Assembly (NCBI GenBank): GCA_016765135.1
Contig: JAESQN010000012.1
Location: 1 to 38,232, forward strand
Source of the DNA: Robiginitomaculum sp.
GTDB taxonomy: Bacteria; Pseudomonadota; Alphaproteobacteria; Caulobacterales; Maricaulaceae
DNA: 38,232 nucleotides
Reading direction: 5' to 3'
Each line of letters begins with the position of its first letter. Position 1 is the stretch's first letter. The translations under genes and the position numbers were made by a program. The notes under the pieces were generated by a model. The model saw only the letters and a list, made by a program, of their open reading frames with translations. It did no database searches and was not told the origin of the DNA. Below, in pieces: positions 1 through 38,232 of this stretch.

Positions 1-2
1 CC

Positions 3-89
3 GCCCATAAGGGCTTGACACCGGACAATGCCTATTGGCAGAACAGACAAGAAATGGAAACCGACCAGATGATACAAAGTGTAGCTTAA
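3..89 (+). mobile_element. Possible C-terminal tail of an IS transposase (cut by window edge)
   Basis: An open frame enters from the left edge and ends at TAA 87-89. It encodes 28 residues, with HKGLTPDNAYW near the start. That stretch resembles the end of integrase-core (DDE) transposases of the IS3/IS481 type, in which an RPH...L...TP(A/D)xxY pattern follows the last catalytic Glu. Only the tail is visible, so neither catalytic residues nor a terminal inverted repeat can be checked. It sits just before a small excisionase-type gene and about 460 bp from a tRNA-Thr gene, which fits accessory DNA. It could equally be the end of an unrelated protein. Confidence 0.3.
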
Positions 90-102
90 AAAAGGTCGAA
101 AA

Positions 103-294
103 CTGTCCAATTATTGGGGAGCACCTCAGACAGTTGAGCAAGCTGCTAATTATTTAGGGCTGGCAGTATCAACTCTAAATAAATGGAGGTGTCTGGGCGA
201 GGGGCCCATCTTTATCAAAATGGGTAGGGCTGTTAGGTACAGCCAGAAAGACCTGAAAACCTACATAAAATGCCGTTCACTCAGTTGTACATGA
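103..294 (+). CDS. Small helix-turn-helix (AlpA/excisionase-like) DNA-binding protein
   Basis: About 63 residues ending at TGA 292-294. The reading TVEQAANYLGLAVSTLNKWR followed by GEGPIFIKMGRAVRY and DLKTYI matches the short MerR-like winged HTH family (HTH_17, AlpA/Xis type): helix-turn-helix first, then the strand-turn-strand wing with the usual GRxVRY motif. These proteins act as excisionases or transcription switches of prophages and genomic islands. There is no ATG in frame. The frame opens after a TAG at 82-84, and a CTG at 103 is preceded by AGG with 7-nt spacing, so CTG is the best start I can offer. A decayed or frameshifted 5' end is the alternative. No integrase is visible in the window. 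Confidence 0.6.
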   Translation: MSNYWGAPQTVEQAANYLGLAVSTLNKWRCLGEGPIFIKMGRAVRYSQKDLKTYIKCRSLSCT

Positions 295-357
295 TAGAGT
301 TGTAGATCAATCAGAGCGTTTTTAGTGGATATAAGAAGGCGTTACTCCAAAATTAGT

Positions 358-406
358 ACACGAGATATGAAAGGCTTGCTATATGAGTGGCGGGCCTTTT
401 TCGTGT
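358..406 (+). terminator. Hairpin with T-run downstream of the HTH gene
   Basis: Nested inverted repeats: ACACGA (358-363) pairs with TCGTGT (401-406), and AAAGGC (370-375) pairs with GCCTTT (394-399). The inner stem ends in a T-run. The loop is long (18 nt), so it is a weak rather than classical Rho-independent terminator. The rest of 295-550 holds no gene that I can recognise. Confidence 0.35.
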
Positions 407-550
407 GATTTATCATTTCGTAGCATCGTGGATCAATGCACGCTATCCCTAATACAAAAGTCAATCTGCTTACTATTTGCTTACTGGCACAAAATTCAAA
501 TTTTCCTTGAAAGTAACCCACCTCTATGTTATTGAAATAACTATGGAAAC

Positions 551-625
551 TGGTGCCGCAAGGGAGAATTGAACTCCCGACCTCATCATTACCAATGATG
601 CGCTCTACCCCTGAGCTACTGCGGC
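551..625 (-). tRNA. tRNA-Thr (anticodon GGT)
   Basis: The reverse complement folds as a complete 75-nt tRNA including an encoded CCA. The acceptor stem GCCGCAG/TTGCGGC pairs with one G-T wobble. The D-arm is GCTC...GAGC, the anticodon stem CATCA/TGATG encloses TTGGTAA (anticodon GGT, Thr), and the T-arm is GGGAG TTCAATT CTCCC. The discriminator is A. Its 3' end points left, towards the excisionase-like gene and possible transposase tail, the usual geometry for an island integrated at a tRNA 3' end. Confidence 0.96.
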
Positions 626-815
626 GTTATTGGGTGTCTTGACGAACGGACTCTTTATTTAGCGACTAATTTCTAATTGGTACATATTTCGCAAGCTGTA
701 GCGAAATAGTTGCGTGAAAATACATAAAATGTGTGAAGCCGCAAGGGGTATTAGTTGATAAACTTCAGTTTCTATCGAACGGGCGCACCTTGAATGCAGA
801 ATGTTTTAACCTGTT

Positions 816-1325
816 TTAACCTGTTTTGGCTTGAAGGGCTGCACATAATAGCTTCAGAGCTTCGTTAATGGTGTTTGTGCGTATGCTTTCCCGGGCATTA
901 TCAACAAATTCGAAGTGGTTTACTTGGGTCGCTTGTCCTTTTTGCGCCAGGCCAATCCAGACTGTGCCTACGGGTTTATTAGCAGTGCCTCCTGCCGGGC
1001 CAGCTATGCCGGTGACGGATACGGCTATGCCCGTATTCAGGGCTTCATTTGCACCCTCGGCCATAGCTATGGCGACGGCTTTGCTGACAGCGCCGTGTTG
1101 TTCTATTAGACGAGGGGATACATATAAGTTCTTGATTTTTACGGAATTCGCGTAGGCTATGATACCGCCTTGAAAAACCTGTGAAGCACCTGAAACGGCA
1201 GTGATGGCCGCGCCTATGCCGCCGCCCGTGCAGCTTTCTGCCGTGCTAACCGTGATATTGGCGGCGCGGGCCAATTTGACCAGCTCTTGCGCATTGCTTT
1301 TGATGTCTTGTTCCAGCTTTTTCAT
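816..1325 (-). CDS. pncC: Nicotinamide-nucleotide amidase / CinA C-terminal domain protein
   Basis: 169 residues, the normal length for a stand-alone CinA C-terminal (PncC) protein. It deamidates nicotinamide mononucleotide to nicotinate mononucleotide in the cytoplasmic pyridine-nucleotide cycle. Visible family motifs are TAESCTGG (residues 28-35, with Ser31 the expected nucleophile), GGIIAYAN, HGAVS, and SVTGIAGPAGGTANKPVGTV. There is no N-terminal MoCF-like domain, so it is the short form. The ATG overlaps the ispDF stop by 4 nt (ATGA, 1322-1325), so it is translationally coupled to ispDF. The stop codon lies in a short 10-bp tandem repeat (TTTTAACCTG, about 804-828). Confidence 0.93.
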   Translation of the reverse strand: MKKLEQDIKSNAQELVKLARAANITVSTAESCTGGGIGAAITAVSGASQVFQGGIIAYANSVKIKNLYVSPRLIEQHGAVSKAVAIAMAEGANEALNTGIAVSVTGIAGPAGGTANKPVGTVWIGLAQKGQATQVNHFEFVDNARESIRTNTINEALKLLCAALQAKTG

Positions 1326-2467
1326 AGAGGCACACGAACACTGGCAGTAGCTTGAGCGGCAATGCCTTCGCCCCGCCCCATAGGCCCAAGGCCTTCTGTG
1401 GTGGTGGCTTTAACGCTAACCCTGTCTAGAGGAATGCGCAAAGTCTTTGCGATACATGACCGCATATCGGTGCGGTGGGGTTTGATCTTTGGTTGCTCAC
1501 AGATCAGCGTTACATCAACATGGTCGATTATCCCGCCTTTGCTGACAATCAATTTGACGGCATGTTCCAAGAACACCGTAGAATTTGCCCCCTTCCATTT
1601 TGGGTCGGAGGGTGGGAAATGATCGCCTATGTCACCAGCCGCTATCGTCCCGAGCAGGGCATCGGTAAGGGCATGTAGCCCGACATCCGCATCGCTGTGG
1701 CCTTTAAGGGCGAAACCCGCTTGTATCTCAACGCCGCACAAAAATAGGGATTTACCAGGGCAAATCTGGTGGACATCATAGCCGCTCCCAGTGATGTTGA
1801 TCATGGGTATAGTCTTCATAAAGTCCTCCTCCCAGGTAAGTTTAATATTGCCACTGTCACCTTTACAAAACCCAATGGTCAGGCCCGCTTGTCTAGCCAC
1901 TTCAATATCGTCAGCTAAATCTGCATCATCATCAATATTATCATAGGCTTGCATGATTTTGGTGAAGTGAAACCCTTGTGGCGTCTGCACACGCCTTAAT
2001 CCGTCGCGGTTAACGGGTGAGCCGTCCAGTGATTTGACCGCGTCAACAATGGGTAAAGCCGGAACAACGGCCTGATAGTCTTGCAACCCGCTTAATACAT
2101 GGTCGATGGTTTGCGTTTGTAAAAATGGCCGCGCCCCGTCGTGGATCAGGACAATATCCGGAGCATATGGGCGGTGCGCTTCCAGAGCCGCTTTGACAGA
2201 TGCCGTGCGGGTGGCGCCGCCTTCAACATATTGGATATCATCTCCAATACCTAAGCAAGCTTGCTCGAAAAGTTCCTTGTCATCTGGGTGGATAGCCACC
2301 ACGACCCGTGCATAACCTGCGAAGCAGGCCAGCGTTCGGGCTAATACCACTTGCCCGTTTAAATCCCGATATTGTTTGGGCAGGCCCGCGCCTGCACGGC
2401 TTCCGCGTCCTGCGGCAACAATGACTACAGCTATTTTTGTCGATTTTGGTGATGAATTATTGTGCAA
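1322..2467 (-). CDS. ispDF: Bifunctional IspD/IspF enzyme of the MEP isoprenoid pathway
   Basis: Fusion of 2-C-methyl-D-erythritol 4-phosphate cytidylyltransferase (IspD) and MECDP synthase (IspF), a format common in alphaproteobacteria. The IspD half shows VVIVAAGRGSRAGAGLPKQY (CTP binding), LIHDGARPF and QTPQGF. The IspF half shows GSGYDVH (metal ligands Asp and His), HSDADVGLHALTDALLG, GDIGDHFPP and KATTTEGLG. No ATG precedes the IspD motif. The frame is open up to a TTG at 2512, which would overlap dusB on the other strand. I chose TTG at 2467, which gives 381 residues and a normal IspD N-terminus, with a GGGAAA upstream as weak support. The 5' end is therefore uncertain by about 15 codons. 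Confidence 0.92.
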   Translation of the reverse strand: MHNNSSPKSTKIAVVIVAAGRGSRAGAGLPKQYRDLNGQVVLARTLACFAGYARVVVAIHPDDKELFEQACLGIGDDIQYVEGGATRTASVKAALEAHRPYAPDIVLIHDGARPFLQTQTIDHVLSGLQDYQAVVPALPIVDAVKSLDGSPVNRDGLRRVQTPQGFHFTKIMQAYDNIDDDADLADDIEVARQAGLTIGFCKGDSGNIKLTWEEDFMKTIPMINITGSGYDVHQICPGKSLFLCGVEIQAGFALKGHSDADVGLHALTDALLGTIAAGDIGDHFPPSDPKWKGANSTVFLEHAVKLIVSKGGIIDHVDVTLICEQPKIKPHRTDMRSCIAKTLRIPLDRVSVKATTTEGLGPMGRGEGIAAQATASVRVPL

Positions 2468-2494
2468 TTGATATTTTCCCGTTAAAGCCAAACT

Positions 2495-3505
2495 ATGAAC
2501 GCACAAATTCAAATCGGCAAGAACAAGTTGGTGTCCAATGTATTGGTCGCGCCTATGTCCGGCATTTCGGACTTACCGTTTCGGCGGGTCGCGCAAAAGT
2601 TTGGTCCTGGTCTTGTTATGTCCGAAATGATCGCCAGCGAGTATTTGGGCAAAGGCGACCCGGCGTCAATGCGCAAAACGGCCGGGAGCGGTGAGATTGA
2701 CCCGCTGGCCATCCAGCTTGTGGGCCGCGAAGCAAAATGGATGGGTGAGGGGGCGCGCAGAGCCCAGGATATGGGTGCCCAGATCATAGACATAAATATG
2801 GGGTGTCCGGCCAGACGGGTGACAAGCGGTTTGTCAGGCTCGGCGCTGATGCGAGATTTGGATCATGCGCTTACCCTGGTCGAGGCCACGATTGGTGCCG
2901 TACAAACGCCCGTGACGTTAAAAATGCGCCTGGGTTGGGATTGGGACACAATAAATGCGCCAGAACTTGCCCGCCGTGCGCAAGATGCTGGCATACAGAT
3001 GGTCGTTGTTCATGGCCGCACACGGTGTCAATTTTATAAAGGTCATGCTGATTGGGCGGCGGTCAGGGCCGTGAAAAACGCAGTGAGCATTCCTGTGATT
3101 GTCAATGGCGATATCCAAAGTCCGGATACGGCCCTCGCCGCTCTGGAAAAATCCGGTGCGGATGGTGTTATGCTTGGGCGCGGGTTGGTCGGCGCACCGT
3201 GGCGCACAGCGGAGATTATGGCTGCACTATCAGACATGCCCCATACGGCGATTACTCCACAAGCCGCATTTGAGGCGGCGCGGGATCATTACTGCGATAT
3301 TTTGGAGTTTTACGGGCTGAAGTTGGGTCTGCGGACTGCACGCAAGCATCTGGCGGGATATGTGGAACATGCTCCCGTCGACATACCTGACAATGTGCGC
3401 AGTGCAATCCGCGCACAAATATGCCGCCTGAACGATGAAACGGCCGTGCTAGAGATGCTAGAGCAAATTTATCTGGCGCCTGAAACATTGCGGGTTGCCG
3501 CATGA
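2495..3505 (+). CDS. dusB: tRNA-dihydrouridine synthase B (NifR3 family)
   Basis: 336 residues, the usual length. This FMN-dependent enzyme reduces specific uridines to dihydrouridine in tRNA D-loops. Motifs: [14 protein letters not shown] (N-terminal FMN site), [20 protein letters not shown] containing the catalytic Cys, [19 protein letters not shown], and the phosphate-binding VNGDI...[10 protein letters not shown]. It is the first gene of the nitrogen-regulation operon; linkage to ntrBC is the origin of the old name nifR3. The stop overlaps the ntrB start (ATGA at 3502-3505). The start is 27 bp from the preferred ispDF start on the opposite strand, so the two promoters must overlap or lie inside coding DNA. 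Confidence 0.95.
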
Positions 3506-4593
3506 GGGAGCCAAAAAACACTATGGCTATGATTGAGGATTTACCCGACCCGGTATTGGTGTTTGAGGCTGGTGATTTGACTTTGCCCGGTGATTTGACT
3601 TTACAATGGCTAAACCGCGCCGGGGAAAACTGGCTGAGGGGGGGCTTTAGCAAATTAAAGGGCACGGTATTGGCTGAACTTGCGCCCGGCCTGGGCGCAC
3701 TTGAGCGGGCCATCAGTACCTGTGCCATGTCCGGGGAGACGTTACGCGGTCGGGATATTCATATTCATATTATTGGCGGTGCGGGCGCGGACTGGTCATA
3801 TCTGGTTTTTCCGAGCGGGACAGGGGTTGCCCTGGTGTTGAGCCCGCAACAAAAGCGAGGAGCGACAGAGAATGAAGAACAGCAAGGTCAGGCGATTTCC
3901 ATGTTGGGCCGGATGTTGGCCCATGAGTTAAAAAACCCGTTGGCAGGTATTTACGGTGCAGCGCAATTGTTGGAAACGGGCCTCAGCGATAAAGCAGATT
4001 TGGAAATCACGGACTTAATAAAATCCGAAGTTGGGCGTATCGGGCGTTTGGCAGATAAAATGGAAAGCTTCGGAGATAGTGCAGATGCCAACTTTGAGCA
4101 GTTCAATATTCATACGGTTTTGCGCAAAGCGTACCTGTTGTTTCAAAATGCAGATAACCGCAACATAAAATTTACAGAAATTTACGATCCGTCTTTACCT
4201 GATGTTTACGGAGATGCTGACCAGCTTATGCAGGTGGTCATCAACCTGCTGGCCAATGCCGTTGATGCCGTACAAGGCCGTAATACCGGACATATCGACA
4301 TTCAAACCGTCTACCGTGCTGGCATTCATAAGAGAGACCGTTTCGGGGAGCGTTACGTCTTGCCGGTGGAAATCCGTGTAACTGACAATGGTGAAGGGAT
4401 TGCACCTGGGCTGGAAAACCGGATTTTTCAACCGTTTGTTACCGCAAAAGCCAATGGCCACGGGCTTGGATTGGCCCTGGTTTCAAAAATCACACATGAA
4501 CATGGTGGATTGGTGGAATTCACTTCGGTGCCAGGTAAAACAGTTTTTTCCGTTTTGCTCCCCACCAAAAATCACAATAGAAAACAAAGATAA
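3502..4593 (+). CDS. ntrB: Nitrogen regulation sensor histidine kinase NtrB
   Basis: 363 residues, soluble. Residues about 10-115 form a PAS-like sensor region ([11 protein letters not shown]). The HisKA H-box is [12 protein letters not shown] with phospho-acceptor His141. The HATPase part shows [12 protein letters not shown] (N box), VTDNGEGI (G1) and GLGLALV (G2). In the family, NtrB phosphorylates NtrC and is switched by PII (GlnB) according to glutamine status; no glnB is in this window. ATGA overlap with dusB and a 4-nt gap to ntrC indicate one operon. A small in-frame tandem duplication (about 3571-3603) gives [10 protein letters not shown] in the PAS region. Confidence 0.92.
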
Positions 4594-4597
4594 CCAT

Positions 4598-5920
4598 ATG
4601 AAATACAACATCTTATTAGCGGATGATGATGCCGGTATTCGTTTCGTGCTCAGTAAGTATCTTACTCGTGCTGGCTACGGCGTTAAAGCAACCGACAATC
4701 CCCAAACACTTCTGAAATGGGCGAAGGCGGGCGAGGGCGACCTCATACTGACCGATGTACATATGGGCGCGGAAGAAATTTTCAAATTTGTGCCAGAGCT
4801 TAAAACCGTCAGGCCAGATTTGCCGATTATCGTCATCAGCGCCAATACACGTATGGTCACAGCCTTAAAATCCAGGCAGGCCGGGGTTTTTGAATATATT
4901 CCCAAGCCGTTTGATCTACCGGGTTTACAAAAAACTATCGAGCGGGCACTGGATAATCAAGCAGTACCCCAAATAGCCAAAACACCCGCTCCGGATCAAA
5001 TGATCGGAAAATCCAAAGTGATGCAGCCTGTATTTCGCGCAATTTCCGATTATGCGTCCGGAAACATTCCAGTGTTTATCTGGGGGGATGTCGGCGCAGG
5101 GAAAAGCCTCACTGCCCAGTGCGTTCATGACGCGGGCGCGAGGTCGGATTTCAATTTTTTGCGCTTTGACGGTGATATGCACAAGAGCGAAATATTGGAT
5201 AAAGTAAAAAAGGGAGATTTGTTCGTTGATCGTTTGCATGAGCTTTCAAACGAAGGGCAAGCGGTATTATTGACGGTTTTGGAGCAAAATGAACTGCGAT
5301 CTATTGGGGAGAAATTTCGGGTAATCGTCACCAGTGATGAGGCTTTCAAAACTTTACAAACGCACAACGATATGCGGGGCAATATACGAGCTGATTTACT
5401 GTCGCATTTAATGGGCGGGCAGATATATGTACCGCCTTTGTGCGAGCGAGCGGAAGATATAGCAGAATTAGCTCTGTATTTCTTTGAGCAGGTGCGCCCG
5501 ACGGGGCAAAAAACCATACATAAAGCCGGGTTAGCGCGCCTGAAGGCTCATAAATGGCCCGGGAATGTGCGGGAATTGCGCAGCTTGATGCAGGTGTTGG
5601 CCCTACAATTTTCTGACCAATCAATAGGTGCGGAAATCGTTGATCAAATGTTGAGAACGGGTGAGCCTACAAAAGCGCAAGAGGCGCATATTATCAATAT
5701 TGAAGCCGCCTGTACGGAGTTGCTGCGCCAAGCTTATTTAGGGGAAGGGGACACGATAAAACCTGAAACTTCCCCCTATGAACAGGCGTTGGAGTGGCTC
5801 GAAAAGCCGATGTTTGCCGAGGCCTTGCGGCTAACAGGTGGTAATAATTCCAAAGCCGCAGATTTACTCGGAATTCACCGCAATACCTTGCGGACTAAAT
5901 TGCGGAAATTTACGGACTAA
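4598..5920 (+). CDS. ntrC: NtrC-type response regulator with a degenerate AAA+ domain
   Basis: 440 residues from ATG 4598; the open frame continues upstream inside ntrB, but the receiver domain begins here. Receiver: acidic pocket LLADDDAG, phospho-acceptor Asp53 (LTDVHM), Lys103 (IPKPF). AAA+: Walker A GDVGAGKS (163-170), Arg-finger-like region MRGNIRADLLSHL, sensor II WPGNVREL (about 320-327). C-terminal Fis-type HTH: GGNNSKAADLLGIHRNTLRTKL. The segment from Walker A to Walker B is about 30 residues shorter than in canonical NtrC, and the ESELFG...GAFTGA stretch is absent. Walker B reads LFVDR rather than LFLDE. Sigma-54 activation by the standard mechanism therefore looks impossible. Rhodobacter capsulatus NtrC, which lacks GAFTGA and works with the housekeeping polymerase, is the known precedent. 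Its pairing with NtrB is by context. Confidence 0.88.
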   Translation: MKYNILLADDDAGIRFVLSKYLTRAGYGVKATDNPQTLLKWAKAGEGDLILTDVHMGAEEIFKFVPELKTVRPDLPIIVISANTRMVTALKSRQAGVFEYIPKPFDLPGLQKTIERALDNQAVPQIAKTPAPDQMIGKSKVMQPVFRAISDYASGNIPVFIWGDVGAGKSLTAQCVHDAGARSDFNFLRFDGDMHKSEILDKVKKGDLFVDRLHELSNEGQAVLLTVLEQNELRSIGEKFRVIVTSDEAFKTLQTHNDMRGNIRADLLSHLMGGQIYVPPLCERAEDIAELALYFFEQVRPTGQKTIHKAGLARLKAHKWPGNVRELRSLMQVLALQFSDQSIGAEIVDQMLRTGEPTKAQEAHIINIEAACTELLRQAYLGEGDTIKPETSPYEQALEWLEKPMFAEALRLTGGNNSKAADLLGIHRNTLRTKLRKFTD

Positions 5921-5960
5921 ATGTGTTGAAGTTTTGCAACACTGTGATAAATTTAGAACA

Positions 5961-8222
5961 ATGAGCGACAGCGACAACAGTCAAAATCGGAAAACTTGGG
6001 CACCGAAAGTGCTCCGTATGGCCGTGTTTGTTGTGCTTTTTGCTGTCGCTGCGGCGATGACAGGCATAGGCGCTCTCATGGCATTGTCTGGTGATGAAGT
6101 GCAGGCGACTGCGGCTTTGCCGGTTTTGCAGATCAATCTGATTTTGATTTTGGGCTTAGGCGTTTACGTTTTTCTCCGCTTGGGTAGGGTTTTTATTAAA
6201 TCCGAGGCCGGGCGCAGTGCGCCCTATTTACACCGGCGTTTCATCCTGATTTTTTCGCTAGCTACTTTGGTTCCAGCTATTTTGGTGGGCATGTTTTTCA
6301 CGGCGCTTATGAGCCGAAATATCAGTGATATTTTTGGGCCTACAGTCCGCGAAACCATGAAAAATGCTCGCGTGGTATCGAACGCTTATTTGAGTGAAGA
6401 GATAAACGAGATTTCTCAAGGCGTTTATGAAATCGCTGACGATTTAAACCGGGCGGAAGCACAACTGCCCAACAGAATTACCTATACGGCTTTTCTGATC
6501 AGCCAGGCCGTGTTCCGGGAGTTTCCCGTGGTTTATGTCATTGACGGTGATGGCCGAATACTGGCGCAAGCCGAGGGCCCTCAATCACCAAGCTATGTTC
6601 TGCCTAGCGACGAAGCCATGAGCCGGGCTAAAGAAGGCTCTATGACCATAACCAGCCGTAATGATATAGATTTACTGGTGGCTTTGTACAAATTGGAAAA
6701 CTATAGGGACGCGTATTTGTACACGGGTCGATATCTACGCACGGGTCTTTTAAAAAATATTGATAGCATTGATGAGGTCGAGACGGCTCTTCTTAAATAT
6801 TCAGGTAACGCCAGGACATTAAACGGCGTGTTTTTACTGACCTATATCGAGGCTGCGCTTCTCATATTCTTTGCCGCCATATGGCTGAGTATGTTGCTGG
6901 CGAACCGTATCGTCCGCCCTTTAGGCGAAATGGTCAATGCGGCAGAAAAAGTTCGTTCTGGAAATTTAACAACGCGGGTCAATGTCACTGGTGTTTGGGA
7001 CGAGATAGCGGATCTTGCAAATGCCTTTAACCGCATGACTTTGCAATTGCACACCCAGCGTCAGGACTTGGTGCTTGAGCATGATATTTCGGAACAGCGC
7101 CGGGAATTTTCCGAGGCCGTCTTGTCCGGGGTAAGCGCGGGCGTGATCGGGCTGACCCCCGAGGGCAAAATTACGGTTATCAATACTTCGGCAGAGACTT
7201 TATTGGGACTTAGAGCCGGGGAGGTCGTCGGTTCACCTTTATCCAGTGTGTTGGCAGGGTTTCTACCGGCATTTAGTACCGCAAAAGATGATATTGGCAA
7301 CAGGGCGGAAGATCAGGTGAATTTGGAAACGCCCCACGGCACTAAAAAACTTGATGTTCGCGTTTCCGCCTATAAGGGCAATCAGCCTGATACAGGATGG
7401 GTGATTACTTTTGATGACATCACCCGTTTGGTCGCGGCGCAAAGGCATTCCGCCTGGCGCGAGGTGGCGCGCCGTATTGCCCACGAGATTAAAAACCCGC
7501 TGACCCCTATTCAGCTATCTGCCGAGAGGTTGGAGAAAAAGTATAAATCCGAAATCAGTTCTGACCCTGATGTCTTTACCAATTGTACGCAAACTATTAT
7601 CCGGCAAGTCGCTAATTTAGGCCGTATGGTCGATGAATTCTCTGCATTTGCCCGCATGCCTGCTCCAATCTTGCAAGCAGTGAAATTGGATGATCTTCTG
7701 AGGGATACATTGTTTGCCCAGCGCGTGACATTTCCGGATATAAAATTTGAATTTGAAAAAACGCTTGCGTCCAATGCCGATATTTTGTGCGATGAACGCC
7801 TGATCTCCCAAGCCTTGACGAATATCTATAAAAATGCCGCAGAGGCTATTTCCAGGCGCCTGGACGCTTCCGGGCATGAAAAGCTGGATGGGGTTATCAT
7901 CACCGAAGTCAATTTGGACGGAGATATGGTCTGTATCAACATCACGGACAATGGCCAAGGCTGGCCCCTTCAGGACAAAGACCGTCTTCTGGAGCCTTAT
8001 ATGACAACCAGAGACGAGGGTTCGGGGCTGGGACTTGCCATTGTCAAACGCATAGCTGAAGACCACGGAGGGGTGTTAAAATTGCTTGCAGACACTCAAA
8101 AAAACGGTGGTGATGCTGGCGCGCATGTGCGCATTTGTTTGCCCCGTGTTAGCGATGAAATTATCCCGCAATTGCCTGATGCCCATAAAACTTCTTTCAC
8201 CACTGGAGATACGAAATCATGA
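5961..8222 (+). CDS. ntrY: Membrane sensor histidine kinase NtrY
   Basis: 753 residues from ATG 5961, chosen because the upstream extension runs back into ntrC and lacks signal character. Hydrophobic segments lie at about 19-43, 53-77, 92-116 and 290-314. A periplasmic sensor region falls between the third and fourth. HAMP follows (NRIVRPLGEMVNAAEKVRSG), then a PAS domain (about 382-490), the HisKA box RRIAHEIKNPLTP with His508, and the HATPase with ITDNGQGW and GSGLGLAIV. NtrY partners NtrX in alphaproteobacteria and has been tied to nitrogen, redox and envelope control. It overlaps ntrX by 4 nt (ATGA) and lies 40 nt after ntrC. Confidence 0.93.
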   Translation: MSDSDNSQNRKTWAPKVLRMAVFVVLFAVAAAMTGIGALMALSGDEVQATAALPVLQINLILILGLGVYVFLRLGRVFIKSEAGRSAPYLHRRFILIFSLATLVPAILVGMFFTALMSRNISDIFGPTVRETMKNARVVSNAYLSEEINEISQGVYEIADDLNRAEAQLPNRITYTAFLISQAVFREFPVVYVIDGDGRILAQAEGPQSPSYVLPSDEAMSRAKEGSMTITSRNDIDLLVALYKLENYRDAYLYTGRYLRTGLLKNIDSIDEVETALLKYSGNARTLNGVFLLTYIEAALLIFFAAIWLSMLLANRIVRPLGEMVNAAEKVRSGNLTTRVNVTGVWDEIADLANAFNRMTLQLHTQRQDLVLEHDISEQRREFSEAVLSGVSAGVIGLTPEGKITVINTSAETLLGLRAGEVVGSPLSSVLAGFLPAFSTAKDDIGNRAEDQVNLETPHGTKKLDVRVSAYKGNQPDTGWVITFDDITRLVAAQRHSAWREVARRIAHEIKNPLTPIQLSAERLEKKYKSEISSDPDVFTNCTQTIIRQVANLGRMVDEFSAFARMPAPILQAVKLDDLLRDTLFAQRVTFPDIKFEFEKTLASNADILCDERLISQALTNIYKNAAEAISRRLDASGHEKLDGVIITEVNLDGDMVCINITDNGQGWPLQDKDRLLEPYMTTRDEGSGLGLAIVKRIAEDHGGVLKLLADTQKNGGDAGAHVRICLPRVSDEIIPQLPDAHKTSFTTGDTKS

Positions 8223-9616
8223 GCTTTGAAATACTTGTTGTTGAAGATGAAGATGATATCAGGCATTTGATTGCCGGGATACTATCTGATGATGGTCATC
8301 CTGTACGTGAAGCTGACGGCAGTGAGCAAGCTCTCGCAGAGTTTCGCTCCCGCAAACCTTCCCTTGTGATTATGGATGTTTGGCTCAAAGGTTCGGATAT
8401 GGACGGTATTGAATTAATGGATGTGTTCAAAAAAACTGACCCGGATATTCCCATTATAATCATTAGTGGTCACGGTACGGTTGAAACCGCAGTAGCAGCC
8501 ATTCGAAAAGGCGCATATGATTATATCGTCAAACCGTTCCAAAGCGAGAAGCTTTTGATTACTGCCAAACGGGCCTTGGAAGCTACGCAATTACGGCAAG
8601 AAAATGCAGAGTTAAAGGGACGGGCCGCCCATGAAGAAAGCCTTATTGGGCGCTCATCTATAATTTGCCAGCTCCGGCAAAAAATTGACCGGGTTGCCCC
8701 CACCAACAGCCGGGTTTTGATTTCGGGGCCATCAGGGGCAGGGAAAGAGCTGATTGCACGGCTTCTGCACGGTAAATCAGACAGAGCAAACGGCCCGTTT
8801 CGAACCGTCAATGCAGCGTCTATGGTGCCTGAGAGAGTGGAAGAAGAACTGTTCGGTGTTGAGAATGCGCAAGGCACTACTTTTAAAACCGGGCTTTTGG
8901 AGCGGGCGCATTTTGGTACGCTTTATTTGGACGAGGTAGCTGACATGCCGCGTGAAACCCAAAGCAAGTTATTGCGCTTATTGGTCAATCAGCGTTTTCA
9001 ACGTGTTGGCGGACAAAAGGACGTGCAGGTTGACGTACGTATCATCACATCAACCTCACGCGATTTGGAACGAGAAACACAGTTAGGGCGGTTTCGTGAA
9101 GACCTATATCACCGCCTAAATGTAATGCCGCTTGAAGCCCCGGCTTTGATGGATCGTCGGGAAGATATTCCCGATCTGGTTGACTATTTCATAAAAAAAA
9201 TAACACTATCAACGGGTTTACCCGCCCGCGAGATTGGTGAAGATGCCATGGCTGCATTGCAAGCTTACGGCTGGCCAGGGAATGTCAGGCAATTGAAGAA
9301 TAATGTTGAAAGATTGTTGATTCTAGCTACTGGTGATCCAAGTCAGCCAATTACTTTGGCGTCTTTACCCGAAGAAGTATCTGTAGTTCGCCAGGCAAGT
9401 GGCTCATCAGACAATGACCGCGTGATATCAATGCCCTTGCGGAGCGCCCGTGAACATTTTGAACGGGAATATTTACAGGTGCAAATCGAACGATTTGGCG
9501 GTAATATATCGCGCACGGCTGCATTTGTTGGTATGGAAAGATCCGCTTTGCACAGAAAATTAAAGTCTTTAGGTATAGATTCGGCGTCAAAGTCGAATGC
9601 ATCTAGAGGGGAATAG
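8219..9616 (+). CDS. ntrX: Response regulator NtrX
   Basis: 465 residues. Receiver: VVEDEDDIRHL, Asp53 (IMDVWLKG), Lys105 (IVKPF). AAA+: Walker A GPSGAGKE (170-177), Walker B GTLYLDEVADMP (233-244), REDLYHRLNV arginine finger, WPGNVRQLKN sensor II. C-terminal Fis-type HTH: GGNISRTAAFVGMERSALHRKL. Unlike its neighbour NtrC, the ATPase core is intact. The L1 loop after ELFG reads VENAQGTTFKTG, not GAFTGA, a deviation known in alphaproteobacterial NtrX proteins, which act without sigma-54. Coupled to ntrY by ATGA overlap; trkA follows after 2 nt. Confidence 0.93.
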   Translation: MSFEILVVEDEDDIRHLIAGILSDDGHPVREADGSEQALAEFRSRKPSLVIMDVWLKGSDMDGIELMDVFKKTDPDIPIIIISGHGTVETAVAAIRKGAYDYIVKPFQSEKLLITAKRALEATQLRQENAELKGRAAHEESLIGRSSIICQLRQKIDRVAPTNSRVLISGPSGAGKELIARLLHGKSDRANGPFRTVNAASMVPERVEEELFGVENAQGTTFKTGLLERAHFGTLYLDEVADMPRETQSKLLRLLVNQRFQRVGGQKDVQVDVRIITSTSRDLERETQLGRFREDLYHRLNVMPLEAPALMDRREDIPDLVDYFIKKITLSTGLPAREIGEDAMAALQAYGWPGNVRQLKNNVERLLILATGDPSQPITLASLPEEVSVVRQASGSSDNDRVISMPLRSAREHFEREYLQVQIERFGGNISRTAAFVGMERSALHRKLKSLGIDSASKSNASRGE

Positions 9617-9618
9617 CA

Positions 9619-10992
9619 ATGGATATTATTATTTGCGGTGCTGGCCGTGTCGGTTACGGGATTGCAAGACGGCTGGCGGCTGAGAATAATTCTGTGACTG
9701 TTGTCGATATTTCGGCAGATCTGGTTCAAACAATTTCGACAGAACTTGATGTGCGCGGTATTATCGGACACGGATCGCACCCGAGCATACTCAAGCTGGC
9801 TGGGGCGGAATCGGCTGATATGATCATTGCCGTGACCTATTCAGACGAAGTCAATATGGTCGCGTGCCAAGTTAGTCATTCGCTGTTTGGAACACCCATG
9901 AAAATTGCGCGGGTGCGTGCCCAGGACTATCTCAAGGATACATGGCGGGATTTGTACACGCGTGAAAACATGCCAATTGATATTATTATTTCTCCCGAGA
10001 TAGAAATTGGCAAGGCCGTGCTGCGCCGGTTAAATACGCCCGGCGCCTTTGATGTGGTTCCGTTCGCGGGCGGGCTTGTGCAATTGATCGGCATCAAGGT
10101 GGATGAGGACTGCCCCATAATCAACATGCCTATCCGCCAGGTCGGTGAGTTGTTTCCAGACCTAAATGCCACCATAGTAGGCGTGTTTCGCGACAGGCAG
10201 TTTTTCGCGCCAGACCCGGACGATCAATTGGCAATTGATGATGAGGTATATTTTGTTGTCGAGGCTGCCCATGCGGGGAGATTGCTCGACATTATTGGCA
10301 GTGATGAAGAAAAAGCCCGCTATGTGGTGATCTTTGGGGGCGGCAATGTCGGGGCTTATGTCGCAAAAGAATTGGAAAAAGTTACCGGCGTCCGGGTGCG
10401 GGTGGTGGAAGCTGACAAAGCTAAAGCCGAAGCTGTTGCCGACATGCTTGATCATACGGTTGTCCTGTGCGGTGATGCGTTAAGTGCCGCCGTACAAGAG
10501 GAGGCGGGCGTGCGTGATGCACAGGGGGTTTTGTGCCTGACCAATGACGATAAAACCAATATCCTGGCCGGCATTATGGCAAAATCTATGGGGGATGCCC
10601 AGGTGTTTAGCCTGGTCAATGATGTGTCTTTGTTAGATATAAAGTCGTCCCTGGATATTGATATGATTATTGATCCGCGAGCTACAACCGTATCGTCAAT
10701 ATTACGTCATGTCCGCAAGGGGCGTATTTTAGATGTCTTTGCTCTGGAAGGCGGGGCGGCGGAAGTCATGGAGGGTGAGGTTCTCGATACCTCCCCATTG
10801 GCAGGTAAAACACTGGCAGAAGCAACAATCCCGGACGACATTGTTATCGGCGCGATTATTCGTGCCGGTGATGTGCTGAAACCCACACCTGATTTGACGA
10901 TCCTCACACGCGATCATGTCGTGCTGTTGGCAGATAAATCTGCTTTAAAGCATGTAGAGAATTTGTTTCGTGTCAGTGCGGATTATTTTTGA
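9619..10992 (+). CDS. trkA: Trk potassium uptake regulatory NAD-binding protein TrkA
   Basis: 457 residues, the length of a two-RCK TrkA. Each half begins with a Rossmann nucleotide-binding motif: IIICGAGRVGYGIARRLA at residue 3 and VVIFGGGNVGAYVAKEL near 233. Each is followed by a TrkA-C subdomain. It is the cytoplasmic gating ring that binds NAD(H) or ATP and controls the TrkH channel, which is encoded 13 nt downstream. It begins 2 nt after ntrX, so it is probably co-transcribed with the nitrogen regulators, as in many alphaproteobacteria. Confidence 0.95.
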   Translation: MDIIICGAGRVGYGIARRLAAENNSVTVVDISADLVQTISTELDVRGIIGHGSHPSILKLAGAESADMIIAVTYSDEVNMVACQVSHSLFGTPMKIARVRAQDYLKDTWRDLYTRENMPIDIIISPEIEIGKAVLRRLNTPGAFDVVPFAGGLVQLIGIKVDEDCPIINMPIRQVGELFPDLNATIVGVFRDRQFFAPDPDDQLAIDDEVYFVVEAAHAGRLLDIIGSDEEKARYVVIFGGGNVGAYVAKELEKVTGVRVRVVEADKAKAEAVADMLDHTVVLCGDALSAAVQEEAGVRDAQGVLCLTNDDKTNILAGIMAKSMGDAQVFSLVNDVSLLDIKSSLDIDMIIDPRATTVSSILRHVRKGRILDVFALEGGAAEVMEGEVLDTSPLAGKTLAEATIPDDIVIGAIIRAGDVLKPTPDLTILTRDHVVLLADKSALKHVENLFRVSADYF

Positions 10993-11005
10993 TTAGAGTT
11001 GATAT

Positions 11006-12439
11006 ATGGCGTTTTCGCGAATTTTGCTTTGGTTGGGCTATGCACTGATTTACTATGCCGTGCTTATGTTTGTCACGGGCCTTGGTGGATTTTTGTTTGG
11101 AGAACTTGCCCAGGCCCGGATGTTTTTGCTTGTGGGCTTCATCATAGGTATGATCGGGCTGATAATCGCGTTTATTGGGCAAAATGCCCCGACCCGCGAA
11201 AGTACCCGCGACGCAATGTTGTTTCTGGTGGCATTTTGGCTGTTGATACCACTTGCGACGTGCTTACCCTATTTGTCATTGCCCGAAGTGCCTACATTTG
11301 CCGTCGCTTATTTTGAGGCTGCTTCCGCGACCACCACCACAGGTGCGACCACCCTAAACCCTGATGATTTACCTCGGTCCCTTATATTATGGCAGGCTTT
11401 GTTGCAATGGAGTGGCGGCGTAATGGCCGCTACATTCGCGGTCGTGCTACTGGCGGCATTAAACCTGACGGGCATAGGCGTGCACCGCTCCACCTTGTTC
11501 ACATTGAAAAAAGGCGAAATATTTTCTCGCCTGTTTAGCATTGGTCGCATGATCATGGCGCTTTATGCATTGGTTAGCTTTTTCTGTTTCAACTTTTTGA
11601 TCATATCTGGAACACCTGGCTTTGAAGCATTCTGCTTGGCACTTACCTCGATTTCTACGGGGGGGCTTGTACCTAGAAGTGGTATTTTAGCCGATTATGT
11701 TTCGGGCTTTGGTGCATTGGTTCTAGCCGTAAGTTGTTTGCTCGGTGCGGCCAACGTATCTGTGTTGTGGGATGTCCTGCGCCGGCATAATTTAAGCGCC
11801 TTGCGGGTTATGTTCGCCAATGTAGAACACCGTGGAATTCTGGCTGTTACCATGATTTTAGTGGTAGCGGGGTTTTTATCGACTGGTGTGGCACATCTTT
11901 ATACGGTTATGATCGAAGCCGTCTTCATGGTAAGTTCAACTGGGTTTGATTACCATGTAATTGGTATAGATATGATACCAGCCAGTCTGCTCATTGCTTT
12001 GGTGCTCATTGGTGGTTCTGCCTTGTCAACGGCAGGCGGCATAAAAATAATCCGTATGTTGTTGTTGTTCAGGCATTTGCGAACTGATCTTGACCGCATG
12101 AGCCATCCTTTGCGGGTTAAACCGGTAAAGTTTCAGGGCCGCACAGTTGAAGATAAAGCGTTTTTGTCGATTTGGATGTATTTTTTCGGCTACACATTGA
12201 TTTTTGCCCTCGGTATAACCGCTTTGGGCGCATCAGGTCTTGATTTCACCCATGCCGTATCCGCCTCCGCATCAGCTTTGTCAAACACGGGGCCATTATT
12301 GGCGGCGACAAACCCTGAAATTGCTTATGGCGATATGAATGTGCTATCATTAATGATTCTTACTGTCATAATGTTGCTAGGGCGCATTGAAGTTTTGGCC
12401 GTTTTTGCCTTACTTGCGCCGTCATTTTGGCGGAATTGA
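11006..12439 (+). CDS. trkH: Trk/Ktr potassium transporter membrane subunit TrkH
   Basis: 477 residues, strongly hydrophobic throughout. The four pore-loop repeats of the superfamily of K+ transporters can be read: ATTTTGAT, ISTGGL, VSSTGFD and LSNTGP, each carrying the selectivity-filter Gly. GGSALSTAGGIKI is the conserved cytoplasmic segment. It forms the inner-membrane K+ channel gated by TrkA, the preceding gene. In many alphaproteobacteria trkA stands here without a trkH, so the complete trkAH pair is a mild local variation. Confidence 0.94.
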   Translation: MAFSRILLWLGYALIYYAVLMFVTGLGGFLFGELAQARMFLLVGFIIGMIGLIIAFIGQNAPTRESTRDAMLFLVAFWLLIPLATCLPYLSLPEVPTFAVAYFEAASATTTTGATTLNPDDLPRSLILWQALLQWSGGVMAATFAVVLLAALNLTGIGVHRSTLFTLKKGEIFSRLFSIGRMIMALYALVSFFCFNFLIISGTPGFEAFCLALTSISTGGLVPRSGILADYVSGFGALVLAVSCLLGAANVSVLWDVLRRHNLSALRVMFANVEHRGILAVTMILVVAGFLSTGVAHLYTVMIEAVFMVSSTGFDYHVIGIDMIPASLLIALVLIGGSALSTAGGIKIIRMLLLFRHLRTDLDRMSHPLRVKPVKFQGRTVEDKAFLSIWMYFFGYTLIFALGITALGASGLDFTHAVSASASALSNTGPLLAATNPEIAYGDMNVLSLMILTVIMLLGRIEVLAVFALLAPSFWRN

Positions 12440-12558
12440 GAAGTAATACAAAAAAAGTGCCGGTGTGGCAATATTCAACTTGCATTGCCTTTAGGAGGCG
12501 CATTAGGTAAGGGTAAGCGGGGGACATGAATTTATGTGTATTATGATGGGAAAAACAT

Positions 12559-12813
12559 ATGTCTGGTGACAAAAAACAAAATTTGCAAGATGCATTCTTA
12601 AACTCGGTTCGTAAAGCAAGGACACCGTTGACTATATTTCTGATGAATGGGGTTAAACTTCAAGGTGTTGTGACCTGGTTCGATAATTTTTGCGTGCTAT
12701 TGCGCCGTGATGGTCAGGTACAACTTGTCTATAAACATGCTATATCCACTATCATGCCGTCCGAGCCAGTTCAGCTATTTGACGCCGAGGCGGATGCTGA
12801 TGCTGATGACTGA
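12559..12813 (+). CDS. hfq: RNA chaperone Hfq
   Basis: 84 residues with an almost textbook Sm fold: [20 protein letters not shown] (helix and Sm1 start), [19 protein letters not shown], then the Sm2 motif [14 protein letters not shown]. Hfq forms a hexamer that anneals small RNAs to mRNAs. The C-terminal tail is short and acidic ([10 protein letters not shown]), typical of alphaproteobacteria. The ATG at 12559 is preceded by GGGA (weak ribosome-binding site). The 119-bp gap after trkH may carry its own promoter. The hfq-hflX pairing is conserved across Proteobacteria. Confidence 0.97.
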
Positions 12814-12837
12814 TTGTTACGCCTATGATTGAAATAC

Positions 12838-14133
12838 ATGATTGAAGTTCAGGCAAAACCCCAACATGCACTGGTGTTACACCCGGTTTTGGGCCGTGAG
12901 AGCGTGGAATTTTCGGAATTAAAGCTAGCCGAAGCCGTCGGCCTAGCCGAAGCGCTCGGTGTCGAGATTAAATCAAGCCTGCCAGTGACAGTCCGTGATA
13001 TTAAAGCTGGCAGTTATTTTGGCAGTGGGAAGATAGAAGAAGTTTCCGCGTTAATCGCCGAGCATGATATCAATCTAGTGGTTATCAATGCGGCGATTGC
13101 TCCGATCCAACAAAGAAATTTGGAGGAAACCTGGAACGCCAAGGTCATTGACCGCACTGGTTTGATTTTGGAGATTTTCGCCCTTAGAGCGGCGACCAAA
13201 GAAGGCCGTTTGCAGGTCGAATTAGCCCGCCTTGGTTATGAGCGCTCAAGACTTGTGCGAACATGGACGCATTTGGAGCGCCAACGGGGTGGCCAGGGTT
13301 TCTTGGCCGGGCCGGGCGAGACCCAAATCGAGTCTGATCGCCGGATGTTGGCTGATAAAATCGGTAAACTTGGCCGCGATTTGGAACAGGTCCGCCGTCG
13401 CCGGGCTTTGCAACGCACCAAACGCAGACGTGCCCCCGAGCGGGTTGTGGCTCTGGTCGGCTATACCAATGCAGGCAAATCTTCCTTGTTTAACCGTTTG
13501 ACCACAGGCGGCGTTTTGGTGAAAGACATGCTGTTCGCCACCCTTGATACCACCCACAGGATACTGCCCCTGCCCAGCGGGCAACAGGCGGTTATGTCGG
13601 ACACGGTTGGTTTTATTTCCGACTTGCCCACAGATCTGGTTGATGCATTTCGGGCCACATTAGAGGAAGTTAAAGAAGCCGATTTGCTCATCCATGTGCG
13701 CGATATGTCCGATCCCTTAACCGAGCAGCACAAACAAGATGTCTTGCAAATTCTGGACACATTAGGCGCCGGGCCAGGTCATGAACAGGCGCTCATAGAG
13801 GTTTGGAACAAAATTGATTTATTGGACACGAATATCCGCGACGAAATGCTTGATAATGCAGGTAAAAAGAAAAGCTCCTTCCCTGTATCTTGCACAAAAA
13901 ATATTGGCTTGGATAAACTTATTCAAAGCATAGAAACCGAACTCTCCAAATTCGACCAGGTTGTCGATGTGACCATCACGCCAAAAGACATGCACATCCG
14001 GGCCTGGCTCTATCAACACGGCAGTGTCCTAAGCGAGGATATTCTGGCACAAGGCAATTGCAAAATGCAGGTCAGACTAACGACCGTAGACCACGGAAAA
14101 CTACAAACCCACCACCCACAGGTGTTTGTTTAG
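12838..14133 (+). CDS. hflX: Ribosome-associated GTPase HflX
   Basis: 431 residues from ATG 12838; an in-frame TTG three codons earlier is the alternative. The N-terminal HflX domain ends in the glycine-rich linker RGGQGFLAGPGETQIE. Then comes a coiled-coil stretch (about 160-200) and the G domain: G1 GYTNAGKSS, G3 DTVGFI, G4 NKID. HflX binds the large ribosomal subunit and splits stalled ribosomes under stress. It follows hfq by 24 nt. The stop is followed by a large palindromic repeat and then convergent mazG. Confidence 0.95.
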   Translation: MIEVQAKPQHALVLHPVLGRESVEFSELKLAEAVGLAEALGVEIKSSLPVTVRDIKAGSYFGSGKIEEVSALIAEHDINLVVINAAIAPIQQRNLEETWNAKVIDRTGLILEIFALRAATKEGRLQVELARLGYERSRLVRTWTHLERQRGGQGFLAGPGETQIESDRRMLADKIGKLGRDLEQVRRRRALQRTKRRRAPERVVALVGYTNAGKSSLFNRLTTGGVLVKDMLFATLDTTHRILPLPSGQQAVMSDTVGFISDLPTDLVDAFRATLEEVKEADLLIHVRDMSDPLTEQHKQDVLQILDTLGAGPGHEQALIEVWNKIDLLDTNIRDEMLDNAGKKKSSFPVSCTKNIGLDKLIQSIETELSKFDQVVDVTITPKDMHIRAWLYQHGSVLSEDILAQGNCKMQVRLTTVDHGKLQTHHPQVFV

Positions 14134-14183
14134 ATTTTTTTCGACACCCGGTCTTTGCGGAAAACTCAATATATCTTCTCAAG

Positions 14184-14361
14184 CCCATTACCCCTCACCT
14201 TGTTCCTCTCCCAAAAGGAGAGGAGACGGTGTGGCAACACCCCTTTTCAATTGTTACACCAGAGAGTTACGAGAGTTTTATCAATGAAACTCTGTAATCC
14301 CTAAAGGTAGTGTAAACGTCTCCTCTCCTTTTGGGAGAGGAACAAGGTGAGGGGTAACGGG
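14184..14361. repeat. Long palindromic repeat, copy 1 (MITE/REP-like)
   Basis: Two 45-nt arms (14184-14228 and 14317-14361) are reverse complements with a single mismatch. Each arm itself contains the smaller palindrome CCTCTCCCAAAAGGAGAGG. The 88-nt centre is also folded: GGTGT/ACACC around 14228-14241, and AGAGTTT/AAACTCT flanked by TTAC/GTAA. The same arms occur at 34381-34572 with a different centre. It lies between the convergent genes hflX and mazG, where it could also act as a bidirectional terminator. No ORF inside. The rest of 14134-14423 shows nothing else that I recognise. Confidence 0.85.
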
Positions 14362-14423
14362 CTGGCGGGGAAAATCATAACTCAAAAACTTGGGTTTTAT
14401 AGTATCACTGATAGAGATAAGGC

Positions 14424-15236
14424 TTAACCACCAGACCTCTTCGCCGCGACCCACAGTTCTTCCAACTGTTCCAGAGACAGTGTCTCCAGTCCGGCGTCCG
14501 TGTTTTGCTCCATATGGTGGAAACGGGTGGTGAATTTTTTGTTGGTGTCGCGCAGGGCGTGTTCGGGGTCTACGCCGAGCTTTCGGGCCAGGTTTGTGAC
14601 GGCAAAGATTAAATCTCCGACTTCCTCGTGGATGCGGTGTTGCGATTCGCCGCCTGCTTGAGCCTCGGTGATTTCTTCCGCTTCTTCAATGATTTTGTCT
14701 AAAACCTGCTTTGCTTCAGCCCAGTCAAATCCGACCCGTGCGGCGCGTTTTTGCAGTTTTTCGGCCCGCATCAAAGCGGGCAGGGCGCTTGCCACCCCGT
14801 CCAGGGCAGATGCAACCGCGCCGGATTTTTCGGCCCTCTCCTCGGCTTTCATGGATTCCCAAGCCTTTGTCTGTGTTTCGCTGTCGCGTTCATCTGCGCC
14901 GCCAAACACATGGGGGTGGCGGGCGATCATTTTCTCGACCAGAGCATCACTTATGGCGTTAAAGTCAAATTCGCCCTGTTCTTCTGCCATGCGCGCATGG
15001 AACACCACTTGTAGCAATAAATCCCCAAGTTCCTCTTTGAGATCGCCCATATGCCCGCGTTCTATAGCATCATTGACCTCATAGGCTTCTTCTATGGTGT
15101 AAGGTGCAATGGTCTTGAAAGTTTGCTCTACGTCCCAAGGACAGCCAGTTTCCGGGTCGCGCAGACGAGCCATCATGGTCAGCAGACGTTGGCACGGAGT
15201 ATCCCCTAAGCTGTTGGCAATCTTACGGATGTTCAT
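14424..15236 (-). CDS. mazG: Nucleoside triphosphate pyrophosphohydrolase MazG
   Basis: 270 residues with two tandem MazG (all-alpha NTP-PPase) domains. The first contains CPWDVEQTFKTIAPYTIEEAYE and LKEELGDLLLQVVFHA. The second contains KIIEEAEEI and HEEVGDLIFAVTNLARKLG. The EExxE and ExxD side chains bind Mg2+. The enzyme hydrolyses (d)NTPs, cleaning the pool and modulating stress nucleotides in the cytoplasm. The ATG at 15236 overlaps the end of ccmD by 4 nt (ATGA), so it appears to be carried on the ccm transcript. Confidence 0.95.
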   Translation of the reverse strand: MNIRKIANSLGDTPCQRLLTMMARLRDPETGCPWDVEQTFKTIAPYTIEEAYEVNDAIERGHMGDLKEELGDLLLQVVFHARMAEEQGEFDFNAISDALVEKMIARHPHVFGGADERDSETQTKAWESMKAEERAEKSGAVASALDGVASALPALMRAEKLQKRAARVGFDWAEAKQVLDKIIEEAEEITEAQAGGESQHRIHEEVGDLIFAVTNLARKLGVDPEHALRDTNKKFTTRFHHMEQNTDAGLETLSLEQLEELWVAAKRSGG

Positions 15237-15358
15237 TTTTTACGCTTGGCATTTTGTATCAATGTGTGGGCGGTAAAGGCCAATAACACGGTGACCGACA
15301 CACCATAACTCAACCAGACATACAGAGCGGATTTACCGAAATCAGGGATGAAATCCAT
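15233..15358 (-). CDS. ccmD: Heme exporter protein CcmD (small ORF)
   Basis: 41 residues: MDFIPDFGKSALYVWLSYG, then one transmembrane helix (SVTVLLAFTAHTL) and a basic tail ending KRKK. This matches CcmD, a tiny membrane protein that frees holo-CcmE from the CcmABC complex; the (Y/F)VWxSYG motif before the helix is diagnostic. Its ATG overlaps the ccmC stop by 1 nt (TGATG) and its stop overlaps the mazG start, so its place in the operon also supports it. It is short enough to be missed by automatic annotation. Confidence 0.9.
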   Translation of the reverse strand: MDFIPDFGKSALYVWLSYGVSVTVLLAFTAHTLIQNAKRKK

Positions 15359-16101
15359 CACAATGTCTCCATAGTTGGTGATGCGGCGGCGGGTCTTTGT
15401 CGCCGTTCACCCGCCTTGCTGATAGAATTAAGCACCTGGCTCAATACCAGCCAGCCAAAGAAAAATGAATAGCCAAAGGTCATCAACATAAGCGGCAGTA
15501 AATTGCTGGGCGGAAGCCCCGGCGCGTCCGGCATGGATACGGATGATGTCTGGTGCAAGGTATTCCACCAGTCCACGGAAAATTTGATGATGGGTAGATT
15601 GATCGAGCCAACCATAGCCACAAGCCCGGCAATGCGGGCGGCGCGGCGCTTGTCCGGCGTGCCAGCCCACACCGCCATATAGCCGATAAACAAAAACAAC
15701 AATATCAAGGTTGATGTCATGCGGCCGTCCCATTGCCAAAACGTCCCCCAACTGGTTTTGCCCCATAAACTACCGCTGAGCAGGCCAAGCGCGGTAAATG
15801 CCGCGCCGGGCAGGGCGCAGGCCCGGGCCAATTCATCGGACAGGGGATGCCGCCAAATATAGGCGAACAGGCTGGCCAGGGCCATGGCCGCATAGGCCAT
15901 CATACCGATCCATACGGCGGGCACATGCACATACATAATACGCACACTGTGGCCTTGGAGCTGATCTTCTGGTGAGCGCCAAAGCCCGATCCAGATACCT
16001 GTGACAATCAACACAAGTGCTAGCACACCAAATATCGGCGCGGCCACACGGGCGAACTTTTTAAACCGCAAAGGGTTCGCCAAAAAACTTATCACGCCCA
16101 T
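15358..16101 (-). CDS. ccmC: Heme exporter / cytochrome c maturation protein CcmC
   Basis: 247 residues with six hydrophobic segments and the heme-handling tryptophan-rich motif WGTFWQWDGR in a periplasmic loop. Conserved His residues flank it (MYVHVPAVW before, LHQTSS after). CcmC loads heme onto CcmE as part of cytochrome c maturation system I in the inner membrane. Ordered ccmA-ccmB-ccmC-ccmD on the minus strand, with a 9-nt gap after ccmB. Confidence 0.95.
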   Translation of the reverse strand: MGVISFLANPLRFKKFARVAAPIFGVLALVLIVTGIWIGLWRSPEDQLQGHSVRIMYVHVPAVWIGMMAYAAMALASLFAYIWRHPLSDELARACALPGAAFTALGLLSGSLWGKTSWGTFWQWDGRMTSTLILLFLFIGYMAVWAGTPDKRRAARIAGLVAMVGSINLPIIKFSVDWWNTLHQTSSVSMPDAPGLPPSNLLPLMLMTFGYSFFFGWLVLSQVLNSISKAGERRQRPAAASPTMETL

Positions 16102-16110
16102 ATGTGTGTC

Positions 16111-16788
16111 CTATTCCGTAATCGTGTTCAGCGCCGCCGCAGTGGCTGGAATGCCTATTGCGGATGCGATCAGGCTGATGCCGAGCAGTGCTTGAAATTC
16201 TGTCGTCAACAGCCCGGCGTCTGCGTAGCTTATGACGCCGCCCAGTGCAAATATCAAGACGGGAACCACCAGCGGAATGGTCAACAAGACCAGCAAAAAC
16301 CCGCCGCCCTTAAAGCCGACCAGACAAGCTCCGGAAAATGCCCCGTAACACACCAATGCCGGGCTGGCCAAAAGTATGGAAATAAACAACCCGCCGAGCA
16401 GCGCCACGGGTATGTCAAACAACAATCCAGCCAAAGGTAGCGCCAATATAAGCGGCAAGATACTGAGCAACCAATGGGCGCAAATTTTGGCCAACACATA
16501 AGCGTGCATGGACATGCCGGACAGTTTTATATGTTCAAGTGTGCCGTCGTCCGCGTCGTCAGCAAACAAATGCTCGAACGAGAACAACAGAGAAAACACC
16601 ACGGCCAACCAGATCAGGGCAGGGGCCAGAGGTCTAAGTGTTTTAAACTCACCGCCCAGCGCAATGGCGCTTAGGGACAAAAATACGGCAAAAAACACCA
16701 AACCCATAAGCCAGGCACCGCCCGAGCGCAGGGCAATGCAAATATCGCGAACAATGATGCCGCTAATTTTACGCATCTGCGGCACCAT
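16111..16788 (-). CDS. ccmB: Heme exporter membrane subunit CcmB
   Basis: 225 residues with about six transmembrane helices. The family motif after the second helix is visible: FSLLFSFEHLFADDADDGTLEHIKLSG. It is the membrane partner of the ATPase CcmA in the complex that releases heme-loaded CcmE. The frame has ATG at 16788, which overlaps ccmA by 20 nt, or ATG at 16776 (8-nt overlap). Neither has a strong ribosome-binding site; the second gives the more usual N-terminus. Confidence 0.93.
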   Translation of the reverse strand: MVPQMRKISGIIVRDICIALRSGGAWLMGLVFFAVFLSLSAIALGGEFKTLRPLAPALIWLAVVFSLLFSFEHLFADDADDGTLEHIKLSGMSMHAYVLAKICAHWLLSILPLILALPLAGLLFDIPVALLGGLFISILLASPALVCYGAFSGACLVGFKGGGFLLVLLTIPLVVPVLIFALGGVISYADAGLLTTEFQALLGISLIASAIGIPATAAALNTITE

Positions 16789-17413
16789 TTAGGGTCAAAA
16801 CCCGCGTATGTTCACCGATTTTCTCGGGCGCGGTGTGGGAGGCTATTACGGCGCACCCGCCGTTTGCCACATGGTCTGCAACCAATGTTTGAATGATTTT
16901 CTGCCCTTTAATATCCAGTGCGGCGGCTGGTTCATCAAGAACCCAGAGGCTTGCCCGTTTCATCAAAAGCCGCGCTAGGGACAGCCGCCTGGACTGGCCC
17001 GCCGACAGGCTCTTGGCCCGTAAATCCATTTGCGCGGACAGGCCGACTTTCTCCAATATCTCTTGCGCAGGCACAGGAGAGCTATAAATAGATTGCCAAA
17101 ACTGCAGGTTTTCTAGGGCGGTCAAATTTGGCTTATGCCCATCATGATGGCCTTGATAGCCCGTGCCGGAATGCGGATATATATATATGTCCGTGCCGTG
17201 CCAACAGATAGACCCAGTTTCAGGTCTAAGCAGACCAGAGATACATTTCAACAATGTGGTTTTGCCAATACCATTACTGCCCGTCACCCAAAGCGTATCA
17301 CCCGGCTCCAGACTAAATGACAGGTCTTCAATGAGCAAACGTTCACCACGACTAACGGACAAGTTCGTGACGGCGAGCATGGATGTTTTTTGTTGGGAAG
17401 CGGTTTGGATCAT
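16769..17413 (-). CDS. ccmA: Heme exporter ATP-binding protein CcmA
   Basis: 214 residues, a compact ABC ATPase. Walker A GSNGIGKTT, CcmA-type Q-loop region GYQGHHDGHKPNLTALENL, signature LSAGQSRRLSLARL, Walker B LWVLDEPAAALD, and switch His in IASHT. It powers release of holo-CcmE from CcmC/D. First gene of ccmABCD-mazG. The start at 17413 gives an 11-residue lead before a second Met (MLAVTNLSV), which could be the true start. Divergent from ccmE across 120 bp that contain a 7-bp hairpin (17452-17471). Confidence 0.95.
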   Translation of the reverse strand: MIQTASQQKTSMLAVTNLSVSRGERLLIEDLSFSLEPGDTLWVTGSNGIGKTTLLKCISGLLRPETGSICWHGTDIYIYPHSGTGYQGHHDGHKPNLTALENLQFWQSIYSSPVPAQEILEKVGLSAQMDLRAKSLSAGQSRRLSLARLLMKRASLWVLDEPAAALDIKGQKIIQTLVADHVANGGCAVIASHTAPEKIGEHTRVLTLNGAADA

Positions 17414-17533
17414 AATTTTTATCTATACTCAATTCCCCAAACTGGCTATAAGCAGGTTCAACGAAACCTGCGCTATTTTGGCGCATTTCCTAACACGCAC
17501 TTACGGGATAAGCCAGAAAGATATACAAGACCA

Positions 17534-17962
17534 ATGACACCAAAGCATCAAAATCGTCGTTTAACCATTTTCGCGCTGTGCGCTCTGGCCGTTATAGCGG
17601 GCGTGTTTTTACTGCTGCAAGCGCTAGGCGATAATAAACAATTGTTCGTCAATCCGTCCAATGTCGTGGCACCCCTCTATATCCAGGGCGCCAACCCGAT
17701 CAAAATCGGCGGCATGGTGGTCGAGGACAGCATACAAAAAGGGGGCGGTCTCATCACATATTTCTCAGTCATTGATTTCGAGAACCCAAACCCCGAAATC
17801 CCGGAGCTAAAAGTCATCTATGATGATGTGCTACCAGATTTGTTCAAAGAAGGCCAAGGCGTAGTCATGACCGGAAAACTAGGCCAAGACGGCGTATTCA
17901 TAGCCAGCAATGTCCTGGCAAAACACGACGAAAACTACATGCCGAAATTGCCGGAGAGTTAG
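17534..17962 (+). CDS. ccmE: Heme chaperone CcmE
   Basis: 142 residues from ATG 17534. It has a short cytoplasmic N-terminus (NRR), one membrane anchor (LTIFALCALAVIAGVFLLL) and a periplasmic OB-fold. The heme-attachment motif VLAKHDENYMP is intact, with the His that binds heme covalently and the conserved Tyr. LPDLFKEGQGVV is also typical. It carries heme from CcmC to the CcmF/H ligation complex. Here it is divergent from ccmABCD and stands alone; ccmF, ccmG, ccmH and ccmI are not in the window and must be elsewhere if system I is complete. Confidence 0.95.
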   Translation: MTPKHQNRRLTIFALCALAVIAGVFLLLQALGDNKQLFVNPSNVVAPLYIQGANPIKIGGMVVEDSIQKGGGLITYFSVIDFENPNPEIPELKVIYDDVLPDLFKEGQGVVMTGKLGQDGVFIASNVLAKHDENYMPKLPES

Positions 17963-17983
17963 AGACGGTATATTTCAAACTAC

Positions 17984-18198
17984 AGCTAAGTTAATTTGGA
18001 TTGATTTCTAGCGATAAAATGATTGAACTTAAATCCGATATCCCCAGCACCCGCTCATACCCAGCTTGACTGGGTATCCAGTTTTTTAACCAAATATGTG
18101 TGCGCTTTGCGCACTCTTTATGCGCTGGATACCCGGTCGGGGCCGAGTATGAGCGGGTGCTGGGGGGCGGATTTAAGTTCAATCAACCCAAATTAGCT
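17984..18198. repeat. Large palindromic element (MITE-like)
   Basis: Nested inverted repeats. A perfect 17-bp stem pairs 18021-18037 with 18168-18184, and a perfect 19-bp stem pairs 18042-18060 with 18147-18165. Inside are GGGTATCCAG (18072-18081) pairing with CTGGATACCC (18125-18134) and a central hairpin GTGCGC-TTT-GCGCAC (18100-18114). AGCTAA...TTTGG(A/G)TTGATT at the outer ends (from 17984, and back from 18198) extends the symmetry with an offset. No ORF is convincing inside. It lies between ccmE and tRNA-Ser and could terminate ccmE transcription. The arms differ from the 14184/34381 repeat family. Confidence 0.8.
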
Positions 18199-18218
18199 TG
18201 GCTATATATCTGCAAGGA

Positions 18219-18297
18219 ATGGCGGAGAGGGAGGGATTCGACCCCCCCCCCCGTGCGCGTAGGCGCACATAATATACAAACCGGGGTTAGAATCCCA
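18219..18297 (-). pseudogene. Duplicated 3' fragment of tRNA-Ser with adjoining hairpin
   Basis: Positions 18219-18241 are a 23-bp exact copy of 18334-18356, which is the acceptor/T-arm 3' end plus CCA of the intact tRNA-Ser. Next to it a run of 11 C (18242-18252) and GTGCGC-GTAG-GCGCAC (18253-18268) imitate the long variable arm of a class II tRNA. No anticodon arm or D-arm follows, so it is not a functional tRNA. GGGATTC (18233-18239) pairs with GAATCCC (18290-18296), making one extended hairpin. It may be an old attachment-site duplication or a decayed second tRNA. Confidence 0.65.
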
Positions 18298-18334
18298 TGA
18301 GCGAAATTTTCCGATAAATGTTTAGATTTGAATA

Positions 18335-18424
18335 TGGCGGAGAGGGAGGGATTCGAACCCCCGGTACACTTCCGTGCACGCCGGTTTTCAAGACCGGTGC
18401 ATTCAACCACTCTGCCACCTCTCC
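18335..18424 (-). tRNA. tRNA-Ser (anticodon TGA)
   Basis: The reverse complement is a 90-nt class II tRNA with encoded CCA: acceptor GGAGAGG/CCTCTCC, anticodon stem CCGGT/ACCGG around CTTGAAA (anticodon TGA, Ser), long variable arm GTGCACGGAAGTGTAC, and T-arm GGGGG TTCGAAT CCCTC. The discriminator is G, as expected for serine. Transcribed leftwards, so its 3' end faces the partial duplicate and the palindromic element. Confidence 0.96.
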
Positions 18425-18733
18425 TAAAGGTATAAGCGGGTTTAGAGACGCGGGTTAGCAAGGGTAGGGCCATTGTGCAAGGGGCTTAATCGGGTTTTTA
18501 TCACAATTATCTAAGGCTAAGCCAAGTGGGAGTAGGGGGTCATATTTGATTAACCCTTTATGCCAAGAGCTTGTTAAGTCTGAAAATGAAAGACTTTTTA
18601 AGCCTGTCTTATAACTCGGTTTTAAAGTTACTGATTTATGTTGCTGCTTAATTGAGGAAGAACGGGTGCACAAACCCGCATTTTAGGTGTCGAACCGTAA
18701 GTATTGGGCGGTTCATTGGTAACAGGAATGAAA
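18425..18733. other. Intergenic region between tRNA-Ser and rlpA
   Basis: 309 bp without a gene. It should hold the leftward tRNA-Ser promoter and the rightward rlpA promoter, but I cannot name -35/-10 boxes with confidence. Near rlpA there are two small hairpins: CGGGT/ACCCG (18663-18678) and GAACCG/CGGTTC (18692-18714). They lie in the likely 5' leader of rlpA. Confidence 0.4.
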
Positions 18734-19873
18734 ATGACAAAGTTTACATTTTATGGTTTGGGCAAAGCAGGCGTAGTAACATTTTTGGGTTTGGGTGCTT
18801 TGAGCTTGGGTGCGTGCAGCACCACATCCGGAATGATTGGCCCAGGTAATTTGAAAATGGGTGCGCCGATAACCTATAAAATTGACCAAGCCGGCAAATA
18901 TATATCGCCACAAGCACCACGTTCAATGGCGTCACTGCCAAAGCGTCCGCAAGCGAGCTTGCCAAAACTGCCAAATTACCGGCCAAATCACCAACTTGGG
19001 ACGCCCCCTAAATTGAAAAATGTGGACACCAATCTTTATGCCCACCAAAAGGTCGGCAGACCATACACTATATTTGGTAAGCGCTATACGCCAAAGCACC
19101 AACCAAAATATGACACAGTCGGTACGGCTTCCTGGTACGGTGATAAGTTTCACGGCAAGCCAACGGCGACAGGTGAAATATATGATATGAACGATATCAC
19201 CGCCGCGCACAAAACCATGGCGCTAAACTCTATGGTCTTGGTCACAAATGTCGAAACGGGCAAGCAGTTGATGGTGCGGGTTAATGACCGGGGGCCATTT
19301 ATTGGCGACAGAATTATTGATCTAAGCCGTGCCGCCGCGCAAGAGCTGGGCATGTTTACATCCGGCTTGGCGAAAGTTCGCGTGCAGTATGCTGGCCCCG
19401 CTGACCCTATGGCAGCTAAAAAGCGTAAACCACGTAAAGCGCCTAAAGCCTTGCCGAAACCAATACCCGTGCCAGCCTTGCCAGAGCCGCGCTTTGAACA
19501 GGCACCGGATGCCGTAGCGGATTTGCCGCAATCCATCCCGCAATATAGACCATTACGGGATTTGGGCGCGACACCTCCTGCTCAAACTGCTTTACCACTG
19601 CCCGACAAACCACGCGCTAATAAACCCGCACCCAGATATTCTGTAGTGCCAAGGAACCAAATACCTCAGCCGCAAAACGCTATACCTCACAGGGGAATGC
19701 CCAAACAGGCAGACTTGCCAAGCGGCAGGCTGGAAGACGGCCCTATAACATTGACTATCAAAGGCCCTGTCCATATGGCGTCTGATAATAATGACGGTAC
19801 ATACGAAAAGCCGCGCTTCATCCCCGCCGTAAACTACACTGATTTACCTGCGAAAAAATCCCGGAAAAAGTAA
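18734..19873 (+). CDS. rlpA: RlpA-like septal ring lytic transglycosylase lipoprotein
   Basis: 379 residues from ATG 18734 (AGGA with 6-nt spacing); ATG 18728 and TTG 18704 are in frame upstream but poorly placed. Lipoprotein signal with lipobox LGAC, Cys28. Proline-rich spacer to about 125, then the double-psi beta-barrel (about 128-220) starting GTASWYG. The acid/His/Asp set known from Pseudomonas RlpA is kept: Glu148 (TGEIY), His159 (AAHKTM), Asp185 (VNDRGPF). The family cleaves denuded glycan strands at the septum. The usual C-terminal SPOR domain is not visible; instead there is a long Lys/Pro-rich, low-complexity tail. A terminator follows. Confidence 0.9.
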   Translation: MTKFTFYGLGKAGVVTFLGLGALSLGACSTTSGMIGPGNLKMGAPITYKIDQAGKYISPQAPRSMASLPKRPQASLPKLPNYRPNHQLGTPPKLKNVDTNLYAHQKVGRPYTIFGKRYTPKHQPKYDTVGTASWYGDKFHGKPTATGEIYDMNDITAAHKTMALNSMVLVTNVETGKQLMVRVNDRGPFIGDRIIDLSRAAAQELGMFTSGLAKVRVQYAGPADPMAAKKRKPRKAPKALPKPIPVPALPEPRFEQAPDAVADLPQSIPQYRPLRDLGATPPAQTALPLPDKPRANKPAPRYSVVPRNQIPQPQNAIPHRGMPKQADLPSGRLEDGPITLTIKGPVHMASDNNDGTYEKPRFIPAVNYTDLPAKKSRKK

Positions 19874-19962
19874 AGAAAAATCCAGAGAAAAATCCGAGGA
19901 AAAATAACGGCGTTCAAGCCTTTACGAATCTATCTATACATGTCTATCTACATATGGGAGTT

Positions 19963-19995
19963 AAGGCGTAGCTGATTGCTACGCCTTTTCTTTTT
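19963..19995 (+). terminator. Rho-independent terminator after rlpA
   Basis: Perfect 10-bp stem AAGGCGTAGC (19963-19972) and GCTACGCCTT (19978-19987), loop TGATT, followed by TTCTTTTT. It ends rlpA transcription and argues that the next gene starts beyond 19995, which supports the ATG at 20021. Confidence 0.9.
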
Positions 19996-20020
19996 GCGCA
20001 AACACCTGTATGGATTGTTG

Positions 20021-21178
20021 ATGATGAAATATCTTTTTTTGCTAGTGGTTTTCGCCTTGGGTTTATTTGTGCCGCCAGCATTGGCGCAAACCGAAAGCGG
20101 GTTCCCAACATCTGCGGATAATCTTGCCATTTTGGATTATGAGAGCGGGGAAATCCTGTTTGAGAAAAACGCCCGCGTCCCCATGTATCCCGCCTCCATG
20201 ACCAAAATCATGACGGCGCTCATCGTGTTCGACCGCATAAAATCCGGCGCATTGTCTTTGGACGATGAATTTGTCGTCAGCGAAGATGCCTGGCAGCGCG
20301 GTGGTGCTGCGTCCGGGTCGTCCACCATGTTCCTGGAGCCTAATTCCAAAGTAAAAATCCGTGATTTATTGCGCGGTGTTATCGTACAATCGGGCAATGA
20401 TGCATGTATTGTGCTGGCCCAAGGTATTGCGGGCAGTGAAGCCGCCTTTGCCGACCTGATGAACCGCAAAGCAAAAGAACTGGGTCTGGACAATGCGCAT
20501 TTTGTCAACTCAACAGGTTGGCCTGACCCTAAGCACAAGATCAGCGCCTATGAACTGGCATGGTTGACCCGGCACTCCATTGCCGCCCACCCCGAGATGT
20601 TTAAAATCTACGCAGAGCGGACATATACCTGGAACGGCATTACACAAGCAAACCGCAATCCTCTTTACGGCTCGGGTATAGAGGGTGTGGACGGGATGAA
20701 AACCGGGTACACAAAAATCTCCAAATACGGGTTTGTCGGCACGGGCATGCAAAATGGTGTACGCCGGATATTTGTTATCAACGGCCTTGAAGCAAACTCT
20801 GCGAGACGCTCCGAATCCCGCCGGGTGATGCGCGCTGCTTTTGGTGAGTTCAAGGTCTATAAGCTCTATAAAGCTGGAGAAAAAGCCGGGTCTGCGCCCG
20901 TATTTATGGGTAAATCTGAAGCCGTGGACTTAGTAAGCAGTGAAGATGTTTCAGTGGGTTTGCACATGCCTGCCCGCGCCGGGCTAAAGGTGCAGATCAA
21001 GTATTTGGGCCCAATCCCTGCGCCCATTACCAAGGGCGATCATGTTGCTAATCTAATTATTACTGCCCCTGGGCGGGAAACGGAAACTATTGCGCTTTTA
21101 GCTGGGGAAGATGTGAAAAGAAAGTCCGTACCTGCACGAATATTGGCGTCTCTGCTAAGCAAAGTCCGTGGGGAGTAG
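20021..21178 (+). CDS. D-alanyl-D-alanine carboxypeptidase (PBP5/6 family, DacF-like)
   Basis: 385 residues. The signal peptide MMKYLFLLVVFALGLFVPPALA is followed by the SxxK motif ASMTK (Ser59, Lys62), the SxN motif QSGND (Ser124, Asn126) and KTG (227-229). A PBP5 C-terminal beta domain lies at about 285-385. It trims the terminal D-Ala from peptidoglycan pentapeptides in the periplasm. I chose ATG 20021 because the signal peptide starts there and the upstream extension crosses the rlpA terminator; ATG 20024 is equally possible. In alphaproteobacteria this gene commonly leads tmk-holB, as here. It has no obvious amphipathic membrane anchor. Confidence 0.94.
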   Translation: MMKYLFLLVVFALGLFVPPALAQTESGFPTSADNLAILDYESGEILFEKNARVPMYPASMTKIMTALIVFDRIKSGALSLDDEFVVSEDAWQRGGAASGSSTMFLEPNSKVKIRDLLRGVIVQSGNDACIVLAQGIAGSEAAFADLMNRKAKELGLDNAHFVNSTGWPDPKHKISAYELAWLTRHSIAAHPEMFKIYAERTYTWNGITQANRNPLYGSGIEGVDGMKTGYTKISKYGFVGTGMQNGVRRIFVINGLEANSARRSESRRVMRAAFGEFKVYKLYKAGEKAGSAPVFMGKSEAVDLVSSEDVSVGLHMPARAGLKVQIKYLGPIPAPITKGDHVANLIITAPGRETETIALLAGEDVKRKSVPARILASLLSKVRGE

Positions 21179-21185
21179 CGGGAAA

Positions 21186-21827
21186 ATGCAAACAGGCAAA
21201 TTCATAACACTCGAAGGCGGTGAAGGGGCCGGGAAGACCACCCAGGCGACCCGCATTAAAACCGCATTGGAAGATGCAGGCCTGGAGGTTGTTATTACCC
21301 GCGAACCAGGCGGTACATTCGGTGCCGAAGCCATCCGCGATCTCGTACTAGGCGGTTCTCATGAACGTTGGTCGGGCCTGACAGAATTGCTACTCATGTA
21401 TGCGGCTCGGCTTGACCATGTGGAGAAATTGATCAAGCCCGCATTAGCGCGAGGCGTTTGGGTAATATGTGATCGGTTCAACGATTCTTCCATGGCCTAT
21501 CAAGGCTATGCCAGAGGCCTGGGACGTGAGCGTGTTGCCGCCATAGACGCGGTGGTGCTGGACGGGTTTAAGCCTGATTTGACCATATTATTTGATATAG
21601 ACCCGATTTTAGCCCAAAGGCGGGTCAAGACACGCGGCGAGGATTTATCCCGCTTTGACACCGAAGATTTGGAGTTTCACAAAGTTCTGCGCGCCGCATT
21701 TCTGGACATTGCAAAGCGAGACCAAGGGCGGTTCGGGATTGTTGACGCTACCTTATCCCGAGACGCTATCGAGACCCAGATAAAGCATATTTTGATGCAG
21801 AAATTTTCGGGGCTACGTCTTGGCTAA
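21186..21827 (+). CDS. tmk: Thymidylate kinase
   Basis: 213 residues. P-loop EGGEGAGKTTQ, TREPGGT (dTMP binding), DRFNDSSMAYQGYARG (DRx motif and lid approach). It phosphorylates dTMP to dTDP for DNA synthesis. ATG 21186 is preceded by GCGGGA; an in-frame GTG at 21168 overlaps the dac stop and is less likely. It overlaps holB by 8 nt. Confidence 0.96.
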   Translation: MQTGKFITLEGGEGAGKTTQATRIKTALEDAGLEVVITREPGGTFGAEAIRDLVLGGSHERWSGLTELLLMYAARLDHVEKLIKPALARGVWVICDRFNDSSMAYQGYARGLGRERVAAIDAVVLDGFKPDLTILFDIDPILAQRRVKTRGEDLSRFDTEDLEFHKVLRAAFLDIAKRDQGRFGIVDATLSRDAIETQIKHILMQKFSGLRLG

Positions 21828-22887
21828 AGCGGTCACAGACGCGTATCCCGAAGCCGACAGGGCGGACGGTTGCCCTCGGCCACGCGATGTGTATGCACTG
21901 CTTGGTCACACGAGTGCCGAAGCCCGCTTTGCCAAAATGTTTGCCAACAACAGCCTGCACCATGCTTGGCTGATCAGCGGCCCCAAAGGCATCGGCAAGG
22001 CGACTTTGGCCTATAGAATGATCCGCACGGCGCTTGGCGGGCAACCGCAAAATACTGGCAAACTAGATGTACCAGCCAGCGACCCGGTGGCCCAAAGAGT
22101 GCAATCCCTTGGCCATGGTGATTTTCTTCTCATTCGCCGTCCCTATGATCCCAAAACCAAAAAACTACGGGCTGAAACCCCCATTGCCGAAGCGCGCAAG
22201 GTGAGTGAGTTTTTCTCCCGCAAAGCTTCCGAGGGCGGTTGGCGCGTCTGCCTGATCGATAGCATTGACGAGATGAACCGCAACGCCACCAATGCACTGC
22301 TGAAGACACTGGAGGAGCCGCCAGAGCGTGCTTTGTTGATCTTGATTTCACATGCGCCGGGGCGATTGTTGCCGACAATCCGGTCGCGCTGCATGGCTTT
22401 GCCCTTACGCCCGGTACCGGAAACCGATTTGCGGGATTGGTTAGCCGGGCAGGTTAATGCCCCTGCTGAAGATGTTGAAGATGTTGAAGCGGCCGTAAAA
22501 TTGGCGGGTGGTGCGCCGGGCAAAGCATTTGCCTATGTGCAAAACGCCGAGACCGTGCTGCGGCCACTGGCGCGGTTTATGCGCGGTTTCCCGGCCCAAA
22601 ATACGCGGCTTTATCACACAATTTCTGATACATTAGCCCTGGCAAAAAATGCGGCTTGCCACGATTTGTTTTGGGACGGCCTACAAGATATTCTACACGC
22701 CCAGGCTATCTATGCCGCTACGGGGCAATGGGACGGGGCTTACGAGCCGCTTGCCTTGACACGGGGTGCCGATGAATGGGTGGCCATTCGGGCCGAGCTA
22801 AACCAGATGCGTCTAGCCGGGGCGGGGCTGAATATGAATAAGAAAAATGTACTCTTGCAAGGTTTGATGCGGATTGGAGCGGATTGA
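21820..22887 (+). CDS. holB: DNA polymerase III delta' subunit
   Basis: 355 residues from TTG 21820, with GGGG eight nt upstream; no ATG is available near the N-terminus. Delta' is the stator of the clamp loader. Visible are AWLISGPKGIGKATLA (P-loop form), CLIDSIDEMNRNATNALLKTLEEPPERALLILISH and the SRC arginine-finger motif (TIRSRCMALPL). Overlaps tmk by 8 nt and tatD by 1 nt. In related genomes metG often follows; here tatD comes directly. Confidence 0.92.
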   Translation: MAKAVTDAYPEADRADGCPRPRDVYALLGHTSAEARFAKMFANNSLHHAWLISGPKGIGKATLAYRMIRTALGGQPQNTGKLDVPASDPVAQRVQSLGHGDFLLIRRPYDPKTKKLRAETPIAEARKVSEFFSRKASEGGWRVCLIDSIDEMNRNATNALLKTLEEPPERALLILISHAPGRLLPTIRSRCMALPLRPVPETDLRDWLAGQVNAPAEDVEDVEAAVKLAGGAPGKAFAYVQNAETVLRPLARFMRGFPAQNTRLYHTISDTLALAKNAACHDLFWDGLQDILHAQAIYAATGQWDGAYEPLALTRGADEWVAIRAELNQMRLAGAGLNMNKKNVLLQGLMRIGAD

Positions 22888-23675
22888 TGTTTTTGGTTGA
22901 TAGTCATGTTAATTTGCACGGTGAACAATTCGCTGATGATCTGGAGCAAGTTGTTGAGCGTGCGCAAAATGCAGGTGTTGGCACTATGCTCAATATTTGT
23001 TGTAAAACATCTGAATTTGACGCCGTGTTGGCCGTGGCGGAAAAATTTGATAATATGTATGCGTCCGTCGGTACGCACCCCCATGAAGCCCGTGAAAACC
23101 CGGACATAAAAGCTAGCGAAATCATAGAATTAAGCCGACATGCCAAAGTGATTGGCATCGGAGAAACCGGGCTGGACTTTCATTATAATTATTCAGACCG
23201 CGACGACCAATACGCCAATTTCCTGGCCCATATTGATGCGGCGCGGCAAACCCAATTACCCTTGATAATCCATAGCCGTAATGCGGATAAAGAGATGGCA
23301 GAATTACTGGAAACCGAGATGAAAAAGGGTGAGTTTCCAGCTTTGTTGCACTGCTATACGGGCGGCGCAGAATTGGCGCGCCGGGCGGCAGATTTGGGGC
23401 TTTATTTCGCTTTGTCGGGGATTTTGACCTTCAAAAACGCTCACGAATTACGTGAAATTTCCAAAGATTTACCAGAGGATAGGCTGTTAATCGAAACCGA
23501 TTGTCCATATTTAGCGCCCATGCCGCACCGGGGGCGGCGCAATGAACCAGCCTGGGTAGTGCGGGTCGCCGAAGACTTGGCAACACTCAAAGGCTGGAGC
23601 CTTGAGGACACGGCAAACCGTACTACGGACGCTTTTTTCAACCTGTTTACCAAGGCAAAAAGGCCGAAAACATGA
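22887..23675 (+). CDS. tatD: TatD-family metal-dependent hydrolase/DNase
   Basis: 262 residues; ATG overlaps the holB stop by 1 nt (TGATG). A TIM-barrel hydrolase: IGIGETGLDFHY (metal Glu), PLIIHSRNAD (His), LLHCYTG (His), LIETDCPYL (Asp). The first metal motif, normally HxH, reads SHVN, so the second His is Asn9. I recall similar SHVNLH starts in other alphaproteobacterial members, so this may be a clade feature rather than damage. Likely function is a 3'-5' exonuclease or D-aminoacyl-tRNA-deacylase-like activity, not settled for the family. Confidence 0.92.
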   Translation: MFLVDSHVNLHGEQFADDLEQVVERAQNAGVGTMLNICCKTSEFDAVLAVAEKFDNMYASVGTHPHEARENPDIKASEIIELSRHAKVIGIGETGLDFHYNYSDRDDQYANFLAHIDAARQTQLPLIIHSRNADKEMAELLETEMKKGEFPALLHCYTGGAELARRAADLGLYFALSGILTFKNAHELREISKDLPEDRLLIETDCPYLAPMPHRGRRNEPAWVVRVAEDLATLKGWSLEDTANRTTDAFFNLFTKAKRPKT

Positions 23676-24529
23676 GTGAAATGCCCGATGAAATGACAGA
23701 TAATTTACGCATTACCATACTCGGCTGCGGTTCTAGCGGCGGTGTGCCGCGTGTGGGCGGTGATTGGGGTGCATGTGACCCTGAGGAGCCTAAAAACGCC
23801 CGTACGCGCTGTTCTATATTGGTTGAATATTGGCAAAATGAAAACGGGCAGGGGGATGTACCGCGTTCGGAGCGTACTGTCGTTTTGGTTGACACGTCAC
23901 CTGATTTGCGGTGCCAATTGCTGGACGTCGACATACATCATATTGATGCTTTAATTTACACACACGACCACGGCGACCAAACCAACGGCATTGATGATTT
24001 GCGCGCACTTGCATACCGTCAGGGCGAGCGCATTCCGACCTATATGGGGCTGGAAACCAAAGACGCTTTGTTGAACAGGTTCGGCTATTGCTTTGAAAAA
24101 CCCAAAGGTCGAGTTCACGCGCCAATATTAGCACTGCAAGACCTTATCGCAGATGGTGACCATATCAAAATATCCGGCCCCGGTGGCGATTTACCCATTT
24201 CAGTTTTTGAGGTGGGACACGGCAACACCAATGCATTTGGTTTCGTGTTTTGCGACAAAGTAGCCTACACGCCGGATGTGCATACCATCAGCAACCAAAC
24301 GTTAGAGCGTCTGGTGGGCCTGGATATATGGATCATAGACGCGCTACGCTATCACGCGCACCCAACACACACCCATATGGATAAAACTTTGACCTGGGGC
24401 GCCCAAACCAAAACCAAAAAACTGATCTTCACCAACATGCACATAGACATGGATTTTCAAACTTTATCATCAGAACTTTTGGGCATTCACGAGTGCGCTT
24501 ATGACGGCATGATTGTGAATTGGAAATAG
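23672..24529 (+). CDS. MBL-fold hydrolase related to PhnP
   Basis: 285 residues. Metallo-beta-lactamase fold close to phosphoribosyl 1,2-cyclic phosphate phosphodiesterase: ITILGCGSSGGVPRVGGDWGACDP, LVDTSPDLRCQL, THDHGDQTNGIDDLR (98-112), FEVGHGNTNAFGF, and a late HxH region (RYHAHPTHTHM). The signature HxHxDH reads HDHGDQ, with Gln103 in place of the last His; the same change is, as far as I recall, common in alphaproteobacterial homologues. No phn genes are nearby, so a phosphonate role is not implied. ATGA overlap with tatD makes it the last gene of the dac-tmk-holB-tatD operon. Confidence 0.88.
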   Translation: MSEMPDEMTDNLRITILGCGSSGGVPRVGGDWGACDPEEPKNARTRCSILVEYWQNENGQGDVPRSERTVVLVDTSPDLRCQLLDVDIHHIDALIYTHDHGDQTNGIDDLRALAYRQGERIPTYMGLETKDALLNRFGYCFEKPKGRVHAPILALQDLIADGDHIKISGPGGDLPISVFEVGHGNTNAFGFVFCDKVAYTPDVHTISNQTLERLVGLDIWIIDALRYHAHPTHTHMDKTLTWGAQTKTKKLIFTNMHIDMDFQTLSSELLGIHECAYDGMIVNWK

Positions 24530-24617
24530 TTAGATAAAACAAGGCAATGTTACAGCTATAATAACTATAAAGTTCTCATAATATAAATTATGCGCCTTAT
24601 TGATATATATCTTCCAA

Positions 24618-24629
24618 TGACATATGTCA
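24618..24629. promoter_or_regulatory. Perfect 12-bp palindrome upstream of the ABC/DesKR operon
   Basis: TGACATATGTCA, a perfect dyad 80 bp before the first gene of a five-gene operon that ends with a NarL-type response regulator. Such dyads suit a dimeric LuxR-type regulator, so it is a candidate autoregulatory operator. The surrounding 24530-24708 is AT-rich and probably the operon promoter region. Function is inferred from position only. Confidence 0.35.
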
Positions 24630-24708
24630 CCCCACTTTAATGCTATCTGTCAATTTCTATGATGAGAGAGTTTGTTAGTGTGCCTTAAATCAGAAAAGAG
24701 GTTAGGAC

Positions 24709-25611
24709 ATGCCAGCATTAGAAGGCCATGTAATTCACACTACAAATTTGACAAAGAAGTATGGCAAAAACACCGCTCTCAACAATGTCAATATTGAAGT
24801 TGGAAATAGTGGTATCACAGCTATTTTAGGAGAAAACGGTGCAGGAAAAACTACGTTCATTCATGCCTGCCTTGGCCTGATAAAAGCTACTCATGGGCAA
24901 ATATCCATGTTTGGCCTCCCGCCCGGCAAGCTCACCTCTCGCCGGCGTACTGGTGTCATGTTGCAAGATGCAGACCTGCCGGACTTGTTGACACCGCGTG
25001 AACACATCACGCTTTTCGCCAGTTATTACCCCGCCCCCCTAAGTTTGGATGATGTGCTGGACATGTGCAAATTGACGACACTTGCCGATAAAAAATACGG
25101 TAAACTATCCGGCGGTCAAAAGCGCCGCGTTCAATTTGCTCTGGCGATCATTGGTAATCCTGATCTCGTATTTCTGGATGAGCCTACGACTGGCCTGGAT
25201 ACGGACACGCGCAGAATGCTCTGGGATGTGGTTAGAAAGCTGGCCGAGGATGGGCGAACGGTTATTCTAACGACCCATTATTTAGAGGAAGCAGACGCGC
25301 TTGCGGATAGAATTATAGTGATGAACGCCGGGGAAATCATTGCCGACGCCCCTACCCCGGAAATCCGCGCCCTTGCTGGCGGGGCTATTATTAAATGTGT
25401 TACAAATTTGAGTGTTAAAGCTATCCATAAATTGCCAGATGTTAAATCAGTGCGGAAAACCGGGCGTTTTGTAGAGATAAGCACTCAAAATCAGGCTTCG
25501 ACATTACAAGGTTTATTAGCGGCTGACATAAATGCTTCGGAGCTTGTTGTAAAAAAACCAAGCCTTGAAGAGGCATTTGATCAAATCATTCACAATCAAG
25601 AACAGGCCTAA
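24709..25611 (+). CDS. ABC-2 type transporter ATP-binding protein
   Basis: 300 residues. Walker A GENGAGKTT, Q-loop MLQDADLPDLLTPRE, signature LSGGQKRRVQFAL, Walker B LVFLDEPTTGLD, switch His in LTTHYLEEAD, then about 70 residues of C-terminal extension. It energises the permease encoded 3 nt downstream. The whole set (ATPase, permease, sensor kinase, regulator) resembles the Bacillus YvfR/YvfS-DesK/DesR arrangement. Start ATG 24709 has a good GAGG/AGGA site. Substrate unknown; lipid or drug export is the usual guess for the family. Confidence 0.93.
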   Translation: MPALEGHVIHTTNLTKKYGKNTALNNVNIEVGNSGITAILGENGAGKTTFIHACLGLIKATHGQISMFGLPPGKLTSRRRTGVMLQDADLPDLLTPREHITLFASYYPAPLSLDDVLDMCKLTTLADKKYGKLSGGQKRRVQFALAIIGNPDLVFLDEPTTGLDTDTRRMLWDVVRKLAEDGRTVILTTHYLEEADALADRIIVMNAGEIIADAPTPEIRALAGGAIIKCVTNLSVKAIHKLPDVKSVRKTGRFVEISTQNQASTLQGLLAADINASELVVKKPSLEEAFDQIIHNQEQA

Positions 25612-25614
25612 ACC

Positions 25615-26373
25615 ATGAAGTATTTATCTTTAAACGCTTTTTTTAATGAGTGCGGCGCAGAGATTTTAAAGGCGGTGCGCGCCCCTGAATACATATTGCC
25701 GACTCTGATCTTGCCAGTGGCCTTTTATGCATTGTTTACATTTGCCTTACCCAATAGCGGCGCAAACAGCGCCCGGTATTTATTGGCCACTTATGGTGTC
25801 TTTGCCGTTATGGGGCCGGCCATATTTGGGTTTGGTGTTGGTGTGGCCAATGAGCGCGATAGGGGCTGGCTTAAATTAAAACGCGCATCCCCTGCCCCGT
25901 CGGCTGCTTATATCGGCGCAAAAATCATGGTGACGCTTATTTTCGCTAGCCTTGCCCTTATCCCAATTTACCTGTTAGCGGGTTTTGGGGCCGATATCAC
26001 AATGGCACGTAGCGCCTGGTTTATGCTGTTTGGTTTGCATCTTTTATCGGTACTTCCTTTCGCATTGATCGGTCTGACACTTGGGTTTTCCTTTAACTCG
26101 AACGGCGCAATTGCCGTTTCCAACATTTTTTTCCTAGGCATGGCAGCGCTTGGCGGACTATGGATACCTGCGTTTTTGTTCCCGACCGCTTTGCAAAAAT
26201 TTGCTACAACCCTGCCCTCTTATCAACTGGCCGAAATTGCTTTGGCTATCGTAGGTGCGCCGTCTCAAAGCGGCGTTGATCGAATACCTATGCAAAACCT
26301 CATGATCATAGCAATCATGACCATTGTCTTGGCAGGTCTTGCCATATGGGCCTGGAGCAGGCAACGCAACTAA
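25615..26373 (+). CDS. ABC-2 type transporter permease
   Basis: 252 residues with six predicted transmembrane helices: about 25-47, 58-80, 105-128, 138-163, 168-190 and 222-245. Between helices 2 and 3 lies the cytoplasmic coupling segment NERDRGWLKLKRASPAPSAA, which is characteristic of ABC-2 permeases of the YvfS type. It is the membrane half of the transporter with the preceding ATPase. Gap of 3 nt, so surely co-transcribed. No substrate-binding protein is encoded nearby, consistent with an exporter. Confidence 0.9.
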   Translation: MKYLSLNAFFNECGAEILKAVRAPEYILPTLILPVAFYALFTFALPNSGANSARYLLATYGVFAVMGPAIFGFGVGVANERDRGWLKLKRASPAPSAAYIGAKIMVTLIFASLALIPIYLLAGFGADITMARSAWFMLFGLHLLSVLPFALIGLTLGFSFNSNGAIAVSNIFFLGMAALGGLWIPAFLFPTALQKFATTLPSYQLAEIALAIVGAPSQSGVDRIPMQNLMIIAIMTIVLAGLAIWAWSRQRN

Positions 26374-26389
26374 GAAATTGGAGTTTCAC

Positions 26390-28213
26390 ATGTTAAAGAA
26401 AATATTTTTTATCACCATAACCGCCCTGGTTGGTTTTTTGATTTTTATGTTGCTTGTATTGCCTGCAACACCCGGTAAAGGGGAGGCCGTTTTTTCTGGC
26501 AATTCGTTCGCCGTTAAAAACATCCGCGTTTTTGACGGGCAAATAATGCATGAAAATTACAGCCTGATTATTAAAGGCGGCGTGATTACCCAAATGGGCG
26601 AACAGGTAAAAATTCCGAAAGGTTTGCAAACCTATGACGGTGCGAAGAAAACTTTACTGCCCGGCCTTATCGATGCCCATACCCATACTTACGGAACGGC
26701 TCTTAAAGATAGCCTGCGTTTCGGAGTGACCACAAACTTTGATATGTTCACCAGTGCGCAAACCTTAAAAGACATGAAAGCCAAGCGAAGCGGCACATTG
26801 GAAACTGCCGAGGCCGATTTATGGAGCGCGGGGATAATGGCGACAGCTCCAGGCGGACACGGCACCCAATACGGGTTTGCGATTGAGACTTTAACCCATC
26901 CGGATGAGGCCAATGCATGGGTTACGCGGCGGCTCGCGGAGGGTTCCGATTACATTAAACTGGTTTATATGCCGGGCAGATCCAACCTTAATAGTCTGGA
27001 TTTGCAAACCGCAAGCGCGCTGATAAAGGCGGGGCATGAGCAAGGTGTTTTGGTGCTTGCGCATATTTCCACGCTCGCCGCCGCCCAAGATATGTTGGAC
27101 GCGGGCGTTGACGGGCTGGTTCATATATTTACTGACAAGCCTGCTTCGAAAGAATTTATAGCCCAAGCAACCGCCAACAATGTTTTCATTATCCCGACAC
27201 TGGCAGTTATGGCCAGTGTTGCTGGTGAAAACCCCGGCGCAGATTTGTTGGCTAACGAGCTTGTCAGCCCATATTTAACCCCGTCGCAAAAACAGGGCTT
27301 GGCGACGGATTTCGGCGCGGCATGGCCAGGCTTTGATCTGGACATTGCTCTTGAGAACACGCGAAAGCTACACGCGGCGGGTGTGGTCGTTTTAGCCGGG
27401 TCGGACGCACCCAATCCGGGAACTACCCACGGTGCCAGCTTACACCAGGACATGGCCTTGCTTGTCCGCGCTGGTTTAACGCCGTTGGAAGCATTAAGCG
27501 CAGCTACTCATGCCCCTGCCCTGGCTTTTGGTCTCAAAGACCGAGGGCGAATTGACGTTGGGTTGCGTGCAGATTTTGTTATCATAGACAACAATCCGGA
27601 CGAAGGCATATCCCGTAGTTTTGCAATAGATAGCATTTTCAAAAACGGATATTTGGTGAAGCGGGAACGTCAAGATGCCTCAAATACGGATGCAAGTCCG
27701 ATCATTGCAAATGCCATACTTGGTCATTTCAATACGGATTTAAACCCGCCTGAAGATTTAGCCGCACAAGGCTTTGCATGGAGTACGACCGATGACCGTA
27801 TTGCGAATGGTAAGTCTGAGGCGGAGATTTCTCACATAAATTTAGGCGCAGATAAAACCGGTGGTGCTTTACGTGTTAACGCACAGGTGAAGCCCGGTTT
27901 CTTCTTTCCGTGGGCGGGGGTTTATTTTGGCCACCCGGCGCAAAAAGCCCATAATATTGAGGCTTATAAAACCCTAAGTTTTCAAGTGCGCGGCACACCG
28001 GGTGTTTATACTGCAATGATATTCACGTCGGGCAGTGCGGGTGCGCCGCCAAGCCAAAATTTTGAAGTGACGCCAGATTGGCAAACCATCACCCTGGAGA
28101 TGAAAAACTTCAAAGGTTTAAACCCAAAATTATTTACTGGCCTTGCTATTACTGCCGGGCCTGGGCAGGGTATATTTGACTATGAGATTGATACTGTTAC
28201 CTTGGGTAAATGA
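26390..28213 (+). CDS. Membrane-anchored amidohydrolase with C-terminal CIA30-like domain
   Basis: 607 residues from ATG 26390 (GGAG site). N-terminal hydrophobic segment 4-26 (signal anchor or signal peptide), so the enzyme is probably periplasmic. Residues about 40-435 form an amidohydrolase (imidazolonepropionase/prolidase-like): PGLIDAHTHTYG (His97, His99), VLAHIST, GLVHIF, VVLAGSDAPNPGTTHG (metal Asp), and ADFVIID. Residues about 450-607 look like a galactose-binding-type CIA30 domain (LSFQVRGTPGVYTAMIF...WQTITLEMKNFKG). Its place inside an ABC-transporter/two-component operon suggests it processes or detoxifies the transported compound. ATGA overlap with the kinase gene. Substrate cannot be read from the sequence. 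Confidence 0.85.
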   Translation: MLKKIFFITITALVGFLIFMLLVLPATPGKGEAVFSGNSFAVKNIRVFDGQIMHENYSLIIKGGVITQMGEQVKIPKGLQTYDGAKKTLLPGLIDAHTHTYGTALKDSLRFGVTTNFDMFTSAQTLKDMKAKRSGTLETAEADLWSAGIMATAPGGHGTQYGFAIETLTHPDEANAWVTRRLAEGSDYIKLVYMPGRSNLNSLDLQTASALIKAGHEQGVLVLAHISTLAAAQDMLDAGVDGLVHIFTDKPASKEFIAQATANNVFIIPTLAVMASVAGENPGADLLANELVSPYLTPSQKQGLATDFGAAWPGFDLDIALENTRKLHAAGVVVLAGSDAPNPGTTHGASLHQDMALLVRAGLTPLEALSAATHAPALAFGLKDRGRIDVGLRADFVIIDNNPDEGISRSFAIDSIFKNGYLVKRERQDASNTDASPIIANAILGHFNTDLNPPEDLAAQGFAWSTTDDRIANGKSEAEISHINLGADKTGGALRVNAQVKPGFFFPWAGVYFGHPAQKAHNIEAYKTLSFQVRGTPGVYTAMIFTSGSAGAPPSQNFEVTPDWQTITLEMKNFKGLNPKLFTGLAITAGPGQGIFDYEIDTVTLGK

Positions 28214-29301
28214 TAGATAAACCAAAACACACGGGCGTAGTTAAGCGGAAGCGAAGCATTGCGGCGCATCCTGCGTTTTATCTTGTCTATTTGTTGTTTT
28301 ACGTTGTTCCGTGGTTTTTTCAGGCACCGACGCTAACAGACATTATCGTATTTGTTGTCGCGCTTTTATTCTTTCTGCCCCTACACTTTATCGCATTTAA
28401 CAAGCCCTCCTCCAAGTTTGTTGGCGTAATAATTATGACGCAAGCCATTGGACTTATCATCGCCCCTTTTCACGGTATGGCCGGCGTATTCCATATTTAT
28501 GCCTCCGTTCAAGCCGGCTTTCAAAGACCTGTAAAGCGTGCTGGTATTTTGATCGCCCTATTGGCTTTGAGCTTTTTGCTCTTGTCTTTGTTCATACGCG
28601 AGAGCTGGTTTGAAATTGCTATGGTTTTATTTATCGGCGCGGTGATCGGCATTAGCTGCATGGCGAGCGCAGAAGAAATGGAACATCTGGAGTATCTTGA
28701 ACGTACCAGTGTTCTCGACAAACAACGCGCCGCCCTCGAAGAGCGCGAACGCATTGCCGCCGATTTGCATGACCTGCTCGGCCATACATTGACCATGGTT
28801 GCGCTAAAATCAGAAGTCGCCGACAAATTCCTTGACACAGACATAGAACGGGCCCGGCTTGAAATACGCGAGATTAGAAATGAAGCCAGAGCAGCATTGT
28901 CAGATGTTCGCCAAGCCGTATCGGGAATGAGTGCTACAACAATAAAAGCCGAAGTGGAGAGGGCCAAACAAGCTCTGCAAGCCGCAGGTATTGATTTTAA
29001 AATCACAGGGAAACTACCTGATGTAAACACCCACCAAGACAAGGTATTAGGCTTGGCAATCCGCGAGGCGGTTACAAATATTGTTCGCCATTCTAAAGCG
29101 CAAAACGCTGTGCTTACATTTGTCCAAGGAGAGAACGGTCTTGATATTTCGATCAAAGACGATGGTATAGGTGGTAACTTTACACCTGGCGCAGGTTTAA
29201 CTGGGCTAAGACGACGAATAGAAAGCCTTGGTGGCCATGTCGAAATCCAGGTAAACAAAGGGGCCTATATCAAATTGTTTGCGCCCAAGGCCATATCATG
29301 A
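28210..29301 (+). CDS. DesK-like membrane sensor histidine kinase (HisKA_3)
   Basis: 363 residues. Hydrophobic segments at about 20-36, 42-62, 69-86, 110-130 and 134-152 form a multi-pass sensor of the DesK kind, followed by a coiled coil (155-180). HisKA_3 box ERERIAADLHDLLGHTL with His187 as phospho-acceptor. HATPase: REAVTNIVRHSKA (N box), IKDDGIG (G1), GLTGLRRRIESLGG (G2). DesK in Bacillus reads membrane thickness or fluidity; here the ligand is unknown. Starts by ATGA overlap after the amidohydrolase and overlaps the regulator gene by 4 nt. Confidence 0.92.
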   Translation: MIDKPKHTGVVKRKRSIAAHPAFYLVYLLFYVVPWFFQAPTLTDIIVFVVALLFFLPLHFIAFNKPSSKFVGVIIMTQAIGLIIAPFHGMAGVFHIYASVQAGFQRPVKRAGILIALLALSFLLLSLFIRESWFEIAMVLFIGAVIGISCMASAEEMEHLEYLERTSVLDKQRAALEERERIAADLHDLLGHTLTMVALKSEVADKFLDTDIERARLEIREIRNEARAALSDVRQAVSGMSATTIKAEVERAKQALQAAGIDFKITGKLPDVNTHQDKVLGLAIREAVTNIVRHSKAQNAVLTFVQGENGLDISIKDDGIGGNFTPGAGLTGLRRRIESLGGHVEIQVNKGAYIKLFAPKAIS

Positions 29302-29900
29302 TCCGAATAATTATAGCTGAAGATCAATCCATGCTACGCGGTGCATTGGCATCTTTATTGTCCCTTGAAGACGATATTGAAGTGATGGGCGAAGCCAAAG
29401 ACGGGCGCGAGGCACTGGATTTGGTCAAGCGTTTGAAACCGGATGTGCTTGTCACCGATATTGAAATGCCTGAATATACGGGTATTGAAGTCGCGCAAAA
29501 ACTGAAACGTGACGGCAGTAAAACCCGCGTGTTAATCGTAACAACATTTGCCCGTTCAGGCTATTTACAACGTGCCAGAGACGCAGGTGTCACGGGCTAT
29601 ATACTCAAGGACACATCCAGCGATGAGCTGTCTGGTGCCGTACGTACAGTGGCAAAGGGCGGCACGGTGATTACGCCCGAATTGTTGCAAGCCGCATGGA
29701 CAACCCCCGACCCTCTAACAGACACCGAGCGCAGAATTTTACGTCTGGTCGAAGCGGGTAAAACCAACAAACAAATCAGCGCAGAGCTTAACCTAACACC
29801 CGGCACGGTTCGCAACTACCTCGCCGGGGCCGCACATAAACTAGGCGCATCAAACCGCATAGAAGCCTTTCGCACTGCACGGGAAAACGGCTGGCTGTAA
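29298..29900 (+). CDS. DesR-like NarL/FixJ response regulator
   Basis: 200 residues. Receiver: IIAEDQSMLRGAL (acidic pocket), Asp54 (VTDIEMPEYTG), Lys104 (ILKDTS). LuxR-type HTH: LTDTERRILRLVEAGKTNKQ, then SAELNLTPGTVRNYLAGAAHKLG. Partner of the preceding kinase (ATGA overlap). By analogy with DesR it would bind its own operon promoter once phosphorylated; the 24618-24629 palindrome is a candidate site. Last gene of the operon. Confidence 0.94.
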   Translation: MIRIIIAEDQSMLRGALASLLSLEDDIEVMGEAKDGREALDLVKRLKPDVLVTDIEMPEYTGIEVAQKLKRDGSKTRVLIVTTFARSGYLQRARDAGVTGYILKDTSSDELSGAVRTVAKGGTVITPELLQAAWTTPDPLTDTERRILRLVEAGKTNKQISAELNLTPGTVRNYLAGAAHKLGASNRIEAFRTARENGWL

Positions 29901-30022
29901 TTTTTCCTGTCAATTTATGTATTTGCATTTTGCCCATTATGAATCCTAGATGAATATTACTTTCAGCTTAGATACAAAACCCCTGTCCTAATGAATGTAA
30001 AAATTCAAACGAGGAAACGGCA

Positions 30023-30700
30023 ATGTTAAAGAAGAAGGTACTCACAACTATTGCGGTAAAGTTTTGTCTATCGGCAGCAATTTTCATTCCTGCCCTCTTG
30101 CAAACAACATTGCTCAGTGCTCACGAACCAAAATTCCAAATTCTCCCAAATGCCAAAATTCATATCAACCCTGAATACAGAAATAGAATTACCCAAAGCC
30201 GTAAATATGTGGTGTTACCAGACCGGGCCAATTTCTTGCAAACGGACAAACGCTGGTCCTATAAAACCATAGGCGGTTCCAACGAGACCATTGAAAACGA
30301 TGGCTGTTTGGTAACCGCAGTCGCTATGGCTTTGGTGAATTTGGGCTATCCCACGGATCCGGGTGATTTAACTACGAGACTTAAAAGTAATAACGGGTTT
30401 AACAGTCGTGGCTGGTTGGTTTGGGATGGTATTGAACGGGCGACAGTCGGGCATGCCCATGCACATTTTTTCCATGACAAGCATGACAACCTAATTCGGG
30501 CTTGTATGGCCCAAGGTTATTATCCTTTGGTGAAATTTGATTTACCCTCACGTAACTCCACCCATTGGGTTATGGTCGTGCGCGAAACTGCGCAAGGATT
30601 TGCGGTGCGCGACCCATTGATAAAATCTGCAAGACCAGTCTTACTCAATACCCGTACTAAAAACATTGATGCAGTACGGTGTATAGGTAGCAGACGATAA
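30023..30700 (+). CDS. Secreted C39-like (papain-fold) protein
   Basis: 225 residues with GAGG ten nt before the ATG. N-terminal signal region (about 10-32, cleavage near LSAHE). Residues about 65-220 fit the peptidase_C39_2 family: LQTDKRWSY, then NDGCLVTAVAMAL with Cys95, STHWVMVV with His181, and VRDP with Asp197, the order expected of a Cys-His-Asp catalytic site. It may be a secreted protease, amidase or transglutaminase-like enzyme; no leader peptide or bacteriocin gene is nearby, so a C39 export role is unlikely. It is separated from the DesKR operon by 122 bp and convergent with the aldehyde dehydrogenase (15-bp gap). Confidence 0.75.
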   Translation: MLKKKVLTTIAVKFCLSAAIFIPALLQTTLLSAHEPKFQILPNAKIHINPEYRNRITQSRKYVVLPDRANFLQTDKRWSYKTIGGSNETIENDGCLVTAVAMALVNLGYPTDPGDLTTRLKSNNGFNSRGWLVWDGIERATVGHAHAHFFHDKHDNLIRACMAQGYYPLVKFDLPSRNSTHWVMVVRETAQGFAVRDPLIKSARPVLLNTRTKNIDAVRCIGSRR

Positions 30701-30715
30701 TCGCCCCCAACCAAA

Positions 30716-32128
30716 TCACATGAATTTGCGCATCATGCCTAGCACTTTTTGGGTTTTTTCTGTGTAGGGTGGGTAGAGCATTTTGCCGCCGCTAAATTTG
30801 CTTTGTAAAAATACGCCCTTCATATGGGAGAAAGTTTTGAACCCGTGTTCGCCGTGATAGCTACCCATGCCTGATGGGCCGACACCGCCAAATGGGATGT
30901 CTTCCTGAACCACATGCCAAGCGGTTTCGTTGATACTAACCCCGCCTGAAATTGTGTTGTTCAGGACATAGTCACGCTTGGCTTTGTCTTCTCCGAACCA
31001 ATACAGAGCCAACGGGCGGTCACGTTCCTGGATATAATGCATGGAATCCGCCAGGGTCTCGCTGGCCACAATCGGCAGGAGCGGCCCGAATATTTCTTCT
31101 TGCATAATTTTCATATCAGGCGTGGTGTTTGTAACGACGGTCAGCGGAATTCGACGTTCTTTGGCCATCTGCTGGCTGTCATCATTGCCCGCCACACGAA
31201 TGCTAGCCCCTTTGGTTTGGGCGTCTTCCAACAAGCCTTGCAATCGAGCGTAATGGGCATCGGCGATAATAGATGTATAATCAGGGTTGCCAGCGAATGT
31301 CGGGTAAAATCGCTCCGCCTGCTTAATAAGCGCGTCGGTAAAACCGTCAATCTTGCCTTGGGGCATGAGCAAGTAATCCGGTGCCACACAAGTTTGCCCG
31401 GCATTGATCAATTTGCCATTGGCAATGCGCGGAATGGTCAATTTCATATTGGCGCTCTCGTCGATAATCACCGGAGATTTACCGCCAAGCTCCAGGGTGA
31501 CAGGCGTCAAGTTTTTGGCCGCAGCACTCGCGACAATGCGCCCAACATTGGTCGATCCGGTAAACAGTAAATGATCAAACGGCAGAGCCGAAAATGCTTG
31601 CGCTACATCAACCCCGCCCGTGGCAACGTAAATTTCATCATCAGAGAAAACCTCGCCCAGGACTGATTTCAACAGTTCAGAAAAGCGCGGCGTGTATTCA
31701 CTAGGTTTAAGCATGACCCGGTTCCCTGCCCCAAGCGCACCCACCATAGGCATGACGGCCAGTTGCAAGGGATAATTCCACGGGCTGATAATACCGACAA
31801 CGCCACGTGGCTGCGGCACTATGATGTTTTTGGCCGGCTTAAACTGAATTGCGGTCGGAGCTTTTCTTGTGCGCATCCATTTTTGCGTGTGTTTAAGCGC
31901 GTGTTTTATACCGGCCTGGACAATAGACAATTCCGCCATGGTGGTTTCTACAAATGAGCGATTGCCAAAGTCTTCGGAGATAGCGTCTTTGAATTTTTGT
32001 TCATTGTCAGCAATGATTTTACTAAGTTTGAGCAGTTTGTTTTTGCGTTCGTCCCATGCAGGGTTAAGATTGGTATTAAATGCCGCCCGTTGCCCATCCA
32101 GTATTTTGTCTAAACTCTTATTGGTCAT
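30716..32128 (-). CDS. Coniferyl-aldehyde-dehydrogenase-like NAD(P)+ aldehyde dehydrogenase
   Basis: 470 residues, the length of the short CALDH/ALDH3-like group. GVVGIISPWNYPLQL (active-site Asn and cofactor site), FTGSTNVGRIV (Rossmann turn), TLELGGKSPV with Glu213, GQTCVAPDY with catalytic Cys247, and EEIFGPLLPI. It oxidises aliphatic or aromatic aldehydes to acids in the cytoplasm; the C-terminal FSGGKMLYPPY pattern is usual in the coniferyl-aldehyde branch. ATG 32128 has a strong GAGG site. Divergent from the TonB receptor across 131 bp. No lignin-degradation genes are nearby, so the natural substrate is open. Confidence 0.9.
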   Translation of the reverse strand: MTNKSLDKILDGQRAAFNTNLNPAWDERKNKLLKLSKIIADNEQKFKDAISEDFGNRSFVETTMAELSIVQAGIKHALKHTQKWMRTRKAPTAIQFKPAKNIIVPQPRGVVGIISPWNYPLQLAVMPMVGALGAGNRVMLKPSEYTPRFSELLKSVLGEVFSDDEIYVATGGVDVAQAFSALPFDHLLFTGSTNVGRIVASAAAKNLTPVTLELGGKSPVIIDESANMKLTIPRIANGKLINAGQTCVAPDYLLMPQGKIDGFTDALIKQAERFYPTFAGNPDYTSIIADAHYARLQGLLEDAQTKGASIRVAGNDDSQQMAKERRIPLTVVTNTTPDMKIMQEEIFGPLLPIVASETLADSMHYIQERDRPLALYWFGEDKAKRDYVLNNTISGGVSINETAWHVVQEDIPFGGVGPSGMGSYHGEHGFKTFSHMKGVFLQSKFSGGKMLYPPYTEKTQKVLGMMRKFM

Positions 32129-32170
32129 ATTTTTTCCTCAACCTGCATTACGGTTTTCAGGTTTGTTAAC

Positions 32171-32197
32171 TTGACTATCTTGGTTTTTCAATACAAT
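32171..32197 (+). promoter_or_regulatory. Possible sigma-70 promoter for the TonB receptor gene
   Basis: TTGACT (32171-32176) and TACAAT (32192-32197) are good -35 and -10 matches, with a short 15-bp spacer, 62 bp before the receptor ATG. The spacer is below optimum, so this is only a candidate. Confidence 0.3.
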
Positions 32198-32259
32198 TCC
32201 CTATCTTGATTATCAACAGGCCTTAGACCGTACTATAAACCACGAAGTAGATACAATTT

Positions 32260-34287
32260 ATGAGACTCTCCAAAACCCTCCCTCTCCTGCTCATTGGCTT
32301 GGCCCAAAGTCAGCTTAGCTATGCCAATGATGATGAAATAAGTGATGATGAAATAATTGTGACCGCTAAGAGGTACGCCGAACCTGCCAAGAATTATGCA
32401 GGTAGTGTGTCTGTGTTGAGTGCGGGGCGCCTGCAAAAAATATCTGCCGTACATCCGGCGGAAGCCCTGAACGAAATCGCGGGTGTCAATATTCACCGGG
32501 GTAGCGGGCAAGAGCATCTGACCGCTATTCGCTCGCCCGTGCTTACAGGCGGTGCGGGGGCTGGCTCGTTTTTATATCTGGAGGACGGTGTGCCTTTGCG
32601 TGCGGCGGGCTTTGCCAATGTCAACGGCTTGTTCGAGGGTGCGCTTGAGTTGGCGGGTGGTGTGGAAGTTACAAAAGGCCCCGGCAGTGTGCTTTACGGC
32701 TCCAATGCCGTACATGGTTTGGTTAATATTTTGTCCCAAACCCCGAGCCAATCCAGGGGGTTATCTCTGGATTTACTTGGGAATGAACTGGGCTATGTCC
32801 GGTTGAAAACATCTTTTAGCGGTGCGGCACTCTCAGGCCGTTACCGTCTGTCCGGTAGCTTTGCCACAGATCCAGGCTTTCGTGCCGATTCGGGGTTTGA
32901 CCAACAAAAAATTCAACTGCGCCATGATGTGCAAGCAGGTGAATGGGCCGTAAAAACTCTGGCAAGCTTTCAAAACCTCAACCAGGAAACTGCCGGGTTC
33001 ATCACGGGTGTAGATGCATTTAGAGACCCGGTACTCGCCGCCAGCAACCCGAACCCTGAAGCATTTCGCGACGGCAGAACAGCGCGCATCGCCGTACATC
33101 TTAACAAGGCGGTAAGCGAAAATGGCCGGGTTTCTTTCATCCCCTATGCCCGTTCGGTTGATCTGACATTCTTGCGCCATTTCGTTCCAGGACAAGCATT
33201 GGAAGAAAGCGGTCACAAAAGCATTGGCCTGCTCAGCAGTTACGAAAACCAAAGCGCATTTGGTCGTTATACTCTGGGTTTTGACGCCGAATACACCAAA
33301 GGTTTTACCCGCGAATTTCAATCAGGCCCAAGTGTATTTTCGTTTATCCAAGGTGAGCATTATGATTACGAAATCGACGCCGTCGTGCTGTCACCCTATG
33401 TGCAAACCCGGTTTGAATTGGGTGCCCGCACCAAAATTAATGTTGGTGCACGGGCTGATTACACGGCCTACACCTATGACAACCAGATCGACAATGGCAG
33501 CTTTGGGCGTTTCTTGCGCGTTGCAGACCGGCAAGACGATTATTTCACCATCTCGCCGAAACTGGGCATTACACATGACCTCAATGAGAACATAACTCTG
33601 TATAGCCGCCTGGCCCGTGGTAGCCGTGCGCCGCAAGTTAGCGATGTCTATAGCCTACAGATCAACCAAACACCCGGCACTATCAAACCAGAAACCCTGG
33701 ATAGTCTGGAGTTCGGTCTGAAAGGAAATGCCGGCCAACTCAATATAGAGGCGGCGGTTTTTGCTATGCGCAAGGACAATTTTTTCTTCAGAAATGCCAA
33801 CGGGTTTAATGTAGAAAACGGCAAGACCAGGCATGTGGGCATAGAGGTCGAGTTCAATATGCCGTTGAGCCGGCATATTGATCTGTCCGGCGGCGTGACC
33901 TTGGCCAACCACACCTATGCTTTCACGGATATTGTGGGCTCGCCCTCCAGTTCCATCACCGAGGGTGACCAAGTGGACAGCGCCCCAAATACGCTCGGCT
34001 TTATGCAGATGACTGCGAAACCAATTGATAGTTTGAACGTATCCCTGAAATGGCAACATGTAGGTAGTTATTACACCGACCCAGGCAATACGGCGAAATA
34101 CGAAGGACATGACATATTCACACTGCGCGGTCAATATGATGTCAGCCAGCGTATCAGCCTTTATGGTCGCGTCGATAATATTTTTGACACCGCCTTTGCC
34201 AACCGCGCCGATTTCGCATTTGGCAGCAATCGCTTCTTCCCAGGAAGGCCCAGAACCGTATTTTTTGGTATAAGTTTCAAGGATTAA
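32260..34287 (+). CDS. TonB-dependent outer-membrane receptor
   Basis: 675 residues. Signal peptide MRLSKTLPLLLIGLAQSQLSYA, then the TonB box DEIIVTAKR, plug domain (about 40-155: SVLSAGRLQKISAVHPAEALN, GVNIHRGSGQEH, YLEDGVPLRAAGF, VEVTKGPGSVLYGSNAVHGLVNI) and a 22-strand-type barrel to the C-terminus, which ends FFGISFKD rather than at an aromatic residue. Imports a siderophore, cobalamin or other large ligand using TonB energy; the ligand cannot be told. Just before the TonB box a 15-bp tandem duplication gives DDEISDDEI. No transporter or regulator of uptake is adjacent. Confidence 0.94.
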   Translation: MRLSKTLPLLLIGLAQSQLSYANDDEISDDEIIVTAKRYAEPAKNYAGSVSVLSAGRLQKISAVHPAEALNEIAGVNIHRGSGQEHLTAIRSPVLTGGAGAGSFLYLEDGVPLRAAGFANVNGLFEGALELAGGVEVTKGPGSVLYGSNAVHGLVNILSQTPSQSRGLSLDLLGNELGYVRLKTSFSGAALSGRYRLSGSFATDPGFRADSGFDQQKIQLRHDVQAGEWAVKTLASFQNLNQETAGFITGVDAFRDPVLAASNPNPEAFRDGRTARIAVHLNKAVSENGRVSFIPYARSVDLTFLRHFVPGQALEESGHKSIGLLSSYENQSAFGRYTLGFDAEYTKGFTREFQSGPSVFSFIQGEHYDYEIDAVVLSPYVQTRFELGARTKINVGARADYTAYTYDNQIDNGSFGRFLRVADRQDDYFTISPKLGITHDLNENITLYSRLARGSRAPQVSDVYSLQINQTPGTIKPETLDSLEFGLKGNAGQLNIEAAVFAMRKDNFFFRNANGFNVENGKTRHVGIEVEFNMPLSRHIDLSGGVTLANHTYAFTDIVGSPSSSITEGDQVDSAPNTLGFMQMTAKPIDSLNVSLKWQHVGSYYTDPGNTAKYEGHDIFTLRGQYDVSQRISLYGRVDNIFDTAFANRADFAFGSNRFFPGRPRTVFFGISFKD

Positions 34288-34380
34288 AGCGGGTATATTA
34301 AATTCCAATTGTTGCTAGAATACTCTAATATAATTTCCTCTGGGCCAGTTTTATCTAAGGCTATAGTTTCCCTTCAAACT

Positions 34381-34572
34381 CATTACCCCTCACCTTGTTC
34401 CTCTCCCAAAAGGAGAGGAGACGGTGTCTTTGCCAATTCTTGAGTCGAAAATTTAGAGGTTTCCACTATTTTTTGCAGCTGTTTCAGTATATATTGAGCT
34501 TAATATCAAACAAAGAAAAACTGTAACGTGGTCTCCTCTCCTTTTGGGAGAGGAACAAGGTGAGGGGTAATG
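34381..34572. repeat. Long palindromic repeat, copy 2 (MITE/REP-like)
   Basis: Arms 34381-34422 and 34531-34572 are perfect 42-nt reverse complements and match the arms of the 14184-14361 copy. After the left arm both copies share ACGGTGT, then the 108-nt centre is unrelated and AT-rich. Lies between the convergent TonB receptor and the large outer-membrane protein gene. The remainder of 34288-34694 holds the terminator at 34633-34663 and nothing else that I recognise. Confidence 0.85.
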
Positions 34573-34632
34573 GGGGTGTAGGACGTAGCAGAGTGTCAAA
34601 GGCATCTAATTTTCAAGTATCTTGGGTACACA

Positions 34633-34663
34633 CAAAAAAATGGGCGACTTTTGCAAGCCGCCC
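34633..34663 (-). terminator. Rho-independent terminator of the large outer-membrane protein gene
   Basis: Read on the minus strand: GGGCGGCTT, loop, AAGTCGCCC (one mismatch in a 9-bp stem, 34642-34663), followed by ATTTTTTT. It lies 32 bp past the stop codon of the gene at 34695-37913. Confidence 0.85.
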
Positions 34664-34694
34664 GAGTTGTGTGAATGTGAGACGTAAGTCAGAC

Positions 34695-37600
34695 TTACGG
34701 CGCCGGATCATGGTTTAATATGTCCGGCGGCGAAATTTCTTCCTTACGCCCCCCTATTCTGCCCCCGCCATCCTTGTCTAAAAGGGTGTTAGGTGCAGAA
34801 TTCTGTTGGGCCATTTGGACAATTTTTGTCGAAATGGCGGCTATATTGACCCTAGCCATGAGGTCTTCCGCCTCGGCCAGGTTAATGAGAATAGGTTTGG
34901 TGCCCGGTTCACTGTCCGGCGCTCCTGTCTTCTTGATGACAAGCTGGTATTCACCCGAAGGCAGATCATCAAATGCGAATTGTCCGAAACTGGTGGCAAA
35001 AGCCTTGAAACTGGCATCAGTTTGCGTATCCGTAAGCTCAAGTTTTGCGCCTTCAAGCCTGTGTTCGCCTTTATTATAGGCCCCATCACCATTGGTATCC
35101 ACAAAGGCAAAACCCAAAACTTGTCCCCGCTGCACGATGGGCAGCGGCACATCCGTGATACTGCCATCGTGAATGCTGGCTTTGGTGGAAATATCGTCAG
35201 CCAGACTAAACCCGAGCGGCAGGCTACGTCCGTCAACTTGCAATTCATGGATGCCAGTTTTGATGTTTTGTATCGTGTAATAGCCGGACGCATCGGTGCG
35301 CAGGCCTAGTCTCGTACCTTTTACGCGCACCAACACGCCGCCAATGCCCGGCTCATCATCTTGCCTGATACCGTCACGGTTTTTATCCAGGAACGCCCTG
35401 CCCTTTAACACACCGCTTCCGCCCTTGCTTTCATGAAATTTGCGCTTTTCGTTAAAGTCGAAACGCCCTTTCAGGAAAACGCCGAGCCGTTGATTACCTT
35501 GCAAATCATTGCGGTATGACAACCCCAAAGACATGTTTTTGTTGATCTTGAGCGTGCGCCCCAAGGAGACTGTCAAAAATGTGTCAGATCTATCTTCGGC
35601 ATTACCGGAAAAATTTTGTAAAATGCCCAAGCTGGCTTTGAGTGTGGTTTTCTCGCCAAGAACACGCCCGGAATCGAGATTTGCCACGACACCGCCGCGT
35701 ATAAGATTCCCCGTATCGCTCCAGGACGCCGAAACAGATGGCGCGATGCTCAACCTGGCATCCTTTGGCAAACCCAATCTATAAGGTTTAGCCGTAAGTT
35801 GGGCATCAATGCGCTGAACACGGTCGGCGCCGTCTGTGCGGATTGACGAGAATTGAGCGCGGGCCGTCGCATATTTGGTATCCTGGAACACACGGGCCGT
35901 AACTTGGTCGCCTGTTTCCGTGCTACCGTCCGCCAGCTTTTGGGTGTAGGCGGCAAAATCGGCGGAAATATTGGTGCCGGTTTTGCGCAAAGATGTATTG
36001 AGTGATACGCCGTAATTGCTGATTGATGTGTTCTCTGTGCCCGAAGTAAACAAACCGCTTCTGGTTTGGCTGATACGTGCGGAAATAGCCGGGCGTTCCA
36101 GCGGGCCTAAAATTTGCCCCGTCGTCAATTGCAAAGCGGCACCATATGTGGCGAAGTCCTGCCCGCGTTCGCGAGTGTCCGGCACCAATTGCTGGTTCAC
36201 AGCATTGGGGTCTTGCTGGATTAAATCTTCCGCGTCCAGATCCGAGCGCAGGAATTCTGCGCCGTCGTATTGGGCAAAAGCTTCAACATTGACTTTTCTG
36301 CCAGGCGTATAACGGGCATTGATGCTGGCGCGGGCGTCTACGGATTTCTCTCTGGCCGCACCGTTGAAATATCCAATATCGGCCCTGGCATTCCAGTTTA
36401 GTTTTTTGTCACGTTTGCGGCCCAACCGACCACTAATGGCGGATAACACCGCCATTTTATCATCGCTTAAACCGTCTGCCTTATAGGACAAGCCCGCTTC
36501 CCAGCCGTCTTTCGAGGCATAGCGGGCACCAGCAGCCACTCCGCTAAATTTCAGGCGGTTTTGATCTTCGCTAATTTTGCTGGAGCCAGACGTAGGGACA
36601 CCCGCCGCCAAAGCCCATCTGCCTTTGTCGTTTTCCTTGGCATAACTAATGCCTCTAATACGGCGAAGGCCGACCCCGTCAAGTTCACGCAGATCGGCTG
36701 AATAATCACCAAGAGAACCATAACCGCCCTTGACATGGGCGTAATCGAGGGAGAGCCACGACGGTTCGGCCTCCGCTATACTGCCAGGTAAATCCGGGAC
36801 TTCGTATCGCAATCGCCCGTTAAATCCCTTGGCCCTGAAATCCGTACTAACGGTGTTGAGCGTATCCGTTCCAATATTTAACTCAATAGTTTCAAAGGTT
36901 AGCGGTGTGTTCTTAGTGAGATCAGTGATCTTTCCTGTTGGAGATATCACATCTTTGAGCCGTCCATCAAGATTGATGTTTATGCGCGATGCACCGCCTT
37001 CAACGTCGATATTCGTCCCGGTCAAGGTTTCGATCGTACCAAGCGGCAACAGCAAATTAATAGGGTCGATATAGGTGATATCACGGGTGACACCAACCGG
37101 GCGGTCGTTCAGTTTAACCAACCCGGTGTCCAAATTTAGCTCGAAAACCGCGCTATCCTGAGAACGTTCAACACGGATAGACGTGCCACCGTCGATGATT
37201 TGCACACTGTGACCAAGCTCTCTGGCTATGGGGCGCAGGGGCAGCAGCATAACCGAACCAATAGCCCTTGGCCCCGGTTCCACATTACCGAGCGGGATAT
37301 CATTAACGAATATCTCGAACCCCGTAGCTACCTTCAAACGTGGGTCGAGTTCAAAATTGATCCGCTTTTCGTCCTGGTCAATTTTGCCGATAGCACCCGA
37401 CATAACCGCAATAGCATTGGGGGTGAGGTTTATCTTCCCTACGCTTATTTCGCCGTAATGGCTTAGCTTGCCAAGGGTGCGGCCATTTGCTTTGACAATT
37501 CCGGTTTCAGTATAAAGCTCCATGACCGTGCCGTCCTGGGAGCGGCGAACAACCAGCACACCTTCATTAATATTATACTCAAATTCATTATTGAGAGCTT

Positions 37601-37913
37601 TGAAAATAGGCTCGGCCCGCACATAAAACTTGCCGTCCTCTCCGGTGCTAACATCCGCTTTCAAGACTTCGCCCTCAAGATTGACCTGAAATTCCGGAGC
37701 CAATTCGGCCATCAATACTGGTATTTCCTGAATTGTTTCGGGTTTTACTTCTTGTGCATAAGCTACTGGTGAAGCTATTACGAACAGGCAAGCGAACAGG
37801 CTGAGTAAGAAAATACCCAGTTTTTTCAGGCTATTAACGCCGTTATGTGTGGTGAGGCCCCTTAGGGCCTTTCCGGCATATTCTGGGTCATTTGATGAGC
37901 CATATCTGTTCAT
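34695..37913 (-). CDS. Large predicted outer-membrane beta-barrel protein with SdrD-B-like repeats
   Basis: 1072 residues from ATG 37913. The frame stays open to GTG 38132 through a palindromic element, so the start is uncertain. Signal peptide with hydrophobic core 31-50 and AYA-Q cleavage near 53. Two homologous segments follow (about 94-193 and 218-320; compare VVRRSQDGTVMELYTETGIV with IRVERSQDSAVFELNLDTGLV), similar in pattern to copper-amine-oxidase N-terminal-like stalk domains. About 330-825 is Gly/Ser-rich alternating sequence typical of beta-barrels (GVGLRRIRGISYA, GLSYRNDLQGNQRLGVFLKG). Two C-terminal SdrD-B/carboxypeptidase-regulatory-like domains start at about 832 and 930, each with a DxNxDG loop (DKNRDG, DTNGDG). 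Usher-like secretion pores combine a barrel with such domains, but no pilin or chaperone gene is visible. Function unknown. Confidence 0.75.
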   Translation of the reverse strand: MNRYGSSNDPEYAGKALRGLTTHNGVNSLKKLGIFLLSLFACLFVIASPVAYAQEVKPETIQEIPVLMAELAPEFQVNLEGEVLKADVSTGEDGKFYVRAEPIFKALNNEFEYNINEGVLVVRRSQDGTVMELYTETGIVKANGRTLGKLSHYGEISVGKINLTPNAIAVMSGAIGKIDQDEKRINFELDPRLKVATGFEIFVNDIPLGNVEPGPRAIGSVMLLPLRPIARELGHSVQIIDGGTSIRVERSQDSAVFELNLDTGLVKLNDRPVGVTRDITYIDPINLLLPLGTIETLTGTNIDVEGGASRININLDGRLKDVISPTGKITDLTKNTPLTFETIELNIGTDTLNTVSTDFRAKGFNGRLRYEVPDLPGSIAEAEPSWLSLDYAHVKGGYGSLGDYSADLRELDGVGLRRIRGISYAKENDKGRWALAAGVPTSGSSKISEDQNRLKFSGVAAGARYASKDGWEAGLSYKADGLSDDKMAVLSAISGRLGRKRDKKLNWNARADIGYFNGAAREKSVDARASINARYTPGRKVNVEAFAQYDGAEFLRSDLDAEDLIQQDPNAVNQQLVPDTRERGQDFATYGAALQLTTGQILGPLERPAISARISQTRSGLFTSGTENTSISNYGVSLNTSLRKTGTNISADFAAYTQKLADGSTETGDQVTARVFQDTKYATARAQFSSIRTDGADRVQRIDAQLTAKPYRLGLPKDARLSIAPSVSASWSDTGNLIRGGVVANLDSGRVLGEKTTLKASLGILQNFSGNAEDRSDTFLTVSLGRTLKINKNMSLGLSYRNDLQGNQRLGVFLKGRFDFNEKRKFHESKGGSGVLKGRAFLDKNRDGIRQDDEPGIGGVLVRVKGTRLGLRTDASGYYTIQNIKTGIHELQVDGRSLPLGFSLADDISTKASIHDGSITDVPLPIVQRGQVLGFAFVDTNGDGAYNKGEHRLEGAKLELTDTQTDASFKAFATSFGQFAFDDLPSGEYQLVIKKTGAPDSEPGTKPILINLAEAEDLMARVNIAAISTKIVQMAQQNSAPNTLLDKDGGGRIGGRKEEISPPDILNHDPAP

Positions 37914-38129
37914 CCGGGCAGGCGCGTGCCGCAGGGCGATGCCAAAGCATCGGACAAGGCGCGCAACGCACCCGGTGGACAGATATGGCTCACCGAAGGC
38001 TGGTTTCTCCCGCACGCTGGACGTCGTTGACCCCCGATTGTGGCCAATAAGGCCACTGCACGTGGCCCGCCTAGCCAGCGAACGGGAGAAACCAGTCAAA
38101 TGGCCCAGAATATGCCGGAAAGGCCCTAA
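37862..38129. repeat. 268-bp structured element with three long stems
   Basis: The outer arms 37862-37894 and 38097-38129 are reverse complements over 33 nt with one mismatch. Inside are two further perfect 13-bp stems side by side: 37897-37909 with 37979-37991, and 38000-38012 with 38083-38095. The first inner arm carries a tip hairpin CGATGC/GCATCG; the second carries GCTGG/CCAGC (38016-38020, 38075-38079) and TGGCC/GGCCA (38041-38055). Overall a three-way junction. It covers the 5' end of the large outer-membrane protein gene. 38130-38232 beyond it shows no recognisable gene; an open minus-strand frame entering from the right edge stops inside the element. Confidence 0.85.
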
Positions 38130-38232
38130 CACTCGGGGGCTTCCATGCGCTGGCGGCAGGTTGCATCATACGCACATTGGGCTTTTTGCCTAACGGGTAC
38201 AGCAGACCAACCACCGCGCAAGGAATTATATA

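Follow-up and report, generated by a model that had tools for sequence, protein, structure and literature searches.

A 262-bp palindromic element fused in frame to a large gene of Robiginitomaculum is very probably a geneless miniature transposon with a conserved two-hairpin core

Main finding

The palindromic feature near the right end of the window (the whole stretch of DNA analysed, 38,232 nucleotides of a Robiginitomaculum sp. contig) is very probably one copy of a geneless miniature transposon, presumably moved by an IS630-family enzyme, that was inserted at a TA dinucleotide and fused in frame to a gene. It is a real palindromic structure and neither a riboswitch nor a chance palindrome. 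The insertion itself is ordinary in principle, and the family to which it belongs is apparently undescribed and widespread, with an unusual core and exchangeable ends. No description of the family was found in the open-licence literature searched, judging by titles and the first parts of abstracts, which is weak evidence. The features of the element and of its host gene are collected in Table 1.

Table 1. Coordinates of the element, its parts and the host gene in the window
Feature	Position	Strand	Basis
Host gene, 1145 codons, probable start GTG at 38132–38130; codons 3–90 are the element plus one TA	34695–38132	−	Reading frame, orthologue alignment, empty sites
ATG within the element (candidate alternative start), codon 74; the host part resumes 17 codons later, at codon 91	37911–37913	−	Translation
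Whole element, 262 bp	37865–38126	+ (P2-to-P3 orientation)	Comparison with five empty sites and other copies
TA target-site duplication, copy 1	37863–37864		Single TA at empty sites
TA target-site duplication, copy 2	38127–38128		Single TA at empty sites
Outer stem, left arm (terminal inverted repeat, with TA)	37862–37895	+	Pairs with 38096–38129, one mismatch in 34
Outer stem, right arm (terminal inverted repeat, with TA)	38096–38129	−	Pairs with 37862–37895
Hairpin P2, inverted paralogue of P3	37896–37992	−	13-bp perfect basal stem; opposite-strand R1 matches in related copies
Linker between hairpins, CCGAAGG	37993–37999		Alignments of copies
Hairpin P3, conserved internal loop ACGTCGTT opposite GCCTAG	38000–38095	+	Pair covariation and model R1

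Structure of the element

The outer arms are 97% complementary over 34 nt and are separated by 200 nt. Two further inverted repeats are found inside (37891–37930 with 37958–37997, and 38000–38020 with 38075–38095), and the hairpins P2 and P3 are built on perfect 13-bp basal stems, formed by 37896–37908 with 37980–37992 and by 38000–38012 with 38083–38095, respectively. The inverted-repeat search thus recovers the 33-bp closing stem and the two 13-bp inner stems that the initial annotation had described within 268 bp. As DNA, the element folds with −102.6 kcal/mol compared with −48.3 ± 3.7 kcal/mol for shuffled sequences (z = −14.5; 0 of 200 shuffles as good), and the RNA of the minus strand reaches z = −14.1, in line with the earlier statement that the pairing goes far beyond chance. 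A chance or one-off palindrome is practically out of the question in view of this fold and is already refuted by the dozens of dispersed copies. At 262 bp, without a transposase gene and with terminal inverted repeats, the element has the size and the ends of a MITE.

Empty sites and in-frame fusion

The insertion site is seen in its empty form in the orthologues of the host gene. A single TA is present in five congeneric orthologues (L028, L029, L030, L031, and L033) out of the six orthologues with a 5′ region, and in these five the stop codon of the upstream gene overlaps the GTG start codon (GTGCTAA, GTGCTAG or GTGTTAG). In the sixth orthologue (L032) the upstream sequence has diverged too far for a judgement, and a seventh (L034) has no 5′ end. 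The flanks in the window are the same as those of the empty-site orthologues, except that this TA has become two, one on either side of the element. When the window was aligned with L029, the best score was obtained with a 2-bp duplication removed (194.0, against 189.5 with none and 191.5 with 3 bp removed). The stop codon of the upstream gene is preserved, since it is now made of the TA of the target and a G of the element.

On the side of the host gene, GTG-TTA comes first, the 88 codons contributed by the element follow, and the host sequence resumes with AGG GGC CTC. Codons 2 and 3 are thus separated by exactly 88 added codons, and the reading frame was preserved because the 262 bp of the element and the 2 bp of one TA make 264 bp, or 88 codons without a stop. 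The minus-strand frame is unbroken across the whole element, as the initial annotation had seen and as the translation confirms. In alignments with the protein of the window, orthologues that include a 5′ part match from residue 87–95 onward only. At the level of sequence, the earlier suggestion that the element was recruited as the N-terminus of the gene is therefore borne out, and the element would form a new N-terminus whose extension is translated either from the GTG or from the internal ATG. The native start is probably the GTG, just upstream of the element. The ATG chosen previously does lie inside the element, and it may be a real candidate start because a signal-peptide-like stretch, read by eye, begins about 32 residues from it compared with 105 residues from the GTG. 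The host gene had also been called a large outer-membrane protein gene. Its size stands, while "outer-membrane" is unproven: the Pfam domains of the protein are SdrD_B, carboxypeptidase-regulatory-like and Cu_amine_oxidN1, and the product is predicted to be an exported, large secreted or surface protein.

The empty sites also bear on the possibility that the element is a structured RNA leader, riboswitch-like or protein-binding, which evolved to control the host gene. The very stable fold of the mRNA strand and the compensatory changes across copies would suit such a leader, but the element is missing at this site in the five congeneric orthologues and its other copies lie at other loci. Furthermore, a scan of the window with Rfam at gathering scores gave two tRNAs only, none at the element, and when nine loci were scanned with E-values of up to 1 allowed, the three weak matches obtained all lay outside the elements. 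A known RNA family was rejected on these grounds, in agreement with the earlier remark that no known riboswitch is recognised. We regard a dedicated mRNA leader, which the initial annotation had considered, as very unlikely.

Dispersed copies and distribution

A second full copy is present in the same genome (2.87 Mb in 52 contigs) and is 86% identical. Within the genus, copies were found by BLASTN in five of 14 genomes, the own genome included. Among 61 genomes (the own genome and 60 relatives) six were matched, again counting the own genome; one of them, G027, has a chance-like match of 29 bp only, which leaves four other congeneric genomes. The copies are thus dispersed, and the pattern of one copy always preceding this gene, which would have spoken for a cis-regulator, is not what the BLASTN comparison returned. 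Together with the target-site duplications and the empty sites, this supports the earlier proposal of a non-autonomous mobile element. The listed copies are 257–268 bp long, and six are of 282–293 bp.

More distant copies were searched for by hairpin P3. A degenerate P3 pattern was found in 21 stretches of named genome contigs, including two Anderseniella MAGs and one Hyphomicrobiales MAG. A covariance model, R1, was built from hairpin P3 only, using 20 copies. With the stricter filters, it matches 12 of 385 alphaproteobacterial genomes, in 12 families and with the own genome included, and 8 of 398 genomes of a sample of the phylum, again including the own genome, four of them in one family outside the class; the remaining 373 and 390 genomes, respectively, gave no match. 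Some of the matches are weak (E = 7e-4 in G376 and 4e-4 in G467). Three MAGs are rich in matches, with 19, 34, and 39, corresponding to 13, 27, and 30 distinct places after matches on both strands are merged. The window element has no match in plasmid and phage collections and the P3 pattern none in viral contigs, and a plasmid- or phage-borne element was rejected accordingly. When four related elements were compared with plasmids, one partial, unannotated match was obtained (63 of 268 nt, Agrobacterium).

The conserved two-hairpin core

In copies with recognisable ends, the parts come in the order terminal stem, P2, short linker, P3, terminal stem. Although R1 was built from P3 only, it detects P2 on the opposite strand in related copies (for example L011, L007, L012, L010, and L016), reaching 52 bits for the P2 match at 1502–1631 of L011; P2 and P3 are thus inverted paralogues, and their stems covary. 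In the window and Anderseniella copies, R1 matches the place of P3 and does not reach P2. Orientation by motif was possible for 43 of the 62 copies with recognised paired ends (see below); among these, the P2 motif is found in 33 and the P3 motif in 42, and the other 19 copies are excluded from both counts.

In the P3 alignment, 91.1% of the cells are paired, and both partners have changed in 22 of 32 pairs. When the 3′ side was slid by 1–3 columns as a control, 31–39% of the cells were paired and 3–7 pairs had double changes. The number of further pair types, 36 compared with 32.9 in shuffles, is not clearly above expectation, since 51 of 500 shuffles reach 36. For 16 full copies, RNAalifold gives double changes in 46 of 82 pairs. 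Homologues with compensatory changes, whose absence would have spoken for a chance palindrome, are thus at hand. Across the 20 close P3 copies, the internal loop ACGTCGTT/GCCTAG hardly changes; in more distant ones it varies, for example to GGCGTCGTT.

Mispairs give a hint of the strand on which the hairpins are read. With pairing scored strand-neutrally, same-strand mispairs counted once for each column and type in three groups of 11, 9, and 11 copies amount to 21 A-C and 8 G-T in P3, 10 G-T and 6 A-C in P2, and 8 of each in the outer stem; these counts are small and the copies are related. The opposite skew of P2 and P3 fits hairpins of single-stranded DNA, each read on its own strand, and is suggestive only. 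An RNA made from one strand is expected to favour G-U over A-C in both hairpins, but P3 skews in the opposite direction, which is a further point against the RNA leader. The raw counts (P3, 92 A-C and 17 G-T; P2, 24 A-C and 86 G-T; outer stem, 32 A-C and 22 G-T) were rejected as strong evidence, because the rows are related and some P2 matches are among the P3 rows.

Several copies deviate from the common layout. Single hairpins are lost in L021 and L022, and both are lost in L219. At one locus shared by two Anderseniella MAGs (L219, 128–184, in G792:C98 and L224 in G791:C12), the outer palindrome alone is present in one and a truncated element in the other, apparently showing decay through hairpin loss. 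In G363 the parts are shuffled: judged by eye, L096 has the core type of L094, L095, and L097 inside a different outer stem. L143 consists of one element nested in another of the same architecture with other stems, and R1 matches both. In L222 (303–403) and L223 (about 150–250), both of G792, the conserved GCCTAG of P3 is split by a two-hairpin insert of about 100 bp; counting these two and L143, this spot of P3 is a repeated landing site. L014 (G002:C9) has P2 in the reverse of its usual direction (query 47–143, minus strand, 95%) and the rest as in the other copies, which is what a flip of hairpins between inverted repeats would look like. The sequence GANTC, the CcrM methylation site of alphaproteobacteria, occurs in only 2 of the 62 element cores of about 200 nt each. 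It is possibly avoided in the cores, which are from related copies.

Terminal stems and target duplications

The ends were scanned for complementarity of at least 19 of 24 nt, with three end types enclosing the core, and collection of the loci gave 62 distinct copies; some R1 matches (e.g., L080, L083, and L084) are absent from this set. For GAGC ends, an exact 2-bp TA duplication is found in 28 of 33 copies and a 3-bp duplication in none. For TACC ends, an exact 3-bp TNA duplication (TAA, TTA or TGA) is found in 18 of 24 copies and a 2-bp duplication in none of the 24 in that parse. A perfect duplication is missing in the remaining five GAGC and six TACC copies. The GGGYC ends, which include the window copy, show a TA duplication in 2 of 5.

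Because the search for TACC ends fixes a TA at the border, an empty site was checked separately. The TACC copy L221 aligns best with the empty site L068 when 3 bp are removed (148.4, compared with 144.4 for 2 bp). The alternative parse of TACC ends, with a TA duplication and an element of the form CC..GG, was rejected, since the empty site reads GGAG-TGA-CACATG and not GGAGTTATATTAA. The GAGC copy L016 was compared with the empty site L067, which has a single TA with an extra T adjacent; owing to this T, no removal scores slightly higher, with 112.5 versus 110.5 for 2 bp, and the scores do not discriminate between the two. One core is thus, by these alignments, carried by ends with two target-duplication lengths. 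Both end kinds are found inside one MAG, in G791 (L183 and L197) and in G793 (L176 and L182).

The terminal stem is highly variable between copies yet self-complementary. Over 24 nt its self-complementarity averages 93%, a figure that is biased upward by the choice of copies at 19 or more of 24, and the median identity between copies is 37.5%. This gap, together with the strand-symmetric mismatches of the outer stem, speaks for arm-to-arm correction by template switching at quasi-palindromes, which would keep the pairing in place of selection and make the covariation uninformative on function. The unpaired loop ACGTCGTT/GCCTAG, however, is among the most conserved columns of the 20 close P3 copies and is not explained by correction alone, and P2 and P3 have a modest strand bias. 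That correction keeps the pairing is a possibility to which we give some, though clearly minor, weight, and it is compatible with the mobile-element explanation preferred here.

Other ends were encountered as well. The relatives L159, L160, and L162, from family f189 outside the class, have ends like GGGCCTGTTAAAAC and no clear target duplication in any of the three; the motif of L159 and L162 is CTGCGTTRT../TGCCTTGCAG. Solo arms of the window end type (TAGAGCSTTTCCGGTGTATTTTG, with 2–3 mismatches) are found at G000:C39:158992, G000:C7:111747, G006:C37:9170 and 13394, G007:C14:23096, and G003:C1:115654. The partner arm is absent in the stretches read, and some of these arms overlap or abut the 3′ ends of genes. 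They are probably remnants. A 4.2-kb interval in G006 (L163), considered as an "autonomous" element, was rejected: by eye it looks like ordinary host genes, and its ends were taken as solo arms.

Partner transposons

The probable link to IS630 is judged from target and ends. A TA duplication, as expected of an IS630-derived MITE, is found by comparison of the window with its empty sites and in the 28 GAGC copies. In G007, L043 and L046 hold a transposon of 1074 bp from TA to TA with two ORFs matching IS630 family models. The NCBIfam IS630 model has a cut-off of 100 bits, which one ORF passes with 136 bits and the other misses with 53 bits; the ORFs also match Pfam DDE_3 and HTH_Tnp_IS630. The immediate flanks of L043 and L046 are identical, so that they may be one duplicated locus. 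In the same genome, the single available end of a sibling half-copy of the GAGC type, L023, equals one end of this transposon at 21 of the last 22 positions; this is the one shared end, and for the window's own end type no such partner was found. The core has no match in ten loci with IS630-type transposases, the L043/L046 transposon included, and a simple internal deletion of them therefore does not explain the core.

An autonomous transposon with the window end type was not found in the own genome, where one DDE_3 gene (L041) was detected without such ends. In five other genomes of the genus, ends of the window type were seen in no other form than as arms of elements or, within the stretches examined, as solo arms. 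Among 15 DDE_3 loci including L041, TA-GAGC candidate ends are present in two (L100 and L101), other candidates in six, and none in seven. In L049 (G007:C37:21029–21519), a partial IS630-type transposase gene ends right against a GAGC-ended element, at a CTAG.

For TACC ends, a 3-bp TNA duplication, presumably typical of some IS5 groups, is found in 18 of 24 relatives and at one empty site. A search of seven genomes returned 21 PF01609 loci, located in five of them, and no autonomous partner was found among these loci. The TACC relatives are not classed as IS5-derived.

Movement of another kind would be that of a REPIN-like doublet. Here a tyrosine (HUH) transposase would recognise the hairpins as folded single-stranded DNA, and the outer stem would be no more than the usual landing palindrome. 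The inverted paralogy of P2 and P3 and their opposite strand bias would be expected of such a doublet, and for Anabaena variabilis the part of PMC3733652 consulted describes REP dimers within long palindromes that end in TA. However, the target duplications lie at the outer stem and not at the hairpins, so that the mobile unit includes the stem; the stem end of one copy matches an IS630 transposon; and the coreless palindrome L219 shares its locus with the truncated L224, as expected of a deletion remnant. A REPIN-like doublet thus appears improbable.

Comparison with known systems

By layout and target, the element of the window is a MITE close in its working to RUP and IS630-Spn1. RUP of Streptococcus pneumoniae is a 107-bp MITE with IS630-Spn1 as its proposed mobiliser, and in the available part of the source it is likewise small, with a TA target, and its terminal repeats resemble those of a member of the IS630 family (PMC2229807). 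It differs in its length of 107 bp; the window family has two covarying hairpins inside, and the same core is also found between ends that duplicate TNA.

Rickettsia palindromic elements (RPE) and other protein-coding palindromes share the in-frame insertion that adds an element-encoded segment, as far as the consulted parts of PMC10969869 and PMC2229807 describe them. RPE are about 150 bp and are repeatedly inserted in frame, whereas one in-frame case, at the extreme 5′ end of a gene, is shown for the window family. The CGTC/GTAG REP dimers, REPINs and the GTAG-15 dimers of A. variabilis are similar in having an inverted hairpin pair, sometimes in a longer palindrome (PMC3733652, in part). 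They are described there as 20–40 bp with the tag at the foot, whereas the hairpins here are of about 95–110 nt with a conserved internal loop, transposon-like ends and target duplications. In particular, GTAG or CGTC at the foot defines REPs and REPINs; here CGTC is in an internal loop, and the hairpins fall outside that definition.

Caulobacter CIR, also from alphaproteobacteria, has two long inverted-repeat arms and a linker but is without a closing outer stem in the portion of PMC2229807 seen. CIR carries GANTC, and none is present in the window element, which is thus not placed among CIR. Correia/NEMIS and ERIC are small MITE-like repeats, with TA at the termini for Correia and ERIC (PMC2229807, in part). 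A two-hairpin core is unrecorded for Correia/NEMIS, ERIC and Nezha in the portions of the sources compared. An integron attC site, suggested by GTT/CCTAAC motifs, was rejected by eye against the attC consensus, since the motif order is reversed. Nezha is also a small MITE-like repeat.

Proposed explanation and significance

In the preferred explanation, the outer stem would represent terminal inverted repeats that are read in trans by an IS630 (Tc1/mariner-like) DDE transposase, with a TA at the point of insertion being duplicated; for the window's own end type, transposition in trans by an IS630-type enzyme is what we infer. The core of two inverted-paralogue hairpins would sit between the repeats and may act as folded single-stranded DNA. 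In the window, the TA hit by the insertion would be the one at which the stop codon of the upstream gene and the GTG of the gene for a large secreted or surface protein overlap. This gene would then encode an element-derived N-terminal extension or start at the ATG within the element. The TACC-ended relatives would be moved by another transposase family.

A more far-reaching proposal, which we put forward tentatively and with more doubt than conviction, is that the core is an independent selfish module selected for its folded single-stranded DNA. Such a module would have picked up or swapped terminal repeats time and again, drawing on two or more transposase families that are unrelated, and would ride different transposons in Alphaproteobacteria and one other proteobacterial family.

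MITEs are usually viewed as internally deleted copies of transposons with a filler interior. Here it is the interior that is conserved and covaries, and the ends can be exchanged, with target duplications of two lengths. The window copy appears to be a clean example of a surface or secreted protein having gained its N-terminus from an element, with both overlapping genes left unbroken. The unusual part is one conserved core on ends suited to two transposase types, which raises the testable question of whether bacterial mini-transposons carry functional cargo structures that aid their movement, for example hairpins at which single strands become exposed or replication stalls.
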